64,000 bases of DNA from Polynucleobacter necessarius (lineage in GTDB: Bacteria > Pseudomonadota > Gammaproteobacteria > Burkholderiales > Burkholderiaceae). The notes beneath the pieces are model-generated. The model did not search any database. It was not told the DNA's origin and saw nothing but the letters and a program-made list of their open reading frames with translations. This document shows, one piece after another, positions 1 to 64,000 of the stretch. Numbering within the stretch: position 1 is the first letter of the stretch; each line of letters opens with the position of its first letter. The stretch spans positions 1,165,915-1,229,914 of the forward strand of contig NZ_LT606948.1 in assembly GCF_900095185.1 (NCBI RefSeq), read 5' to 3'. A program made the translations under genes and the position numbers.

Positions 1-1
1 G

Positions 2-100
2 CAGCCAGTTTTTAGTAAAGCTTTTGGCGGTCGCCTGGAGTTGTCCTCGATTCGCCTATACGAATCGCCTAATTGTTGGGCTGATGTTCATTCAGCATAA
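2..100 (+). CDS. queD: 3' end of a QueD-like 6-carboxytetrahydropterin synthase
   Basis: Only the last 32 codons are inside the window. They end at TAA 98-100, and the next gene's ATG follows with no gap. The residues RLYESPNCWADV match the closing strand of the QueD/PTPS fold, where an 'R-x-Y-E-(T/S)-P-x-x-W-A' tail is usual. QueD makes the carboxytetrahydropterin precursor of queuosine (known for the family). The assignment rests on a short tail, so it is moderate. Abutment with tadA suggests co-transcription of two tRNA-modification genes (inference). Confidence 0.55.
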   Translation, partial: QPVFSKAFGGRLELSSIRLYESPNCWADVHSA

Positions 101-1506
<1,406 letters not shown>

Positions 1507-1515
1507 CTTATATAG

Positions 1516-2003
1516 ACCGTTCTCGATAAAGCACCGCCTTTTGAGATTCGCTCCTACGCGCCTATGCTTTTCGCAGAAGTACAAGTTGAAGGCGATCTAG
1601 ATGATGCATCTAGTCAAGGCTTTCGTCTAATTCAAATCAGCGAAAAGATCGCAATGACCGCACCAGTAATTGTTGTTGATCAAAGCTTAAAAAGTTCAAA
1701 AATTGCAATGACTGTTCCCGGTGGGATTGAACCTAATGCTGGCAAATAGACCGTATCATTTGTGATGCCTGCCGAATATACGATGGAATGAATACCTAAG
1801 CCAATCAATCCACTTGTACGACTTCGTCAAATTTCTATAGCGAAGAAAAAGTAGCTGAAAAAACATTGGAGCTAGAGCAGTGGATGAAAACTCGTCAGCT
1901 CCAGAGCGCAGGAGCGCCGAATTTTGCACGCTATAATCTATCTTGGATATTACCCTTTATGCCTCGAAATGAGGTGATGATTAATTTGCGCGATTCATTC
2001 TGA
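1516..2003 (+). pseudogene. SOUL family heme-binding protein pseudogene
   Basis: Starting near 1531 the frame reads PPFEIRSYAPMLFAEVQVEG, then SEKIAMTAPVIV and IAMTVPGG, then (after a stop at 1747) VSFVMPAEYTME and a C-terminus NEVMINLRDSF ending at TGA 2001-2003. Paired 'K-I-A-M-T-(A/V)-P' motifs and 'SFVMPxEYT' are the SOUL signature. The N-terminal membrane or signal segment is missing; homology begins right after the ldcA stop, so a deletion joined the two. At least two in-frame stops and a shift near 1820. Confidence 0.88.
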
Positions 2004-2027
2004 GCTTCCAAAGCTCTTTAGTAAGAA

Positions 2028-2816
2028 CTACCCACCACCATTAATTCCAATGACTTTCGTTAGTGTAGGGAGTACTTGAGCTAAGTGTTTTTCTAGAGTC
2101 CATGGTGGATTTATAATGAACATACCACTAGACTGTAAGCGTCGCTCACCAGGGGCATTTTCAACGCGCAACTCAGTATTCAGCCAAGATCGTTTATGGT
2201 TTGCAGCAATTTTTTTTAAAAAATCGGGTAGGGCGGCAGATTCTCGTCTTGAGATCGCTGGGTACCAAATGGCATAGCAGCCAGTGGCAAATCGAGTGAG
2301 CGCTTCTTGCATCGCAGTCTCCAGATAGCGATAGTCCTGTTTGTCTTCGTAGGAAGGATCAATCAATATTAAGCCGCGCCGACTTGGCGAAGGTAGTAAG
2401 CCTTTGAGGCTGGCAAAACTATCTTCTGCATAGACGTCAATTTGTTTTGATTGCTTTAATTGATTGACGTTATGACGCAATAAGCGTGCCAACATAAATG
2501 GCGATCCGGGATAATTATCAAGCCGTCCTTCCACCTTTTCAGTATCAATTTGCTTTAAATATGCTTGAATACTCTCTGGGGGTATCTGCAAGCAAGTTTT
2601 AATATATTGCTTAAGGCGAAAGATGCCGCCATCCGCCTCCTTGCTAACGGTTGAAAATTTATCCTGTAGACTGTAAATGCCAGCGCCTGCATCTGTATCT
2701 ACGATAGTAAGTGCGCCCGATTTTTCTTGGAGATATTGAACCAAATGTATCAAGGTGAGATGCTTGAGAATATCTGCATGACTACCTGTATGAAATGCAG
2801 GTCTATAGCTAAACAT
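2028..2816 (-). CDS. rlmJ: 23S rRNA (adenine2030-N6)-methyltransferase RlmJ
   Basis: 262 residues, close to family length. The N-terminal MFSYRPAFHTGSHADILKH is the conserved RlmJ start, and a Rossmann methyltransferase core follows. The N6-adenine methyltransferase motif IV reads DPSY at residues 153-156 (LILIDPSYEDKQDY) where E. coli has DPPY. I cannot tell whether Ser is a normal clade variant. It is the last gene of the minus-strand run after the PAP2 phosphatase, 12 bases upstream. The reading frame is intact. Confidence 0.93.
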   Translation of the reverse strand: MFSYRPAFHTGSHADILKHLTLIHLVQYLQEKSGALTIVDTDAGAGIYSLQDKFSTVSKEADGGIFRLKQYIKTCLQIPPESIQAYLKQIDTEKVEGRLDNYPGSPFMLARLLRHNVNQLKQSKQIDVYAEDSFASLKGLLPSPSRRGLILIDPSYEDKQDYRYLETAMQEALTRFATGCYAIWYPAISRRESAALPDFLKKIAANHKRSWLNTELRVENAPGERRLQSSGMFIINPPWTLEKHLAQVLPTLTKVIGINGGG

Positions 2817-2828
2817 AGCGACGCGTAC

Positions 2829-3614
2829 TCACAGTGTTCGCGACCTAGATAACTGCGCTTTGCCAAAAAATATCAGCGTAGTTATCAAAACTGCAATGGA
2901 AGCATATTGCAGAGGTTGATTTAACTCTAGATCCATAACTTGAGTAATATGAGCATATATGGATACCAGGCCACTAATAGCAATAAGGCGAGGCCAAATC
3001 TTATTTGGCTTGAGAGTGGCCTCAGGGAGAAGGTTGGCAAGTAATGCGCCAAACATTCCACACCATATACCTAAGCCAGCGCCAGCCAATACATCTGTAA
3101 ACCAATGTGCCCCAACAGCATTGCGTGAAAGTCCTACCAAGGCAGCAAGAACAAATAAAACAAGGAGAGGTTTACGCTTGCCTTTATTGACAGAAAAATA
3201 GAGGCCAGTAGCTACTGCGAATGCGGTAAGAGTATGTCCGGAAGGCAATGCCTTATGAAGCAAAATGTCACCGATCCGATAAAAGCTACCCTCTGTTAGA
3301 ACACCGCCAGGTCTGGGAAGGCTAAAAAAAGTTTTTAAAGGGGTGCTTATCAAGCCTGCAAGAGCTCCAGAAAAAATGCCCGCCGATAACATTCTGGGTG
3401 CTATCAGTAACAGGGGGAATGCAAATGCAAATACACCCCAACCATTGCCGAAAAAAGTAAGCCAGGTCCACAGGTTATCGGGTAACTGCTGTGTTAGTTG
3501 GTTAATGAACAAAAAACTACTACTTTGAAATTCACCAAAGTAAATTATACCTGCGAGAGTCAGTGGAACCAGCGGAACAAACCAAGCAAATGTCGGTATT
3601 GCATTTTTATTCAT
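2829..3614 (-). CDS. PAP2-family membrane phosphatase
   Basis: 261 residues with about six hydrophobic helices. All three parts of the acid-phosphatase signature are present: K-x6-RP (KTFFSLPRP), PSGH (ALPSGHTLTAFA) and SR-x5-H-x3-D (SRNAVGAHWFTD). Such enzymes dephosphorylate undecaprenyl-pyrophosphate, phosphatidylglycerophosphate or lipid A at the periplasmic face; the substrate cannot be read from sequence. It begins five bases after a GT9 glycosyltransferase, so a role in recycling lipid carriers for glycan assembly is plausible (inference). Intact. Confidence 0.9.
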   Translation of the reverse strand: MNKNAIPTFAWFVPLVPLTLAGIIYFGEFQSSSFLFINQLTQQLPDNLWTWLTFFGNGWGVFAFAFPLLLIAPRMLSAGIFSGALAGLISTPLKTFFSLPRPGGVLTEGSFYRIGDILLHKALPSGHTLTAFAVATGLYFSVNKGKRKPLLVLFVLAALVGLSRNAVGAHWFTDVLAGAGLGIWCGMFGALLANLLPEATLKPNKIWPRLIAISGLVSIYAHITQVMDLELNQPLQYASIAVLITTLIFFGKAQLSRSRTL

Positions 3615-3619
3615 TCAGC

Positions 3620-4879
3620 TTAACTAGCCTTTGCTTGATCGGAAGCCTGTATTTGTGTGATGACTTTGTCTAGCACTTGTGAAACTGTGATTGCTTGCAT
3701 ACACACGTTATCCTGACACGGGGTCTTGCGATGATTAGCAGCACTAACGCAAGGAGAGCAGGCTAAGTTAGCGGTGATAGCAATTGAATTACCAACTGAG
3801 CCATAAAGAGCTGGAGTTTCAGGCCCAAATAGAACAACCGTACGTAATGGAGTTGCTGCAGAGAAGTGGCCTGGGCCAGAGTCATTGGTCACCATTACAT
3901 CTGACAGGGTATATAGAGGTGGTAACTCAGTAAAACTTACCTGTCCAGCAAAATTCAGTGCATTTTTTACATTAGCTACAGATCGCACTTTTTCTGCATA
4001 AGAAATTTCATTAGGAGATCCTGTAATTAAGATAAGGTCGCTTGAAAACTGTTGATGAAGCGCTTGAATGAGCTCGGAAAAGCGCTGTTGGGCCCAGCGA
4101 CGTTGCGGCAAGAGATCGCTGGCATTAGGGTTAATTAAAATCAAACGATTTTTTCCTAAGGTGTAATTAATTCCAGCATCATGAGCGAGTTTTTCAATGC
4201 GATGACGAACCTTTTCTAAGGAGTCTGGATTGAGGATGGCTTGCTCTAGGCGAACTTCTGAGTCTGGGATCTCAATTTTGCTGAAAGGAACCTCAATCTT
4301 CTGCGCAAAGGCAGCATGAATCAGCGAGAGGAAATTCTTGGTAATATGAATGTGTGGGTTGTAGTGCACTTTTCGGGTCAGCATAAATCCACGCCATAGC
4401 CCTTCTCCATGAAAAATGTGATAACCCACGCGTCGGCGTGCTCCGCACATACCTGTTAGTAGTGCTGTAAAACGGGAGAACAACTCTAAATCAATTACTG
4501 TATCAATACGGTGAGTGCGAGCTAACACTAAAAAACGCAAGGTATCTTTAACTAACCTACTTAAACTTGATGCATCAATTGTGAAAATATTCTCTGGCTT
4601 AACGGTATTGAGCAAAGTGAGACTGGCGCGATTGTTCTTAAAGATTAAGAAAAACAACTCTGCTCCACGTGCTTGAGCATTACGCATTGCTGGGTCTACC
4701 AAGATTGCACTACCCATTTCAGAGAGTTCAATGAAGAGCATTTTTTTTGGCGTCTCTGGGCCGCGACTGACCATATTTTTGATGCCATCTATCAAGGCGA
4801 CAAATGGGCTAACGACTGCACAAAGTGGAACACCAACCCAATGGTCAATTGCGCGCATAGTGTTGACGCTAATAGTCAT
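3620..4879 (-). CDS. glycosyltransferase family 9 (heptosyltransferase-like)
   Basis: 419 residues, longer than WaaC/WaaF because of about 45 extra N-terminal residues before MLFIELSEMGSAILVDPAM, which is the usual GT9 start. The C-terminal domain has the donor-site block VTNDSGPGHFSAA and VVLFGPETPALYG. A cysteine-rich stretch (LACSPCVSAANHRKTPC) near residue 375 is typical of GT9 members that are not classic heptosyltransferases. It lies 17 bases downstream of the flippase-like gene. Probably adds a sugar to LPS core or a related envelope glycan; acceptor unknown. Intact. Confidence 0.88.
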   Translation of the reverse strand: MTISVNTMRAIDHWVGVPLCAVVSPFVALIDGIKNMVSRGPETPKKMLFIELSEMGSAILVDPAMRNAQARGAELFFLIFKNNRASLTLLNTVKPENIFTIDASSLSRLVKDTLRFLVLARTHRIDTVIDLELFSRFTALLTGMCGARRRVGYHIFHGEGLWRGFMLTRKVHYNPHIHITKNFLSLIHAAFAQKIEVPFSKIEIPDSEVRLEQAILNPDSLEKVRHRIEKLAHDAGINYTLGKNRLILINPNASDLLPQRRWAQQRFSELIQALHQQFSSDLILITGSPNEISYAEKVRSVANVKNALNFAGQVSFTELPPLYTLSDVMVTNDSGPGHFSAATPLRTVVLFGPETPALYGSVGNSIAITANLACSPCVSAANHRKTPCQDNVCMQAITVSQVLDKVITQIQASDQAKAS

Positions 4880-4896
4880 AGTTTTACTCTACTGAA

Positions 4897-5940
4897 TTAT
4901 TTTCGTTTTAATAAAAAATAGGCGCCCGGCAAAACGGATAAAACAGTAATTGCTCCATAGCTAATAGAAGCAAGCACCGTTAGAGAAGGATTTACTCCCC
5001 ATAGCGCCAGGACAGAAGAAAGCGTGGCTTCACGAAGTCCCCAGCCAGATATACTGATTGGCAGCATGAGTAACAAGCTTAATGCGGGCAGGCCAATCAT
5101 CAAACCCTCTATCGGAGCATCGACACCATATGCTTTTAGACAAAAGAGCAAAGTCAAAATTGTCAAAAAGTGAATGCCAATTGCCAAAAATGCTTGAACA
5201 ATATTGTTGGGCCAAGCAAATGCAAGCTTGATCCCTGGCATAGCGTTATTCATATTGAAGCGATCCAAAAGCTTGTGTAAAAGTTTTTGACTGGGACTCC
5301 AAGCCAAAAGCAGGGAGATTGCTCCTCCTGCCAATAACATAACGGACATCACCGCATAGCCCAGGTCTTGACCCCATGCGGCTAAAGTAGCGCCGCCTAA
5401 AACTAAGCCAATGCCACCGAGTAAATTATTTCCTGCTAAGCCTAAAAGGCGATCAACCAAAACCATTGAAAAACTGAGGCGTAATTTAGATGTGGCATGT
5501 TCAAGGTCTACTAAGTGGTGTAATTCCTCATCAAGTTCCTTGGTTTCGGATGGATTACCTGTGCTTGTCAGGTGAGTTGCTGTAATAGCACGATAGCTAT
5601 CACCACCTACTGTGCTTGGCAGACCCTGATTAATCAGACCGCCTGCAAAGTAGAGTCCAATATAGGAGCGAATGCGACGGGGAAATCCTACGGCTTGCAT
5701 AAATAATCCCCAGCGATATCCTCCGCAAATATAGGCGCATATCATGCTTCCTAGTGCTGCTAAAAACCAAAGCGGTTGCATTTGAATATGGGTGTCGAAA
5801 AGCGAGTACCAATCAATTCCGCTGGTTGCTTTCCAAAGCAATGCAATCGAAAGTAAAACGCGAATGGTGGGCCAAGTTCGTTTGAGAATGGTTGTCCACC
5901 CCGATTGGGTTTTTGGGGTGGGTTGGGCTTGTGAACTCAT
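4897..5940 (-). CDS. lysylphosphatidylglycerol synthetase-like / UPF0104 flippase-domain membrane protein
   Basis: 347 residues with eight or more hydrophobic segments. The conserved patch AGGLINQGLPSTVGGDSYRA (near residues 94-113) and SISGWGLREAT near the C-terminus are typical of the LPG_synthase_TM/UPF0104 family. There is no soluble lysyl-transferase domain. Small members often sit with glycosyltransferases and are thought to move or present lipid-linked substrates. Here it lies between GT39 and GT9 genes, so a part in the same glycan pathway is likely (inference). Intact. Confidence 0.85.
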   Translation of the reverse strand: MSSQAQPTPKTQSGWTTILKRTWPTIRVLLSIALLWKATSGIDWYSLFDTHIQMQPLWFLAALGSMICAYICGGYRWGLFMQAVGFPRRIRSYIGLYFAGGLINQGLPSTVGGDSYRAITATHLTSTGNPSETKELDEELHHLVDLEHATSKLRLSFSMVLVDRLLGLAGNNLLGGIGLVLGGATLAAWGQDLGYAVMSVMLLAGGAISLLLAWSPSQKLLHKLLDRFNMNNAMPGIKLAFAWPNNIVQAFLAIGIHFLTILTLLFCLKAYGVDAPIEGLMIGLPALSLLLMLPISISGWGLREATLSSVLALWGVNPSLTVLASISYGAITVLSVLPGAYFLLKRK

Positions 5941-5998
5941 ATGCGTAAGGATAATGCCTTGAACCCATAAGGTCTTGAATTTGAGGGAATTACTCTAT

Positions 5999-7486
5999 TC
6001 AGTTGGGTCCTTGCCAGTTGCTACAAAGGCTAAAGTCAAATTTTGACAAAATTCGACCAAATCGCTTTATTTCGAGACTATCGATGGCCTCGCATGTCTC
6101 AAAGCTCGATTTCTCCCCTATTGGCTTAGCGTGCGGCATCTCAGACCATTGAATTAGAAGAACAGTTGCCCCAATTGGTAGTTCACCAAACCAGAGGTCA
6201 AATTGATCTTGCCTGTGGTCTAAAACAAATACTGGGGTGGGGGATGCGTACCAAGCAGCGCGACTACCTAATGTCCAATTCTGTACGGCAATACCATCAG
6301 CTTTTGTGGCTTTCGTCAATGCAGCAGATTTTTGACCTGCTAATTTCCAGCCATACAAATCAGCAATAGGATTTGATTTAATTGAGGCTGAGCCAATACC
6401 TCCAGATAGCACATACCCAAAGCCAATGCAGCACAGAACGATTTGGGTAATCAGGAAGAAGCGAATCCATTTGCGGTGTTGTGTGGCCCAAGCTTTAGCT
6501 AAACCGATACCCGCAAAAGGTGCAAGACAAAACCATGCGGGTGAAGTCCAGTGCGGAAGTCCCCCTCCACCAGACAAGCCAGTAAAAACTGCAAATGGAA
6601 TGGCAAAGAAACCAAGAAGAGCAAGCAAAGAAATTTTGCTCGCATGCATAGAGTCTTTTAAAAAGACAACACAGCCAAAAATAAAGAGGGGGCCAAAGAC
6701 TAAAATTTGAATGCTGGTGTAAGCTGCCAATCTGCGCCATAGCCATTCTCCTCCGCCTCCATGGGCAAGCTGGTATTTAAATGAAATCCAATCGTTGACC
6801 CAATTCCAATAAAGGACGGGGGTAATTAGTAATAGGGCGATTACCAGTGCTAACCAAAAGCCTACTTTTGTGAGCCATGCCTTTCTTGGTGAACTCAGCA
6901 ATACCAATACAAATGCAATCGCAGTAAATGCAGCAGTGTATTTACTTAATCCCGCTAAGCCGAACAAGATTCCCGTGAATATCCAATCGCCTGTGCTGAA
7001 TTGATCTTTACTTAGCCAACGAAGAGTCATCCACATCAATCCAAGGCTTAAAGGAGTAAGTAAGGTATCTGGTAGTAAACCAATTGCCAAAATGTGCAAC
7101 ATGGGCGCAGCAATAACGGTGAGGACTGCTAGAAGTCCACATAAATTTGCCGATGGTAGTGCGCTTGTCAGGTAACCTGCATGACGACCTTGCATTAAAT
7201 GATGTAATTCAATGGTGACTTGATAAACCAAGTAAGTAGAAATGATCCACAATAATTCTGGGACAAGACGGATGACACCTTCGGATGAAGTGAGGGCAAC
7301 TATTGGCCACTGTATCCAACCAACCATGGGCGGGTGATCAAAGTAACTCCAGGCTAGGTTTTGGGCATACAGCGCATAGTGAGCCTCATCTACTGAAAAC
7401 TCGATAGAAAAGCCTAAGGCCAGATGAATAACTGCCGCAATAAAAGCGCAGATGATGGCCAAGCTTGAGGGTGATTGATGACGCAT
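5999..7486 (-). CDS. glycosyltransferase family 39 (ArnT/PMT-like) membrane protein
   Basis: 495 residues and many membrane segments. The first periplasmic loop has the acidic pair of GT-C enzymes (VDEAHYALYAQN) and then YFDHPPMVGWIQW, the 'DHPP' motif of the GT39/ArnT group. These enzymes transfer a sugar from a polyprenyl phosphate to lipid or protein on the periplasmic side. First gene of the minus-strand envelope run and 58 bases before the flippase-like gene. The substrate is not deducible. Intact. Confidence 0.88.
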   Translation of the reverse strand: MRHQSPSSLAIICAFIAAVIHLALGFSIEFSVDEAHYALYAQNLAWSYFDHPPMVGWIQWPIVALTSSEGVIRLVPELLWIISTYLVYQVTIELHHLMQGRHAGYLTSALPSANLCGLLAVLTVIAAPMLHILAIGLLPDTLLTPLSLGLMWMTLRWLSKDQFSTGDWIFTGILFGLAGLSKYTAAFTAIAFVLVLLSSPRKAWLTKVGFWLALVIALLLITPVLYWNWVNDWISFKYQLAHGGGGEWLWRRLAAYTSIQILVFGPLFIFGCVVFLKDSMHASKISLLALLGFFAIPFAVFTGLSGGGGLPHWTSPAWFCLAPFAGIGLAKAWATQHRKWIRFFLITQIVLCCIGFGYVLSGGIGSASIKSNPIADLYGWKLAGQKSAALTKATKADGIAVQNWTLGSRAAWYASPTPVFVLDHRQDQFDLWFGELPIGATVLLIQWSEMPHAKPIGEKSSFETCEAIDSLEIKRFGRILSKFDFSLCSNWQGPN

Positions 7487-7533
7487 GTTGTAATTTTAGA
7501 CTCAGAAAGGCCAATCTTTGGGACAATTAAAGT

Positions 7534-7918
7534 ATGTATAAGCAAGCTCTACTGTCCGTTCTAAAGTTCCTCTTAGTTAGAGCGTCCATATTCTTGGTTG
7601 GATGCGCTGGTCTGAGCGGCGATTCTGTTCAGAATGAAGCTGGACAACCTTTTAATGCCGAGCAATTACCTTGCTCAAGAGAAGTTGCCAAAGTTCTCTG
7701 CCGAGACTGTGGCGCGACTTAGCGGAGGATTATAAGCGCGCCCCCCTATGGTGAGGCGCCAGGGGAGGTGATTAGGATCGCTTTATTAGCAGATACAGAC
7801 AATACAAAGTCTGAAGCTTGTGCTTTTTATGGTGATATTGAATTGATTCGCAAGCACCCAAAATGAAAATCAATCCCGACACCAAAGATTTAATCGGGCT
7901 TTAAAGATCAAGATCTTC
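7534..7918 (+). pseudogene. unrecognised lipoprotein-like gene, broken
   Basis: A 62-codon frame starts with a hydrophobic segment and a lipobox-like LVGCAG (Cys near residue 24), then stops at 7720-7722. Downstream, other frames keep coding-like stretches (PPYGEAPGEVIRIALLADTD and YGDIELIRKHPK) up to about 7870. I do not recognise the family. The pattern suggests a small outer-membrane or periplasmic lipoprotein that has lost its frame. Confidence 0.45.
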
Positions 7919-7935
7919 AGTAAACAAAAGTTTAT

Positions 7936-10197
7936 TTAATGATGTGCAGGGCGCCAGCGCTTTAGTAGTAGTGCGTTACTAAGAACGCAAAAACTAGAGA
8001 GTGCCATAGCGCTGCCAGCTAGCATCGGCGAGAGATAGCCTAGCGCTGCCAGTGGGATACCAGTAGCATTAAAGACAAAAGCCCAGAATAAATTTTGCTG
8101 GATTTTTTTCCATGTTCGTTTGGAGATATCTATTGCATTTGCCACTAGAGTAGGATCGCCTCTCATGAGGGTAATACCAGCTGCTTGCATTGCGACATTG
8201 GTACCAGTGGACATGGCCATCCCAACATCTGCAGTTGCTAAAGCAGGAGCATCATTTACGCCATCACCTACCATGGCAACATAATGGCGTTGACCCTCGT
8301 TTACTTTTAGTGAGCGAATAACTTCTGCCTTATCGCCTGGCATGATTTGTGCATAGATTTCTTCAATTCCAATCGAGTTGGCAACGCGATTGGCCGCCGC
8401 CAAATTATCTCCTGAGAGCATTACTGCACGGATATGCAAATTATTAACTGCTTCTTTGGCAGAATCTTTTATCTCGTCCCCAAATGCAATGATGGCGATT
8501 GGCGATGACGTTGTTTCGTTATTCATTAAAACTGAAACAGTTTGCCCTGCATCAAAACATTTTTGCGCCTTACTCAGTATTGCCGAGAGATGATGGTTGT
8601 CTTTTAGGGAGGCAATGCTTTGTAGACTCAGACTTTGGCCTATCAAAATGCCTGAACTAGGTTTACCGCTGATCCCTATGCCAGGTAAAGCCTTGCTGTC
8701 TCTTGGGCTGATGGGATTAAGACCGTTTTGCTTAGCGGCATCTAATAAGGCTCTTGCAAGCGGATGCTCGCTTCCAAGTTGAAGGCCTGCCGCACTAGCA
8801 AGAATATCGTTTGTGGACAAAGAAGGATTGATTGGAATAATCTCCAGCAATCTTGGTTTGCCGATAGTGAGAGTGCCTGTTTTATCGAAGGCAACTATCT
8901 GCAATCGATGTGCTAACTCAAGAACTTGAGGATCTTTAATTAGAATGCCAAATCGTGCTGCTACCCCGGTGCCAGCCATGATTGCTGCTGGGGTAGCTAG
9001 ACCGAGAGCACAAGGACAAGCAATTACAAGAACTGAGACTGCTCTGAGAATAGCAAGAGAAGCTGAGTCTAAATAAAGCCAATTCGCCAAGCCAGTGATG
9101 AGTGCAATCACGATCACGCTCGGAACAAAAATGGCGCTTACTTGATCCACTAATTTTTGTATTGGTGCTTTTTGGGTTTGAGCTTTTTCTACTAGAGAAA
9201 TGATTTTCGACAGCACACTCTGAATACCGACTGCTTGTGCCTCGATTACTAATACGCCCTCCCCATTGAGAGAGCCACCAATAACATTTTGATCAATATG
9301 CTTTTTGACTGGATTACTCTCGCCTGTGAGAAGTGATTCATCCACATGACTGTTTCCAAGCAAAATTCGACCATCTACGGGCACACGTTCGCCAGGCAGA
9401 ACTAAGACGCGATCTTTTGGAAAGACCTGATCTAAGGGGAGGTCACGAAATTGATCCAATGGAGCGCTTTCGCTAATGACGATCTCTCGCGGCAGTACTT
9501 TGGCGTGTTCGGGCCAGAGCTTTTGTAATGCACGAATTGCTTCACTCGTCTGCTGTTTTGCTCTCGCTTCTAACCACTTGCCAAGTAGGACCATACAAAT
9601 AATGACGGCCGATCCCTCAAAGTAAAGCTCATGCGTTGCATGAGTGGCAATCATCATCTGATACATGCTGAGGCCGTAGGCAGCGCTAGTGCCCAGAGCC
9701 ACTAAGAGATCCATATTGCCTACTCCAGACATCACGGATTGGAAGCCTGCTTTATAGAAACGCCAGCCCAAAAAGAATTGGACCGGGGTAGCAAGTAGTA
9801 ATTGCCATTTAGCAGAGAGGGCCCAATGAATGCCAAAAGGCATGAGTAGCATCGGCAAAAACAGTGGAGCAGAGAGGGCAAATCCTAATAAAACACGACC
9901 TAATCCGTCTGAGCCCCAAAATAAATTAAAGGGGGCTAGCTCTCGAACCGTATGAGGGGAGCTGATTTTGGCTGAATAGCCTGTTTTTTGTACACGAGCA
10001 ATGACTTCATCAATGCTGACGTGAGAGTTGCTAGCTAAGCGAATTTTTGCCTGTTCGGTGGCTAAATTCACACTTGCAGCTTCCACCCCTGGAATCTTAT
10101 CTAGCGCCTTTTCAACCCTTCCTACGCAAGAGGCGCAAGTCATGCCACTTATATCTAGAGTCAATAGCTCAGAATTAGTCTCGTTTTGGGCGCTCAT
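7936..10197 (-). CDS. copA: copper-exporting P1B-type ATPase CopA
   Basis: 753 residues in a typical order: one N-terminal heavy-metal domain with GMTCASC (Cys 21 and 24), transmembrane helices, the TGES actuator loop (LLTGESNPV), the ion-binding CPC helix (IACPCALGLATPAA), the phosphorylation motif DKTGTLT, the HP motif SEHPLARAL and the hinge GDGVNDAPAL. CPC plus the other motifs points to Cu(I) export from the cytoplasm. Divergent from a copZ-like gene 40 bases away. All catalytic motifs are present and the frame is intact. Confidence 0.96.
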   Translation of the reverse strand: MSAQNETNSELLTLDISGMTCASCVGRVEKALDKIPGVEAASVNLATEQAKIRLASNSHVSIDEVIARVQKTGYSAKISSPHTVRELAPFNLFWGSDGLGRVLLGFALSAPLFLPMLLMPFGIHWALSAKWQLLLATPVQFFLGWRFYKAGFQSVMSGVGNMDLLVALGTSAAYGLSMYQMMIATHATHELYFEGSAVIICMVLLGKWLEARAKQQTSEAIRALQKLWPEHAKVLPREIVISESAPLDQFRDLPLDQVFPKDRVLVLPGERVPVDGRILLGNSHVDESLLTGESNPVKKHIDQNVIGGSLNGEGVLVIEAQAVGIQSVLSKIISLVEKAQTQKAPIQKLVDQVSAIFVPSVIVIALITGLANWLYLDSASLAILRAVSVLVIACPCALGLATPAAIMAGTGVAARFGILIKDPQVLELAHRLQIVAFDKTGTLTIGKPRLLEIIPINPSLSTNDILASAAGLQLGSEHPLARALLDAAKQNGLNPISPRDSKALPGIGISGKPSSGILIGQSLSLQSIASLKDNHHLSAILSKAQKCFDAGQTVSVLMNNETTSSPIAIIAFGDEIKDSAKEAVNNLHIRAVMLSGDNLAAANRVANSIGIEEIYAQIMPGDKAEVIRSLKVNEGQRHYVAMVGDGVNDAPALATADVGMAMSTGTNVAMQAAGITLMRGDPTLVANAIDISKRTWKKIQQNLFWAFVFNATGIPLAALGYLSPMLAGSAMALSSFCVLSNALLLKRWRPAHH

Positions 10198-10236
10198 ATA
10201 GAAGATAATCTACTCCATGCAAGCCAAATTCACTAT

Positions 10237-10434
10237 ATGTTCAGTTTAAAAGTATCTGGTATGACCTGTGGAGGCTGTATTAACGCTGTCACTAGGGCAA
10301 AATTCAAGCGGAAGATCCTCAAGGCTATCGTCACAGCGGATTTAGCTACACAGACTGTAAATCTGCAAACTATCTTATCTGCTGAGCAAGCAGGTCAGCT
10401 CATCACAGATGCAGGTTTCTCAGTTGCGGCATAG
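10237..10434 (+). CDS. CopZ-like heavy-metal-associated domain protein
   Basis: 65 residues from ATG 10237: MFSLKVSGMTCGGCINAV, an HMA domain with metal-binding CGGC at about residues 11-14. Family role: carry Cu(I) to CopA, which lies divergently next door. Residues about 20-30 (AKFKRKILKA) do not look like an HMA loop. The neighbouring frame in the same bases reads IQAEDPQ, the expected helix/loop. This implies a one-base loss in the A-run near 10300 and a one-base gain near 10322, which restores the frame. The protein is full length but with a scrambled segment; function uncertain. Confidence 0.8.
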   Translation: MFSLKVSGMTCGGCINAVTRAKFKRKILKAIVTADLATQTVNLQTILSAEQAGQLITDAGFSVAA

Positions 10435-10600
10435 GGTGTGAAGGCTCTATCGAGGGGGTGCTAAAGATAGGGTACTGAGCTGGATCAAAATAATCCCACA
10501 CTCAGCAAGTTTTGCCCGCTACGCGTAAGCTTGCTCTAATTGAAGAAAAATATCAAAACCTAGATCAGTGTTCTAAGTTTATTTATATCAGGAGAATGTA

Positions 10601-11689
10601 GTGTCAGTTACAACAGAGTCCGTGCAGGCTGTTCTAAAAAACTTAGTGGATACCAATACTAAGATTGATTACGTTAGTGCAAAAAATATTAAAAATCTTA
10701 AAGTAGAAGACGGTGATATATCTTTGGATATCGTTTTGGGATATCCCGCAAAAAGTCAGTTTGATGGGATGCGAAAATCAGTTATTGCAACCTTACGTGG
10801 ATTGCCTGGTGTCAAAAATGTCAGTGTTAATGTGAGCAGTCAAATCGTTGCTCATGCTGTACAACGAGGTGTGAAGCTATTACCAGGCGTCAAAAATATT
10901 ATTGCTGTCGCTAGCGGAAAGGGCGGTGTTGGTAAATCAACAACGGCTGTTAACTTAGCATTAGCGCTTGCTGCCGAAGGTGCTCAAGTCGGTATTTTGG
11001 ATGCCGATATTTATGGACCGAGTCAGCCCATGATGTTGGGTATTACCGGAAGACCAGACTCAATTGAAGAAAATATGATTGAGCCTATGGAGGGACATGG
11101 TCTACAAGCGAGCTCAATTGGTTTTCTGATTGACGATGATGCGCCGATGGTTTGGCGTGGTCCAATGGTCACTTCAGCTCTTGAGCAATTGCTTCGTCAG
11201 ACTCGGTGGCGCGACTTGGATTACTTAATCGTAGACATGCCCCCAGGGACAGGGGATATACAGCTAACCTTGGCGCAGAAGGTTCCCGTCACTGGTTCAG
11301 TCATCGTGACTACACCCCAAGACATTGCCCTGTTAGATGCGCGTAAGGGTTTGAAAATGTTCGAAAAGGTGGGCGTACCGATTATTGGCACTATTGAAAA
11401 TATGAGTACTTATGTTTGCACGAAATGTGGACATGAGGAACATGTATTTGGTACTGGTGGCGGCGAAAAAATGTGTACAGAGTATGGAGTGGATTTTTTA
11501 GGTGCGCTTCCTCTTAATCTTTCTATTCGTGAACAAGCGGATGCTGGGCGTCCAACCGTTGTCGCGGATCCTGATGGAGCCATTAGCGTAATCTATAAAG
11601 GCATTGCTAGACAGGTTGCTATCCGGGTTGCTACTCTATCCAAAGATATGAGCAGTAAATTTCCTAACATTGTGGTTCAAAACACCTGA
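10601..11689 (+). CDS. apbC: Mrp/ApbC family iron-sulfur cluster carrier ATPase
   Basis: 362 residues from GTG 10601, with ribosome-binding sequence AGGAG at 10590-10594. An N-terminal MIP18/DUF59 domain (about 1-85) is followed by the Mrp/NBP35 P-loop ATPase with deviant Walker A GKGGVGKST (about 106-114), DADIYGPSQP and VDMPPGTGD. The C-terminal cluster-bridging pair is CTKC near residue 270. It transfers Fe-S clusters to apo-proteins in the cytoplasm. Intact. The 160 bases upstream hold nothing I can identify. Confidence 0.95.
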   Translation: MSVTTESVQAVLKNLVDTNTKIDYVSAKNIKNLKVEDGDISLDIVLGYPAKSQFDGMRKSVIATLRGLPGVKNVSVNVSSQIVAHAVQRGVKLLPGVKNIIAVASGKGGVGKSTTAVNLALALAAEGAQVGILDADIYGPSQPMMLGITGRPDSIEENMIEPMEGHGLQASSIGFLIDDDAPMVWRGPMVTSALEQLLRQTRWRDLDYLIVDMPPGTGDIQLTLAQKVPVTGSVIVTTPQDIALLDARKGLKMFEKVGVPIIGTIENMSTYVCTKCGHEEHVFGTGGGEKMCTEYGVDFLGALPLNLSIREQADAGRPTVVADPDGAISVIYKGIARQVAIRVATLSKDMSSKFPNIVVQNT

Positions 11690-11695
11690 GGACTT

Positions 11696-12050
11696 ATGCG
11701 TTTTGCAGTATTAATGCGTAAACAAAACTTGGATAACCCATAGGTTTCATACCGCTGGGCGCCTCAAGAGGTGTTGCCAGACTATGGGCAATTTAATCCT
11801 AACTCAGGTAACTCCATTACTGGCCAGTTTTTAGGTCGTGACGAAGGCGGTGAGTTATGGTTATTGACTGGTTATGAGCTTGATCTTTTTCCGGATGAAG
11901 CTGAAGGCTACTACCTAAATGTTTCTGCGACACTCCCTAGCTGGTTGTGTGATGTAGCGCCTCGAGAAAGAGATAGAGCGTTATGTAGATAGCGAATCGC
12001 TTGTTTTAGCTAATGCTGAATCAAGCTTTGCCGTGCTTCATTGCAGACTC
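11696..12050 (+). pseudogene. DUF3305 protein of the formate dehydrogenase cluster, pseudogene
   Basis: Starts MRFAVLMRKQNLDNP, then a stop at 11741-11743 where the family has Trp. It continues as YRWAPQEVLPDYGQF and LFPDEAEGYYLNVSA, both recognisable DUF3305 blocks, then shifts frame near 11955. DUF3305 proteins are encoded beside formate dehydrogenase genes, and their exact role is not established. First gene of the dead fdh cluster. The stretch 12050-12160 is low-complexity coding-like sequence that could be the remains of the usual DUF3306 neighbour, but I cannot show that. Confidence 0.75.
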
Positions 12051-12161
12051 AAATGCAAAGTGATTTAAGATCCTCACAGCAAAATACATCTAATCCATTG
12101 GATGAAATGCCAAATGAAATATCAACAGATCCAGAACAGAAAAAACTTAAGAAGATTGCGT

Positions 12162-12509
12162 ATGAGTCAAAAATTAGTCTGTAATTGCAATGGCACCATG
12201 CCGCTGGATGCAAAAGCGCTGGGTGTGCCAATGCACACCTCATTGTGTCGACAAAGAAGTAGGATCCTTTTTAAAGTCCCTAGACGGTTTAGATTCAGTA
12301 GTGGTGGCCTGCACCAAAAAAGCCAAATTATCGGGACCGAAGATCGCTGCGTTATTGGCATTAGCTGACATGCCTGAAGCAGAGCCTGTGTCGGTAGTGA
12401 GCTACGAAAGTCACGGTAGGTTGCTGATTATTGACGCTGGATCGCAAGCAATTCCTTGGGCTGAAAATCTCAGTTCATCTTTAGACGTTTCTGTTTTATG
12501 CACCGAGCC
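12162..12509 (+). pseudogene. 4Fe-4S binding protein of the formate dehydrogenase cluster, pseudogene
   Basis: MSQKLVCNCNGTMPLDAKAL at the start (Cys-Asn-Cys-Asn) matches the small ferredoxin-like protein found in fdh3 clusters. The frame shifts near 12243, where HTSLCRQ continues as KEVGSFLKSLDGLDSVVVACT in another frame. After VACT the text jumps to PKIAALLALADMPEAEPV, which in relatives lies much further on, so an internal deletion removed the ferredoxin core. It runs into torD at about 12510 without a stop of its own. Confidence 0.7.
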
Positions 12510-13077
12510 TGGTATATGGCCTGATCGCTCGTTTTTTTTCAGATGCCGCCAGATCAGGCGCTTTTGGATCAAATTGCGGCAACAGCCGATCAAGGTGAGG
12601 CTGCAAATGATGCGCCTTTGGCTAAAGCGTGGATGGGTGTGGTGGAGGTTGCAAAGAACAATCCTACTAAGGATTGGCAGGATGAGTTTGATTTGAATTT
12701 CATCAGCGTTGGCAAGCCCAATATTATTCTAAATGGTGCCTGCTATATGGCTGGGCATCTGAATGAAAAGCCGTTGGTCAACATTCGTAGAGCTTTGGAG
12801 ACTTTTGGTCTTGAGGCCGCAGAGGATGTCACTGAAAGAAACGGAGGACTATATCTCGGCCCTATGTGAAGTGTGATGCGTGATTTGATCGCAGGTGATG
12901 ATGTCGAGGTTTCTAACCTTACAAATCAGAGGGTTTTTTAATGAACACATGCGCCATTGGTATGATGAATTATGCGATGCAGTTGAGGGTATTCCAGAGA
13001 TGCGCCTCTACCATCCGATTGCCGTGCTAACCAGAGACTTCCTAGCGATCGAAGGTCAAAGCTTTGACATGATTTGA
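12510..13077 (+). pseudogene. TorD-family molybdoenzyme chaperone, pseudogene
   Basis: The N-terminus is lost at a junction with the preceding gene: YGLIARFF is followed by QMPPDQALLDQIAATADQ in another frame, the shift falling in a run of eight T at 12531-12538. A second shift near 12838 separates EAAEDVTE from TEDYISALCEVMRDLIAG, and the rest (HMRHWYDELCDAVEG to FDMI) ends at 13077. The family binds the Tat signal of molybdoenzymes and helps cofactor insertion. Its client FdhA lies just downstream and is also dead. Confidence 0.85.
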
Positions 13078-13193
13078 AGCGATTTAAATCCTATGGAAAA
13101 CCCTGCTATGGATTTGAGTCTTACATCAATGCTAAAAATGCAATTACATACTACACTTGACCGAAATCAAGAATCAACACATAGGAGCAAGTC

Positions 13194-13415
13194 ATGAGCA
13201 CTAAATCCAAAGTTGCTTTAAGCGCAGAGAACAAACCGGCACGCCGTAAATTTTTTATTGGAGCAGGTGCAACAGTCGGTGCAGTTGCTGTTGCTTCTCA
13301 GATTTCAGTTGGTAAAGCGGTGATGCAGGAAAGCGGTAGTACCGTTAAACCAAATCATGATGGATAACAAATTACAGCGCACATGCGCAAGCATTATGAA
13401 TCTACCAAGATTTAA
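13194..13415 (+). pseudogene. small Tat-signal protein of the formate dehydrogenase cluster, nonsense allele
   Basis: MSTKSKVALSAENKPARRKFFIGAGATVG has a twin-arginine-like leader (RRKFF). The frame is interrupted by TAA at 13365-13367, exactly where relatives read 'GYQ(L/I)(T/S)xH'. Downstream the same frame continues QITAHMRKHYESTKI to TAA 13413-13415. A single TAT(Tyr) to TAA change explains it. Short Tat proteins of this kind precede fdhA in many fdh3 clusters. This looks like a young lesion. Confidence 0.8.
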
Positions 13416-13469
13416 TTATTCGACCTCGCTTGTTACTCAATAAATAAAAAACTTTCTCAGGGACAACAT

Positions 13470-15499
13470 ATGAGTCTGATTCGTAAATCAAATACCCCAT
13501 AAAGCAGTCGTTCTGCATTTCATCTCATCGGTCGCCGCTCGCGTGGCTTGAAGTCTGCGGTTCCAACCATGGATCGACGTACATTCTTAAATGTACTCTG
13601 GAGTTGGCATAGGTGCTAGTATTGCAGCTAGTCAACTCAGTATAATGCAAAAGGCGGTAGCTGAGCCAAGCAAGGCAATGCTAAATAGCAAAAAAGGCAA
13701 GATCGACGTCAAGCGCACAATCTGTACTCATAGCTCAGTAGGTTGCGCTACTGACGCGACTGTTGAGAATGGCGTTTGGGTTCGTCAAGACTCCGTATTT
13801 GATTCGCCAATCAAAATGGGCGCTTTATTATGCGACCATGGTCATGGTGACTACCGTCTACGTTATCTAATGAAATTGGTCGATGGAAAATACCAGCGCA
13901 TTTCATGGGATCAGGCTCTTAATGAAATTACCGCGCAGATGAAGAGTATTCGCGAGAAATATTCTCCAGATGCGATGTTCTTCATTGGATCTTCTAAGCA
14001 CAAGAACGAACAAGCTTGTTTAATGCGTAAGTGAGTTTCTTTCTTTGGAACAAACAACACAGACCATCAGGCTCGTATTTGTCACTCAACCACAGTTGCA
14101 GGTGTTGCAAACACCTGGGGCTATGGGGCGCGATGACCAATAGCTATAACGCGACATGATCAATGCCAAGGCCGCTTTGTATATCGGCTCTAATGCGGCA
14201 GAAGCCCATCCAGTTTCCATGTTGAGTCTGTTGCACACTAAAGAGAATGGCTGCAAAGTCATCGTCGTTAATCCTCGTTACACCTGTACGGCGACAAAGT
14301 CAGATCAGTACATCCGCATCCGTTCGGGTACAGATATTCCTTTCTTACAGTGGCGTGCGAAAGTTATTGAGCCATTGTTCGAATCTATGCCTGATCATGT
14401 GATCATGCAAGCATTTGCTGACCGTCTTGGTTTTGGTCAAGAGTTGTTTAAGAATTACAAAATGCTCAGCTCAAAATTTGCTGGTAAGCAGTGGGGAGAG
14501 CCGCAAATTGAAGATATCTTGCGTGAAATCAACCGCTCTGTTTGGACCATTGGTTACACAGGTCAAATTCCTGAGCGTCTGAAAGCGCATATGAGAATGG
14601 TTGCAACATTTGATCCAAAGACCTTGAAGTCACGCGGTGGGGTTGATCTAGTTACTGGTTATGACACCACGGGTGATTATTATGGTTTGCCTTGGCCTTG
14701 CTACGGCACCGCTGCTATCCAGCAGCCTGGATCACTGAATCTCTATAACACCAGTAAGAGTGTGATGGAAGGTGGCGGCAATTTCCGTGCGAACTTTGGA
14801 GTAGAGCGTGAAGGTGTAAGTTTACTTGCTGGTGATGGTTCTTATTCAAAAGGGTCGTGATGAAGAACGGTTGCCATCCATTTGGTAATGCAAAAGCACG
14901 CGCTATTGTCTGGAACTGCCCCCGATGCAGTTCCGATTCACCGTGAAGCGCTCTATGGTACTAATGAGGCGATGATGCGCAAGTATCCAACTTCCGCAGA
15001 TAAGAAGAATTTCTGGCGCTTACCTACTCTCTATAAGACTGTTCAAGATCAAAACTTGAATGAGAAGTTATATGGAAAGTTCCCAATCATCTTGACTTCT
15101 GGTCGTTTGGTTGAATACGAGGGTGGCGGTGACGACACTCGTTCTAATCCATGGTTAGCCGAGCTTCAGAAAGAAAACTTTGTGGAGATCAATCCTAAGG
15201 CAGCCGCAGATCGTGGCATCAAGAACTGGGATTACGTTTGGGTTAAGTCTCCAATTGGAGCCAAGATCAAGGTGCGTGCTTAGGTAACAGAGCGCGTTGT
15301 GCAAGGAGCCGCCTCCATTCCTTTCCACTTGGCAGGATAGTGGCAAGGTAATGACTTGCGTAAATACTACTACCCAGAGGGTGCGGCACCGGTTGTATTG
15401 GGCGAGGCGGTCAACACTGCGACTACCTATGGTTACGATCAGGTAACGATAATGCAAGAGACCAAAACCACTATATGTCAAATCGAGAAATTTGCCTAA
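13470..15499 (+). pseudogene. fdhA: formate dehydrogenase alpha (molybdopterin) subunit, pseudogene
   Basis: Recognisable blocks in order: N-terminus with RRTFL Tat signal (13570), the first Fe-S/cofactor domain (TICTHSSVGCATDATVENG), GTNNTDHQARICHSTTVAG near 14050, KVIVVNPRYTCTATKSD near 14250, and the C-terminal block LILTSGRLVEYEGGGDDTRSNPW near 15090, ending [18 protein letters not shown] at 15499. The ARICH motif shows a Cys-type, not selenocysteine, active site. Stops and shifts occur near 13500, 13600, 14034, 14135 and 14860, and roughly 300 residues around 14860 are deleted. Confidence 0.93.
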
Positions 15500-15526
15500 G
15501 TCAAAAAATAAAGTCAGGAGAACACA

Positions 15527-15836
15527 ATAGCAAGAATGAAATTTATTTGCGACACAGAGCAATGCATTGAATGCAACGGTTGTGTCACCGCTTGTAAGAA
15601 CGATAACGAAGTCCCTTTGGGTGTGAACCGTCGCCGTGTGGTTACGGTAAATGACGGCATTATTGGGTCAAGAAAAATCAATCTCAGTCGCATGTATGCA
15701 CTGTAGTGATGCTCCTTGTGTGGGTGCTAATAACGGATTTATGACTAAGAATTGGACGCCAGGCAATCAGGCTAGCTGGACAGAGTCGGTTGATAAGCGC
15801 ACTCATAGTCAAAAGGAATGCAGTCGCGTTAAGTGA
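15527..15836 (+). pseudogene. fdhB: formate dehydrogenase beta (iron-sulfur) subunit, truncated pseudogene
   Basis: The usual start M-A-R-M-K-F-I-C is present except that the first codon is ATA (15527), seven bases after AGGAG. CDTEQCIECNGCVTACKNDNEV gives the first four-cysteine ferredoxin motif. The frame shifts near 15660, and CMHCSDAPC follows. After that Cys the sequence leaves FdhB: the next 37 codons (ANNGFMTKNWTPGNQASWTE...) to 15836 are not FdhB and I do not recognise them. Normal length is about 200 residues, so roughly two thirds are gone. Confidence 0.88.
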
Positions 15837-15883
15837 TCCACTAAATAACAATAAATAAAATGAATACGTTTAAGGACATGTGT

Positions 15884-16940
15884 ATGAAACAATCATTTTC
15901 TAAAGTTCTACGCACTTTGGTGGTGACTGCAGGTTTGTCACTGACCTTTTGGTAAGTGGAATGGGTTTTGCGGAGCGCGCACCGATGGCGCCTGTGTCAT
16001 CTCCTAGCGGAGTAGATATGCCACCTCTTTCTGTGCCAGCTAATCCCAATAGTTTGGCAAATGGGACTCAGGCACAAGCACAGCCAGCAAATTCATCTAT
16101 TTTTACCTCTGCCAACAGTGATCCGTATCACTACGTCAGCATCCCCGACAAAGAGGCTAGCGTATTGATCCAGCGCTCTGGTCAACAATGGCGTTTGATT
16201 CGTAACGGTGCAATCACTGTTTATGGCGGTTAGTTACTCGCACTTGCTTTTTTCAGCGTACTTGCGATGTATACCATTAAAGGCTCACTCAAGTTGCATG
16301 AGCCAATGTCGGGAGTCAAAATCAAGTGCTTGAGTGTTTGTGATCGTCTTGTTCACTGGTTGATGGCATTTAGCTTTTTGGCCGTAGCCTTTACTGGCTT
16401 ATTAATCCTGTATGGCAAGTACTTTGCTATGCCAATTATGGGTGGTCCAGCTTATGGCTCGTTCTTGGACGTTTGCAAAAATATCCATAACTTTGTGGGC
16501 CCTCTGTTTACGATTTGTATAGTAGTTTTTTCTTGTGATTTGTAAGTAAGAACATCCCTGGTAAAGGCGATCTGAACTGGATATTGAACTTTGGCGGTAT
16601 TTTGAATGGTAAGCATGTACCAGTTGGCTTCTTTAACTTCGGTGAGAACTTCTGGTTCTGGTTTGGTATGACATTTTTGGGTCTGGTGATATCTGGTTCA
16701 GGCTTTGTTCTCGACATGATCGTGCCATTTATGACTATCGAATACACCCGTGACACTATGCAGATCGCCAACATTCTTCACAGTAGTGCTGCGATCTGGA
16801 TGACTGCACTGGCGATGGGACATATCTATATCGGTACGATTGGTATGCAAGGCTCAATCGATGGCATGAAGACTGGTTATGTTGATGCGACTTGGGCTAA
16901 AGAGCACCATGAGCTCTGGTACGACAAACTGAATAAATAA
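15884..16940 (+). pseudogene. fdhC: formate dehydrogenase gamma (cytochrome b) subunit, pseudogene
   Basis: Starts MKQSFSKVLRTLVVTAG, with a stop at about 15953. It continues as the periplasmic N-terminal extension (DPYHYVSIPDKEASVLIQ) and then cytochrome b helices: CDRLVHWLMAFSFLAVAFTG, FWFWFGMTFLGLVISGSGF and ILHSSAAIWMTALAMGHIYIG. Stops at 16231 and 16543 and shifts break it into three frames. The C-terminus (YVDATWAKEHHELWYDKLNK) is intact to 16940. It would pass electrons from FdhB to quinone in the membrane. Confidence 0.92.
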
Positions 16941-16950
16941 GGACATGGCC

Positions 16951-17168
16951 ATGAAAAAGATCATTGCTTTTATATTCTGCGCATTTGCCGGTGCTGGTTC
17001 AGTGGTGATGGCGGCATTACCTCCATTAACTCCTAAGCAGGCAGAAGCTGCTGCATTAACCAAAGCAAAAGTTGCCTACGGCGATAGAATGGGCGCGTAC
17101 CAACTTTGCCAAGCCCAAAACCGCAGTGGTCGACTGCAGCTCCCGCTGCAGCGCCTGCGGCTCAGTAA
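16951..17168 (+). pseudogene. small secreted protein after fdhC, frameshifted
   Basis: ATG 16951 is preferred over 16945 because AAGGA lies seven bases upstream of it. MKKIIAFIFCAFAGAGSVVMAALPPL is a signal peptide. The mature part PKQAEAAALTKAKVAYGDR loses its frame after about 17085. The original tail, KPQWSTAAPAAAPAAQ, can be read in another frame to TAA 17166-17168. Short Ala-rich proteins of this sort close several fdh clusters; function unknown. Confidence 0.6.
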
Positions 17169-17204
17169 TCAGTCGGCTAGCAACTCTTGATGTAGATAGC
17201 GATT

Positions 17205-17482
17205 AGTAGTCGTAGAGGCTTTGATCATCGGCGTGTGATGTCAAACCAAAGCTGTCTTGGTATTGAAAGAGTAATTAACCGTCCCGCTATCAGGCCTGAT
17301 CAGGCCATCTAATAGTTTTAAAAAGGTGGTTTTCCCGGCTCCACATTGGGTCCAATGCAGGCAGTAATTCTGTCTGCTGGAACAATAGCATGCGGGATAT
17401 TGAGGATAGTTCTGCCATTGCTCTTAACAATGATGTCTTTGAGTTCGATGTATCTCTCGAATTGGTGTAGTGCGTTAACCAT
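17205..17482 (-). pseudogene. tupC: tungstate ABC transporter ATPase fragment
   Basis: Reads MVNALHQFERYIELKDIIV..., then GPN and, after a one-base shift near 17345, GAGKTTFLKLLDGLIRPDSG: a Walker A motif plus the next helix of an ABC ATPase. Homology ends near 17220, so only about 85 of the usual 230-240 residues remain and the signature and Walker B motifs are deleted. It overlaps the 3' end of tupB by eight bases, as in an operon. Confidence 0.8.
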
Positions 17483-18165
17483 AGCGACGCTCTGCAATTT
17501 GACGCACTACGAATGTAAATAAGTTTGCAAGTAAAACAATTGCCAGCAAAACAATTCCTAGGGCAAGCGCCAAGGGAAGATCTCCCTTACTAGTTTCTAG
17601 CGCAATGGCAGTAGCCATAGTTCTCGTTGAGCGGTTAATATTGCCGCCGACAATCATAACTGCACCAACCTCTGATATCGCCCGGGTTAAACCAGCTAGC
17701 ACAGCAATGGTCAGCGAAAAGCGACAGGCCCATATTAGCCACTTAAATCTGGATAAGGGTGGTAGCCTCAAGCTCATGAAAGAATCACGATGAATCTTCC
17801 AAGAATCCTCGAGTATTTGTCGGCTGAGGGCGGTTATCAGTAGGGTACTTGAGCTATACGATCATCCCTTTCACCGTAAAGGGTCATCCCCAGGCGCCTA
17901 ATGGGCCGGTACGCGATAATATCACACAGGCATACCAAGACTCCAATGATCACGGTGGGGACCCCATAAGGGTATTGAGGGTGACAATAACAGTCTTTTT
18001 GCCGGCAAATTGCTCGGTAGCCAGTAAAGCGCCAATAGAAAGCCCCAGAATAGCTCCAATGAGAAGAGCGATAAGGCTGACCTGGAATGAAACCAGGACG
18101 ATCCCGAGAACTGCTGCATCTAAATGGGATAGTAGGGATAGGGCGTCTTGAAAAGCTTTTAACAT
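17475..18165 (-). pseudogene. tupB: tungstate ABC transporter permease, pseudogene
   Basis: ATG at 18165 begins MLKAFQDALSLLSHLDAA, then LGIVLVSFQVSLIALLIGA. After a shift near 17955 the text goes through SRTGPLGAWG, FTVKGMIV and ILEDS. The intact 100-codon tail carries the TupB signature AISEVGAVMIVGGNINRSTRTMATAIALE and ends at 17475. A stop and two shifts lie between. The family imports tungstate (or molybdate) together with TupA and TupC. Next to formate dehydrogenase, a Mo/W enzyme, the pairing makes sense. Confidence 0.87.
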
Positions 18166-18231
18166 GTGCTCGATTCTATCAAGGCAATGGCAGAATGGCT
18201 GTAATGAGACTAATTTACCTATTTTTGATCT

Positions 18232-18432
18232 ATGGCTGAAGTAGTTTGCCTCTGTAATGAGGTTTTCGATGTAGATCTGCGTGAATATTTGGATTTTCAC
18301 CCACTCAATTCGATTGAGGGGTTGCATGAGCAAGCTTCGATATGCAATAAATGTATGCAATGCCAAGATTTGGTGGAAGGTGAAATTTATTTGGCATGGG
18401 TAAGGCATCAGCGTGCAGCGGGGGAATCTTGA
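18232..18432 (+). CDS. BFD-like [2Fe-2S] small protein
   Basis: 66 residues. Cysteines at 6, 8, 38, 41 and 44 (VCLCNEV ... ICNKCMQCQDLVE) fit the C-x-C-x(about 30)-C-x2-C pattern of bacterioferritin-associated-ferredoxin-type domains, with an extra Cys. Such domains bind a [2Fe-2S] cluster and pass electrons. It is intact although it lies next to dead tup/fdh genes. Its stop codon overlaps the start of the next gene (TTGA at 18429-18432), so it belongs to the downstream operon with the EEP protein and cardiolipin synthase. Confidence 0.72.
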   Translation: MAEVVCLCNEVFDVDLREYLDFHPLNSIEGLHEQASICNKCMQCQDLVEGEIYLAWVRHQRAAGES

Positions 18433-19184
18433 CAAACCTAGGTACTTCCGCTCGTTTTACGGTATTGAGTATGAATGTGCATAAGGGTTTATCACCCCTA
18501 CTTCGACACTCAACGATTTATCAGCTGCGCCAAAAAATGCGCAGTCATTATCCTGACCTACTTTTTTTACAAGAATTGCAGCAGGAGCATCGTGGCAGAG
18601 TTCAGCGTTTTGGGCAATGGCCTCTTGCTGAGCTTACCCACTTTCTTTCTGAAGATTTTTGGCGTGATTGGCATTATGGAAAAAACGCTGAATATCGTGA
18701 TGGACATCACGGCAATGCCATTTTGTCAACGCATCCTCAGCAAAAAGGAAATAACTACGATATCTCTGCCTATCGATTTGAGAATCGAGGGTTATTGCAC
18801 AGCATTACAAAATTGGGAGGTATGGATAAGTCTATTCATTGTTTTTGCGTCCATCTGGCGCTTTTTGAACGTGGGCGAGAGCAACAGTTAGAGGCAATCA
18901 TTGGCCGCATTCAAGATTTAACTCAAGGTGGACCCACAATTGTGGCGGGGGACTTTAATGATTGGCGTAACCGCGTGAGTGCGCCAATGAAATCTGCTGG
19001 TTTTGATGAGGTCTTCGAAGTGCTTACTGGTTCTCCGGCCAAAACCTTCCCTAGCGTTAAGCCTATTCTGCCAATGGATAGGATTTATGTGCGTGGACTT
19101 AAAATTCATTCTGCAACAATTTTGCATGAATGGTTAAAGTTGTCTGACCATCTTGGTATTACCGCTGAACTGGAAATCTTATGA
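18429..19184 (+). CDS. endonuclease/exonuclease/phosphatase family protein
   Basis: About 251 residues if TTG 18429 is the start, which overlaps the upstream stop (TTGA). An ATG at 18396 in frame lies inside the previous gene and ATG 18471 would cut into the fold. Motifs of the EEP fold: LSMNVHKG (N), FLQELQQEH (metal-binding Glu), VAGDFNDWRN (GDFN) and LSDHLGITAELE (SDH). Proteins of this type are often encoded beside cardiolipin synthase; the substrate is unknown. Ends four bases into the cls start. Intact. Confidence 0.88.
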   Translation: MTNLGTSARFTVLSMNVHKGLSPLLRHSTIYQLRQKMRSHYPDLLFLQELQQEHRGRVQRFGQWPLAELTHFLSEDFWRDWHYGKNAEYRDGHHGNAILSTHPQQKGNNYDISAYRFENRGLLHSITKLGGMDKSIHCFCVHLALFERGREQQLEAIIGRIQDLTQGGPTIVAGDFNDWRNRVSAPMKSAGFDEVFEVLTGSPAKTFPSVKPILPMDRIYVRGLKIHSATILHEWLKLSDHLGITAELEIL

Positions 19185-20656
19185 ATTTGATGGCGTTTAT
19201 TTTCGGATCCCTTTTTGGGTTCTCGTTAATATGGGTACCGATTATCCATATCGTCATCGTGCTCTTATTTGGTATTCACTTGATCTCAGTGAGAAGGCAG
19301 GTAGCGGTTGCATTTTCTTGGTTTTTGATTGTGATTCTGATTCCGATTGGCGGAGTTGCTCTATATATTTTGATCGGCGAGCGGTCCGTTGGACGTAAGT
19401 TGACGTGCAAAATCATTCGCATGAATCGTGAATACGAGAAAATTACAGAAACGATGCGTCAGCAATTTGCGCCTGATAGACAGAAGTTGCCGGTTGATGG
19501 AAGGGCTTTAAGTTTGTTAGCCGAATCCAAAAATGGTTCCCCAGTAGTGGCTGGCAATAAAATTGAGCTTTATACGGATTCCCTCAAAATTCTCCAAAAT
19601 TTTATAGACGAAATTAATCAGGCCAAAAACAGTCTGCATCTAGAGTTTTATATTTGGGCTTTGGGCGGAGACGCTGACCGAGTTGGCGAGGCTTTAATCG
19701 CTGCTGCAAAGCGTGGCGTTAAATGCCGAGTTTTGTTGGATTCCTTAGGCAGTAAGGATTGGCTTAAATCTCAATGGCCGGCACGTTTTCGTAGTGCAGG
19801 CATCAAGGTTGCTGAAGCGCTACCGATTCAAATTAGACGATTTCAATTTAGACGTGCCGATTTGAGGCTCCATCGAAAAATTTTTGTGATTGATGGAGCC
19901 ATAGTTTGGACAGGCAGCATGAACTTGGTCGATCCACGTACATTTAAGCAAGATTCAGGGGTCGGTGAGTGGGTCGATGCAATGGTTCGTATTGAAGGGC
20001 CAGTGGCGGCTCAATTTGAATTGACATTTTCCTTTGACTGGAGTGTTGATGACCCCAGTATCACCAGTTTTAAAGATCACGAACCTCCTATTTCTTCTCG
20101 TGAGGGGGGTGTATTGGCCCAAGAGTTTGCCTCGGGGCCGGTTTATCGAGACGATATCCTTTATCAGGTTTTGCTCTCTGCCATTATGGACGCCCGAGAA
20201 GAGCTTACGATTACTACGCCATATTTTGGCCCCGATGATGGTTTGATTCAGGCTCTGATGGCAGCAGCTGCAAGAGGGGTGCGGGTAACGCTGATCGTGC
20301 CCAAACTCAATGATTCAACCTTAGTCGCTTGGAGTAGCAAAAGTTTCTATGAAGATTTGATGAACTCAAGGGTCAAAATTGCTGAGTTTCATGGAGGACT
20401 GCTACATACGAAGAGTCTCTTGATTGATAAACGGATTGCCATTTTCGGATCCGTAAATTTTGATCAGCGTAGCTTGCGCCTCAATTTTGAAATCAGCCTC
20501 ATTGTTTACAACGTCGATTTCTGTGCGAAGCTCAATAAGTTAATTGAGTCTTACTTAGCGCAGTCCGATTACGTTGATCCTAAAGTATGGGCAAAGAGAC
20601 CGGTTTGGCGGCGCTATCTCGAGAATGCGGCTCATCTGACATCTCCGCTACTTTAG
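19181..20656 (+). CDS. cls: cardiolipin synthase (phospholipase D family)
   Basis: 491 residues: two N-terminal membrane helices followed by two PLD domains. Both HKD motifs are complete, HRKIFVIDG with TGSMN in the first half and HTKSLLIDKRIAIFGSVNFD in the second. It condenses phosphatidylglycerol to cardiolipin in the inner membrane. The start overlaps the EEP stop by four bases (ATGA). Intact, one of the retained envelope functions. The 3' end converges with a dead acyl-CoA dehydrogenase gene, the stop codons overlapping at 20653-20656. Confidence 0.94.
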   Translation: MNLMAFIFGSLFGFSLIWVPIIHIVIVLLFGIHLISVRRQVAVAFSWFLIVILIPIGGVALYILIGERSVGRKLTCKIIRMNREYEKITETMRQQFAPDRQKLPVDGRALSLLAESKNGSPVVAGNKIELYTDSLKILQNFIDEINQAKNSLHLEFYIWALGGDADRVGEALIAAAKRGVKCRVLLDSLGSKDWLKSQWPARFRSAGIKVAEALPIQIRRFQFRRADLRLHRKIFVIDGAIVWTGSMNLVDPRTFKQDSGVGEWVDAMVRIEGPVAAQFELTFSFDWSVDDPSITSFKDHEPPISSREGGVLAQEFASGPVYRDDILYQVLLSAIMDAREELTITTPYFGPDDGLIQALMAAAARGVRVTLIVPKLNDSTLVAWSSKSFYEDLMNSRVKIAEFHGGLLHTKSLLIDKRIAIFGSVNFDQRSLRLNFEISLIVYNVDFCAKLNKLIESYLAQSDYVDPKVWAKRPVWRRYLENAAHLTSPLL

Positions 20657-21741
20657 ATAGCTCCACTCGCACGCATATTAACTATTTCGGTATCTGCCAT
20701 CCCGCTTTCTTTAAGAACAGACATTGGCTGACTCCTAAAATGCTTGGGCTGCCAAAGATTTAGCCATATTGGCTTCTGTGGCCCACAGGGCTGGTGATTA
20801 TCAAATAGTTCGCCACCAGGCTTTAAAGCGCATGAGATTGGCTGCCTCAGTTTCGATATAACTATCCGCAATCGGAAATTGAATACCTTGCTTCTTACCA
20901 ATCAGACGATCAAACACAACACGATTATTGGCATAGCGTCGAGCGCGATCAATAAACCAATATGCATCACCAATACATTCGGCGGCAATTAGCACACGCT
21001 CTGCATTAAGGCCATCCAGAATATATTTAAAACCGTGCCCTTCAGTACCAATTAAGTTTTCAGCAGGAATCTCAAGATTATCAAAAAACACCTCGTTCGT
21101 TTCGTGATTCACCATGTTTGCAATAGGTCTGACTGCCATTCCCTTGCCAATCGCATCAGCAAGATTCACGATAAAAATCGACATACCCTCTGATTTACGT
21201 TGTACTTCATTAATCGGAGTGGTACGTGCTAGCAAAATCATCAGGTCTGAGTGCTAGATGCGCGAGATCCATACTTTTTGACCATTGACCACATACTTGT
21301 CACCCTTTTTTACAGCCATAGTCTTGAGTTTGGTAGTGTCCGTTCTAGTAGTGGGCTCTGTAACTGCCATACTTTGCAGTCTGAGTTCGCCAGTAGCAAT
21401 TTTCGGAAGATACATCTTTTTCAGAGCTTCTGCACCATGGCGTAATAGGGTGCCCATGTTATACATTTGTCCATGGCATGAACCAGAGAATTACCACCTG
21501 AAAAATTAATTGCCTCCATCATCACAGAGGCTTCAGCTAAGCCTAAACCAGAGCCACCATATTCTTCCGGAATGAGAGCGGCTAACCAGCCAGCTTTGGT
21601 CATTGCATCTACAAATGCCTCTGGATAGGCGCGCTCATGATCTATTTTTTGCCAATAAGCTGAATCAAAGGAGCCGCATAAATCACGTAAAGCTTCACGC
21701 ATTTCTTGATATTGGTCCGGCTTGGGCATGCGGTGGCTCAT
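20653..21741 (-). pseudogene. acyl-CoA dehydrogenase, pseudogene
   Basis: From 21741: MSHRMPKPDQYQEMREALRDL and WLAALIPEEYGGSGLGLAEAS (N-terminal helical domain). After a stop at 21421: LPKIATGELRLQSMAVTEP and KYVVNGQKVWISRI (beta domain). After a stop at 21254: NEVFFDNLEIPAENLIGTEG and GLNAERVLIAAECIGDAYW (C-terminal domain). A last fragment with KESGMADTEIVNMRA ends at 20653 before the family's normal C-terminus. At least three shifts or stops. Would oxidise an acyl-CoA; substrate unknown. Confidence 0.92.
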
Positions 21742-21849
21742 GTAAGTCTCAAATTTTCTTTTAAATATAGTTGTGGATTACTCAAACAGATAGTTTAAGC
21801 AAGATTTGACAATCTTGGATCATCTTGAAAACAAGGCAAAATAGGCCAC

Positions 21850-21945
21850 ATGAGACCTCACTATCAGGAGCTTTTTGCTATAAATCTGCGCTATTGGCAG
21901 TGGGTTATTTGCCCTGTTGCATCTAGTTTGAAACTAGGGTTCTAA
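21850..21945 (+). CDS. possible 31-residue upstream ORF coupled to the YqaA gene
   Basis: ATG 21850 opens a frame (MRPHYQELFAINLRYWQW...) ending at TAA 21943-21945, whose last A is the first base of the next gene's ATG (TAATG). No family is recognised and no strong ribosome-binding site precedes it. It could be a short coupled leader peptide, a remnant of a deleted gene, or chance. Confidence 0.25.
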   Translation: MRPHYQELFAINLRYWQWVICPVASSLKLGF

Positions 21946-22448
21946 TGGAAAGTATCTTCGAGCATTTATTTGCCTGGTTCGAAATGCCTTCGGTTGGTCT
22001 GCCAGCAGTCTTTATTAGCGCTTTTATTTCCGCAACCCTAATACCAGCCGGATCTGAGCCCATCCTATTTGGCTACATCACCTTGAATCCTCACTTATTC
22101 TGGGTGGCCGTGATGGTGGCTACAGTAGGTAATACTATGGGTGGAATGGTCGATTGGTGGCTTGGTTTAGTTGCGCGCAATAGCTTTAAGTCGATGGACG
22201 AGCCTCGGAATAGTCGTCTAAAGCGTTGGCTTGAAAGTTGGGGCCCCAAGATCCTGCTGCTTTCTTGGTTGCCTGGAGTTGGAGACCCTTTATGTCTGGC
22301 GGCAGGTTGGTTGCAGCTTCCGTGGAAGCTTTGCCTGATTTACATATTTATTGGCAAGCTCATCCGCTTCATCATGATTACCTGGCTATTGATGCTAGTA
22401 CCTGAGAGCTTTTGGGATCAATTAGGCCACTGGTTGCATTTAATTTAA
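21945..22448 (+). CDS. YqaA-family (DedA/SNARE-associated) membrane protein
   Basis: 167 residues with four to five hydrophobic segments. The patches ISATLIPAGSEPILFGYI, VGNTMGGMVDWWLGL and LLSWLPGVGDPLCLAAGWLQ are those of YqaA proteins, small relatives of DedA. DedA-type proteins act in phospholipid-carrier flipping and envelope homeostasis; the exact role of YqaA is not settled. AGGG lies six bases upstream of the ATG. Intact. Its stop overlaps the 3' end of the convergent livF pseudogene. Confidence 0.85.
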   Translation: MESIFEHLFAWFEMPSVGLPAVFISAFISATLIPAGSEPILFGYITLNPHLFWVAVMVATVGNTMGGMVDWWLGLVARNSFKSMDEPRNSRLKRWLESWGPKILLLSWLPGVGDPLCLAAGWLQLPWKLCLIYIFIGKLIRFIMITWLLMLVPESFWDQLGHWLHLI

Positions 22449-23152
22449 ACCGCACAATACTTTTGTTGGATTTCGTCATTATTTAAAAGATTCTGAGCGG
22501 TATCGTGAAACACAATCTCGCCTTGATCCAATATTGTATGCTCGATCAGAAATCTTTAGAGTCTGTTGAACGTTTTGCTCTACCAATAATATGGTTAAGC
22601 CTTGTGGTTTTAACTTTGCAAACAACTCAAACATTTCATCAACCAAGACTGGCATGATGCCTTCAGAGGGCTCATCAAGCAAAATCACCTTAGGCTTCTT
22701 ACCGATCATCGCCTTGGCAATCGTTAGCATTTGCTGCTCACCCCCAGACATCGAGTTACCATCCTGATGTAAGCGCTCTTTAAGTCGTGGGAAAGTTTCG
22801 GCAATTGCATCAACTAGAGCAGCCATGTCGCCTCTATTTTTCTTGGAGATTACCCCCCAAGCTCAAGATTTTCCTTGACAGTTAATCTAGGGACAATCCT
22901 TCTATCCTCGGTAACATAGGCTAACTCCAGATGAAAACGTTCATGCGCAGGCAGGTCTAAAAATGAAGTGCCATCGCTATCAGCTTTACCTTGACGCTTA
23001 GATAGAAAATCCATCAAAGAGCGTAAGGTAGTGGTCTTGCCTGCTCTGTTACGACCCATTAAGGTAACAATCTCGCTCTTATTCACTTCTAGGGAAAGTC
23101 CTTGCAGGACGTGACTGCGGTCATACCAAGCGTTTAAATTTTCTACACGCAA
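22445..23152 (-). pseudogene. livF: branched-chain amino acid ABC transporter ATPase LivF, pseudogene
   Basis: Reads RVENLNAWYDRSHVLQGLSLEV with a P-loop GRNRAGKTTTLRSL. The canonical GxxGxGK(S/T) would be GRNGAGKTT, so Gly has become Arg. Next come VTEDRRIVPRLTV, a gap, SGGEQQMLTIAKAM (signature), VILLDEPSEG (Walker B) and LLVEQNV. The final part (DQGEIVFHDTAQNLLNN) lies in another frame to 22445. The first codon is ATA-TTG where a Met-Leu start is expected. Two shifts plus an internal deletion near 22840. Last gene of the dead liv operon. Confidence 0.9.
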
Positions 23153-23167
23153 TATATTTACTGTCTT

Positions 23168-23911
23168 TTAACTTTGCTCAAGGTGCACACGGTGGACCTC
23201 GGCATTATTTTGGATTTCTTCTGGTGTGCCTTCAGCTAGAAACTCGCCATGGTGTAAAACAATAATGTGCTTGTATAAGCCTATTATTAATTTCATCTTA
23301 TGTTCTACCAAAATTACTGTACGTTCACGAGCGAGCGTTCGTATAAGCTCCATCATCACTAAAGTTGCTTCTGGGGACATACCTGCAGTAGGTTCATCTA
23401 ACAAGAGCAAGCTAAGGCCATGGCAATTTTAAGTGCACGTTGCTGTCCATGGGCTAGATCGCCCGTTTTTTTGTTACGCAAGTGCCCTAGATTAACCCGC
23501 TCTAATAATTGAGCGGCGATTTCGATCGGCTTCGGGTAATTTTGCGCATTGCGAAGGAAGTTGTAACGCACAGTTTCCATTTGCGCCGCGACACGAACAT
23601 TTTCGTAGACACTAAGTTGTTTAAAGATATTAGTAATCTGAAAGCTTTTGGAGATTCCAATACGCGCAAATTCATGTTGTTGCATCCCCGTAATGTCTTT
23701 GCCATTAAAGAGTATTTGACCGCTTGATGGGGGGAGCCCCACTCAAGACATTGAAGAAGGTGCTTTTGCCAGCACCATTAGGGCCAATAATTGCAGTCAG
23801 TGTTTCTGGCGTGAAACTGGTTGACACATCATTGATGGTTTTGAACTTGCCAAAGGTCTTGCTGACATTGCGTGCTTCGAGAATAGGAGTGGTCGATGTG
23901 CTATTCATCAT
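23168..23911 (-). pseudogene. livG: branched-chain amino acid ABC transporter ATPase LivG, pseudogene
   Basis: From 23911: MMNSTSTTPILEARNVSKTFG and IIGPNGAGKSTFFNVLSG (Walker A). A shift near 23740 moves to PPSSGQILFNGKDITGM and RIGISKSFQITNIF, then GDLAHGQQRALKIAMALA (signature, LAHG instead of LSHG). A shift near 23400 leads to LLLDEPTAGMSPEAT (Walker B) and the end at 23168. The ATG overlaps the livM stop. Three fragments of one ATPase. Confidence 0.9.
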
Positions 23912-24785
23912 TTTCTATCCTGATTAATTTGTAGCTTACTCAGAATGGTTACCCAGATTCCCTTGGGGAAGAACAATACAAAGAACATAAAGACTAAGCC
24001 GACAACAGCCATCCAGTGCGTGGTAAAGGTAGTGACTACGTCTTCCCAAATAGAGCATGACTGCGGCGCCAATAAAAGGGCCAAAGAAGGTGCCAGGCAC
24101 GAAGGGATCCAGCCAACCCACAGATTGCAGCTGATAGTACAAATACCAACAGCTTAGTGCGTGCTACATCAAATCCGCAGGCTGCAGCACGTTTTTCATT
24201 CTCACGCATGGCTTCCATTACTGCACCTAAAGGTGAGTGAAGAATACGTGAAATTAACCAAATGGCGATCACCACAAAAAAGAGAATGACGTAATACTTT
24301 GTCAGGGGATTTAAAAAATCTACTGGTCTACCTAGAATCTTGAAATTCTCAACTCGGACACCACGCAAACCATTTGCTCCACCAGTGAGGCTTTCGGCCT
24401 TATAAAAGATGCAATACACAATTTGATCGAGTGCGAGGGTCACCATTGAGAAATAAATTCCGCGAGTACGGATTGCCAGGTCGCCCATGATGAGGCCTCC
24501 AATAGTAGCGCCAATAATATCTGCCAAAATAGCCCTTCCCCAGGGCATACCGTAGTAAACGATTCCAATACCGGTGAGATAGCTGCCGATGCCCAAAAAT
24601 GCAGCGTGTCCAAAAGAGAGGAGACCCATGTAGCCAAATAGCAAGTTAAAGCCCATAGCGAATAAACCAAAAATCAAGATATTGATCGCTAATGCCTCAT
24701 ACGGTATGATGAATGGAAAGATTGCCAAGAACGGCGTACTGGCTAGTACACGATGACGTGCAATAAGTTGGCAAAAAGAATTCAT
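23908..24785 (-). pseudogene. livM: branched-chain amino acid ABC transporter permease LivM, pseudogene
   Basis: From 24785: signal/TM start, then NLLFGYMGLLSFGHAAFLGIGSY, TRGIYFSMVTLALDQIVYC and MRENEKRAAACGFDVARTKL, the conserved permease motifs. The frame breaks near 24130 at AICGLAGSL, after which WLDPFVPGTFFGPFIGAAVML and GIWVTILSKLQ follow in other frames to TGA 23908-23910. The stop overlaps the livG start, the old operon join. Confidence 0.9.
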
Positions 24786-24799
24786 ATTTATGTGGAGCC

Positions 24800-25185
24800 T
24801 TAGCGCATCGCTCCCGCTTTACCAAATAAACCTTGTGGACGAATTAGCAACACCACCGCCATCAAAAAAAGGAGAGCTCTGCTAGATCGGGGAAGAAGAG
24901 GGAGGTCATGCTATAAATTACTCCGACTAGTAAGCCGGCAATAGCTGCGCCTACTGGAGAGCCCATTCCACCAACCACAGTAACTACAAAAGATTCCGCC
25001 AAAATTGGAATGCCCATCTCGGGATTGACCGATCGTGTAGATGAGGCAAGAATTCCAGATAGACCTGCAATAGCACAACCCAAGCCAAAAACTAAAAACC
25101 ATACCTTGGTGATATCGACGCCCAATACTGTGACAACCTCTTGATCGGCCGCGCCAGCCTTAATAATCAGACCATAACGAGTCAT
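24800..25185 (-). pseudogene. livH: branched-chain amino acid ABC transporter permease LivH, C-terminal remnant
   Basis: Only the C-terminal third is left: MTRYGLIIKAGAADQEVVTVLGVD, FLVFGLGCAIAGLSGILA and VVTVVGGMGSPVGAAIAGLLVG. After a shift near 24870 it ends RPQGLFGKAGAMR at 24800. The upstream two thirds are replaced by the 3' part of a monooxygenase gene: a deletion fused the two near 25190. With livM, livG and livF also dead, the whole system is lost here. Confidence 0.88.
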
Positions 25186-25189
25186 CTGT

Positions 25190-25906
25190 CAAAAGACTTG
25201 CTAACTCTTCATTCTCAGAATGAGGGGCGATACCAAACAAAGTTATAGCGCCGTTTGCCTGGGCGTGTGTCGTTGTCAGAGGCTGCTACAGGTTAACCTA
25301 ACATTTGTTCCCTATTGGGCAGGCAAAAGCCAAAGCGGTTAAAAAGGGTTTCAAGAGTGTGATTAGACAAACAAGCTTCATCACATATGCCACGCCAAGC
25401 GATGTAGCCAGTATATTCGGGCTGAATCTGCGGGGTAACTGGTGACCTTACTGCTGAGCGAATTCCATCAGATGCGATTAGCAGTTCAGCTTCATAATGG
25501 CTGCCATCTTCACATAAGACTTGAACTGCGACCTTATTTTGACTAACAGTTTTAACTGTCTTGTCTTGTCTTGTACGTAGCGTTGACTTGGAAAACTCTC
25601 TTTGAGCATGTGAGAGAGGCGACTCCATGAGGTCGGCGCCTGAGGCAATTCGATTTCTCCAAGACTTTGACCATCCGCCCCCAAAGTCACTCTTTTTGTA
25701 ACGGCTACACCCAGTGTTTCATCAGCAGTTACACCGGCGGCTCGCAAGGCTTGTGCCAAGGAATCGTGCGTCACTATGCCGGCTCCGCGGCCATCAAGTG
25801 AGCCGGTAGCTTTTTCTAGCAGGGTTATGTCATGTTCCTGGCGCAGCAAAATGTTAGCTATAAATAAGCCGCCGAGAGATCCGCCGATGACGAGGATTTT
25901 TGCCAT
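25190..25906 (-). pseudogene. FAD-dependent monooxygenase (salicylate-hydroxylase-like), pseudogene
   Basis: From 25906: MAKILVIGGSLGGLFIANIL gives the N-terminal FAD-binding GxGxxG-like motif, then LLEKATGSLDGRGAGIV. After a shift near 25570 the second motif appears (AELLIASDGIRSAVRSPV), followed by YTGYIAWRGICDEACL. After a stop at 25293, RRYNFVWYRP is the family's conserved inner block. The C-terminal third is absent because of the deletion into livH. Probably acted on an aromatic or related substrate; unknown. Confidence 0.87.
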
Positions 25907-25915
25907 TCAAGAATC

Positions 25916-26373
25916 CTATGCTGCCTTGGCATCCAGGGCGGCTTTTTCTGATACTGGATAGTTCGGTTCAATGACGATGCCATTAGGATCATCTAAAAAT
26001 ATTTGATGAAGTCCTATTACCGGCACAGTGCGCTCGCGATAAGAAACTTTGAACGTTTTGAATAAAGCAATTTTTTCTTCTAAACCCGTTACAAAAAAAG
26101 CAATGTGATCAACAGCGCCTGAACCATGAAGTGCACTTGGGTCACGCTCCCCTAAATATTTTTTAGCCCGTTTGGATCATTCTTATCTATAGCAATGAGG
26201 TGTCATACAGCATTGGCCCAGCTCCCATCATCGCCGTTATAAAGCCAGACTCCAGAGAAAGGAAACTTTTGTCTTGGTCTGATTGTTAAGCCAAGGAGCT
26301 TGCTATAACACTCAGTGGTTTTTTCAATTTCGAGACTGCGAATAGAAAAGTGATTCAGGCTGAGGTTAGACAT
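25916..26373 (-). pseudogene. VOC (glyoxalase/dioxygenase fold) protein, pseudogene
   Basis: From ATG 26373: MSNLSLNHFSIRSLEIEKTT, a VOC start with the first metal ligand His, then FPFSGVWLYNGDD, a TGA stop after NAV, HLIAIDKNDPNGLK, a one-base loss in an A-run near 26163, and DHIAFFVTGLEEK. It ends IFLDDPNGIVIEPNYPVSE to TAG 25916-25918. One nonsense codon and one frameshift in a 152-residue protein. Substrate unknown; near a dead monooxygenase. Confidence 0.85.
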
Positions 26374-26387
26374 GATGACCTTATGAA

Positions 26388-27080
26388 TTATGCAAAGAGA
26401 GATTTGGCGGATTGAAGGTATGACTGTACACGATCGCGAATGATTTCTTGTTCTGTATTAGGACTTTCAGCAGCATAAATAGCCTGACCATAGATCCAGC
26501 GTCGCCTACCAATATAGAAAACGCCGCCATGTAAGCCCATTAAAAATTCAAGCTCGCGCTGAGTGGGTTTGGATGTGTTTGCTCTGCCGCAATACTTACG
26601 TGTTTCGCGAATGAGTTTTGGCAATAAGCGCGTACGCAAAAGTTCAAAGAAGCGATCGCTGATAGAGTGATCGCTCAAGCCGGAGAAAATTAAGATGCGT
26701 ACAAAGTTATAAGTTAGGACTGTGTTTGAGTAATCTAAATAGAATGCATTTAGTTTGTCTTCGGGCGTCAGGGATTCATCATCAAGCAACTCTTCCCATT
26801 CGGGTTTCCAGCGAGATTCAAATACTTCTTTATAGACCTCTTGAATCAAGGCATCTTTTGTTGGGAAGTAGTGATAAAGCAGGGTATGGGTGATGCTCAG
26901 TTCTTTTGATAAATTTCTTAATTGACCATCAATGCCATTTCTGGCAAAAAATTGAATAGCGCTGTCTAAAATTTGTCGTTTTCGTTCTGCAGTGCCCATT
27001 CGTTTTCTAGTGGGCGTAATTTCTCCCGCTGAAATTTCAGCTTTAATTGGACTAGAAACGTTTTCTTCAGTAAAACGCAT
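26388..27080 (-). CDS. TetR-family transcriptional regulator
   Basis: 230 residues. After a 30-residue arm, residues about 31-75 form the TetR DNA-binding domain (RKRQILDSAIQFFARNGIDG ... SITHTLLYHYFPTKDALIQE). The C-terminal half is a helical ligand domain. The frame is fully open. It lies between a dead VOC/monooxygenase/liv block and a dead CO-dehydrogenase-type cluster, so its likely regulatory targets are pseudogenes. It may be recently orphaned or control something elsewhere. Confidence 0.9.
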   Translation of the reverse strand: MRFTEENVSSPIKAEISAGEITPTRKRMGTAERKRQILDSAIQFFARNGIDGQLRNLSKELSITHTLLYHYFPTKDALIQEVYKEVFESRWKPEWEELLDDESLTPEDKLNAFYLDYSNTVLTYNFVRILIFSGLSDHSISDRFFELLRTRLLPKLIRETRKYCGRANTSKPTQRELEFLMGLHGGVFYIGRRRWIYGQAIYAAESPNTEQEIIRDRVQSYLQSAKSLFA

Positions 27081-27117
27081 GGGTTCTCAGGGTTTATCCA
27101 AATGTGGACAGAGGAGG

Positions 27118-27285
27118 TTCATGCCAAGGTTATGTTCAAAATTGGGCCGGTAAGGGCACGCTTTGCTGGGAAATTGCTGCTGAGCGACATCATTCCAGAA
27201 GATCGCTGATGACCTTTTTCAAAGGTTCGCCAAGGAATTAGGCGGGGAGACGGTAGCGTTGGAATCGGACGCTGGTGATAAATAA
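27118..27285 (+). pseudogene. CoxG-like (SRPBCC) remnant of a CO-dehydrogenase cluster
   Basis: Two short pieces only. HAKVMFKIGPVRARFAGKLL (27121 on) matches the middle of CoxG/SRPBCC subunit G, and DDLFQRFAKELGGETVALES, in another frame, follows after a stop and a deletion, ending at TAA 27283-27285. CoxG-type proteins help assemble or anchor molybdenum hydroxylases. Its position directly before coxM, coxS and coxL supports the call. Confidence 0.65.
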
Positions 27286-27367
27286 AAATCAGGCTATAAA
27301 CTGCACAGTTAGAGAAGAAAAATTTTATAAAAGTAAAAAATAAAAGCTGAAGAAGCTTAATAAATTA

Positions 27368-28023
27368 GTGGTGGAAGAGGCGCTCTCTTTACTTCAAGAT
27401 AGCTGGCGAGGATGCTCGTTTAATCGCAGGTGGTCAAACTTTACTAGTAACATTAAACATGCTCCATTGCTTAAGGCCGCCGCCCCTCACATTGCGCATC
27501 GCGCGATTTGTAATCTTGGTACTTGGGGTGGTTCGTTGGCTTATGGAGATCCAACCGCTGAATGGCCTGCCTGTAGTTTGACATTGCGTGCGACCATGAT
27601 TATTCAGGGGCCAGCTGGCGCGAGCGCCGTATTTCTGCAAATGATTTTTTCATCGACCTGTACACCACTTCCTTGGAGCCAGATGAAATTTTAGTCGCCA
27701 CAGAGATCCCACTTGCAAGCAAGGATGAGGCCCTCTATTTTCATGAGCTTGCCAGACGTCATGGAGATTACGCTGTTGCAGGGCTTGCAGCGGTTGCAAG
27801 AAAACAGGGCGATCTTCTCACCAACTGCGCATTTACTTTTTTCTCGGTGGGTGCGACACCAGTGATGACAACAGAGGCCCAAATAATTGCGGCTGGTAAA
27901 AAAATTAAACGATGAGCTTATTGCGCAAGCTGTTTCTGCTGCGCGGAATGAAATTGAAGCTATCACTGATATCACCAAGAGTGCTGAGGCAAAACAACAT
28001 CTCTTAAACACATGATTGCCTGA
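27368..28023 (+). pseudogene. coxM: CO/xanthine dehydrogenase FAD-binding (medium) subunit, pseudogene
   Basis: Opens VEEALSLLQD, then in another frame GEDARLIAGGQTLL (FAD-binding AGGQ(S/T) motif). It returns with HRAICNLGTWGGSLAYGDPT (the second FAD motif, NxGTxGGSLA). After a shift near 27640 it reads SLEPDEILVATEIPLA and FHELARRHGDYAVAGLAAVA, ending near 28020. At least four frame changes, and part of the N-terminus is missing. Would carry FAD in a molybdenum hydroxylase. Confidence 0.9.
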
Positions 28024-28064
28024 AGCTGAATCAAAAAATATCAGCAGAAAGCTTGGAGATCAGA

Positions 28065-28597
28065 ATGACTTTGAAGAAAAAAATTTCGATGACTGTGAAT
28101 GGTCAGCTAGTAAATGCAGAGATTGAGCCACGTAGACACCTAGTGGACTACTTGCGTGAGGACTTGCATTTGAAGGGGGCTCATTTGGGTTGTGAGCAGG
28201 GCGCATGTGGTGCCTGTGTAAAGGAGGTCGATGGCCAAATCATTTGTGGATGCCTCTTCTTGACTGTACAGGCTGATGGTAGCGTAGTTGAGACAGTTGA
28301 GGGTCTTAAAAAAATGGCGTTTTCACTGCTCTGTAAGAGTCAGTCATGCGTCACAACGCGATGCAGTGTGGATTTTGCTCTTCTGGAATGCTATTAGCAG
28401 CAGCCGAATTGATTGAAAAGCAACCAAAGGCAACGCGTGAAGAAGTGCGCGAATGGATTTTCGGTAATTACTGTCGTTGCACAGACTATCACTCAATAGT
28501 GGATGCCATTGTGGATGTGCTAGATACCCGCGCAAAGGGTCAAAAAATTAAATCAGTCGTTACGCACGCTGAAGGTATTAAGGAAAACGCAATATGA
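28065..28597 (+). pseudogene. coxS: CO/xanthine dehydrogenase small [2Fe-2S] subunit, frameshifted
   Basis: ATG 28065 has GGAG six bases upstream. The plant-type ferredoxin cluster motif GCEQGACGACVK is present. After a shift near 28330 the second cluster domain follows in frame to 28597: MQCGFCSSGMLLAA and FGNYCRCTDYHSIVDAI. All eight cluster cysteines are still encoded but split between two frames, so this gene is one indel from open. Its end overlaps the coxL start (ATGA at 28594-28597). Confidence 0.9.
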
Positions 28598-30320
28598 ATA
28601 AGCTAAGTGATTGGAATGGGAGAGTCTTAGACTCTGTAACTAACGATCAGCGTTACATCGGCCATAGTGAACCAAGACATGGTGCTCGTCGTCTGCTAGA
28701 GGGTCAGGGAACTTACATCGACGATATTCAACTGCCGCGCATGGGGCATGTCGTTTTTTTTTGGCGCTCTCCAGTGGCTCACATAAAGATCGGAAAAATT
28801 CACGCTGAACAAGCGAGCAAGATGCCAGGAGTACTGGCGATTGTTGACGGTATTCAAATGGCTACAATCTGTAAGCCTTGGGTAGCAACTTTAGGGCACT
28901 TGGCTGGTATGAAATCCGCTCTTCAGCATGCTTTGGCAATTGATCGTGCTTGCTCTGGCAAGGTGAACCGGTAGTAGCGGTAGTAGCAGAAACTAGAGCT
29001 CAAGCACCGCGTTGCCAAATTGCCGATTACAAACCCAGACGATCGTCGCTTGACTGTCTATCATTCTCAACAAGCTCCACACATGATGCAGGATTTGTAT
29101 TGTCGTCAGTTTGGGCTCTCAGAATCCGATGTTCATGTGATTTGTAAAGACGTTGGCGGACCATATAAGCATCAGGGCTATCGCTCGCACCTAAATGTGG
29201 TATTTCAAAACAAAACTCCAACCTGTCAGTATCTGGAATTTCTGGCATCAAGTTAGAAGTTTTATCGCATGAGCAGTGCTTACGCACCATTGAAAAAATG
29301 ATGGACTATCCTGCATTGCATAAAGAGCAAGCTGAATTACGTAAGCAGGGTATTTACCGCGGCATAGGCTTTGCAACATTAATTGAATTGACTAATCCGA
29401 GTCCCGCCTTCTATGGTGTGGGTGCCGCGCGTATTGCCTCCCAGGATGGTGCGATCATGCGCATGGATCATAGTTGTTGGAGTTGTTTCTGTTTTGGTCG
29501 GCGTGGGTGAGCAAGGGCAATGTGCTGAAGGCATCTACACTCAAATCGCTGCCGATGCTGTGGGCGTTCCAATAGATCAGGTACGCATCTCGTCACAGGT
29601 GATACTGATGTCACTCCTTATGGAGGTGGTACTTATAGGCATCACGTGGAGCAGGTGTAGGTGGTGCAGCAGTCCTCTTGGCTGCTCAAGCTTTGCAAGA
29701 AAATAGTTTGAAGTTGGCAGGCGCAATTTTGAATCGTCCCGTTACAGAATTGATTGCTCGTCGTGGTTATATTCTTGATAAGGCAACCGGAGAGCAGTTA
29801 CTGCCCTTTAGTGAGGTCGGTAGAGTGGGTTACTTCCGCATAGATACTCTCCCAGTCGGTTTCTCTGCTGATTTAATGGTCGCTCGTCATTACTCTCAAA
29901 AAGAGTATCTATGTATCTTTACCAATGCAGTACAGGCTTCTTACGTCGAGGTAGATCCTGATACCGGTTTTGTAAAGCTTTTAAAGCATTGGGCGGTTGA
30001 AGATTGTGGCTGAGTGATTAATCCCATGTTGGTTCGAGGAGTGCCTCTATGATGAAAGTGGCTTGCTTCGAAACGCTAGTATGGCTGACTATTTAGTTCC
30101 GATGGCTAATGAGATGCCTGACATTGAAGTAGCTCACACGTTGAGACGCCAACCCACTCATCCAAATTAGGCGCAAAAGGAGCGGGCGAGGCAGGGAACT
30201 GCAGGTGCTCTTGGCGCAGTCTAAAATGCAATTAATGACGCCCTTGCGCCATTTAATGTCAACGTCTTTGATCAGCCGATTACTTGTGAAAAGATTCTTC
30301 GCGCCCTAAAGAAAATCTAA
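28594..30320 (+). pseudogene. coxL: CO/xanthine dehydrogenase large (molybdopterin) subunit, pseudogene
   Basis: Recognisable pieces: RYIGHSEPRHGARRLLEGQG and VFFWRSPVAHIKI near 28750, PDDRRLTVYHSQQAPHMMQD near 29040, DVHVICKDVGG near 29130, KQGIYRGIGFATLIE near 29345, AEGIYTQIAADAVGVPIDQV near 29530, ASYVEVDPDTGFVKLLKHW near 29940, and DQPITCEKILRALKKI at the end (TAA 30318-30320). About 575 codons remain of a usual 780 or so, in many frames. The Mo active-site loop region after CKDVGG is deleted, so the enzyme subtype cannot be told. Confidence 0.9.
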
Positions 30321-30459
30321 TTCAATCTGGTTTCTAGATTGTTCTAGCCCATCCGCTTGCATTTTTTGCACGGGGTGGGCTCACTCTTTCATGTAACATC
30401 GAGTTTTCGAGGTTTATCAGCATGATAAGGCCTCTTGGTTAATGTAATACGGTAGGGAG

Positions 30460-30879
30460 ATGTCCATATTAAAAGGTAAAACAGCCCTAGTAACTGGCTC
30501 AACTAGTGGTATTGGTTTTTAGGTATGGCCATCGCCTTGTCTAAGCAGGGTGCCAATATTATGGTCAATGGTTTTGGTGAGAAAGAGGAAGTGATTGCCA
30601 AAATCAAAGCCTGTGGAGTAGCGGTTGATTATCACGGTACAGATATGAGTAAGCCTGCTGAGATTGAAGATCTGATCAGGCAAGCTGAAAAACGAGTTGG
30701 TTCCCTGTGGATATATTCGTAAATAACGCAGGCATTCAATACACCGCCAATATTGAAGATTTTCCGACTGATAAATGGGATGCTATCATCGCTATTAATT
30801 TAAGCTCTGCTTTTCACACAACACACCATGCTTTACCTGGAATATGGATGGTGGCTGGACAGCACAATATTCAGCCTAG
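30460..30879 (+). pseudogene. 3-hydroxybutyrate dehydrogenase (SDR), internally deleted
   Basis: MSILKGKTALVTGSTSGIG gives the TGxxxGIG cofactor motif. The frame shifts at 30521, and AIALSKQGANIMVNGFGEKE and DIFVNNAGIQYTANIEDFP (NNAG) follow. After HTTHHALPG the sequence jumps to NMDGGWTAQYSA, which is the C-terminal end of BdhA-type enzymes, closing at TAG 30877-30879. The catalytic Ser-Tyr-Lys region lies in the deleted part. It would interconvert 3-hydroxybutyrate and acetoacetate. Confidence 0.85.
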
Positions 30880-31003
30880 CGCTGAATCACATACTGGCGA
30901 GTGGGTTTGCCGGCATTCATGGCCCAAACAAAAACGTCAGAATAGTCTATAGTTATCCAAAAATAAGCTCTATTTTTTCTTAATCACATTAAAAGGAATA
31001 CAA

Positions 31004-31582
31004 ATGGAACACACCTTGCCTCAGTTACCATATGCACTTGACGCACTTACTCCCTTCATCTCTAAGGAAACTCTTGAGTATCACTATGGAAAGCATCATC
31101 AGATTTATGTCACTAATTTGAACAATTTAATTAAAGGCACTGAGTTTGAAAATGCATCTCTTGAGGATATCGTCAAAAAATCTGCAGGCGGTGTTTTTAA
31201 TAATGCTGCTCAAGTTTGGAACCATACTTTTTATTGGATGGGAATGAAACCAAATGGCGGCGGTGCACCTACTGGCCCATTGGCAGATGCCATTAATGCT
31301 AAATGGGGTGCCTTTGATAAATTCAAGGAAGAGTTTACAAAGTGTGCAGTTGGAACTTTTGGTTCTGGTTGGGCATGGTTGGTTAAAAAGTCTGATGGCA
31401 GTCTCGATCTTGTTTCAAGCAGCAATGCAACAACTCCATTGACTACCGATGCCAAACCATTACTCACTTGCGATGTCTGGGAACACGCTTACTATATTGA
31501 TACCCGTAACGCTCGTCCAAAATACTTAGAAAATTTCTGGAATCTAGTAAATTGGGATTTTGCAAGTCAAAATTTTGCTTAA
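31004..31582 (+). CDS. sodB: iron superoxide dismutase SodB
   Basis: 192 residues. Metal ligands and surrounding motifs are in place: [13 protein letters not shown] (first His), [11 protein letters not shown] (second His) and [14 protein letters not shown] (Asp and His). Sequence features and length fit the Fe-type cytoplasmic dimer. The ribosome-binding sequence AAGGAA precedes the ATG. Intact, in a stretch otherwise full of pseudogenes, and followed by more oxidative-stress genes. Confidence 0.96.
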
Positions 31583-31610
31583 TTACTTACTTGATCTTTA
31601 GGAAAGCGAC

Positions 31611-32204
31611 ATGTCTTCTATATTGACCTCTTTGGGGTGTACGGTTTTAGCTGGATTTGTCCTTCTAGTCCTAATTATTTTTGCTTTTGGTGGGAGCTTT
31701 GGTAATCATGAACTCCCATTTGTGTTTCGATGGTTGCATGTTATGTTTGGTGTGATGTGGATTGGTTTGCTTTGGTATTTCAACTTTGTGCAAACTCCTT
31801 CTATGCCTAAGATTCCCGATGAGCAAAAACCAGCAATTGGTAAAGTGATTGCTCCAACAGCAATATTGTGGTTTCGTTATGCAGCATTACTTACAGTGGG
31901 CACTGGTTTCATTGTTGCTGGCTTGCATGGTTATTTGCATCAAGCCTTCACTTTGCAAGCGCCTTTTTGAGCTATTGGATTGGGAATGTGGATTGCTGTA
32001 ATCATGGCAATTAACGTGTAGTTCATTATTTGGTCAAATCAAAAACGTGCTCTGGGTATCGTTCCCGTTGAGCCTGATGTGAAAGCAAAATCTGCTCGCG
32101 TTGCGATGTTGACCTCACGCTTAAACACGATCTTATCTATCCCAATGTTGGGCCTGACGGTTGCACAATTACACAACACCACCTGGGCTGTAATTATTTC
32201 TTAG
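31611..32204 (+). pseudogene. PuuD-like (urate-hydroxylase membrane domain) protein, nonsense alleles
   Basis: The frame reads hydrophobic helices with FVFRWLHVMFGVMWIGLLWYF and TPSMPKIPDEQKPAIGKV, as in the membrane domain called urate hydroxylase PuuD. TGA at 31968-31970 and TAG at 32019-32021 interrupt an otherwise continuous frame that ends at TAG 32202-32204 (RVAMLTSRLNTILSIPMLGL before it). The TAG stands where the family has Trp (NVWFIIW), a single TGG to TAG change. Two point lesions and no frameshift suggest recent inactivation. Confidence 0.82.
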
Positions 32205-32224
32205 TCGAAGTTTGCTGTTTAAAG

Positions 32225-32249
32225 AAAAGGCCCGAATTGCGGGCCTTTT
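32225..32249. terminator. bidirectional rho-independent terminator
   Basis: Perfect 10-bp stem AAAAGGCCCG / CGGGCCTTTT (32225-32234 with 32240-32249) and a five-base loop. It lies between the convergent PuuD-like gene and the FAD-dependent reductase, with A/T tracts on both sides, so it can work in both directions. Confidence 0.85.
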
Positions 32250-32294
32250 GATTTCATCGACCTAGACTAATGATTGGTTGCTAGTATGAATCAA

Positions 32295-33464
32295 TTAAGC
32301 AAGGATGGCTGGAACTTCTTTAGTGAGCGCGCCTCGCTGTGAGGTTGCAGCGCCCATTAAGGCAAAGCCTAGTAATTGACCATCTGCAGACTCAAACCGA
32401 GCTTCAATGCCGCCTTCAATTGGAATACTAGTCCATGCGCCTTCGGCACCTTTTGCAGGAGGAGATACCACGGTTGCTAGGGCTGGTGTTTTGACCATGA
32501 CTGGCATTGCAGGATATGTCAATGTTGTAGCTTGACCAATCAATGTTGGCGCTAGAGCTCTAGCCGCTTGCATAATGGGCATCACATAGGGAAGCACTAG
32601 GCCATCCACTTCAGCGCAGTCACCTATAGCAAAGATATTCTGAATATTAGTTTCAAGTTGACGATCCACTTGAATGCCTGCACCAACATTTATTCCTGAA
32701 GCCTTGGCTAACTCAATGCGGGGTTTTAACCCTACTGCGGATAAAAAGACATCGCAATTGATCGTATTGCCATTCGCTAAGCTTACTTGTAGTGCATCGC
32801 CCTGATGATCCATCGATTGAACTGTGGTTGAAAGGTGCCAACGTACACCCGCAGTGCTTAATTTATCTTGGAGCTCCAGTGCGGCAGCCTCAGGCAATAA
32901 ACGACCGAGCGCTTGCGGAGCAAGCTCAATCACATCAACCTCATAGCCGTCTAGCACGAGATCATTGGCAAATTCACAGCCGATTAGTCCGGCACCTAAA
33001 ATAGCCACCTTCCTTTTTTCGGCAATCGCTTGACGAAAGTGACTATAGTCCTCTAAGTCATTCACGGTGATAACTGCATCTGCAGCATTACCACCCAAGG
33101 GCAGGCGAATTTGCTCTGCTCCCAAGGCCAAAACAAGCTTTCCGTAAGGCACTTCACCTTGCTTAGTTTGAATAGTGTGAGCTTGCGGATTGATCGAACT
33201 GACATCGCAATTACCCAAGATGGTCATCTCGAGTTGAGTCGCCATTCCATCGACTGGAATGGAAATTAATTGCGCAGCCTCTTTTTTGCTAGCTAGCGCA
33301 GTAGAGAGCATCGGTTTGGAGTAAAAATAACCAGGCTCTCGTGTCACCAAAGTAATTGGCACCAACTTATCTAGTTTACGAATTTCGCGTACGACGGTAT
33401 AGCCAGCCAATCCGCTGCCAATAATGACAATAGTGGATTGGGGTTGTGGGATAGATTGATCCAA
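32295..33464 (-). CDS. FAD/NAD(P)-dependent oxidoreductase, probable rubredoxin reductase
   Basis: 389 residues. N-terminal FAD site IVIIGSGLAGYTVVREIRK; central NAD(P)-binding AILGAGLIGCEFANDLVLDG; third FAD motif NIFAIGDCAEVDG. The layout is that of AlkT/rubredoxin-NAD+ reductase-type enzymes. It lies 55 bases downstream of a rubredoxin gene on the same strand and below rubrerythrin. The three look like an NAD(P)H to rubredoxin to rubrerythrin peroxide-reduction chain (inference). Intact. Confidence 0.88.
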   Translation of the reverse strand: MDQSIPQPQSTIVIIGSGLAGYTVVREIRKLDKLVPITLVTREPGYFYSKPMLSTALASKKEAAQLISIPVDGMATQLEMTILGNCDVSSINPQAHTIQTKQGEVPYGKLVLALGAEQIRLPLGGNAADAVITVNDLEDYSHFRQAIAEKRKVAILGAGLIGCEFANDLVLDGYEVDVIELAPQALGRLLPEAAALELQDKLSTAGVRWHLSTTVQSMDHQGDALQVSLANGNTINCDVFLSAVGLKPRIELAKASGINVGAGIQVDRQLETNIQNIFAIGDCAEVDGLVLPYVMPIMQAARALAPTLIGQATTLTYPAMPVMVKTPALATVVSPPAKGAEGAWTSIPIEGGIEARFESADGQLLGFALMGAATSQRGALTKEVPAILA

Positions 33465-33518
33465 GACTTGACTCTCTAAATCGCGAATGTATAAAGGGTA
33501 AAAAACGCTAAATCGGTC

Positions 33519-33686
33519 TTAGCTTATTTGAACTATCTCAAAGTTTGCTTTTGCGACGCCACAGTCAGGACATTCCCAGTTTTCTGGCACGTCTGCCCAA
33601 ACTGGCCCTGGAGCAATCCCATCTTCAGGGATCCCTTTAGCCTCATCATGGATATAGCCACATACGATACATTGCCAAGTTTTCAT
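33519..33686 (-). CDS. rubredoxin
   Basis: 55 residues from ATG 33684-33686 to TAA 33519-33521. The Fe(Cys)4 site is complete: CIVCGY (Cys 6 and 9) and CPDCGVAK (Cys 39 and 42), with the usual aromatic and acidic core (DEAKGIPEDGIAPG, WADVPENW). It is a one-electron carrier, likely reduced by the reductase encoded 55 bases downstream and passing electrons to rubrerythrin, whose gene is 62 bases upstream and broken. Intact. Confidence 0.95.
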   Translation of the reverse strand: MKTWQCIVCGYIHDEAKGIPEDGIAPGPVWADVPENWECPDCGVAKANFEIVQIS

Positions 33687-33748
33687 TTTGATTCCTTAAT
33701 TGATTTTCTGAATTTTAAATTTAATTTTTAACGATTACCGTACTACTC

Positions 33749-34473
33749 TTATTGAGTTACAAAATTCTTTGCTTTTTCCAAAGCTTGTTTATAGTGATTT
33801 GCATGACGCTCTTCGACATTGACTAAGGCTGCAAAACGCTTTGCTAACACTGCTTGAAATTGCTCAGCATGCTCCTTTGATTCTGCAATCTGCTCATCAA
33901 TTTCTTGCATTGCAGCGCTATTGCCCTCTTCAACAGCAGTTTTACGAAACGAAGGGTACATTTCAGTGTATTCATAAGTCTCCCCTTCAATTGCAATCTC
34001 CAAAGCACGTGTTGGAGTCATTGTATTGGGGCAATGATGAATTCCGTCATGGTGAGGCATTTGCGCTATTAATGCGTTCAAACCCAGACTTACTCAGTGG
34101 TGTGAATCGTTTATGGATTCGCTTTTTCCTGATTGCAGTGTATGCAACGATGTATGTACGCGATCATTCAAGGCCCGAATTTCATAAGGCACCTGGTGTT
34201 TCGCCCACAGACTATGATCGCCAAGTTCTTAAAATTACCTCAGATATTTCTAAGCAAGTATTTCCATTTACTATTAGCTGGGTAGAGCAAATTTAAGTGG
34301 CCGAAAGCATGCAGTATTTCTTGATCAGCCGTAGCCTCAAATATTTTTGCAGTTTCCTCGTCGCCAGCAGCACGGGCTAATTTTGCAAAGTAGCGATACT
34401 TAATGTGAGCGATCAATTCACCAGCAAAGGCCGATTCTAAGTTTTGAATAGTTTTGATTGCTGGACGTGTCAT
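33749..34473 (-). pseudogene. rubrerythrin gene split by an antisense insert
   Basis: The 5' part from ATG 34473 reads TRPAIKTIQNLESAFAGELI, AHIKYRYFAKLARAAG and [22 protein letters not shown] (diiron Glu ligands and ExxH). The 3' part (34021 down to 33749) resumes [20 protein letters not shown] and [14 protein letters not shown], ending ALEKAKNFVTQ. Relatives read straight from '(A/E)NS' to 'MTP', so essentially nothing was lost. Instead about 250 bases of foreign coding sequence sit between, making stops in this frame. A diiron peroxidase is thereby disabled. Confidence 0.9.
34024..34271 (+). pseudogene. acsF: internal fragment of acsF (Mg-protoporphyrin IX monomethyl ester oxidative cyclase)
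   Basis: On the plus strand, inside the minus-strand rubrerythrin gene, an open frame reads [60 protein letters not shown] and [15 protein letters not shown] carries diiron ligands of AcsF. The long collinear match (over 80 residues, no gap or stop) makes the identity secure to my reading. AcsF closes the isocyclic ring of (bacterio)chlorophyll. No start, no stop of its own, no neighbours of a photosynthesis cluster: it is a fragment. Confidence 0.85.
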
Positions 34474-34578
34474 TTTGATGCCTTTCTTAATTGAATTCAG
34501 TTTGTTGAGTCTTTTCATCGATTTCTCAACTATGGATGTAGTTTGCGCCCAATTTAATTATCAGTCCAATAAATCATT

Positions 34579-34601
34579 ATGATACTATTTATCTAATAAA
34601 T
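34579..34601 (+). promoter_or_regulatory. putative oxyR promoter / operator region
   Basis: Between the divergent rubrerythrin and oxyR genes. A TATGAT hexamer (34578-34583) could be a -10 element, and ATTTAT-CTA-ATAAAT (34587-34601) is a perfect inverted repeat just upstream of the GTG start at 34618. OxyR commonly autoregulates from such divergent regions. The canonical ATAG spacing is not clearly seen, so the binding protein is uncertain. Confidence 0.4.
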
Positions 34602-34617
34602 CGATAAAAGAGGGGAA

Positions 34618-35523
34618 GTGGCCTACTTATCATCATTAAGACAACTGAGGTATTTTGTAGTCTTGGCCAAAGAGCTTAATTTCACTAGAGCAGCTCAAGC
34701 TTGCTTCGTAGGGCAATCGACATTGAGTGCTGGCCTGAAGGAGTTAGAGGATGCTCTTGGCATCCATTTAGTCGAGCGAGATCGTCAAAATGTTTCTATT
34801 ACTCCAGTTGGAGTAGAAGTTCTCAAACGTGCGAAATTGATTTTGGCTGCATCTGAAGATTTGGTCGAGTATGCGGGTACGACTGGTAAGCCAATGACAG
34901 CAACCATTCGCCTTGGCGTCATTCCAACTATTGCTCCATTTTTATTGCCTACTGTGTTGCCAGAAATTCGGACACGCTTTCCGGATCTCAAAATTACTCT
35001 TCGAGAGAACTTGACTGCAAACCTTCTATCTAGATTAGCTGAGCACAGATTAGATTTTGCTTTGATTGCTCTGCCATATGATGTGAGCGGATTATTAGTA
35101 CAAGAATTATTCGATGATCCGTTCTGGTTAGTTGCAAAGGAGGGTGATCCAGCATTGAATGGAAAAGAGGTGACCTTACCAGCCAAGATGGCTGAACGAC
35201 TCCTATTACTGGAAGAGGGGCATTGTTTACGAGAGCATAGTTTACAAGCTTGTAAACGCGCCGATATACTTAAGGCCGAAGGCTTGGAGGCTACCAGCCT
35301 ACTAACCTTATTGCAGATGGTCGAGTCAGGACTGGGTATTGCACTGCTGCCCGGAATGGCAGTTAATAGCAGTCTTTTAAATCACTCTCAATTGGTCGCT
35401 AAGGAGTTAGCAACCCCGGCCCCTAAAAGAATTATTGCACTGGTAGCGCGCCAATCCACCGCACATACCAAAGAGTTCAATGCATTAGCCGACTGTATCC
35501 GCGAACAATTTGCTGCTACTTAG
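34618..35523 (+). CDS. oxyR: hydrogen-peroxide-responsive LysR regulator OxyR
   Basis: 301 residues from GTG 34618, with GAGGGG upstream. LysR helix-turn-helix at about 10-65 (RQLRYFVVLAKELNFTRAAQ). The peroxide-sensing pair is kept: Cys 203 and Cys 212 in LLEEGHCLREHSLQACKRA, with the same nine-residue spacing as the E. coli disulfide. Divergent from rubrerythrin, rubredoxin and reductase, which it may control (inference). Intact. Confidence 0.93.
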   Translation: MAYLSSLRQLRYFVVLAKELNFTRAAQACFVGQSTLSAGLKELEDALGIHLVERDRQNVSITPVGVEVLKRAKLILAASEDLVEYAGTTGKPMTATIRLGVIPTIAPFLLPTVLPEIRTRFPDLKITLRENLTANLLSRLAEHRLDFALIALPYDVSGLLVQELFDDPFWLVAKEGDPALNGKEVTLPAKMAERLLLLEEGHCLREHSLQACKRADILKAEGLEATSLLTLLQMVESGLGIALLPGMAVNSSLLNHSQLVAKELATPAPKRIIALVARQSTAHTKEFNALADCIREQFAAT

Positions 35524-35609
35524 CTATGTAAATTGCTCAATCAGCAACATTCATTAATCCTTGTTACAGTCATTCACCTTCATCATTAATTATTAAAAAG
35601 GCAGCAAAA

Positions 35610-36272
35610 AATGTCCGGAAAAGAAATTATGTTCACCCTAGTTAATCTTGGGTCTATCAAACTGTTCACACTCTTCATCACATCCAGAGCAGGGCGCTCC
35701 TGAAGCGCCTTCTGCCATTCCTGCGGCAAGTCAAACGTATGGTGCAGATTGGAAATTGCATGACTACGAGATACCGACAGCAATGAGTAAGAAAGATATT
35801 ACTCGCTTGCTTAAAGAGCAAGAGACAGCTGTACATAATGCCAAAATAGCAGGCTTTGATGGGATTGAAATTCATGCTGCAAATGGATATTTATTGGATT
35901 AGTTCTTGCAAGATAAAACCAATCAACGTACCGATGAGTATGGAGGTACTGCCGAACATCGTCTTCGCCTCTTGGGGGAAGTTATTAAGTCAGTTAGCAA
36001 AGTATTTGCGAGCGATAAGATTGGAGTACGCCTTTCTCCTTAGGCACATTCAATGACATTGGTGATAGTGATCTAGCTGCATTGTTTACTGCGGCGATAG
36101 ATAAATTGAATGCCTACAAATTAGCGTATATACATATGATCGAGAGCCCCGGACTACCAGTGCTGGGGGTGGCGATTAAGTGAATCTAGATGCGCCAATC
36201 ACATCGGAACTCTTTCGAGCTGCATTCCAACGGAAGTTCATTACCGCTGGTGGCTATGACCAAGCATCAGTT
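35610..36272 (+). pseudogene. NADH:flavin oxidoreductase / old yellow enzyme, pseudogene
   Basis: Start SGKEIMFTLVNLGSIKL, then a deletion and shift, HPEQGAPEAPSAIPA and YEIPTAMSKKDITRLLKE, then GFDGIEIHAANGYLLD (OYE active-site strand, HxAxGYL). A stop at 35900, NQRTDEYGGTAEHRLRLLGEV (RxDxYGG motif), IGVRLSP with a further stop, and FITAGGYDQA near 36262 follow. There it runs into the reversed end of a DUF4239 gene. Four or more lesions. The family reduces activated double bonds with FMN. Confidence 0.9.
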
Positions 36273-36826
36273 CCCATGCAGCAATGGGAATACGATTCCA
36301 CCAAGCCGCCTGAACATATCCTTGGGAATTAATGACATCATCTACACTGGAGGCAACTAGCGCGTTAATAGCGGTAGTTTGTGCACGCACGGTTGGGCAG
36401 TATTTCATTCCAAAGGGTCATTTGTATTTGATCTGTTTTGTTGCGAATTTCTTGTATTTTTGCTGGACTCTGCCTTGCATAAAACAAGATTTGTTGATCA
36501 ATGTATTGAATGGGAAGATCCTTTGTCGCTGCAGCCGCATTCGGAGGTAGTAGATCGGCCCTTAAATATTCTGTGCCAATCGCATTTGCTTCGCTCTCTT
36601 CAAGTACCTCGCGCTGATCATGTCGATCGATTGCTATTGAAAATGTAAAGCCAATAATTAAAGCCAGCAAAGTTAATGTGGCAGTTTGGATCACTCCTAA
36701 ATCCTCAGATATCTCAGTATCTTTGGTACGGTTTTTTCTTAAAACAGCATGACCAAACCAAACAGCAAAGGCAACTATGAGGAATGAAATTCCAAAGACT
36801 GCAAGAGGATAGTTCAGTAGATGCAA
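36272..36826 (-). pseudogene. DUF4239 (bestrophin-like) membrane protein, truncated
   Basis: From TTG 36826: two hydrophobic segments with a spacer (ISFLIVAFAVWFGHAVLRKN and LTLLALIIGFTFSIAIDRHD), then REVLEESEANAIGTEYLRAD, the DUF4239 signature. A shift near 36385 separates it from VRAQTTAINALVASSVDDVI and YVQAAWWNRIPIAAWELM. The gene is cut off near 36272, tail to tail with the OYE pseudogene. Function of the family is unknown. Confidence 0.8.
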
Positions 36827-36829
36827 AAT

Positions 36830-38085
36830 TTAAAAGGTTCCTGGATATAAGATATCTTTAGTCACGTTTTGAATATCGCGATGACCAGTAAATGCCATAG
36901 TGATATCCAACTCATTGTGAATAATTTCTAAACACTTAGTTACACCCGCTTCGCCCATTGCTCCCAAGCCATACAAGAATGGTCGTCCGATCATAGTGCC
37001 ACGCGTACCTTATCAGGGTATCTGGTGGTTTTATGGGAATGAACCCCAAGGTGATGCAAAAATCTTATTTCAAAATATGATTCGCGCTTTAGGTTTAGTC
37101 AAAAATGAATGGATGTGGAAGGGTGCCTCTAAGTCTTTATCTCAGATGGGCATTCCAGAATTACCAGTTGTAGCAGTTGCTTTTGGTGGCTCTGTCGCAC
37201 AAAAAATCACCGGAGAGAAGGATCCTTTGACAGAACTGCGCCAAACGGTCTTAGCTCTCATTGCTAATGCATCTGCACCAGAGTTCGCAGCTAAGCGTGC
37301 ATCACCTTCATCAAGGATTCCCTTGATGATGAGTTTTCCACCCCAAAGCTTTTTGATCCACTCAACATCTCCCCAATTGAGGCTTGGATCAAATTGCTCG
37401 GCAGTCTAGGATGAAAGCGAGGACATATTGTCCACTCCAGTTGCATGGCCAATAATATTACGGAAAGTTCTTCGAGGCGTCATTGCCATTCCCATGCACC
37501 AGCGTGGCTTAGTTGCCATATTGATCATATATGCAATAGTCAGTTTTGGAGGGGCTGAGAGACCATTCTTCAGGTCCTTACGGCGTTGTCCGAGAATTTG
37601 TAAATCTAAAGTGAGGACAAGGGCAGAGCACTTAGCAGCTTTAGCACGCTCAATTGGGCGTTCAATAAAGCCACGATCTTTCATGACATATAGCTGAAAC
37701 CAAAATGGTTTGGTAGTACGTTCAGCCACATCCTCAATTGAACAAATACTCATAGTGGAGCGGCAAAACGGTATGCCGAATTTTTCTGCAGCTTAAGCTG
37801 CCAAAATTTCACCATCAGCATGCTGCATACCAGTTAAGCCAGTGGGGGCGAGCGCAAAACTGGCATGGCAACTTCTTCGCCAACCATCGTCGTTTTTGTG
37901 GTGCGATTAGTCATATTAGCCGCAACACGCTGACGTAATTTAATCTTCTGAAAATCGGATTCATTGGCGCAGTATGCCGATTCAGTCCATGAGCCAGAAT
38001 CGGCATAGTCGTAGAACATCTTGGGGGTACGTTTTTGGTGGAGGACCCGCAAGTCTTCTATATTGGTGCTATTTGGATAAATCAA
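36830..38085 (-). pseudogene. lldD: L-lactate dehydrogenase (FMN, LldD-type), pseudogene with antisense insert
   Basis: From 38085: MIYPNSTNIEDLRVLHQKRT and MFYDYADSGSWTE, then in other frames GLTGMQHADGEILAA, STMSICSIEDVAERTTKPFW, FQLYVMKDRGFIERPIERAK, GDVEWIKKLWGGKLIIKGIL and DARLAANSGADAL. There homology stops at about 37264 and resumes at about 37000 with GTMIGRPFLYGLGAMGEAGV to the end (36830). The missing part holds the catalytic 'SNHGGRQ' region and is replaced by plus-strand coding sequence. Confidence 0.9.
37001..37263 (+). pseudogene. unrecognised coding fragment inserted antisense in lldD
   Basis: An open plus-strand frame reads YQGIWWFYGNEPQGDAKILF, QNMIRALGLVKNEWMWKGAS and LPVVAVAFGGSVAQKITGEK, then DPLTELRQTVLALIANAS. 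Composition and spacing look like a real conserved protein, but I do not recognise it. A DNA-metabolism protein of beta-proteobacteria is one loose possibility. Both ends abut lldD sequence read on the opposite strand. No start or stop of its own and no repeats or transposase. Confidence 0.6.
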
Positions 38086-38216
38086 AATTTGATAAAAGCG
38101 TGATGTATGCTCTATCTTAGCAATACCAGGGATTTGCTTCTACAAGCATGGAGTATCCCTTGTTTGGGACCCCAATTACTACCTCCAACGACTTCCCTTA
38201 CAAGCATGTACATACA

Positions 38217-38655
38217 CCAATTGAATTTCGCAGCCATTACTTCTTTGCTCACTGCGACTGCTTTGTGGGCAGGCAATATGCAATTGCGGGTCGCGTCTTG
38301 GTGGGGAGCATCTCCCCAATTACTTTAAGTTTTGTTCGTTGGGGTCTTGCTGCCTTGTTGTTGCTTCCTTTAGGGTAGGCAGCTACAACGTGCTGCTCTA
38401 TCTTGCGCTTCAAACCTCCACTGCCATTAATGTCAGATTGATTGGCGTAAGTATGCCAATCTGGATGTTGTTGATTGGAGGGGCTTTGTATCAGGTTAAG
38501 CCGAACATTCTGCAGATGGTTGGTGCCGTTGTTAGTCTACTGGATGTTAGAATTGTTTTATCATGTGGTGATTTGGTGGCCTTGTTATTTATGGAGATGG
38601 TAGTAGGCGATCTTCTAAGCCACAATTTGTCCGTGGCATTGCATTTGCCATGATC
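38217..38655 (+). pseudogene. EamA/DMT-family transporter, pseudogene
   Basis: Pieces in several frames: LNFAAITSLLTATALWAGN, AIAGRVLVGSISPITLSFVR, WGLAALLLLPLG, YLALQTSTAINVRLIGVSMP and IWMLLIGGALYQVKPNILQM. These are the helices and the 'A-L-Q-x-T-x-A-x-x-A' patch of the first EamA domain. Only about 145 codons remain; the second EamA repeat is gone. The 130 bases before it (38086-38216) hold nothing I can identify. Confidence 0.8.
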
Positions 38656-38769
38656 GTTGTCCGTATAGGAATTTCCTCAAAGACAGCCAAAATAAGGGGT
38701 TAAAGCCTCAAAAAAAGCCTTAAATCGGTATCATTCATGGTTCACCATAGCAATCCCTAGGAAATTACT

Positions 38770-39274
38770 ATGCCAGGCTTGCTTCCCAATGTTGATTAAG
38801 AAAGAAAAGCCAGCGGTTGTATTCGCTCTGCGCGTTGAGACCTCAACGCTGCTGGCATCATCCTTCCGGATGACTACCTTAAAGCAGTTGGTGAGGCAGT
38901 GCGTTCTGTGAATGGCTTGTTCGTATTAGATTGCATTGCTTCTGGCGCACAATGTGGGTTGATATGAAGGCTTGCAAGGTTGATGTGTTGATGACTGCAC
39001 CACAAAAAACGGGTGGTGTAGTTCGCCCTGCTGCGCATTGATCGCTCTTGGCGAGCGCGCACGTGAACGTATCGATGCTACTTAAAGCAGTAGCTTCTCG
39101 ATGGATCTCAAAAAGTGGCTACAGATTATGGAGGCCTACGAAAAGAGTGGCCATGTGTATCACATTACTATGCCCACCGATGCATTGAAGATTCTGCGTA
39201 ACGTAATGAAAGAAACCCAATCTCTCGGATTGGCAGCGTTAACAGATAAGCAAGTAGAGCTAGGTACAAAGTAA
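38770..39274 (+). pseudogene. class V aminotransferase (alanine/serine-glyoxylate type), pseudogene
   Basis: MPGLLPNVD at 38770 is the family start and is followed at once by material from much later in the protein (KPAVVFALRVETS), so a large deletion removed the N-terminal half. ILPDDYLKAVGEAVRSVNGL, FVLDCIASG, MWVDMKACKVDVLMTAPQK (PLP-lysine region) and SMDLKKWLQIMEAYEKSGHV follow in shifting frames, then ALKILRNVMKETQSLGLAAL to TAA 39274. Substrate specificity cannot be told. Confidence 0.85.
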
Positions 39275-39370
39275 TCTATTGGTATCTCAAGGTTATCACT
39301 CTGTATTAAATAAGGACCATCAATGATGGCCCTTATCGCATCTACTGAAAATAAATTCCTATTGACTACA

Positions 39371-40005
39371 TCATCTCGCAAGAGGATTGTGGGTGTTGCC
39401 TCTCCGATCTTATGAAGCGTGTTGTTGTCTACATGATGAAAAATCTGAGCCTGATCTTTGATTTTCATAACGGTATCTTGCTCATAGGACCAGGTCTCAT
39501 CTGAATGCATGGATACCTTGATGCGGAATTCAACTATCCTAAATGCATAATTGAAGAAGGGGATGGAGGATATGCCAGCGCAGCGATCATCTTCTTTTGC
39601 AAATAGCTCAAACTCTTTGGCATCAGGTTTGGCAAAACCGCTAGCCATACTGATCATCCCTCTAGGAATTGTCAGGGTATGAATAACACTCTTAGTCGCC
39701 GGCTCCCAGAGCCAATATCCTACCTGGTCGTGATACGTTTTGACTTAATCTGGCTTGGTGATATGGTTGTGATATCTCAAGCCATAAAGTAATTGAGGAC
39801 CATTCGTTTGTGGGTCAATTGATTGAAGTTCAATGCGCTCAACGTAAGCCTGCTTTTTCTCGGCCCTTCCGCTTTTTGGCTTAACGTCTAAGCCTCTTAT
39901 ACCTTCGCAAATGCCGGCCATTCCAGTAAGAGGTCCAAGCGGCTCCAGAGTATTGACTGAATAATCTTGAGGCTCAGTAAAAATATCCTTCGGAAAATGA
40001 TTCAT
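39371..40005 (-). pseudogene. heme-binding beta-barrel (DUF1794/nitrobindin-like) protein, pseudogene
   Basis: From ATG 40005: LEPLGPLTGMAGICEGIRGL (normally IWEG), YVERIELQSIDPQTNGPQLL and YGLRYHNHITKPD, then TAA at 39745-39747 where relatives read Gln. The same frame resumes VKTYHDQVGYWLWEPATKSV and IHTLTIPRG. The tail reads HKIGEATP, then a two-base insertion before NPLAR and TGA at 39371. One nonsense codon and one small insertion. The fold binds heme or nitric oxide in related proteins. Confidence 0.85.
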
Positions 40006-40085
40006 AGCCAACCTTTTAAAATGAAGCATTAATTTCATATTGTTGAGTATTATCAAATAATCCACAAACTTTATTAGAGAATGAC

Positions 40086-40333
40086 ATGATTTCGCGTATC
40101 GCTCGAATGAGCTTAGTAGCGTTTATCTCTGCTGCAATTGGTATTGCACCAATCTCGGTAATGGCTGCCGACCCAGCTCCAGCCCCGGCAGCCGCTTCAC
40201 CTGCTGCAGTCCCTACAGATAAGTCGGCCGAGAAGAAGGCGAAGAAAACAGCTAAGAAGGAAAAAAGGCAGCGAAGAAGTCCAAAATGAAATCTAAAAAG
40301 AAGTCTAAAGCAACTACAGACGCAGCAACCTAG
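40086..40333 (+). pseudogene. secreted Ala/Pro/Lys-rich small protein, frameshifted
   Basis: MISRIARMSLVAFISAAIGI and APISVMAADPAPAPAAA form a clear signal peptide and a low-complexity stretch. The Lys-rich part (KKAKKTAKKEK) loses its frame at the A-run 40261-40266. One extra A would give KAAKKSKMKSKKKSKATTDA and end at TAG 40331-40333. Function unknown. The single-base lesion in a homopolymer could be a real mutation, transcript slippage or a read error. Confidence 0.6.
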
Positions 40334-40346
40334 TAATCAATCTCAC

Positions 40347-41306
40347 TTAATTGAGAGGTTCTGCACTCTCCAGGTCAGCAGATTGTTTGGAGTCTGATGA
40401 CTTTTTGCTTGGAGCGTCATTGCGAACAAGTAGCCACATCGCGGAAATGACCAAAGCCATTCCGCTAATTTGTATCCAAGTAATAGGTTCGGCCAAAATG
40501 AAGTAACCCATAAAGATTGTTGATACCAGACTCAGAATTCCAGCTTGGGCTACAAGTGGTGATCCAATGTGGTTGATGGCAATCATAATCAGCAACATTG
40601 GAATGACAGTACATAAGCTCGCATTGCGTAAGCTATACCAATAAATTATTGGAAGCTGTTCAAAAATTGCGCTTAGATGATGAAAAGTGGATTGCAGTAA
40701 GCTTAAGACCGCAGAGGCTGAACTTGCATATACCACAAGGCGTACACTTCCAATTCGCTTGACCATTTCTCCTGCTTCAATCATATAAGCTGCATATGAG
40801 CAGGCGCTGCCAAAGACCAGAACCATCCCGAGCCAAGCACTGATTCCGGTAGAGCTAGCATCTTGAATAAAGACAATAAACACCCCAATGTATCCAACCA
40901 CGAGAGAGCACCACTGCAAGCGAGAAATAGACTTTTTTAAAACAAAATAGGAAATGACTAAAACAATTGTTGGGGTGAGATAAAGAACGATTCGTTCTAG
41001 GCCGACAGAGATATATTGCAGACCCAAGCAGTCGATATAACTTGATAAAAAGTAACCTAAAAATCCTAGAAAAAATAATTTAGTCCGATCGACCCATGTG
41101 ACTGGACTCATTGCTTTGCGTCGCGCCTTCCACCAAAATATTCCCCAAAATCAGGGAAGAGCCATGAGCATTCGCAAAGCCAATAGTGTTTCCGCATGTG
41201 CCCCATGTTCAAACGCGAGCTTTACCAGAATAGCTTTGCCCGAAAGAAGCATAGAGCCAACTCCAGCCATCAAGATGCCATAGAGGTAGCGTTGACGATG
41301 ACCCAC
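40347..41306 (-). pseudogene. EamA/DMT-family transporter with an in-frame stop
   Basis: From GTG 41306: HRQRYLYGILMAGVGSMLLS and AKLAFEHGAHAE-type residues, then TGA at 41151-41153 after MLMALP. The same frame then stays open for 254 codons (FWGIFWWKARRKAMSPVTWV, FSACSYAAYMIEAGEMVKRI-type helices, IGSPLVAQAGILSLVSTIFM) to 40347. The translation after the stop could begin at ATG 41111 but would lack the first two helices. Drug/metabolite transporter fold, substrate unknown. Confidence 0.8.
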
Positions 41307-41370
41307 TGAGTTAATTTACAAGGAAAAGATGAGGGTTTGTCCAGGCTGCGCTAGCCGAGTGCATCTCTAA

Positions 41371-42255
41371 TTAGGTCAGCTGATTAAGTAGGGATCGCAT
41401 TTCTAATATGGTCTCGGAGGGGGTGAGACCAATCGGACCAATTCCTTTTTTCACTAGATTGTCTGCTGCAGCAGCATGAAGCTGAACCGCGATACAAGTC
41501 GCTTGCCAAAGATCTAGTTGGTGACGTACTCCTTGAGCAGCAACAGCGGCGATGCTCCCTGTCAAAACATCTCCCATGCCTCCTGTTCCCATTCCAGGGT
41601 TTCCTGCCAGGCACTGAAGTGGCCTATGTTGTGGAGATGCTATGAGCGTGTGCTGTCCTTTGAGAGCCACGATTGAATGCGTGAGCTCAATCAGATTCTC
41701 AATCGCTTTCATGCGATCAGACTGAACTTTTTCTGCGCTTCTTTTTAAAAGCTTTGCTGCTTCGCCAGGATGGGGAGTCAGCGTTGTTAGACCAGGGTAC
41801 TGAAGATTTCGAGCCTGGAGTAGTGACAATAGCGCATTTGAATCGCTAATTAAGTTAAGAGCATCTGCATCAAGAATTAAAGGAATATTTGGATGCGCAA
41901 GTGCCGCATTTAAATATTGATGTGCCAGAGTTGATTGGCCAAGACCCGGCCCTATGGCCATCACATCGGGAGTGGTAGCGTTAAGCGTTTCTTGTATGTT
42001 TGAGGTAGCCAGACGAATCATCAGTTCAGGCTGCTCGGTATCCGCACGGGCAGAGGCGGGATCAAGCATCTCCAAGATTGTCCAGCCAGCCCCCAGATGA
42101 ATACAGGCCTTACCAGCCAAAAGTAGTGCACCAGCCATTCCTGGTGCACCCCCAATCAAAACAACTTTACCAGCATTGCCTTTATGTTCTGTAGGCCCGC
42201 GTTTGAGTTGATGAACAAGGTTGGGTACTGCTAGGGGTTCAGGTTGGATGCTCAT
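41371..42255 (-). CDS. nnrD: ADP-dependent NAD(P)H-hydrate dehydratase (YjeF C-terminal type)
   Basis: 294 residues. Family motifs: KGNAGKVVLIGGAPGMAGAL, MAIGPGLGQS, LILDADALNLI, LTPHPGEAAKLL, VALKGQHTLIA and the ATP-binding NPGMGTGGMGDVLTGSIAA. It repairs hydrated NADH/NADPH. There is no N-terminal YjeF epimerase domain fused, so the epimerase must be separate or lost. Intact, a retained metabolite-repair function. Confidence 0.93.
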   Translation of the reverse strand: MSIQPEPLAVPNLVHQLKRGPTEHKGNAGKVVLIGGAPGMAGALLLAGKACIHLGAGWTILEMLDPASARADTEQPELMIRLATSNIQETLNATTPDVMAIGPGLGQSTLAHQYLNAALAHPNIPLILDADALNLISDSNALLSLLQARNLQYPGLTTLTPHPGEAAKLLKRSAEKVQSDRMKAIENLIELTHSIVALKGQHTLIASPQHRPLQCLAGNPGMGTGGMGDVLTGSIAAVAAQGVRHQLDLWQATCIAVQLHAAAADNLVKKGIGPIGLTPSETILEMRSLLNQLT

Positions 42256-42316
42256 ATAAATAGTATTGCTCTGATTGCAGAGATCTTGAGCTCATTATAA
42301 GAAAGCGTATGCCGGA

Positions 42317-43705
42317 ATGATGAAGATTCAATTTTTGGGTGCAGCGGGTGAGGTGACGGGCTAACGCCATTTGGTGGAAGTCTTACTGGCAGGAAAGTCA
42401 CGGCGTTTCATGGTCGATTACGGAATGTTTCAAGGAGGGCGTGAAGCGACTAATAAAAATCTTGAGCCCTTACCGTTGTCGCCAAAAGAGCTGGAATTTG
42501 TGGTCTTAACTCATGCGCATATTGATCATAGTGGCCTGTTGCCACGTTTATGTGCACAAGGTTTTTCAGGTCCTATTTATTGCACAAAAGCTACTCCTGA
42601 ACTGGAGCAAGCCGAGAGAAGGCAAAAGGCTGGTAAATGGCGTGGAGATTTGCCGGTGGCACTGTCTTCCAAAGAAGAAGTTGAAATGACACTAACTCAG
42701 TTTCAGCCTACTATCAAAAAGTTGAGTTAATGTCTGGGGTCCAGTGAGAGTTCTGTAATGCGGGACAGATCTTGGGATCGGCTTTAGCTGTGCTTGATCT
42801 TGCTGAAGATAGCGCAAATAGAAAGCGCTGTATTTTCTCGGGTGATATCGGCATGAAGGGTAAGGTCTTGATGCCTGATTCGGATGTCATTAAAACAGCA
42901 GATGTTGTCGTAGTGGAGTCAACTTATGGCGATCGTTTGCATGGTAGCTTAAAAGATACTGAGGATGAGTTAGTTGACGTGATTAACTAAACTATGAATG
43001 TTGGTGGTAATGGCGTGATGCCGGCTTTTGTAGTGGAGCGCACTCAAGAGATATTGTTTTTGTTGATTGATCTATTGAGAAGAGGGCGTCTGCCGTATTT
43101 AAGTATTTGGGTAGATTCGCCGATGGCAACCGCAGCTACTCATCTTCCTCAACAATTCTTTTCCCAATGAGACGGTCAATCTCAAGCTACTTTTGAGTGG
43201 TATCAAAACAATCCCGGTGCAGTAGATCTCCGTTTCATTGCAGATGTGGAAGAGTCGAAAGCGCTTAACAAAATTAAGGGCGGCGCAATCATTATTTCTG
43301 CGAGTGGTATGTGTGACGCTGGCCGAATTGTGCATCACTTAGCAAGTAATCTGCCACGCGCTCAGAATGCTATTGTGATTACTGGATTTCAGGCATATGG
43401 CAGCCTTGGAAGACGTCTGGTGGAAGGTGCAAAAGGTTCGTTTATTTGGAGAAGAGGTGGCTGTAAAAGCTGCGATTCATACTATTGGAGGACTCTCTGT
43501 ACATGCCGATCAGGCTGGTCTCTTCGATTGGTTGCGGGGATTTGAACAAACACCCAAAACGGTCTTTGTAGGGCATGGGGAGCCAGAGAGTCATCTTCCG
43601 TTTTTGCGCAATCCAGTAGGGATGAATTGCATTGGAGCACTGTCATCATTCCTGAGCGACTATACACATATCAGTGTTAGTGATTCAGCAACTTTGGCGC
43701 CTTGA
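42317..43705 (+). pseudogene. beta-CASP metallo-beta-lactamase RNA-processing family, pseudogene
   Basis: MKIQFLGAAGEVTG, then TAA at 42362-42364 where relatives read Ser. RHLVEV, DYGMFQGGREA and the zinc motif LTHAHIDHSGLLPRL follow. Later: CIFSGDIGMKGKVLMPDSD, ADVVVVESTYGDR, IWVDSPMATAAT, IIISASGMCDAGRIVHHL, SVHADQAGLFDWLRGF and VFVGHGEPESHLPF. Stops at 42728, 42988 and 43168 and a shift near 43435. Full length otherwise. Such proteins are RNA endonuclease/exonuclease-like enzymes. Confidence 0.9.
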
Positions 43706-44433
43706 ATGCTGTGTCGTTTCATGGCTTCAGCTATAAATCTAGATTGCTTCAAATCTGCAATCAGATTGCTGAGGTATGCGGTAGTGATCTTGTAGAGAGG
43801 TCTATTCTTTGGGATGCCAAGCGCTTGATTGATTATCATAAAGCGCTCCGGCAGCATGCGCAAACCTTGATAACGCTTTGCATCACCCTCTAATTGTTGT
43901 TTTACCCCGGCGGCAACATTTCCTACCTCAGACATGAGGTCATCCAGGACTGCTTGCGAACTAGCAACTCATATGAGGCTGGCATGTTCTATATCCCGGG
44001 TTAGGTAAAGGTCGTAGGCGCTTCCTTTGCCAACTACAATTTCTGTGCCTGCTACATCCACATCTTCATTGGTTTGGATGGGAGAAGATGCTTTTTTAAC
44101 CATCTAGGCTCCCTCGATTTGAATGTAGGGTGGGGTATAGCTAATATCCGCTCCGCGGACTGGATCTATAGCTACAAATATGAGATCAACATGACCAGCC
44201 TTCACGGCATCTACCGTTGCGCCTGCAGTCTTGCAAGGCATAAGATTTCCTGGAAGAGCAATTCTTTTACCAATTTCATGAGCAATATCAATAGTGACTC
44301 CATACGAAGTCTTGGAGTTCGCATCTTCATTGGCCAAAATCGGATGACCAAGGTTAACGCCGACACGCAGCAGGGTGCCTGTTGGCGCAAAAGAAGAGAG
44401 GGTGGAGAGGTCCATGAATTTCGGATTGATCAA
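43660..44433 (-). pseudogene. polar amino-acid ABC transporter substrate-binding protein, pseudogene
   Basis: From 44433: LSSFAPTGTLLRVGVNLGHP, TSYGVTIDIAHEIGKRI, KAGHVDLIFVAIDPVRGADI and SYTPPYIQIEGA, then a stop at 44104. It resumes VDVAGTEIVVGKGSAYDLYL, a stop, then NVAAGVKQQLEGDAKRYQGL and FIAEAMKRHSIQGAKVAE. This is a periplasmic binding-protein fold (SBP_bac_3). No signal peptide is seen before 44433, where a strong terminator lies. Ligand unknown. The 3' end converges with the MBL pseudogene. Confidence 0.85.
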
Positions 44434-44435
44434 AA

Positions 44436-44477
44436 TCAGCAGATAAAACCGCGGCTGACCGCGGTTTTATCTGCTGA
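44436..44477 (-). terminator. long perfect hairpin terminator
   Basis: A perfect 19-bp stem (44436-44454 with 44459-44477) and a four-base loop CTGA. On the minus strand it follows the stop of the small Ala-rich gene by about eight bases and is followed by TTTTG. Unusually long for a simple terminator, but position and trailing T residues fit that role. It separates that gene from the broken binding-protein gene. Confidence 0.75.
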
Positions 44478-44485
44478 AGAAAAAA

Positions 44486-44690
44486 TTACTTCTTAGCACC
44501 AGTTGCAGGAGCAGCAGCTGGTGCAGCAGGGGCAGCCGCAGGCGCATCTTTCTTGGCTTCTTCCATATGTGCACATGCTTTTTGTCGCCCATATCCATGT
44601 CCCCGTCACCCTTCATTAGTAAATAGGCTGTTGTGGCACCAAGATTGATCCACGACCAGCCTTGGTACCCCTTTCCTTTACTGCTGATAA
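44486..44690 (-). pseudogene. small Ala/Pro-rich protein, frameshifted
   Basis: The 3' end reads MEEAKKDAPAAAPAAPAAAP then ATGAKK to TAA 44486-44488. Upstream, in another frame, are GYQGWSWINLGATTAYLLMK and DMDMGDKKHVH, so a shift lies near 44573. Possibly a short secreted or membrane-linked protein; family not recognised. A strong terminator follows. Start not determined. Confidence 0.45.
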
Positions 44691-44704
44691 TTTCGGTAAT
44701 CTGT

Positions 44705-45280
44705 CAGGATTGCTTCTGGCTCTAAAGGTCATCGCTACACGGTGCTTGTAGATTTAATGAAGACTTACTGCTAACCCATAAAGGGCTTTCTGGACCTACA
44801 GTCTTGCAAGCCAGTAGTTATTGGGAAGAGGGCGAGCCTATTCATATTGATTGACTGGGTGCTATAGAATGTCCACGAGGATTTAATTGCGACGAGCTCA
44901 TTTAATAATGAAGAGCATCGCTTAAAGCTAACTGAGCCTATTCTCGCCTCGGTGCTTCTGCAGCGCCTTGCTAAAGCTTTTTCGGATCAAAAAAACTTAA
45001 CAGGTCGTAAGGGGGCGGAAGTTTCCAAGAAGGATCGTCAAGCACTCAAAGAGCTGCTAACAAACTGATCTGTAAAACCGGCCGGCACTTTGGGCTGGAA
45101 AAAAGCTGAGGTCATATTGGATGGTGTCGATCGCAAAGAGTTGGATGTTCAGTCCATGATGTCGCGCAAATACCCAGGACTTTTCTTTATCGGAGAGTGT
45201 GTTGATGTCACCGGTCACTTAGGTGGATATAATTTCCAATGGGCCTGGGCAAGCGGTTATGCTTGTGCTCATGCCCCCTA
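44705..45280 (+). pseudogene. HI0933/BaiN-type FAD-binding oxidoreductase, C-terminal remnant
   Basis: LTHKGLSGPTVLQASSYWEE, GEPIHID and (after a stop) LTGRKGAEVSKKDRQ precede KPAGTLGWKKAEVILDGVDR, MMSRKYPGLFFIGECVDVTG and HLGGYNFQWAWASGYACAHA, which is the hallmark C-terminal FAD-binding block of the family. The N-terminal half, including the first nucleotide-binding motif, is missing. It ends within two bases of the convergent terC remnant. Confidence 0.85.
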
Positions 45281-45732
45281 TATAAGAGGATGGCTTGAAT
45301 GCTCTAGCTGGAGCGCTTTTTTATCCCGTGAGCGACTATTTAAAAGTTCTACGGATAATGAAAACGCCATCGCTACATAAACATATCCTTTAGGGATGGG
45401 CACAACCATACCCTCGGCTATCAAGACAACACCAATAACCGTTAGAATTGAATTAAATCTCTGCCGCTGATGGATTTATCAGCCATATCAAAAATAGGTG
45501 CTGTGAGACCCATTACCCAAGATAGGCTAAGCAAGAGAAGAATCCGCGTTACCAATGCGAAGATCAAATCAAAGCGCCGCACTTTCTCCTGAATTTCGAT
45601 CGGGAGACGGTTGGCGATCACGCTAATAAAAATGATGTTATCAATACCAAGAATAATTTCTAGAGCCGAGAGCGTTAAGAAAGCGATCCATACATTGGGA
45701 TTGCTGAGAAGTTGCATTGAGCTTTCGAGCAT
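45278..45732 (-). pseudogene. TerC-family membrane protein, internally deleted
   Basis: From 45732: MLESSMQLLSNPNVWIAFLT and LSALEIILGIDNIIFISVIA (conserved ALExxLxxDN motif), then SGRDLI and a break near 45443. Homology resumes in another frame near the end: IGVVLIAEGMVVPIPKGYVY and VAMAFSLSVELLNSR, ending at TAG 45278-45280. The middle helices are deleted. TerC proteins are linked to metal (Mn) export during protein metallation. Confidence 0.85.
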
Positions 45733-45786
45733 TTTCTAACTTATTGGAATATAAAGTGTATTAATCTAAGTTCTATATTAACCGCT

Positions 45787-46743
45787 ATGGTTAAGTTCTC
45801 ACGAATAATTAGATCTCTTTGTATATCCATACTGGTCATGTTGACTATAAGCCCCTTAAAAGCGGCCTATCCAGGCAAGCCTATTAAAATCATCATTGGT
45901 TTCCCCGCGGGTGGCCCTCTTGATGCGCATCTTCGACTCTTGGTTGAGAGATTGCAAACCTCTTTAGGTCAAACAGTAATTGTGGATTACAAAGCTGGAG
46001 CAGGAGGTGCAGTTGGCGCACAGTTTGTGGCGCAATCACCGCCGGATGGGTATACGGTGCTATTAGCCAATACAGGGACTATGGTGATTAATCCTGTCAT
46101 CTATACGAAGTCTTCTTACGACACGTTAAAAGATTTTCAGCCAATTGCTAGAACTGCCCAACAACCATTAGCGCTGATCGTGAATAAGGATGTGCCAACA
46201 AATACATTAAAAGAATTTGTTACATATGCAAAAGCAAACCCTGGAAAATTAAACTATGGATCAGCTGGGAATGGTGGAATTTCCCATTTGGTTCCGGAGA
46301 TGCTAAAGAGTGAGACGGGAATAGATATGGTGCATATTCTTTTCAAGGGAAGCGCACCTGCGTTCACAGATTTGATTGCTGGTCATGTTCAATTTATGGC
46401 GGAGTCAGTGCCGCAGGCCGCCAATTATGCGAAACAGGACAAAGTAAAGGCTCTGGCTGTGACTAGTGCTAAACGTAATCCGGTTCTGCCAAATACACCT
46501 ACTGTGATAGAAACGGGTGTAGCTAATTTAGCTGTAGTGGGGTTTTATGGGATATTAGCTCCCAAGGGAACTCCTCCTGAGGTGGTCAATAAATTGAGTC
46601 AAGCATTTAAGGAAATACTGGAGTCGCCTGAGGTGCAGAAAAAAATGATTGATCAAGGCGCAGATCCCGCTTATTTGAATGCCGATCAATTTACAAAGTT
46701 TCTGATAGATGAAATGCCGCGTTGGGCAAAAGCAGTAAAATAA
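45787..46743 (+). CDS. Bug-family tripartite tricarboxylate transporter receptor (TctC-like)
   Basis: 318 residues with an N-terminal signal peptide (ILVMLTISPLKAA). Bug signatures: YPGKPIKIIIGFPAGGPLDA, VDYKAGAGGAVGAQFVAQSP, PDGYTVLLAN, SYDTLKDFQPIA, KLNYGSAGNGG, HILFKGSAPAFTDLIAGHV and YGILAPKGTPPEV. Periplasmic solute binder for carboxylates or similar; ligand unknown. No TctA/TctB genes are nearby, as is common for orphan Bug proteins. Intact. Confidence 0.92.
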   Translation: MVKFSRIIRSLCISILVMLTISPLKAAYPGKPIKIIIGFPAGGPLDAHLRLLVERLQTSLGQTVIVDYKAGAGGAVGAQFVAQSPPDGYTVLLANTGTMVINPVIYTKSSYDTLKDFQPIARTAQQPLALIVNKDVPTNTLKEFVTYAKANPGKLNYGSAGNGGISHLVPEMLKSETGIDMVHILFKGSAPAFTDLIAGHVQFMAESVPQAANYAKQDKVKALAVTSAKRNPVLPNTPTVIETGVANLAVVGFYGILAPKGTPPEVVNKLSQAFKEILESPEVQKKMIDQGADPAYLNADQFTKFLIDEMPRWAKAVK

Positions 46744-46773
46744 GCTGGAGCTAAGCTAGATTAATTGGATAAA

Positions 46774-47170
46774 TTAATTAGGCTGATTCCTTATCCAGTC
46801 GGCAGTATTAAATAAAGATTCTTCTAGTTGTTTGGCTATATTGCCATCGATGCCACATTCTTCCATTGCTTGATACATGCCAAGCGAGCCATTGATTGCG
46901 CTCCTTCAGACCGATTTTGAAGGGTAGATGACGCGTTCCCCATAGGATGACCAAACTTTGGAGAGTAGATGTCAGGGCCGCCCATCCACCCTGTTGGGAA
47001 AAACTTCAGCTTTTCACGGGAACTAGAGAGATCCTGCAGGTGCATTGCCCGTAAATCGCTAAAATTCGATTCTAGGGCCATTCAATTGTAGAAACGGTCT
47101 ACTAATGTATCAATTTGATCCATTCCGCCCAAAGACTCATCAATCGCTATTCTTTGAATCAAATTGTCAT
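46774..47170 (-). pseudogene. group II truncated hemoglobin, pseudogene
   Basis: From 47170 with an early one-base shift: LIQRIAIDESLGGMDQIDTL, VDRFYN, TGA (CGA or similar in relatives), then RAMHLQDLSSSREKLKFFPT, GWMGGPDIYSPKFGHPM (distal-loop and proximal His region) and, in another frame, NQWLACMYQAMEECGIDGN and NTADWIRNQPN to TAA 46774. Two shifts and a nonsense codon. The family binds O2/NO and is often linked to nitrosative stress. Confidence 0.85.
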
Positions 47171-47262
47171 TTTAATGCGGTAAATTCGGGGCATTGACAG
47201 TTTGCTAATTTGGGTATCGAGTTACTTTAAGAGTATTTAATTAACTTTTTTGGGAGTGAAAA

Positions 47263-47796
47263 ATAGATGCAAAAGAACTTCAAAAGTGGCAACGTGAAAA
47301 AGCAAAGGAATTGTTTGATTATGCTCACATCTTGCTAGAGGCAGCAAAAAAAATTAAGCGAACATCACATGGCGGAGATTGAGTGGGGGATGAACAATGC
47401 CTTAGATAGCGCCAAGTCTGCTGCTAAAAATGATTTAGCAAAGCTTAAGGATTTGCAAGAGGAGGCTGCAAAGGAGGCGGCGAAACGCGCAGCTGGTTAT
47501 TGCAAGAAAAGGTGACAGCAGTTTTGAAAGAGCTTGGTGATGGCGCTGCTGATGAAACTGAAAAGCATCTCGAGAAGGTGCGTAGCTCCCTAGTAACTTG
47601 GTTTGAAGACGCTGAAAATAAAATGCCAGCCCATGATGCTGACAAGCTATCCAAGGTGGTGCATGAAATGTCAGTGACTGGCCAGCATATGTGTAAAGAA
47701 GGTCCTTGGATTGCGAATGAGGTAGCTGAGACTGCTGAAAAGAACATTGATGAGTTAGTTAAAAAATCAGGTAGTAAAAAGAGTGCTGATAAATAA
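47263..47796 (+). pseudogene. phasin-like alpha-helical protein, frameshifted
   Basis: GGGAG at 47252-47256 is followed by ATA (47263), not ATG, and then DAKELQKWQREKAKELFDYA. A shift near 47350 leads to MAEIEWGMNNALDSAKSAAK and LAKLKDLQEEAAKEAAKRAA. A further shift near 47500 leads to KVTAVLKELGDGAADETEKH and VAETAEKNIDELVKKSGSKK. Long amphipathic Ala/Lys/Glu helices suggest a phasin-type or related protein; I am not sure of the family. A terminator follows. Confidence 0.6.
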
Positions 47797-47817
47797 ATAT
47801 TTCTGATAATGGTCCAT

Positions 47818-47850
47818 AAAAAACCGCCTCACTACTGAGGCGGTTTTTTT
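47818..47850. terminator. bidirectional rho-independent terminator
   Basis: A stem AAACCGCCTCA / TGAGGCGGTTT (47821-47831 with 47836-47846), loop CTAC, extended by A and T runs on either side. It lies between the phasin-like gene and the convergent Trp-rich small gene, whose stop codon falls inside the T-run. Confidence 0.88.
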
Positions 47851-48070
47851 ATTTCCAGCCCTGCAACCAAAGCTCAGTATTAGTAAGGTCGCGCCAAGAA
47901 ATAATGGTAGTTTTGTAGAATAGACAGCTTCAATTTCAACGAACTCAATTTTTTTCTTTGGGAGGCTCTGGAATAATGACTTTGCTGACTAAAAAATGTT
48001 TTTGTTTAGTAATGGGCTCTACTGCAGTCCATGTAGTCAACAGCAGTTTCTTGGGACTGAGACGATTCAT
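47849..48070 (-). pseudogene. TIGR02450-type small Trp-rich protein with compensating frameshifts
   Basis: From ATG 48070: NRLSPKKLLLTTWTAVEPIT and KQKHFLVSKVIIPEPPKEK, then a premature stop just after an A7 run (about 47954-47960). In the +1 frame IEFVEIEAVYSTK follows, and the original frame returns with TTIISWRDLTNTELWLQGWK to TAA 47849. One extra A at the run and one missing A later (near 47918) would restore a 70-residue protein. Family function unknown. Confidence 0.7.
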
Positions 48071-48084
48071 AAATAATTGAATAT

Positions 48085-48362
48085 TTACTTATAGAGCTTT
48101 ATATTGAAGCTCGGCACCATTGATGAGAAATAGGCCTGGGGGGTAAAGGTAACGCTAAATTGATTGGTAGCAGTCATGCACTGATGGTCAAAGTAACTAT
48201 GGTTTCCTAGGCTGCCACAGTAATTGAGTTTGTCGCCCTTAAATTCCATTTGAGCCTTTCTGAGAACCATCGGTATTTTGGCTTCGGTGGGTGAGTTGCG
48301 GGTCCAGGTTATATAGACCTCGCGCTCACAGGCGGGTGCTTAGCGCCATTTCGCTCCATGCT
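48085..48362 (-). pseudogene. unrecognised protein remnant
   Basis: An open stretch reads CEREVYITWTRNSPTEAKIP, MVLRKAQMEFKGDKLNYCGS and MTATNQFSVTFTPQAYFSSM, ending IKLYK at 48085. Four Cys residues and a mixed beta-like composition suggest a secreted or periplasmic protein. No start is found: the frame opens a few codons after the rhodanese stop, in a different frame from MERNGAK. Probably the 3' end of a gene whose start was deleted. Confidence 0.4.
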
Positions 48363-48375
48363 TAACTTGCTATAG

Positions 48376-49625
48376 CTATAGGACCCAGAAGTGGTGTGTT
48401 CCATCTTGCCCAAGTTGTTCTACCAAGCCAAACTCCCAGCCCAGAGATGACTGCATTGCAGCTGGATCTACGTTTGTGCCCTCGTAGGGCCGCTTGTAGC
48501 GCTCAAGTGGAGGGGCCCCGGATGACTTGGACCCTTCTCAAGCTCGAGCCCGGCCTTAACCCAGGATGGGTTGTCACCTTCTAGTGCAAGGACTTCAGCA
48601 TCAGTAAGGGTTTGTAGCTCCTGCGCAGCAAAGAGACTTAACTCGCTGGTGGAGCTGGTGATGACATAGCGATCTACCTGCGGAATCTTCTTCATTGCTT
48701 CAGCGAGTTGGGATCGCAGGGCATACCAACTGCCAGGGATGTGTCCATTAACGTAATGAGCATGAGTACTGAAATCCATGGCTATTATGTTGCTATCATT
48801 TTGAAGCCAGTGAGAAACAGTGGTCGTATCGACGTTTTCGATTTTTGGCAATGTTGGAAGCGGAGCTTGCCACAGGCCCTTTTCAGTGAGATCTGAGGGA
48901 TTGATTTCATCTAATACATAAACTTCCCAAGCCATTTGTGCTCACCAAGAGGCTGGCATATTGGCTCTTACTCCGCTACCACTGGGATCAGCTAAAACTA
49001 TGCGTGCACCCCGGAATGGGCAACCATTTCTATTGCCTGAGCAAGCTGTCCGCCTGGTAGGGATCTAAATGGTTTTTGGGTTTGGGGCAACAAGCTCTGG
49101 TAGGCGAAGGACAAGTTCTGTGCCTGGTACGCTAATACTCGTCGGAATACTCATCGTGTTGTATTTATCAAAACGCCGCACATCCACTACCACTACATCT
49201 TCTTTAGCGTCGATTAATTGTTTGGCTTTTTGAGCAGATAAAGATGGTGTATGACGTTTGCATTCCAAAAACTCACTAAAGGATTTACTCGCAACGTTGA
49301 CATCTTTAAATACTTCACCTCCAGCCAATTTCCAACCATTGACTCCGCCTTCGAATGTCGATACATCTGTGTAACCTGCTTGGACTAAGCGTTGTGCAGC
49401 AAGTTCTGCAAAGCCTTTGCCGTCATCGAGTGTAACAATAAATATATCTTTATTGGGCAGCTTGGCATAGGCGTCAATCTCAACTCAAGAAAGCGGAAGA
49501 TTGGCAGCAAAAAGAGGGTGCTCCTGCGCATGGGGAGCCTCTTCGTGCACGTCTAAAAATGCAATCTCTTCTGTGTTGAGGAGTTCATTGCGAACAAAGG
49601 AATAATTTTTTGTTTGAATTGTCAT
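48376..49625 (-). pseudogene. multi-domain rhodanese-like sulfurtransferase, pseudogene
   Basis: From ATG 49625: NYSFVRNELLNTEEIAFLDV, a stop near 49486, KDIFIVTLDDGKGFAELAAQ, VSTFEGGVNGWKLAGGEVFK, SLSAQKAKQLIDAKEDVVVV and DVRRFDKYNTMSIPTSISVP; then a stop at 49065 and damage. The last domain follows from 48935 (VYVLDEINPSDLTEKGLW, HYVNGHIPGSWYALRSQLAE). It ends PAAMQSSLGWEFGLVEQLGQ and DGTHHFWVL to TAG 48376. At least four lesions. The active Cys of the second domain is in the lost part. Confidence 0.87.
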
Positions 49626-49942
49626 GCTGTCTCTGAATTTAAGTTTCTATTAATGATGAACCGAATAAATCGCACTTGACCAAATCTTAGGTATTGATTG
49701 CATAGGGCCAGCAAATAGTAGCCAATAAATGATGCACTGCATCAAGATTGGTCTTCAGAGGTCAAAGGTATTTCATGCGTTTTTCAGGGTCTCCTGGCTT
49801 TTGTTGTACTTATGACCATATTTTGAATGAACCAAACAATATTCGAGTTATCCCTGATTTGGTAGATGATTTTCTATGGTTTTTATGGGGATAGACTGAT
49901 TTGGCTGTCGGGATAAATATTCTTTTGTTAATAGGAGACGAG
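49626..49942. other. 317-base intergenic region
   Basis: Between the divergent rhodanese pseudogene and a small plus-strand gene. It contains no frame I can relate to a protein and no clear repeat. GGAGACGAG just before ATG 49943 is the ribosome-binding site of the next gene. Confidence 0.5.
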
Positions 49943-50127
49943 ATGTCACAACACGCTACATTGTTGACTGCTTTTGAAACTTATAAAGCTGAAAACGAAA
50001 CATTTATAAAGGGATTAAGGCATCTGCTGCGCGTGCGCGTAAGGCCTTACAAGAAATTGCAGGTGCTTGTAAGGAGCGCCATAAAGAAAGTACCGCTATA
50101 AAAGAGACAATGGAAGCAAAGCAGTAA
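49943..50127 (+). pseudogene. small Lys/Ala-rich protein, frameshifted
   Basis: ATG 49943, with GGAG upstream. MSQHATLLTAFETYKAENET, then FIK. One A missing in the run near 50011 moves the original text to another frame: IKASAARARKALQEIAGACK and ERHKESTAIKETMEAKQ to TAA 50125-50127. The restored protein would be about 61 residues, helical and basic. Family not recognised; a nucleoid- or H1-like role is only a guess. Confidence 0.55.
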
Positions 50128-50207
50128 TTCTGGCAACGGATTAAACAGAAGTCTAGCTTGTTTGAGTTAGGCTGTTTTATTTTGAGCGCTGCATCGTAAG
50201 GGTGATC

Positions 50208-50498
50208 TTAAGTCGCAATACTAAAAAGAGTGAGTTTCATGGCCTTATTTCGGATTGGCACTAGCGCTTGGTATTCACGACTAACGACCCAAGAATGAGC
50301 ATTCTCTAGATGAGAAAATTCCAGCTCCACAATAGTGCTGAAGGGAGCGCAACCCAGTTCGTTCCAGAATAGCTCTCTAATTGAGCCACGGCTTTTAATA
50401 GAACCTTTGTAGCTTTCTACGGTTTCACTGACTTGGGAGCGGTATTCCTCAAGCGCGCGTTGATCAATTAACTCTATTAAGTCAATTGCTTTGACCAT
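50208..50498 (-). CDS. DUF1330-family protein
   Basis: 96 residues. LIELIDQRALEEYRSQVSET, YKGSIKSRGSIREL and FSTIVELEFSHLENAHSWVV SREYQ fit the DUF1330 ferredoxin-like (dimeric alpha-beta barrel) pattern, where a final 'W-(Y)-x-S-x-E-Y-Q' is typical. The usual Tyr after Trp is Val here. The GAGAGAA upstream may be the ribosome-binding site. Frame intact. Function of the family is not established. Confidence 0.7.
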   Translation of the reverse strand: MVKAIDLIELIDQRALEEYRSQVSETVESYKGSIKSRGSIRELFWNELGCAPFSTIVELEFSHLENAHSWVVSREYQALVPIRNKAMKLTLFSIAT

Positions 50499-50555
50499 TT
50501 TTTCTCTCCTTGGGCACTATATGCTACGAGTGTATATCCACGCTATAGTTCAGGC

Positions 50556-50687
50556 ATGAATATCACTATTGATGGTTTAAATAAGGCCTACGGCGTTGGT
50601 AATATTTTTCGTGTGAGTTTTAAGCAGCCCCATTCGGAATCGTATGGTCCAGATGGGGTTAAATATCTCGCATCAAGAAAAGACTAA
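50556..50687 (+). CDS. possible 43-residue ORF
   Basis: ATG 50556 to TAA 50685-50687: MNITIDGLNKAYGVGNIFRV followed by SFKQPHSESYGPDGVKYLAS RKD. No family recognised. The preceding bases show a promoter-like stretch but no good ribosome-binding site. It ends 17 bases before the mmsB pseudogene. It may be a real short gene, the front of a truncated one, or chance. Confidence 0.3.
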   Translation: MNITIDGLNKAYGVGNIFRVSFKQPHSESYGPDGVKYLASRKD

Positions 50688-50704
50688 AGACTACTAGGAA
50701 TGCT

Positions 50705-51567
50705 ATGAATATCGGATTTGTAGGTTTGGGCAACATGGGATTACCAATGGCACTCAAGTTAATTAAAGCGGGCCATCGTGTTAGTGGTTTTAAAGTCAAT
50801 TAGATGCTTTTGCAGAGGCTGGAGGCATCGTTGCAACAAGCGCAAATGCCGCTGCAACAGATGCAGATGTGTTCATTAGCATATTGCCTACTTCGCGTCA
50901 CGTAGAGTAGCCTTTACCTCGGTGATCAAGGATTGCTGGCTCACGTCAATCCAACGACTTTGCTGATAGAGTGTTCCACTATTTCACCTCAGGTTGCTCA
51001 GGTAGTAGCTGCTCAAGCTAGGGCAAAAGGTTTTGCCATGATTGATGCTCCGGTTTCTGGTGGCACCGCTGGCGCTCAAGCAGCCACCTTAACGTTTATG
51101 GTGGGTGGAGAGTCGGGAGCAATAGAGTGTGCTCGCCCCTTATTGGAAAAGATGGGCAAAAATATCTTGCATGCAGGTGCTAATGGTGCGGGCCAAACAG
51201 TCAAGGTCTGCAACAACATGCTTGTGGGTATTCAGATGTTAGGAACGAGTGAGGCTTTACGCTTAAAATGGCTTGGCTCCTCAGGTGCTGTCGGAGATCA
51301 TGTCCAAAAGTTCTGGCCGAAACTGGGCTCTTGAGTTGTACAACCCTTTTCCTGGCGTTATGGAAAATGTTCCTTCTTCCAAGGGCTATGCCGGTGGGTT
51401 TGGAGTTGATCTCATGCTGAAAGACTTGGGTTTGGCAGTTGAGAACGCAGAAAATCTCGATGCTAGTGTTCCTTTGGGGAAATTGGCGCAGCAGCGTTAT
51501 GAGGACCCATAGCAAAGCAGGTAATGGTCAGCTAGATTTTTCGAGTGTATTTAATCTTCAGGAGTAA
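50705..51567 (+). pseudogene. mmsB: 3-hydroxyisobutyrate dehydrogenase-type reductase, pseudogene
   Basis: MNIGFVGLGNMGLPMALKLI gives the NAD-binding GxGxMGxxMA motif, with a stop at 50802. A shifted stretch contains ADVFISILPTSRHV-like residues. Then LLIECSTISPQVAQVVAAQA, MIDAPVSGGTAGAQAATLTF (the DAPVSGG substrate motif) and GANGAGQTVKVCNNMLVGIQ with the catalytic Lys are intact. Shifts near 51270 and 51512 precede the tail NGQLDFSSVFNLQE. Acts in valine catabolism in relatives. Confidence 0.88.
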
Positions 51568-51615
51568 ATCTAGAAGCAGATTAAAAAATCACCAAATGCC
51601 TTGCATGAAGCATGA

Positions 51616-52792
51616 TTATTTTGGCGGATGAGTTCGCTTTATATGGGTCTTTTTAGGGAGTGAGCCGCCGCGTCCAATAGGTCTTGGATTTCTGGATTGT
51701 TGGTGTTGCTGGCTGCGAAGCAGGATAGGCAGTGCAACTGCATTGGGGTCTGGCTCAATGCCAGCAATGACTTCTTGCGGAAGCGTTTGCTTAATCAGTT
51801 TTTCAATATCCCTCAGCATTTGATGTTCGTCAATACATACCGCCCAATTCGATGAACGTAGTCTTCAGAGACATTGGGTGGATCATAGTTCACAACATGC
51901 GGCAGTTGATCGATATCAATACCGCGTGCAGCAATCTTTGATTGCTATGCTGGAAATTCCATCTTTTTCTAGCTGCGTGACTAACTTATTTGCGCCATGC
52001 TTGGTACGACTAAAGACCAGCATTTGTTTCCAGTTGTTAGTCTGGATGAGATGAGCCAGTAAGGGATGCTTCTTGGTCTTGTCTACAGGATGAATTAATT
52101 GAGCGATCGCTTCATTGGTGCCATTGCTGCGAGCCACCTCAATCAGGTCGGGAGAATTGCATAGACTATTTGCTGGTGCTTTAATTTCAGTGGAGAAAGT
52201 AGCCGAGAATAATCAGTTCTGACGTTTCTTGCGAAGTGCAGCTAGGCTTTTCTTGATGTCGCGCAAGAAACCCATGTCGAGCATACGGTCTGCTTCATCC
52301 AAAGCTAATATTTCAATGTCATTTAAGGAGACCCATTTTTGAGACATTAAGTCTAATAAACGACCAGGAGTGGCGACCAATATATCCAAACCGCCAGCGA
52401 TCGCTTTAATTTGCGGATTGGCCCCCTACGCCACCAAAGATAACTGTGGACTTTAGGTCAGTATATTTTCCATAGGTCAGAACTGACTCTTGCACTTGTG
52501 CAGCCAATTCTCGAGTAGGCGTCAAAATTAAAACCCGTAGCAGACGTTTGCCTGAAGTTGTTTGAGTGGAAGATAGACGTTGCAGAATTGGCAAGGTAAA
52601 GCGAGCTGTTTTGCCGGTGCCGGTTTGTGCTGCCGCCAAAAGGTCGCCGCCTTTTAAAACAGCAGGAATGGATTTTGCTTGAATCGGTGTAGGACTGGTA
52701 TCGTCCTCTTCTGCAAGAGGGCGAAGAATGGGTGCTGATAAACCAAGATCTGTAAATCGGACAGGCGCTAATAAAGTATTGACTCGTATTCA
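51616..52792 (-). pseudogene. rhlE: DEAD-box RNA helicase (RhlE-like), pseudogene
   Basis: Motifs in order from 52792: [38 protein letters not shown] (Walker A), [37 protein letters not shown] (DEAD), FSATF, MLVFSRTKHGANKLV and a basic tail ending SLPKKTHIKRTHPPK. Shifts or stops near 52640, 52415, 52190, 51940 and 51840. The HRIGR region is damaged (antisense of 51840-51860). RhlE helps rRNA/RNA remodelling in the cold. Confidence 0.88.
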
Positions 52793-52890
52793 ACAATCGA
52801 CTATCCCGGCCAATGAGCCGCCACGCTAAGGCGTTTGCAGTAAGAAGCTCTATTTTACATCATCGCTTCAATTACGACTAAATTAGTGAA

Positions 52891-53489
52891 TTAAGATGGA
52901 TTCCAGAGGTTTGGTAAGAGGTTATTGACATCACCCGAAACAAAGGATTTTTCTCTACTAGTACTTGGGTCAAAAACTGAGCGATGTATGCGACCGATAT
53001 TGCTGCCATACACATGAATGCTGATTGAAGTCTTATCTGGTACAGCATTCTCCACTATGTGAATGTCATACGTCCCGGGCGAGACGGTATCAACATGGCC
53101 CGCTTGGCATAAACAGGCCTCTCCCGCCTCAAAGCTACCATTAGGTTGCTGGAAGTAGGGGCCCCTCTTTCTGCTCCGCGTAATTGACCAATCATTCCTC
53201 AAACAGTGTGATTATGAAGCGGCGTTTTTTGTCCCGGGCCACACACAAAACTCACTATGGCAAATCGCTCCAGCGGATCTGCATATAGCAAATATTGTTG
53301 GTAATACTGAGGATGTGGTTTTGTAAACTCTTCTGGCAACCAATCATCTACTGCAATCAGTTTCTCCAAAAGGTTTTTACCTTTAGCAAAAATGACCTCT
53401 TCGCTAGGTTTTTGTTCCAGCAGAAGGCTGAGCTCTTTTACAAAGGTGAGTAATTTGCCCTCTGAAGTATTACGCTCTTTAATGAGCAT
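52891..53489 (-). pseudogene. cysteine-dioxygenase-like cupin, pseudogene
   Basis: From 53489: LLTFVKELSLLLEQKPSEEV, WLPEEFTKPHPQYYQQYLLY and VSFVCGPGQKTPLHNHTV (cupin motif 1, HNH), then TGA at 53199-53201 where relatives have Trp. GMIGQLRGAERGAP follows with a shift near 53155, then YFQQPNGSFEAGEACLCQAG, HVDTVSPGTYDIHIVENAVP (motif 2 His) and ISIHVYGSNIGRIHRSVFDP to 52891. One TGG to TGA change and one frameshift. Confidence 0.88.
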
Positions 53490-53495
53490 GATTCA

Positions 53496-53930
53496 TTATT
53501 TCGCAGAAAATATCCCATCAGGCCATGCTTTTGGTCTAAGGCTCTTTGTATCCACACAGACAATGTGTAATACCGCGCTGGCGATGACCTCTAGCTTTTC
53601 GCTACCTGCAATCTTTCTTTGGGCTGTTTGTTTAACGGATACCTGAGTGCGACCATACTTCTCAACGACTTGATCAATGAAGAGTATGTCATTCAAACGC
53701 CCCGGCTTATAAAAATTCATTGTCAGTTCTCGAACGGGCATCACAATATTCATCTCATTAATGAGATTGGTAGGGCTGAGACCGCGTTTTGCCAGCCACT
53801 CTGCACGACTGCGTTCAAAAATTTCAAGGTAGCGACCGTGATACACAAATCCTGACGCATCCGTGTCCGAATAGCAAACCCGATGGACGTAAATAAAGGC
53901 TGATGGATTTGGATTGTGCTGAGTAGTCAT
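53496..53930 (-). CDS. YbgC/4-hydroxybenzoyl-CoA thioesterase family acyl-CoA thioesterase
   Basis: 144 residues, hotdog fold. HRVCYSDTDASGFVYHGRYL has the catalytic Asp (D-x-D-x-x-G-x-V-Y-(H/N)) and EIFERSRAEWL the following helix. The C-terminal HIVCVDTKSLRPKAWPD strand is usual for the family. It hydrolyses short- or medium-chain acyl-CoAs. Seven bases before the cupin pseudogene on the same strand. Intact. Confidence 0.92.
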   Translation of the reverse strand: MTTQHNPNPSAFIYVHRVCYSDTDASGFVYHGRYLEIFERSRAEWLAKRGLSPTNLINEMNIVMPVRELTMNFYKPGRLNDILFIDQVVEKYGRTQVSVKQTAQRKIAGSEKLEVIASAVLHIVCVDTKSLRPKAWPDGIFSAK

Positions 53931-53939
53931 AGATAAAAT

Positions 53940-54385
53940 TTATGTTGGTAATGCCAACATCATTGTACGATGGGGAATACCAGCTTCTTCAGAGATAGTG
54001 CCTTGAGCCAGGAAGCCAAGTTTTTCATAAAAAGGAATGGCAGTTACTTGCGAATGCAACGCAATTGCTTTGGCTGCTTGGGATTGGCTAGATCAATCAG
54101 GTTTTCGAGGATTTTCTGACCTACTCCCACGCCCCGAAATGGAGCTAGGACTGCCATGCGTCCAATCTGAAATTGTCCATTGCCTAGAGGCCGACTAACC
54201 TACCAGTTCGAATGCAGTCTGCACCTTCGTAGGCTAGGGCATGAAATGCAACCGGGTCGAACTCATCAACTTTCCAGTTCGATCGGAACCATTTGCTCCT
54301 GAATAAACACCTTTTGACGCACCAAAAAGGCGCTAGATTTTGCCTCAGGCCACGGTTTGATCAAGATTACCAAGATAGCAAGCAC
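53940..54385 (-). pseudogene. GNAT N-acetyltransferase (ElaA-like), pseudogene
   Basis: WPEAKSSAFLVRQKVFIQEQ and MVPIELEVDEFDPVAFHALA run in two frames from about 54385. They are followed by a stop after IRTG (54199), then GNGQFQIGRMAVLAPFRGVG and VGQKILENLIDLA (acetyl-CoA pyrophosphate loop, R-G-x-G-x-G). The end, IALHSQVTAIPFYEKLGF with the last part shifted, terminates at TAA 53940. Three or more frameshifts. Substrate unknown. Confidence 0.8.
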
Positions 54386-54533
54386 ATTAATTTAGAGTTA
54401 AAAACTCAATTTACCAAAGAAAATTCTGAAATTGATAGTGGTAGGCCTCTAAAAACGCCTTATTCCGTGGTTACAATGAATGGTGGCTTTAAATCTAGCC
54501 CGTCTGAAACCTTTTACTCAATTAGGAGTTATC

Positions 54534-55115
54534 TTGAAGAAATCTTTATTAGCTAGTTTGTTTGCTGCTGTAGGCGTTATCTTTGCAAGTTCTGTATTTG
54601 CACAAGCTCCCGCAAAGATGTTGCCTTTAGCTGCTGAGGTTGTAGTCTTAAGCGCAACCGTTGATTCAGTAGATGTCAAAAAACGCATCATTATGTTAAA
54701 AGACGCGCATGGTAATTTGGCGCAGATGAATGTTTCTAAATCTATCAATGATTTGGAGAAAGTGAAAAAGGGCGACGTATTCTTGGTTGAGCATGCACAA
54801 GCCGTTGTTGTTGGCTTAACTGCAGTAGGTAAAGATGCTAAGCCAGGTGTTTCTGGTGTGCGTTCTGTAGTAGTTGCTGGTAAGGGTTCAGCAAAACCAT
54901 TTGAGGAAACTACAGATACCATCTACGCCACTGTGAAGATTTCAACAATCGATCAAAAAACCCGTCTTGTTACTTTCACAATGCCTAGCGGCGAGAAGCA
55001 AAAAGTTAAAGTAGATCCAGCAGTTATGGGTCTTGAGAAATTCAAAGCAGGTGATGATGTGCTTGTTGAATTTGTTGACGACATTGCTATTGGCTTTGTA
55101 ACACCAAAGAAATAA
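54534..55115 (+). CDS. secreted protein with a duplicated beta-rich domain
   Basis: 193 residues from TTG 54534, with AGGAG seven bases upstream. The longer frame from 54480 lacks a site. Residues 1-24 (KKSLLASLFAAVGVIFASSVFAQ) are a signal peptide. The mature protein holds two related units of about 55 residues: ATVDSVDVKKRIIMLKDAHG ... LEKVKKGDVFLVEHAQAVVVG and ATVKISTIDQKTRLVTFTMP ... LEKFKAGDDVLVEFVDDIAIG. I do not recognise the family; the pattern suggests small barrel (OB- or SH3-like) domains. A terminator follows. Intact. Confidence 0.75.
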   Translation: MKKSLLASLFAAVGVIFASSVFAQAPAKMLPLAAEVVVLSATVDSVDVKKRIIMLKDAHGNLAQMNVSKSINDLEKVKKGDVFLVEHAQAVVVGLTAVGKDAKPGVSGVRSVVVAGKGSAKPFEETTDTIYATVKISTIDQKTRLVTFTMPSGEKQKVKVDPAVMGLEKFKAGDDVLVEFVDDIAIGFVTPKK

Positions 55116-55155
55116 GCCATTTTTTGTATGACATGCTGAGTATTACATCAGCATT

Positions 55156-55183
55156 AAAAAAGCCCGCAAATGCGGGCTTTTTT
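55156..55183 (+). terminator. rho-independent terminator after the duplicated-domain gene
   Basis: AAAAAAGCCCGCA / TGCGGGCTTTTTT (55156-55168 with 55171-55183), a 13-bp perfect stem with a two-base AA loop. It may also serve the minus-strand binding-protein gene that ends at 55226. Confidence 0.88.
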
Positions 55184-55225
55184 GTATCCAGTTAGTCTGG
55201 AGAAGCTTCAGTATCACTTGCTTAA

Positions 55226-55754
55226 TTAAGCCTCTTGAGCCATCATCACATCAGAAGCCTTCATGACTGCCCAAGCTTGATCTCCCACCTTTAGATTCAA
55301 TTTATCAACAGCCTCATTGGTGATGGAGACAGTAACGATATGGCCGCCGCCAATATCTAACTTCACGTGAGAAGTGGTTTGACCCATTTTGGGTTCAACA
55401 ACTTTGCCGTTGGCGTTTGCTTTGGTTATTTTGGAGTAAGCATCTGCATCACTGCTGGCCGATTTAATATTTGCGGGATCATTTTTTGGCCTAACAATAT
55501 AAAATTCATTAGAGTCAATTAAGGTGCGGTTAGTAGTCCAGCCTTCAGCAATCGCTTTATTCACTCTATCTGGAATGCACCATGATCATGTCTACTTGTG
55601 CTGTCTTGAGTAGGTTAAGAGAGGCGCCACTACCTGCCTTGATCCAGACTCAGCTAAGAAGTCCCAATTCACCAAGACTACCGGTAGCCAATTTAAAACT
55701 TTGGCCTCCTTGCCCATAAATTGCTTCCGTTTTTATGGGATTATTGTGTGCCAT
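55226..55754 (-). pseudogene. tungstate/molybdate-binding protein remnant joined to a TOBE (Mop) domain
   Basis: From ATG 55754: KTEAIYGQGGQSFKLATGSL, GELGLLS, stop and deletion, WIKAGSGASLNLLKTAQVDM, IMVH, a shift, then NKAIAEGWTTNRTLIDSNEF and YIVRPKNDPANIKSASS, typical of TupA-type binders. After that the text passes straight into GKVVEPKMGQTTSHVKLDIG, HIVTVSITNEAVDKLNLKVG and AWAVMKASDVMMAQ, a complete Mop/TOBE oxyanion-binding unit. Either an internal deletion fused two genes, or the domain belonged to this protein. Confidence 0.75.
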
Positions 55755-56470
55755 CGTATTTTGCATTCGGAAAAAAGAGTTGTTCGCCTTCAATCTTATA
55801 ACTGGCAATGACATTCTGTCCGTTTTGGGAAATAATCCAGTCAATAAATTCTTGACCTTGTGCTTTTTTCACATGAGGAAATTTCGCGGGATTGACTAGC
55901 ATCACACCATACTGATTGAAAAGCGTTGGATCGCCTTGTACCAGAATAGTGAGATCACCACGGTTCTTAAAGCTAAGCCATGTTCCGCGGTCAGCCAGAA
56001 TATAGCCATTCATTGCAGACACAGTATTCAGTGCAGGACCCATGCCAGAGTCTGCTTCCTTATACCAAGGTGTGCCAGGGGCTATCGAGATCTCTGCGCC
56101 TTTCCAGTAGCGAAGTTCAGCAGCATGTGTGCTACTCTTGTCTGCGCGAGACACAAAGGGAGCTTGGGCTGCGGCGATTTTTTGAAGTACCACCTGAATA
56201 TCTTTGGCGCCACTAATTTTTGCAGGATCTGATTTCGGTCCGATCAAAACGAAATCGTTGTACATCATCTCGTAACGTTTTGTTGAAAAACCCTCATCAA
56301 CAAATTTCTCTGCGGCAGGTTTATCGTGAACAAACACAACATCTGCATCGCCATATTTACCAATGTGAAGAGCTTGACCTGTTCCTACTGCTACTACTTT
56401 GACATCAATCCCGGTCTTCATCTTAAAAATCGGCAGAATACAGTTAAAGAGGCCAGATAAAGGCTTATCA
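55741..56470 (-). pseudogene. tupA: tungstate ABC transporter substrate-binding protein, N-terminally truncated
   Basis: An open frame from 56421 (and coding-like to about 56470: SGLFNCILPIFK) reads MKTGIDVKVVAVGTGQALHI, GDADVVFVHDKPAAEKFVDE, YNDFVLIGPKSDPAKISGA, FVSRADKSSTHAAELRYWKG and YILADRGTWLSFKNRGDLTI to 55741. These are TupA motifs. The signal peptide and first strand are missing: upstream is the palindrome-rich intergenic region. Without export it could not serve a periplasmic role, so I call it dead although the core frame is clean. Confidence 0.82.
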
Positions 56471-56483
56471 TCGTATACATTAA

Positions 56484-56513
56484 TACATATTGAATATGTA
56501 ATTAATTACATAT
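56484..56513. promoter_or_regulatory. overlapping palindromes between tupA and the ModE-like gene
   Basis: TACATATT-G-AATATGTA (56484-56500) is a perfect 8-1-8 inverted repeat, and ATATGTAATTAATTACATAT (56494-56513) is a perfect 20-bp palindrome sharing its left half. So three TACATAT/ATATGTA half-sites lie in 30 bases, reaching into the regulator's start codon (56512). Position and symmetry suggest the operator of the ModE-like protein (inference). Confidence 0.6.
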
Positions 56514-57411
56514 GCACATCGAAGTCCGCCAAACCCTTATTGTTAAAACTCAGGCCGATGGTAGAAGCTCAGTTGATCTCATGTGGCTCTCCCGGTTATT
56601 GAGGGAGATTGGCCGTGGCTGCTCTCTGGTAGTTGCCAGCCAAAAATCTGGCACCCCTTATATGGGGGTGCTTGGGGCAAGTTAAATTAGGTCGAAGATA
56701 CGCTGGGCATGCCACTCATGATTCGCATCAAAGGGCATGAATCTAAGCTCACGGAATTTGGCATTTTCTTAATTCAGTTTATTGAGGATATGCAGGCGGG
56801 GTATCTAAAGCACGACCCTCGTTATCACGAGATTTTGTTAAAGGAGATTAAAAAAATACAGAAGTCAGAGAGTGTTCGCTGGAAATTTTTCTCTAGTAGT
56901 GATTCAGTAATTCAAAAAGCAGCAGCAGAAATTAAAGGGGTCGAGTTAAAAATTGCTGGTTCCGGTGAATCATTGGAGAAGTTGCTAAATAATGAAGCTC
57001 ACATTGCTGGGTATTATGTCTCCGATCAAAAGAGTTCGAAGGCAATTTATCAACGCTTATGAAAAGAACTCAAGGTTTGATTGTAAAAAAAGTAACCCTC
57101 TTCATATTAACTTGCTGAAGGAGGAAGGAGTTAATCCATCTGATATCAATGACTACCTTCATGAGGAATTTACTCACTCTGTTGCAGCTAATGCCATTCT
57201 TGCTGGCAAGGCAGATGTGGGTGGAGGGGTGAAAAACATTGCCATTGAACATGGTCTTGGTTTTGTGCCACTAAGAGACGAAATCTTCTTTATTGCCATG
57301 AGCAAAGAAATGGCGAAGCAAATGGAATCTTCCAAGCTAATCTGCAGGATTCGAAGTGCCTCAGGCGATACGCCAGGGAGGCTCAATAGGCAAATTCAGG
57401 AATGGCTCTAG
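56512..57411 (+). pseudogene. ModE-like regulator with C-terminal binding-protein domain, pseudogene
   Basis: MHIEVRQTLIVKTQADGRSS and VDLMWLSRLLREIGRGCSLV are a ModE/LysR-like winged-helix start. SYRHMWG-type residues follow in a shifted frame with a stop. Then GHESKLTEFGIFLIQFIEDM, a periplasmic-binding-like domain (VELKIAGSGESLEKLL), a stop at 57060, and NPSDINDYLHEEFTHSVAAN and HGLGFVPLRDEIFFIAMSKE to 57411. Deletion plus at least three frame changes. It probably sensed molybdate or tungstate. Confidence 0.8.
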
Positions 57412-57458
57412 ATCTTCAGAGAGTCTTAAAGCACAGGTCAATCCACTAGAATGGGTTT

Positions 57459-58220
57459 ATGATTGCTTTCTTGCGTGCGTCTCTCTGGTGCATTGGCAAT
57501 GCATTTGCGCAAGCATCAACCATCGCAGCAGCAGCCAATATGAAAGATGCATTTTCAGAAATTTCCATCGCATTGAAATCAAGAAGTCAATTGGACTTGA
57601 AAGTTGTATACAGATCCCTCTGGAAACTTTGCTACTCAAATCATGAGTGGTGCGCCATTCAATTTATTTCTTGCGGTAGACGAACAATTTCCATTGGAGC
57701 TCGCTAACAATGGGAAGACCATCGATGATGGTGTGATTTATGCCATTGGTAAATTGGCAATCATTACTCAATCGTCTTCAGGCATTCCCTTGTGTTGATA
57801 GGAGATCTGAGATAGCGAAAGCGATTATTAAAGCCAATAAGGTGGCTATTGCAAAGCCCGAGCTTGCCCCATATGGTAGAGCGGCTGTGTTCAGTATTTA
57901 CAAGCAGAAGGTTGTGGGATCTAGCTAAGGATAAGTTGGTTTACGCAGATAATATAGGGGCAGCTATAAGTTATGTGGTTAGGGGTGCCGCTGATCTAGG
58001 TTTTACAGCTTATTCATTTGCCAAGTCTTCAGAAGTAATCAAATTTACGAGTTTTTCATTAATTGATGTGAGGTTGTATGAGCCCATTAAACAACGGATG
58101 GTTCTTATCAAGGGTGCGCCTCATGGAGCAGTCGAACTTTATCAATTTATGTGGGGCGCACAGGCAAAAGCCATTTTGCAAAGATATGGCTATGTACCCC
58201 CCAATTTCTTACTCAGATAA
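57459..58220 (+). pseudogene. modA: molybdate ABC transporter substrate-binding protein ModA, pseudogene
   Basis: Signal-peptide-like start, then STIAAAANMKDAFSEISIAL (ModA 'AAxSLxxAf' strand), a shift near 57595, SGNFATQIMSGAPFNLFLAV (ModA motif GAPxDvFxSA), KAIIKANKVAIAKPELAPYG, shift, LVYADNIGAAISYVVRGAAD and LGFTAYSFAKSS, ending AKAILQRYGYVPPNF at 58220. Length is close to full. Stops at 57796 and 57926. Molybdate uptake through this protein is lost. Confidence 0.88.
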
Positions 58221-58319
58221 GATTGTAGAAAGACTTACTTAAACGCAAGAATTTTTGTCTTGGATCAAGGCTTGATGTATCCAATTAGATCATGATGATT
58301 GAAGAATGAATTCTGCAAT

Positions 58320-58352
58320 CAAATGATATTCATTCTCATTTATCCTTATAAT
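58320..58352 (+). promoter_or_regulatory. Fur box and promoter of feoAB
   Basis: AATGATATTCATTCTCATT (58322-58340) matches the 19-bp Fur consensus GATAATGATAATCATTATC well in its 'aaTGAtA-T-nATTctCATT' layout. TATAAT at 58347-58352 is a perfect -10. The box would lie in the -35 to -10 region, as expected for iron-dependent repression. The feoA start is at 58383. Confidence 0.75.
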
Positions 58353-58382
58353 GGACTTTATCTAAGGTAAAAAGCTTATTTA

Positions 58383-58628
58383 ATGAATTTAGATCAAGTC
58401 GAGGTGGGTAATCTTTATCGCGTGAAAGTGGTAGATATATCTAAGAGCGCCCCCCAGATTAAGGGGCAGCTTGAGGACATCGGCTTTTTGCCTGGTGAGC
58501 AAGTTTCTGTTCTACGCAAAGGTTTGCTTGGTAAGGGACCCTATATGGTTCGTGTCGGCGCCTCAACTTTTGCATTGCGTCAGCCTGAGGCAAGCATGAT
58601 TTTGGTTGAGGCTTGCTCTCATGTCTGA
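58383..58628 (+). CDS. feoA: ferrous iron transport protein FeoA
   Basis: 81 residues, SH3-like FeoA fold: LYRVKVVDISKSAPQIKGQL, EDIGFLPGEQVSVLRKGLLG and GPYMVRVGASTFALRQPEAS match the family pattern (LxxxGfxpGxxvxv ... aLr). FeoA supports FeoB-driven Fe(II) uptake. Its end overlaps feoB by eight bases if FeoB starts at 58621. Intact and behind a Fur box. Confidence 0.93.
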   Translation: MNLDQVEVGNLYRVKVVDISKSAPQIKGQLEDIGFLPGEQVSVLRKGLLGKGPYMVRVGASTFALRQPEASMILVEACSHV

Positions 58629-60534
58629 ATCTACACTGCATTTTTTCCCGAACGAACCACTCGTAGCATTATTGGGCAATCCTAATTGCGGCAAAACTGC
58701 GCTATTTAATTTGCTGACCGATAGTCGTCAAAAAGTGGCCAACTATTCTGGCGTTACGGTTGAGCGCAAAGAAGGTCGATTGATCTTGGAGTCAGGTAAA
58801 CACATCCGTGTATTGGATTTACCTGGGGCTTACAGCCTTTATCCGAGATCACTGGATGAGCGAGTAACTTGCAATCTATTGCTTGGTAGGGCAGATGGCG
58901 AGAAGCAGCCCGACTTAGTGATCTGTGTTTTAAGTGCCATGAATTTGCGTCGTAACTTGCGCTTAGTATTGGCGGCTAAGCGTTTAGGATTGCCCTGTTT
59001 AGTGGTTCTGAATATGCTGGATATTGCGAAGCGCCAGGGCTTGCAGATCGATACAGCTGCGCTTTCCGGTGAGTTGGGTTTACCAGTGCTGACAAGTGTT
59101 GGTATTCAGTCAAATGGAGCAGACGACATTAAGCATTTTTTATCAGAGCTTGATTGGCGTCATTTGTATGACATGTCGTCTCATCAAGAAAGCGCCGATT
59201 TTGAGAGTGTTATCGCGCATATCGAGCATACTGAATCAGATAATGTTCAAGTGCAACGTATTCTGCAAAACCTAAGGCTTGATCGCATCATTCCCGACGA
59301 TCTCAGTGATCGATTAGACACCGTATTACTTCATCCAGTATTTGGCCCCATTATCTTGGTGGCGCTACTTTTTTGCATTTTCCAGGCTGTCTTTAGTTGG
59401 GCAACTGTACCAATGGATTTAATTAAAGCTGCGGTGGAATATCTTGGGAGTCAGGTGTCCCAGGTATTACCACATGGTTGGGTACGAAGCTTATTGATTG
59501 AGGGAATTTTAGCGGGCCTTGGGGGGGTTATCATTTTTTTGCCGCAAATTTTGATCCTGTTCTTTTTTATCTTTTTGCTTGAGGAGTCCGGTTATCTTCC
59601 AAGAGCTGCTTATTTGCTTGATAGGATCATGGGGTCCGTTGGCCTCTCTGGGAGATCTTTTATTCCCTTGCTTTCCAGCTTTGCCTGTGCAATTCCGGGG
59701 ATTATGGCAACCAGAAGCATCTCGAATGCACGTGATCGTATGGTGACGATCCTCATTGCGCCGATGATGACCTGCTCAGCGCGATTGCCTGTATATGCCT
59801 TATTGATCTCAGCCTTTATCCCTGAGCAAAAGGTGTGGGCTGGTATCGATTTACAGGGTTTGGTTTTGTTTTTGCTTTATCTATCAGGTATTGTTGGGGC
59901 GATGGCAGTTGCCTGGATTTTGAAGCGATTTACAAGTGAGCAATTTAGGATAAATGCACTCATGATGGAACTGCCAAGCTATCATCGTCCTCGTCTAGGC
60001 AATTTAGCAATCAGTTTGTGGCAACGTGCAGAAATATTCCTTCGTCGTGTAGGCGGAATAATTTTAGTAATGACCATTGGTTTGTGGGTTTTATCTAATT
60101 TTCCGTTTCCACCTGTGAATGCAACGGGTTCTCCTATTCAATATAGTTTTGCAGGACTGTTAGGTCAGGCTCTGGCCTATGTTTTTTCCCCGATTGGGTT
60201 TAATTGGGAAATCAGTATTGCTCTGGTTCCTGGCATGGCAGCGCGCGAGGTTGTAGTAAGCTCATTAGCAACGGTTTATGCGCTATCGAGTTCGCGCGCA
60301 GACGCGACTGATGCCCTGATTCCTCTGATATCCAGTGGTTGGTCATTGGCTACCGCACTATCTTTGCTTGCTTGGTTTGTTTTTGCACCTCAGTGCCTAT
60401 CTACTATTGCGGCCGTTAAACGCGAAACAGGGGGCTGGAAGATTCCAATGATGATGCTTGGCAATCTATTCGGGCTTGCCTATCTTGCTGCATTTATTAC
60501 CTATCAGATTGCTAGCGCTCTTGGTCTAGCCTAA
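58621..60534 (+). CDS. feoB: ferrous iron transport GTPase/permease FeoB
   Basis: 637 residues from ATG 58621. The frame is open further upstream but 58621 matches the family and overlaps feoA. N-terminal G domain: GNPNCGKTALFNLLT (G1), NYSGVTVE (G2), VLDLPGAYSL (G3) and NMLD (G4). The C-terminal permease has the two Gate regions with conserved Cys (SFACAIPGIMATRSI and PMMTCSARLPVYALLI). About eight membrane helices. The short beta-proteobacterial form. Imports Fe(II) across the inner membrane. Intact; no feoC follows. Confidence 0.95.
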   Translation: MSESTLHFFPNEPLVALLGNPNCGKTALFNLLTDSRQKVANYSGVTVERKEGRLILESGKHIRVLDLPGAYSLYPRSLDERVTCNLLLGRADGEKQPDLVICVLSAMNLRRNLRLVLAAKRLGLPCLVVLNMLDIAKRQGLQIDTAALSGELGLPVLTSVGIQSNGADDIKHFLSELDWRHLYDMSSHQESADFESVIAHIEHTESDNVQVQRILQNLRLDRIIPDDLSDRLDTVLLHPVFGPIILVALLFCIFQAVFSWATVPMDLIKAAVEYLGSQVSQVLPHGWVRSLLIEGILAGLGGVIIFLPQILILFFFIFLLEESGYLPRAAYLLDRIMGSVGLSGRSFIPLLSSFACAIPGIMATRSISNARDRMVTILIAPMMTCSARLPVYALLISAFIPEQKVWAGIDLQGLVLFLLYLSGIVGAMAVAWILKRFTSEQFRINALMMELPSYHRPRLGNLAISLWQRAEIFLRRVGGIILVMTIGLWVLSNFPFPPVNATGSPIQYSFAGLLGQALAYVFSPIGFNWEISIALVPGMAAREVVVSSLATVYALSSSRADATDALIPLISSGWSLATALSLLAWFVFAPQCLSTIAAVKRETGGWKIPMMMLGNLFGLAYLAAFITYQIASALGLA

Positions 60535-60612
60535 AAGTAGGCGCATGTAAAAACGCAGTCATCAAAATTGAGCTACATTCGTAATTATTCATTTACAAAG
60601 CGGGCATTCCCG

Positions 60613-60750
60613 ATGAGTCTCAAATCTATCTTCCTGGTCTTGCCTGGAATCTTTGCTATTTTCTTATCTCAGAGTGTAAGCGCGCAATCTGGCGAGAATA
60701 GCTACAAACAAGTCTGCGCTAATAATTTTTCCATCGATGATAAGGTCTAA
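60613..60750 (+). pseudogene. secreted c-type cytochrome-like remnant
   Basis: MSLKSIFLVLPGIFAIFLSQ and SVSAQSGENSYKQVCANNFS: a signal peptide followed by 'YKQVC', as in small class I cytochromes c where CxxCH would come next. The CxxCH motif is not complete (CANNF) and the frame stops at 60748-60750. The next 130 bases show no recognisable continuation. Identification is tentative. Confidence 0.4.
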
Positions 60751-60888
60751 GCAGGGTGGGGAGGAGCTATTTGTCATACGACTATTCTAATCAAAAGCAT
60801 ACATCTCAAAATTTCCATAAAACCCTTTCTCATGATCTAGTACTGATGGTTTTGCCTTATAAAGAGTGTCCTGCGCTAGAATTCCTCT

Positions 60889-61052
60889 ATGTATATGTTT
60901 CTTCCTTTTCTGACAGCTTTTATCGGTCTCGTACTAGTTCTGGTTTGAGAAACGCCTTGCGGGCGCTCTTAATCGTGTTGGCTATTACTGTTGGAATTTT
61001 ATTGGTGTGGTTCCGCTTTTATGCCACTAGTCATCTCAATATCAGCTTGTAA
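60889..61052 (+). pseudogene. DUF5993-type two-helix membrane protein, frameshifted
   Basis: MYMFLPFLTAFIGLVLVLV stops at TGA 60946-60948. One base later the frame RNALRALLIVLAITVGILLV WFRFYATSHLNISL runs to TAA 61050-61052. The tail 'WFR(F/Y)xATSxLN(I/L)S' is typical of the short protein encoded just before dsbB in beta-proteobacteria. A single indel disables it. Function unknown; its context suggests help to DsbB. Confidence 0.7.
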
Positions 61053-61058
61053 TTTATT

Positions 61059-61623
61059 GTGAGCAGACATTCGTTTCCATCTTTGGCGGCACCGAGCAAT
61101 CGGCTTGCGTTGTTGGCGGGTGTTGGTATGCTGGCTTATGCATTTGTAGATCAACTATATTTTGGTGAACTACCTTGCCCGTTATGTTTAAAGCAACGCG
61201 TCGGATTTGTTTTGATTGCATTTGTATTAGTACTTCATATCCGATGTGGCGCTCATTCTGCTCGCTATGGTTGGGGGATTATTGGTGGCTTAGTAGGAAT
61301 GATGGTTTCCCTGCGCCAAGTGTTTCTGCATATCCTTCCTGGTAATAAAGGGTTTGGCACAACTTTTTTAGAATTGCATTTTTATACCTGGGCTTTATGT
61401 GGGTTATACAGGCCTGCTCATTGGTATGGCGATCTTGTTGATGCTTCCTAAGCGTGAAGCACGCTCGCGTTCTTGGTTTGTCAATGCCTTGGTAGTTCTG
61501 TTCATTCTTTTGGTTTTTGGCAATTTGGTTTCTACCTTGCTTGAATGTGGCATCGGACCATGCGCAGATGATCCCGATAAATACGAAGGCTTGATTTGGT
61601 TGCGCTCTCGTTTTGGTTTTTAA
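61059..61623 (+). pseudogene. dsbB: disulfide bond formation protein DsbB, frameshifted
   Basis: GTG 61059 opens a DsbB-like frame: four-helix protein with FGELPCPLCLKQRVGF (first redox pair, CPLC), helices, then a one-base shift near 61395. After it LYTGLLIGMAILLMLPKREA and LECGIGPCADDPDKYEGLIW (second Cys pair) are in another frame to 61623. All four redox cysteines are encoded. It would reoxidise DsbA with quinone in the inner membrane. Loss would impair periplasmic disulfide formation unless a second copy exists. Confidence 0.85.
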
Positions 61624-61654
61624 CTTAGGCCTTTGGGTCTAGTTTGAATGCAGC

Positions 61655-62628
61655 ATGAAATTTTTCAAAGTAATCCACTATTTCATTTTCGTTTTTGCGC
61701 TGTGCTTATTGATCCCTCACGTTCAAGCGCAATCTCAGCCATCTGGGAACCCGGCCTGGCCTAAGCAGGCGATACGCATCATCGTTACCTTCATCCCTGG
61801 TGGGGATCCTGATATTTGGGCGCGGGTTTTGGCGGAAAATTGGCAGCAAAGCTTGGGCATCCCCGTCCTAGTAGAAAATCGCCCTGATTATGGGGGTAAT
61901 ATTGGCGCTGAATTGGTTGCCAAGAGTGAGCCCGATGGCTACACCCTGTTGATTGGCACAGTGGGTATCCACGCAATTAACGGTGCTCTCTATGAAAAAC
62001 TTACTTTTGATCCTGTAAAGGATTTCACCCCCATTAGTTTTTTAGCTAGCACACCCGATGTATTAATTGTTAGTAAGCAATGAGGTGTGACCAACCTAAA
62101 TGAATTCATTGAATTGGCCAAAGCAAAACCAAATCAACTAACTTTTGATTCTTCTGGGGTCGAGACTTCCTTGTATATGTTTGGCGAACTTTTTAAAGAG
62201 CTTGCAGGCGTTCAGATCCGACACATTCCCTATAAGGGACGGGCACAATCCTTGCCAGTTCTTGTGAGCGGACGAATCTCGATGCTATTTGATAATTGGT
62301 CATCCTCGCTACCCTTGATCAAGGCGGGTGAAGTGCAGGCCTTAGGAGTTACCACCTTAAAACGCTCACATGCCGCCCCGGAGATCCTAGCTTTGGCTGA
62401 GCAAGGCCTAGCGGGATTTGAGGCGGTGGATGGCGCGCCAGCGAAGCTTCCACCTAGCATCCAAAAACGTCTTACATCCAGAGGTAAAAGCGCGGCGCCG
62501 GCTCTTGGCCCGGTGGCTTAGATCCTGCTCCAGGCGGTCCAAAAGAGCTTTCAAGGCTTATTGGCAGCAGAAGCGAGCAAATGTGGGGCAAAGTAGTCCA
62601 GCAATCTGGCGCAACATTGGAGCAATAG
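61655..62628 (+). pseudogene. second Bug-family receptor, pseudogene
   Basis: Signal peptide, then WPKQAIRIIVTFIPGGDPDI, VLVENRPDYGGNIGAELVAK, SEPDGYTLLIGTVG and FDPVKDFTPISFLASTPDVL, then TGA at 62081-62083. It resumes NLNEFIELAKAKPNQLTFDS, HIPYKGRAQSLPVLVSGRIS and, after a deletion and shifts, GGPKELSRLI and WGKVVQQSGATLEQ to TAG 62626-62628. The usual GAGG after PGG-x is altered (GDPDI). Compare the intact paralogue at 45787-46743. Confidence 0.88.
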
Positions 62629-62687
62629 ACCAATATTCTTATCAGCCCAAGAATATATTTTCATGTGTTATAGGTATGAGACCCTGA

Positions 62688-64000
62688 ATGTTTGCAGTCA
62701 TATACCTCCTTTTGCCAATCACTCCTAAATTTTCAGCATTAGACTTTTCTAACTTCGGAATCGTATTCGCGATGGTGATGCTGGTGGGATGTGCAACCGA
62801 GACTCAACAAATCAAGATGAACGAATCTAAGGAGTCGTTTAAAAATGGTGACCTGCAAAATACCTCGGCAGTTATTGAAACTGCCTTCAAAGAGAAAAAG
62901 ACACTTTATTATCTGGAGTTAGGCGGGGTGCAGAGATTGCAAAGCCCCTCCCAAATTCCAAGTAGTACGCAAAATCTATTAGCGGCAGATCAATTAGTTA
63001 GCTGATGGGAGATTACTACGAGCGATAAACTGAGACGCTCATTTTCAGGGACAAGTGCTTATGTGCTATCTGAGGGATTAAGCAGTAAATATGAGCCCAA
63101 ATCTTATGAAGTTAGTTTATTAAGTCAAACACTTGCCCTAAATCACCTTGCGCAAGGTCGGTGGAATGACGCAATGGTCGAAGCCAAAAAAATGGCGCAG
63201 CGTGAAAAAGTGATTGAGGAGTTAATTCAAAATCAGGTTGCTGCAGTAACAAAAACAGAGCGTGATCAGCAATCCAACCCAAATACCCAAGGTGTTACTA
63301 GTAGTATTGAAAATATTAATGGCTACCCAGTTAATTTGTTAGATAATGAAGAAACGCGTAGTCTCAAGAATGCCTATCAACATCCTGGAGCGTATTACTT
63401 ATCTGGGTTTATTCACGAGTCACAAGGGGAGGTCAGTCTAGCTGCTCCAGGGTATCGCCTTGCTATTGAGTTACGACCACAAGTCAATTTCTTCAAAACC
63501 AGTATTGCTAAGCTAGATGCCAATATTGCAAATCAAAGCAAAAAATCGTTTGCCGATACTTTGACTGTGATTGATACAGGGTATATGCCCAAAATTATTC
63601 CTTATCACATTAGCCAGCCTTTTAATGTAAGTGGTAATCCAAAATTGGTGACCCTGACTTTCCCTGTCATCGAAAAGTCGACTGAACGATTTGGGCCATC
63701 ACTTATTCAGTTGGGCGATCGGGTAGCTAACCCAGAGTTGGTAGCTCATATTGACTCCATGGCACGAAACAACTTGCGCGATGAGATGCCGGCCTATACG
63801 TTTTGAGGGCATCTTCAAGAGCGTTGGTATCGCTTGCTGCGCAATATGCTACAGACCGTATCGCTCAACAAGCAGTAAGTCGTAATCAAAACAATCAAAA
63901 TAATGATACTGCGGTACTCATTGGGGCAATCGCTGGAATGATTACAGGGTATGGATTACAGGCAATTAACGTTACCGATGTTCGCCATTGGTCTACATTG
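62688..64000 (+). pseudogene. COG3014-like lipoprotein, pseudogene running off the window
   Basis: Hydrophobic leader with lipobox MLVGC, then FKNGDLQNTSAVIETAFKEK and LYYLELGGVQRLQSPSQIPS, TGA at 63003-63005, then AYVLSEGLSSKYEPKSYEVS, SLLSQTLALNHLAQGRWNDA, AYYLSGFIHESQGEVSLAAP and EKSTERFGPSLIQLGDRVAN. A shift at about 63800 leads to SRALVSLAAQYATDRIAQQA and GAIAGMITGYGLQAINVTDV to the window end. Tetratricopeptide-like outer-membrane lipoprotein of unknown role; at least two lesions. Confidence 0.75.

Follow-up and report, generated by a model that had tools for sequence, protein, structure and literature searches.

An inverted fragment, probably of the resident holD gene, within a decayed lldD gene of Polynucleobacter necessarius

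The stretch of Polynucleobacter necessarius DNA analysed here (the window; 64,000 nucleotides of contig NZ_LT606948.1) holds the lactate dehydrogenase gene lldD in two pieces on the minus strand. The 3' remnant occupies positions 36830-37010 and the 5' remnant positions 37265-38085, the latter with a frameshift near residue 74 and two in-frame stops, located around residues 95 and 224. Between them lies a plus-strand patch of ~254 bp (~37011-37264; 251-258 bp), which reads YQGIWWFYGNEPQGDAKILFQNMIRALGLVKNEWMWKGASKSLSQMG... and is inverted relative to lldD; its left edge is uncertain by ~7 bp and its right edge by 1 bp (a shared T). In comparisons across the genus, similarity to lldD ends at 37003-37013 on the left and restarts at 37265/37266 on the right. 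A 601-base query matches lldD of same-genus genomes at 75-87% from 36820 to ~37010 and over 37265-37420, and its middle part matches a gene other than lldD, some match to the query being found in 57 of 61 genomes. The lldD loci of all eight relatives compared carry 149-159 bp of lldD in place of the patch. An initial annotation, made from this sequence alone, had proposed that an unnamed fragment replaces about 55 residues of LldD, including its catalytic stretch. The replacement stands, with a count nearer 50-53 residues, and the residues lost include SNHGGRQLDG, as well as GGIRSG; we take these to be active-site and flavin-binding motifs of the LldD enzyme family. Given the frameshift and the two stops, lldD is not a working gene that lost its catalytic part alone. 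The surroundings of lldD are heavily eroded: by comparison with one relative's locus (L155), deletions of ~272 bp (window 35661-35665) and ~1.5 kb (36265) adjoin an oxidoreductase-like pseudogene, named by eye.

The fragment forms part of an ORF of ~175 residues found in the genus, and its translation is matched at E <= 0.01 in 52 of 61 genomes (its own included), with a top match of 2.8e-41 outside its own genome. Two of three full-length relatives scanned exceed the gathering score of PF03603, the DNA polymerase III psi subunit (25.3 and 25.6 bits, the third reaching 20.8; cut-off 22.2). The window fragment alone gives no match to this profile at E <= 1, and the NCBIfam psi models score the holD-like relatives far under their own cut-offs. 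The gene order in one relative (L006) is tsaB-rimI-holD, and holD adjoins rimI in E. coli as well. We name the source gene holD, an assignment that is well supported though short of certain. Two other assignments were considered. DPBB_PEX6, a Pfam match of the fragment alone (16.6 bits, below the cut-off of 22), was dropped once the full-length relatives matched PF03603, and UDG family 4 (UDG_fam4) was rejected because its scores of 14-21 bits (matches at 0.00025-0.027) fall far below its cut-off of 125. The 137-residue ORF at 36996-37409 was likewise rejected as a gene, being a chance fusion of holD with antisense lldD. The patch in lldD is without function.

The greater part of the patch recurs elsewhere in the same genome. 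Positions 37100-37265 (plus strand) are identical, at 166 of 166 bases, to C1:1475313-1475478 on the minus strand, a resident holD remnant that lies ~272 kb away, keeps its 3' end and is situated between rimI and an lplT-like gene. Among 185 other genomes of the genus, the best nucleotide match to the patch reaches 73%; any match at all occurs in 76 of 186 genomes (own included), and two genomes other than its own give two matches each, in one case both from a single gene region, in the other with an additional match of 30 bases located on another contig. Full identity over 166 bases, set against at most 73% elsewhere, indicates a source internal to the genome, and on these alignments that source is the genome's own holD. 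The remaining part of the patch (37011-37099, plus strand) has no other copy in the genome and is homologous to the 5' half of the relatives' holD. Compared with L006, the resident holD lacks ~239 bp, from the end of rimI to mid-holD. With full-length holD as protein query, the genome yields two places only, the patch and the remnant. Since the resident holD is itself broken, the genome is left without a full-length copy of the gene. Because these ~90 bp are gone from the source locus, the patch preserves, as a fossil, sequence that has been lost there; it dates from a time when holD still had its 5' half. The simplest order of events would be a copy into lldD first and the deletion at the source later. 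Beside the holD remnant, rimI (C1:1475479-1475700) shows an internal loss of ~350 bp, so that the genome has an intact copy of neither gene at this locus.

These results also settle what had been surmised about the fragment itself. The impression that its plus-strand frame belongs to a real protein is confirmed by the matches in 52 of 61 genomes and by the recurrence of 166 of 166 bases in the genome, and the same protein matches, the best at 2.8e-41, exclude chance open sequence. The question whether the patch came from within or from outside the genome is answered in favour of the former, the same-genome search returning the source, identical at 166 of 166 bases and, unexpectedly, itself broken.

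At least four further loci in the genome bear the same kind of scar. Two of them lie in the window, 3 kb and 4 kb from the lldD patch. The first is a piece of acsF of ~250 bp (34025-34276, plus strand; source C1:262214-262469), with one mismatch in a 250 bp core, inserted in inverted orientation within a rubrerythrin gene, of which an N-terminal remnant (34276-34518) and a C-terminal remnant (33752-34024) persist on the minus strand. The target lost 0-4 bp, and the rubrerythrin gene is present at this place in six of eight relatives' loci. The acsF source gene, a bacteriochlorophyll gene, is itself decaying in this genome, being interrupted near 2041 (L056 1298-2383). The second is a 44 bp piece of ygfZ (41302-41345, plus strand; 42 of 44 bases identical to C1:1429764-1429807) beside a transporter-like gene; it is absent from the relative G024, and a few bp were lost at the target. 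Beyond the window, a 67 bp piece of dnaJ lies in rsmG at 100% identity with no target loss, and a ~156 bp piece of ttcA lies in an acuI-like gene. The dnaJ and ttcA pairs were found blind, when 804 kb of the genome (48.6%) were compared with themselves, a sample that contains the three window pairs because their partners were included deliberately; the acsF and ygfZ pieces come from 60 kb of the window, run as three queries against the whole genome. A 74% match, short self-inverted matches and pairs of 30-53 bp at 91-92% were not counted as patches. For holD (in part), acsF, dnaJ, ttcA and ygfZ alike, a copy is found at a distant site with the source retained. Three of the four further pieces have a relative for comparison and are clean or near-clean insertions; lldD is the only target with a larger loss (149-159 bp) when compared with the rubrerythrin, rsmG and ygfZ-patch sites. 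A transposon or insertion sequence does not account for such pieces, which come from the interior of various ordinary genes, differ in length and are seen as two copies for each patch and source pair. In a plasmid collection, only remote relatives of lldD were matched.

A relative with a genome of free-living size, G024, served for comparison. No gene-fragment pairs were seen in the 800 kb of it that were sampled (42%). As a pair is visible only if both copies are sampled, the two blind finds against none are suggestive, not significant. G024 does contain some repeats of 46-65 bp at 94-100% identity, together with a single 100 bp repeat at 92%; those of 46-65 bp, found at 1353111/1368567 and in the interval 1881-1886 kb, are located outside or between listed ORFs and were not counted. 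One 20 kb query against the whole G024 genome returned only matches of up to 115 bp, at 69-96%. Several ~60 bp repeats between small ORFs at C1:1881000-1887000 of G024 possibly represent a gene-cassette array. ORFs of at least 150 residues cover 0.58 of the P. necessarius sample versus 0.84 in G024, the former value fitting a symbiont-like genome in decay.

The reading that we favour, at a probability of roughly 0.7, is that the patch is an ectopic, within-genome copy of holD, inserted in inverted orientation at a deletion of ~150 bp in lldD, by template switching or Ku-independent joining. The identity to the resident holD, the lldD deletion, the inversion and the later 5' loss at the source are supported directly; the enzymes and the intermediate of patch formation we infer. 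A break or a stalled fork in lldD would start the event. A DNA end would then, guided by little homology or none, take the strand of the distant holD as its template, ~254 nt would be copied, and a Ku-independent step would join the copied end to the opposite flank in lldD. This could proceed by two routes, either microhomology-mediated template switching or the capture of a free DNA fragment by alternative end joining. The later deletion of ~239 bp at the holD locus took with it the first ~90 bp of what had been copied. Since lldD was, or became, a pseudogene, the scar would have been tolerated. A profile search, whose controls match, detects no Ku domain in the genome. The junctions share 0-5 bp as judged by eye at few junctions (e.g., TATT at the right rubrerythrin junction), an extent of microhomology that chance could give; the ancestral targets are known from relatives at ~80% identity only. 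As the holD source has lost its left end, microhomology with it is readable at one junction of the lldD patch.

The most serious competitor, though an unlikely one, is an assembly artefact, in which a ~250-base read from the holD locus wrongly bridged or filled a gap in lldD, and an acsF read did likewise in rubrerythrin. The evidence comes from one assembly of the species, and this single-contig assembly contains Ns as well as two tandem duplications, of 248 and 246 bp, that are flanked by Ns and come close in length to the patches in lldD (~254 bp) and rubrerythrin (~250 bp), the longest of the set. These duplications, at C1:1103063-1104160 (L071:3063-3559 and 3666-4160), are 100% identical, each abuts Ns in one gene, which we take to be recJ-like, and they probably reflect contig ends that the public assembly left unmerged; because they abut Ns, they stay outside the patch count. 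However, all Ns in the sampled stretches were checked and none occurs at any patch, and ~90 bp of the lldD patch are found nowhere else in the genome. Gap filling would hardly be expected to yield the acsF and dnaJ insertions with their 0-4 bp of target loss, patches of 44, 67 and ~156 bp are not of read length, and the copies differ from their sources at 1 of 250 positions (acsF core) and 2 of 44 (ygfZ).

Far less probable is an RNA-mediated origin, in which breaks took up reverse transcripts of mRNA fragments. All five source pieces are coding sequence, as this would have it, but coding pieces are expected by chance in a gene-dense genome, and the reverse transcriptase profile RVT_1 (PF00078) finds nothing in this one, the same search giving matches in E. 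coli and in two others. Gene conversion or recombination driven by homology, whether of lldD with holD or of acsF with rubrerythrin, can be given still less credence: AcsF and rubrerythrin do both match PF02915, a ferritin-like Pfam domain, but the acsF piece is opposite in orientation to the rubrerythrin frame, holD and lldD show no similarity outside the patch, and junction identity amounts to just 0-5 bp. Horizontal import from another bacterium, with a merely familial resemblance to the resident holD, has no observation in its favour and is refuted by the 100% identity over 166 bp to the resident copy against 73% at best in 185 other genomes.

The kind of scar that the favoured within-genome copy of holD represents is known in principle from other systems. 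In the portions of the literature consulted, human templated insertions at induced breaks consist of distant chromosomal copies at the junctions, mostly accompanied by a target deletion, as here, and the authors of that work propose microhomology-mediated template switching; those insertions, however, arise at induced breaks and involve 53BP1 and CtIP, whereas the present scars are natural and bacterial. The model of microhomology-mediated break-induced replication (MMBIR), or fork stalling and template switching, likewise invokes, in the part of the source consulted, copying from templates that are non-contiguous and share little homology, once a fork has run into trouble, but it was derived from large human copy-number changes, whereas the pieces described here measure 44-256 bp and lie in a bacterium (PMC2621351). 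The RecA-independent alternative end joining of Deinococcus and E. coli, a bacterial and Ku-independent process like the one proposed here, acts at short repeats and yields deletions; the consulted text speaks of repeats of 4-11 bp and plain deletions with no mention of distant inserts, whereas here distant pieces are inserted (PMC8149714). Portiera endosymbionts offer a parallel in a rearranging symbiont genome with losses among polymerase III accessory functions (dnaQ there, holD here), their genome instability following the loss of replication and repair genes; the report describes rearrangements and repeats, and the terms microhomology and end joining are absent from its text, so that fragment patches are not described there in such terms (PMC7821994). 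Among open-licence papers, screened by title and the start of the abstract, no earlier description of such patches in bacteria was found.

A broader proposal, which we consider doubtful, is that a process still under way in this lineage sprinkles copies of ~40-260 bp from distant genes into decaying loci, through frequent template switching by a weakened replisome; the loss of holD may feed this process, and the patches would serve as dated fossils of genes that have already disappeared elsewhere. According to the consulted part of a study in Pseudomonas aeruginosa, depletion of HolD leads to SOS induction and to dependence on recombination (PMC8879598). The link between the patches and the loss of psi is speculative, and the lldD patch, at least, arose before holD had lost its 5' half. 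If the proposal were true, eroding symbiont genomes would shed DNA and at the same time patch their breaks with random pieces of their own.

The decay of symbiont genomes is usually accounted for by point mutation, deletion and the spread of transposons. Short templated patches from distant genes would add a fourth kind of scar to these. Such patches make pseudogenes resemble chimeric genes to annotators; they also show a repair route that remains to the genome and, as with the 5' half of holD, can preserve sequence that has been lost at its home locus.
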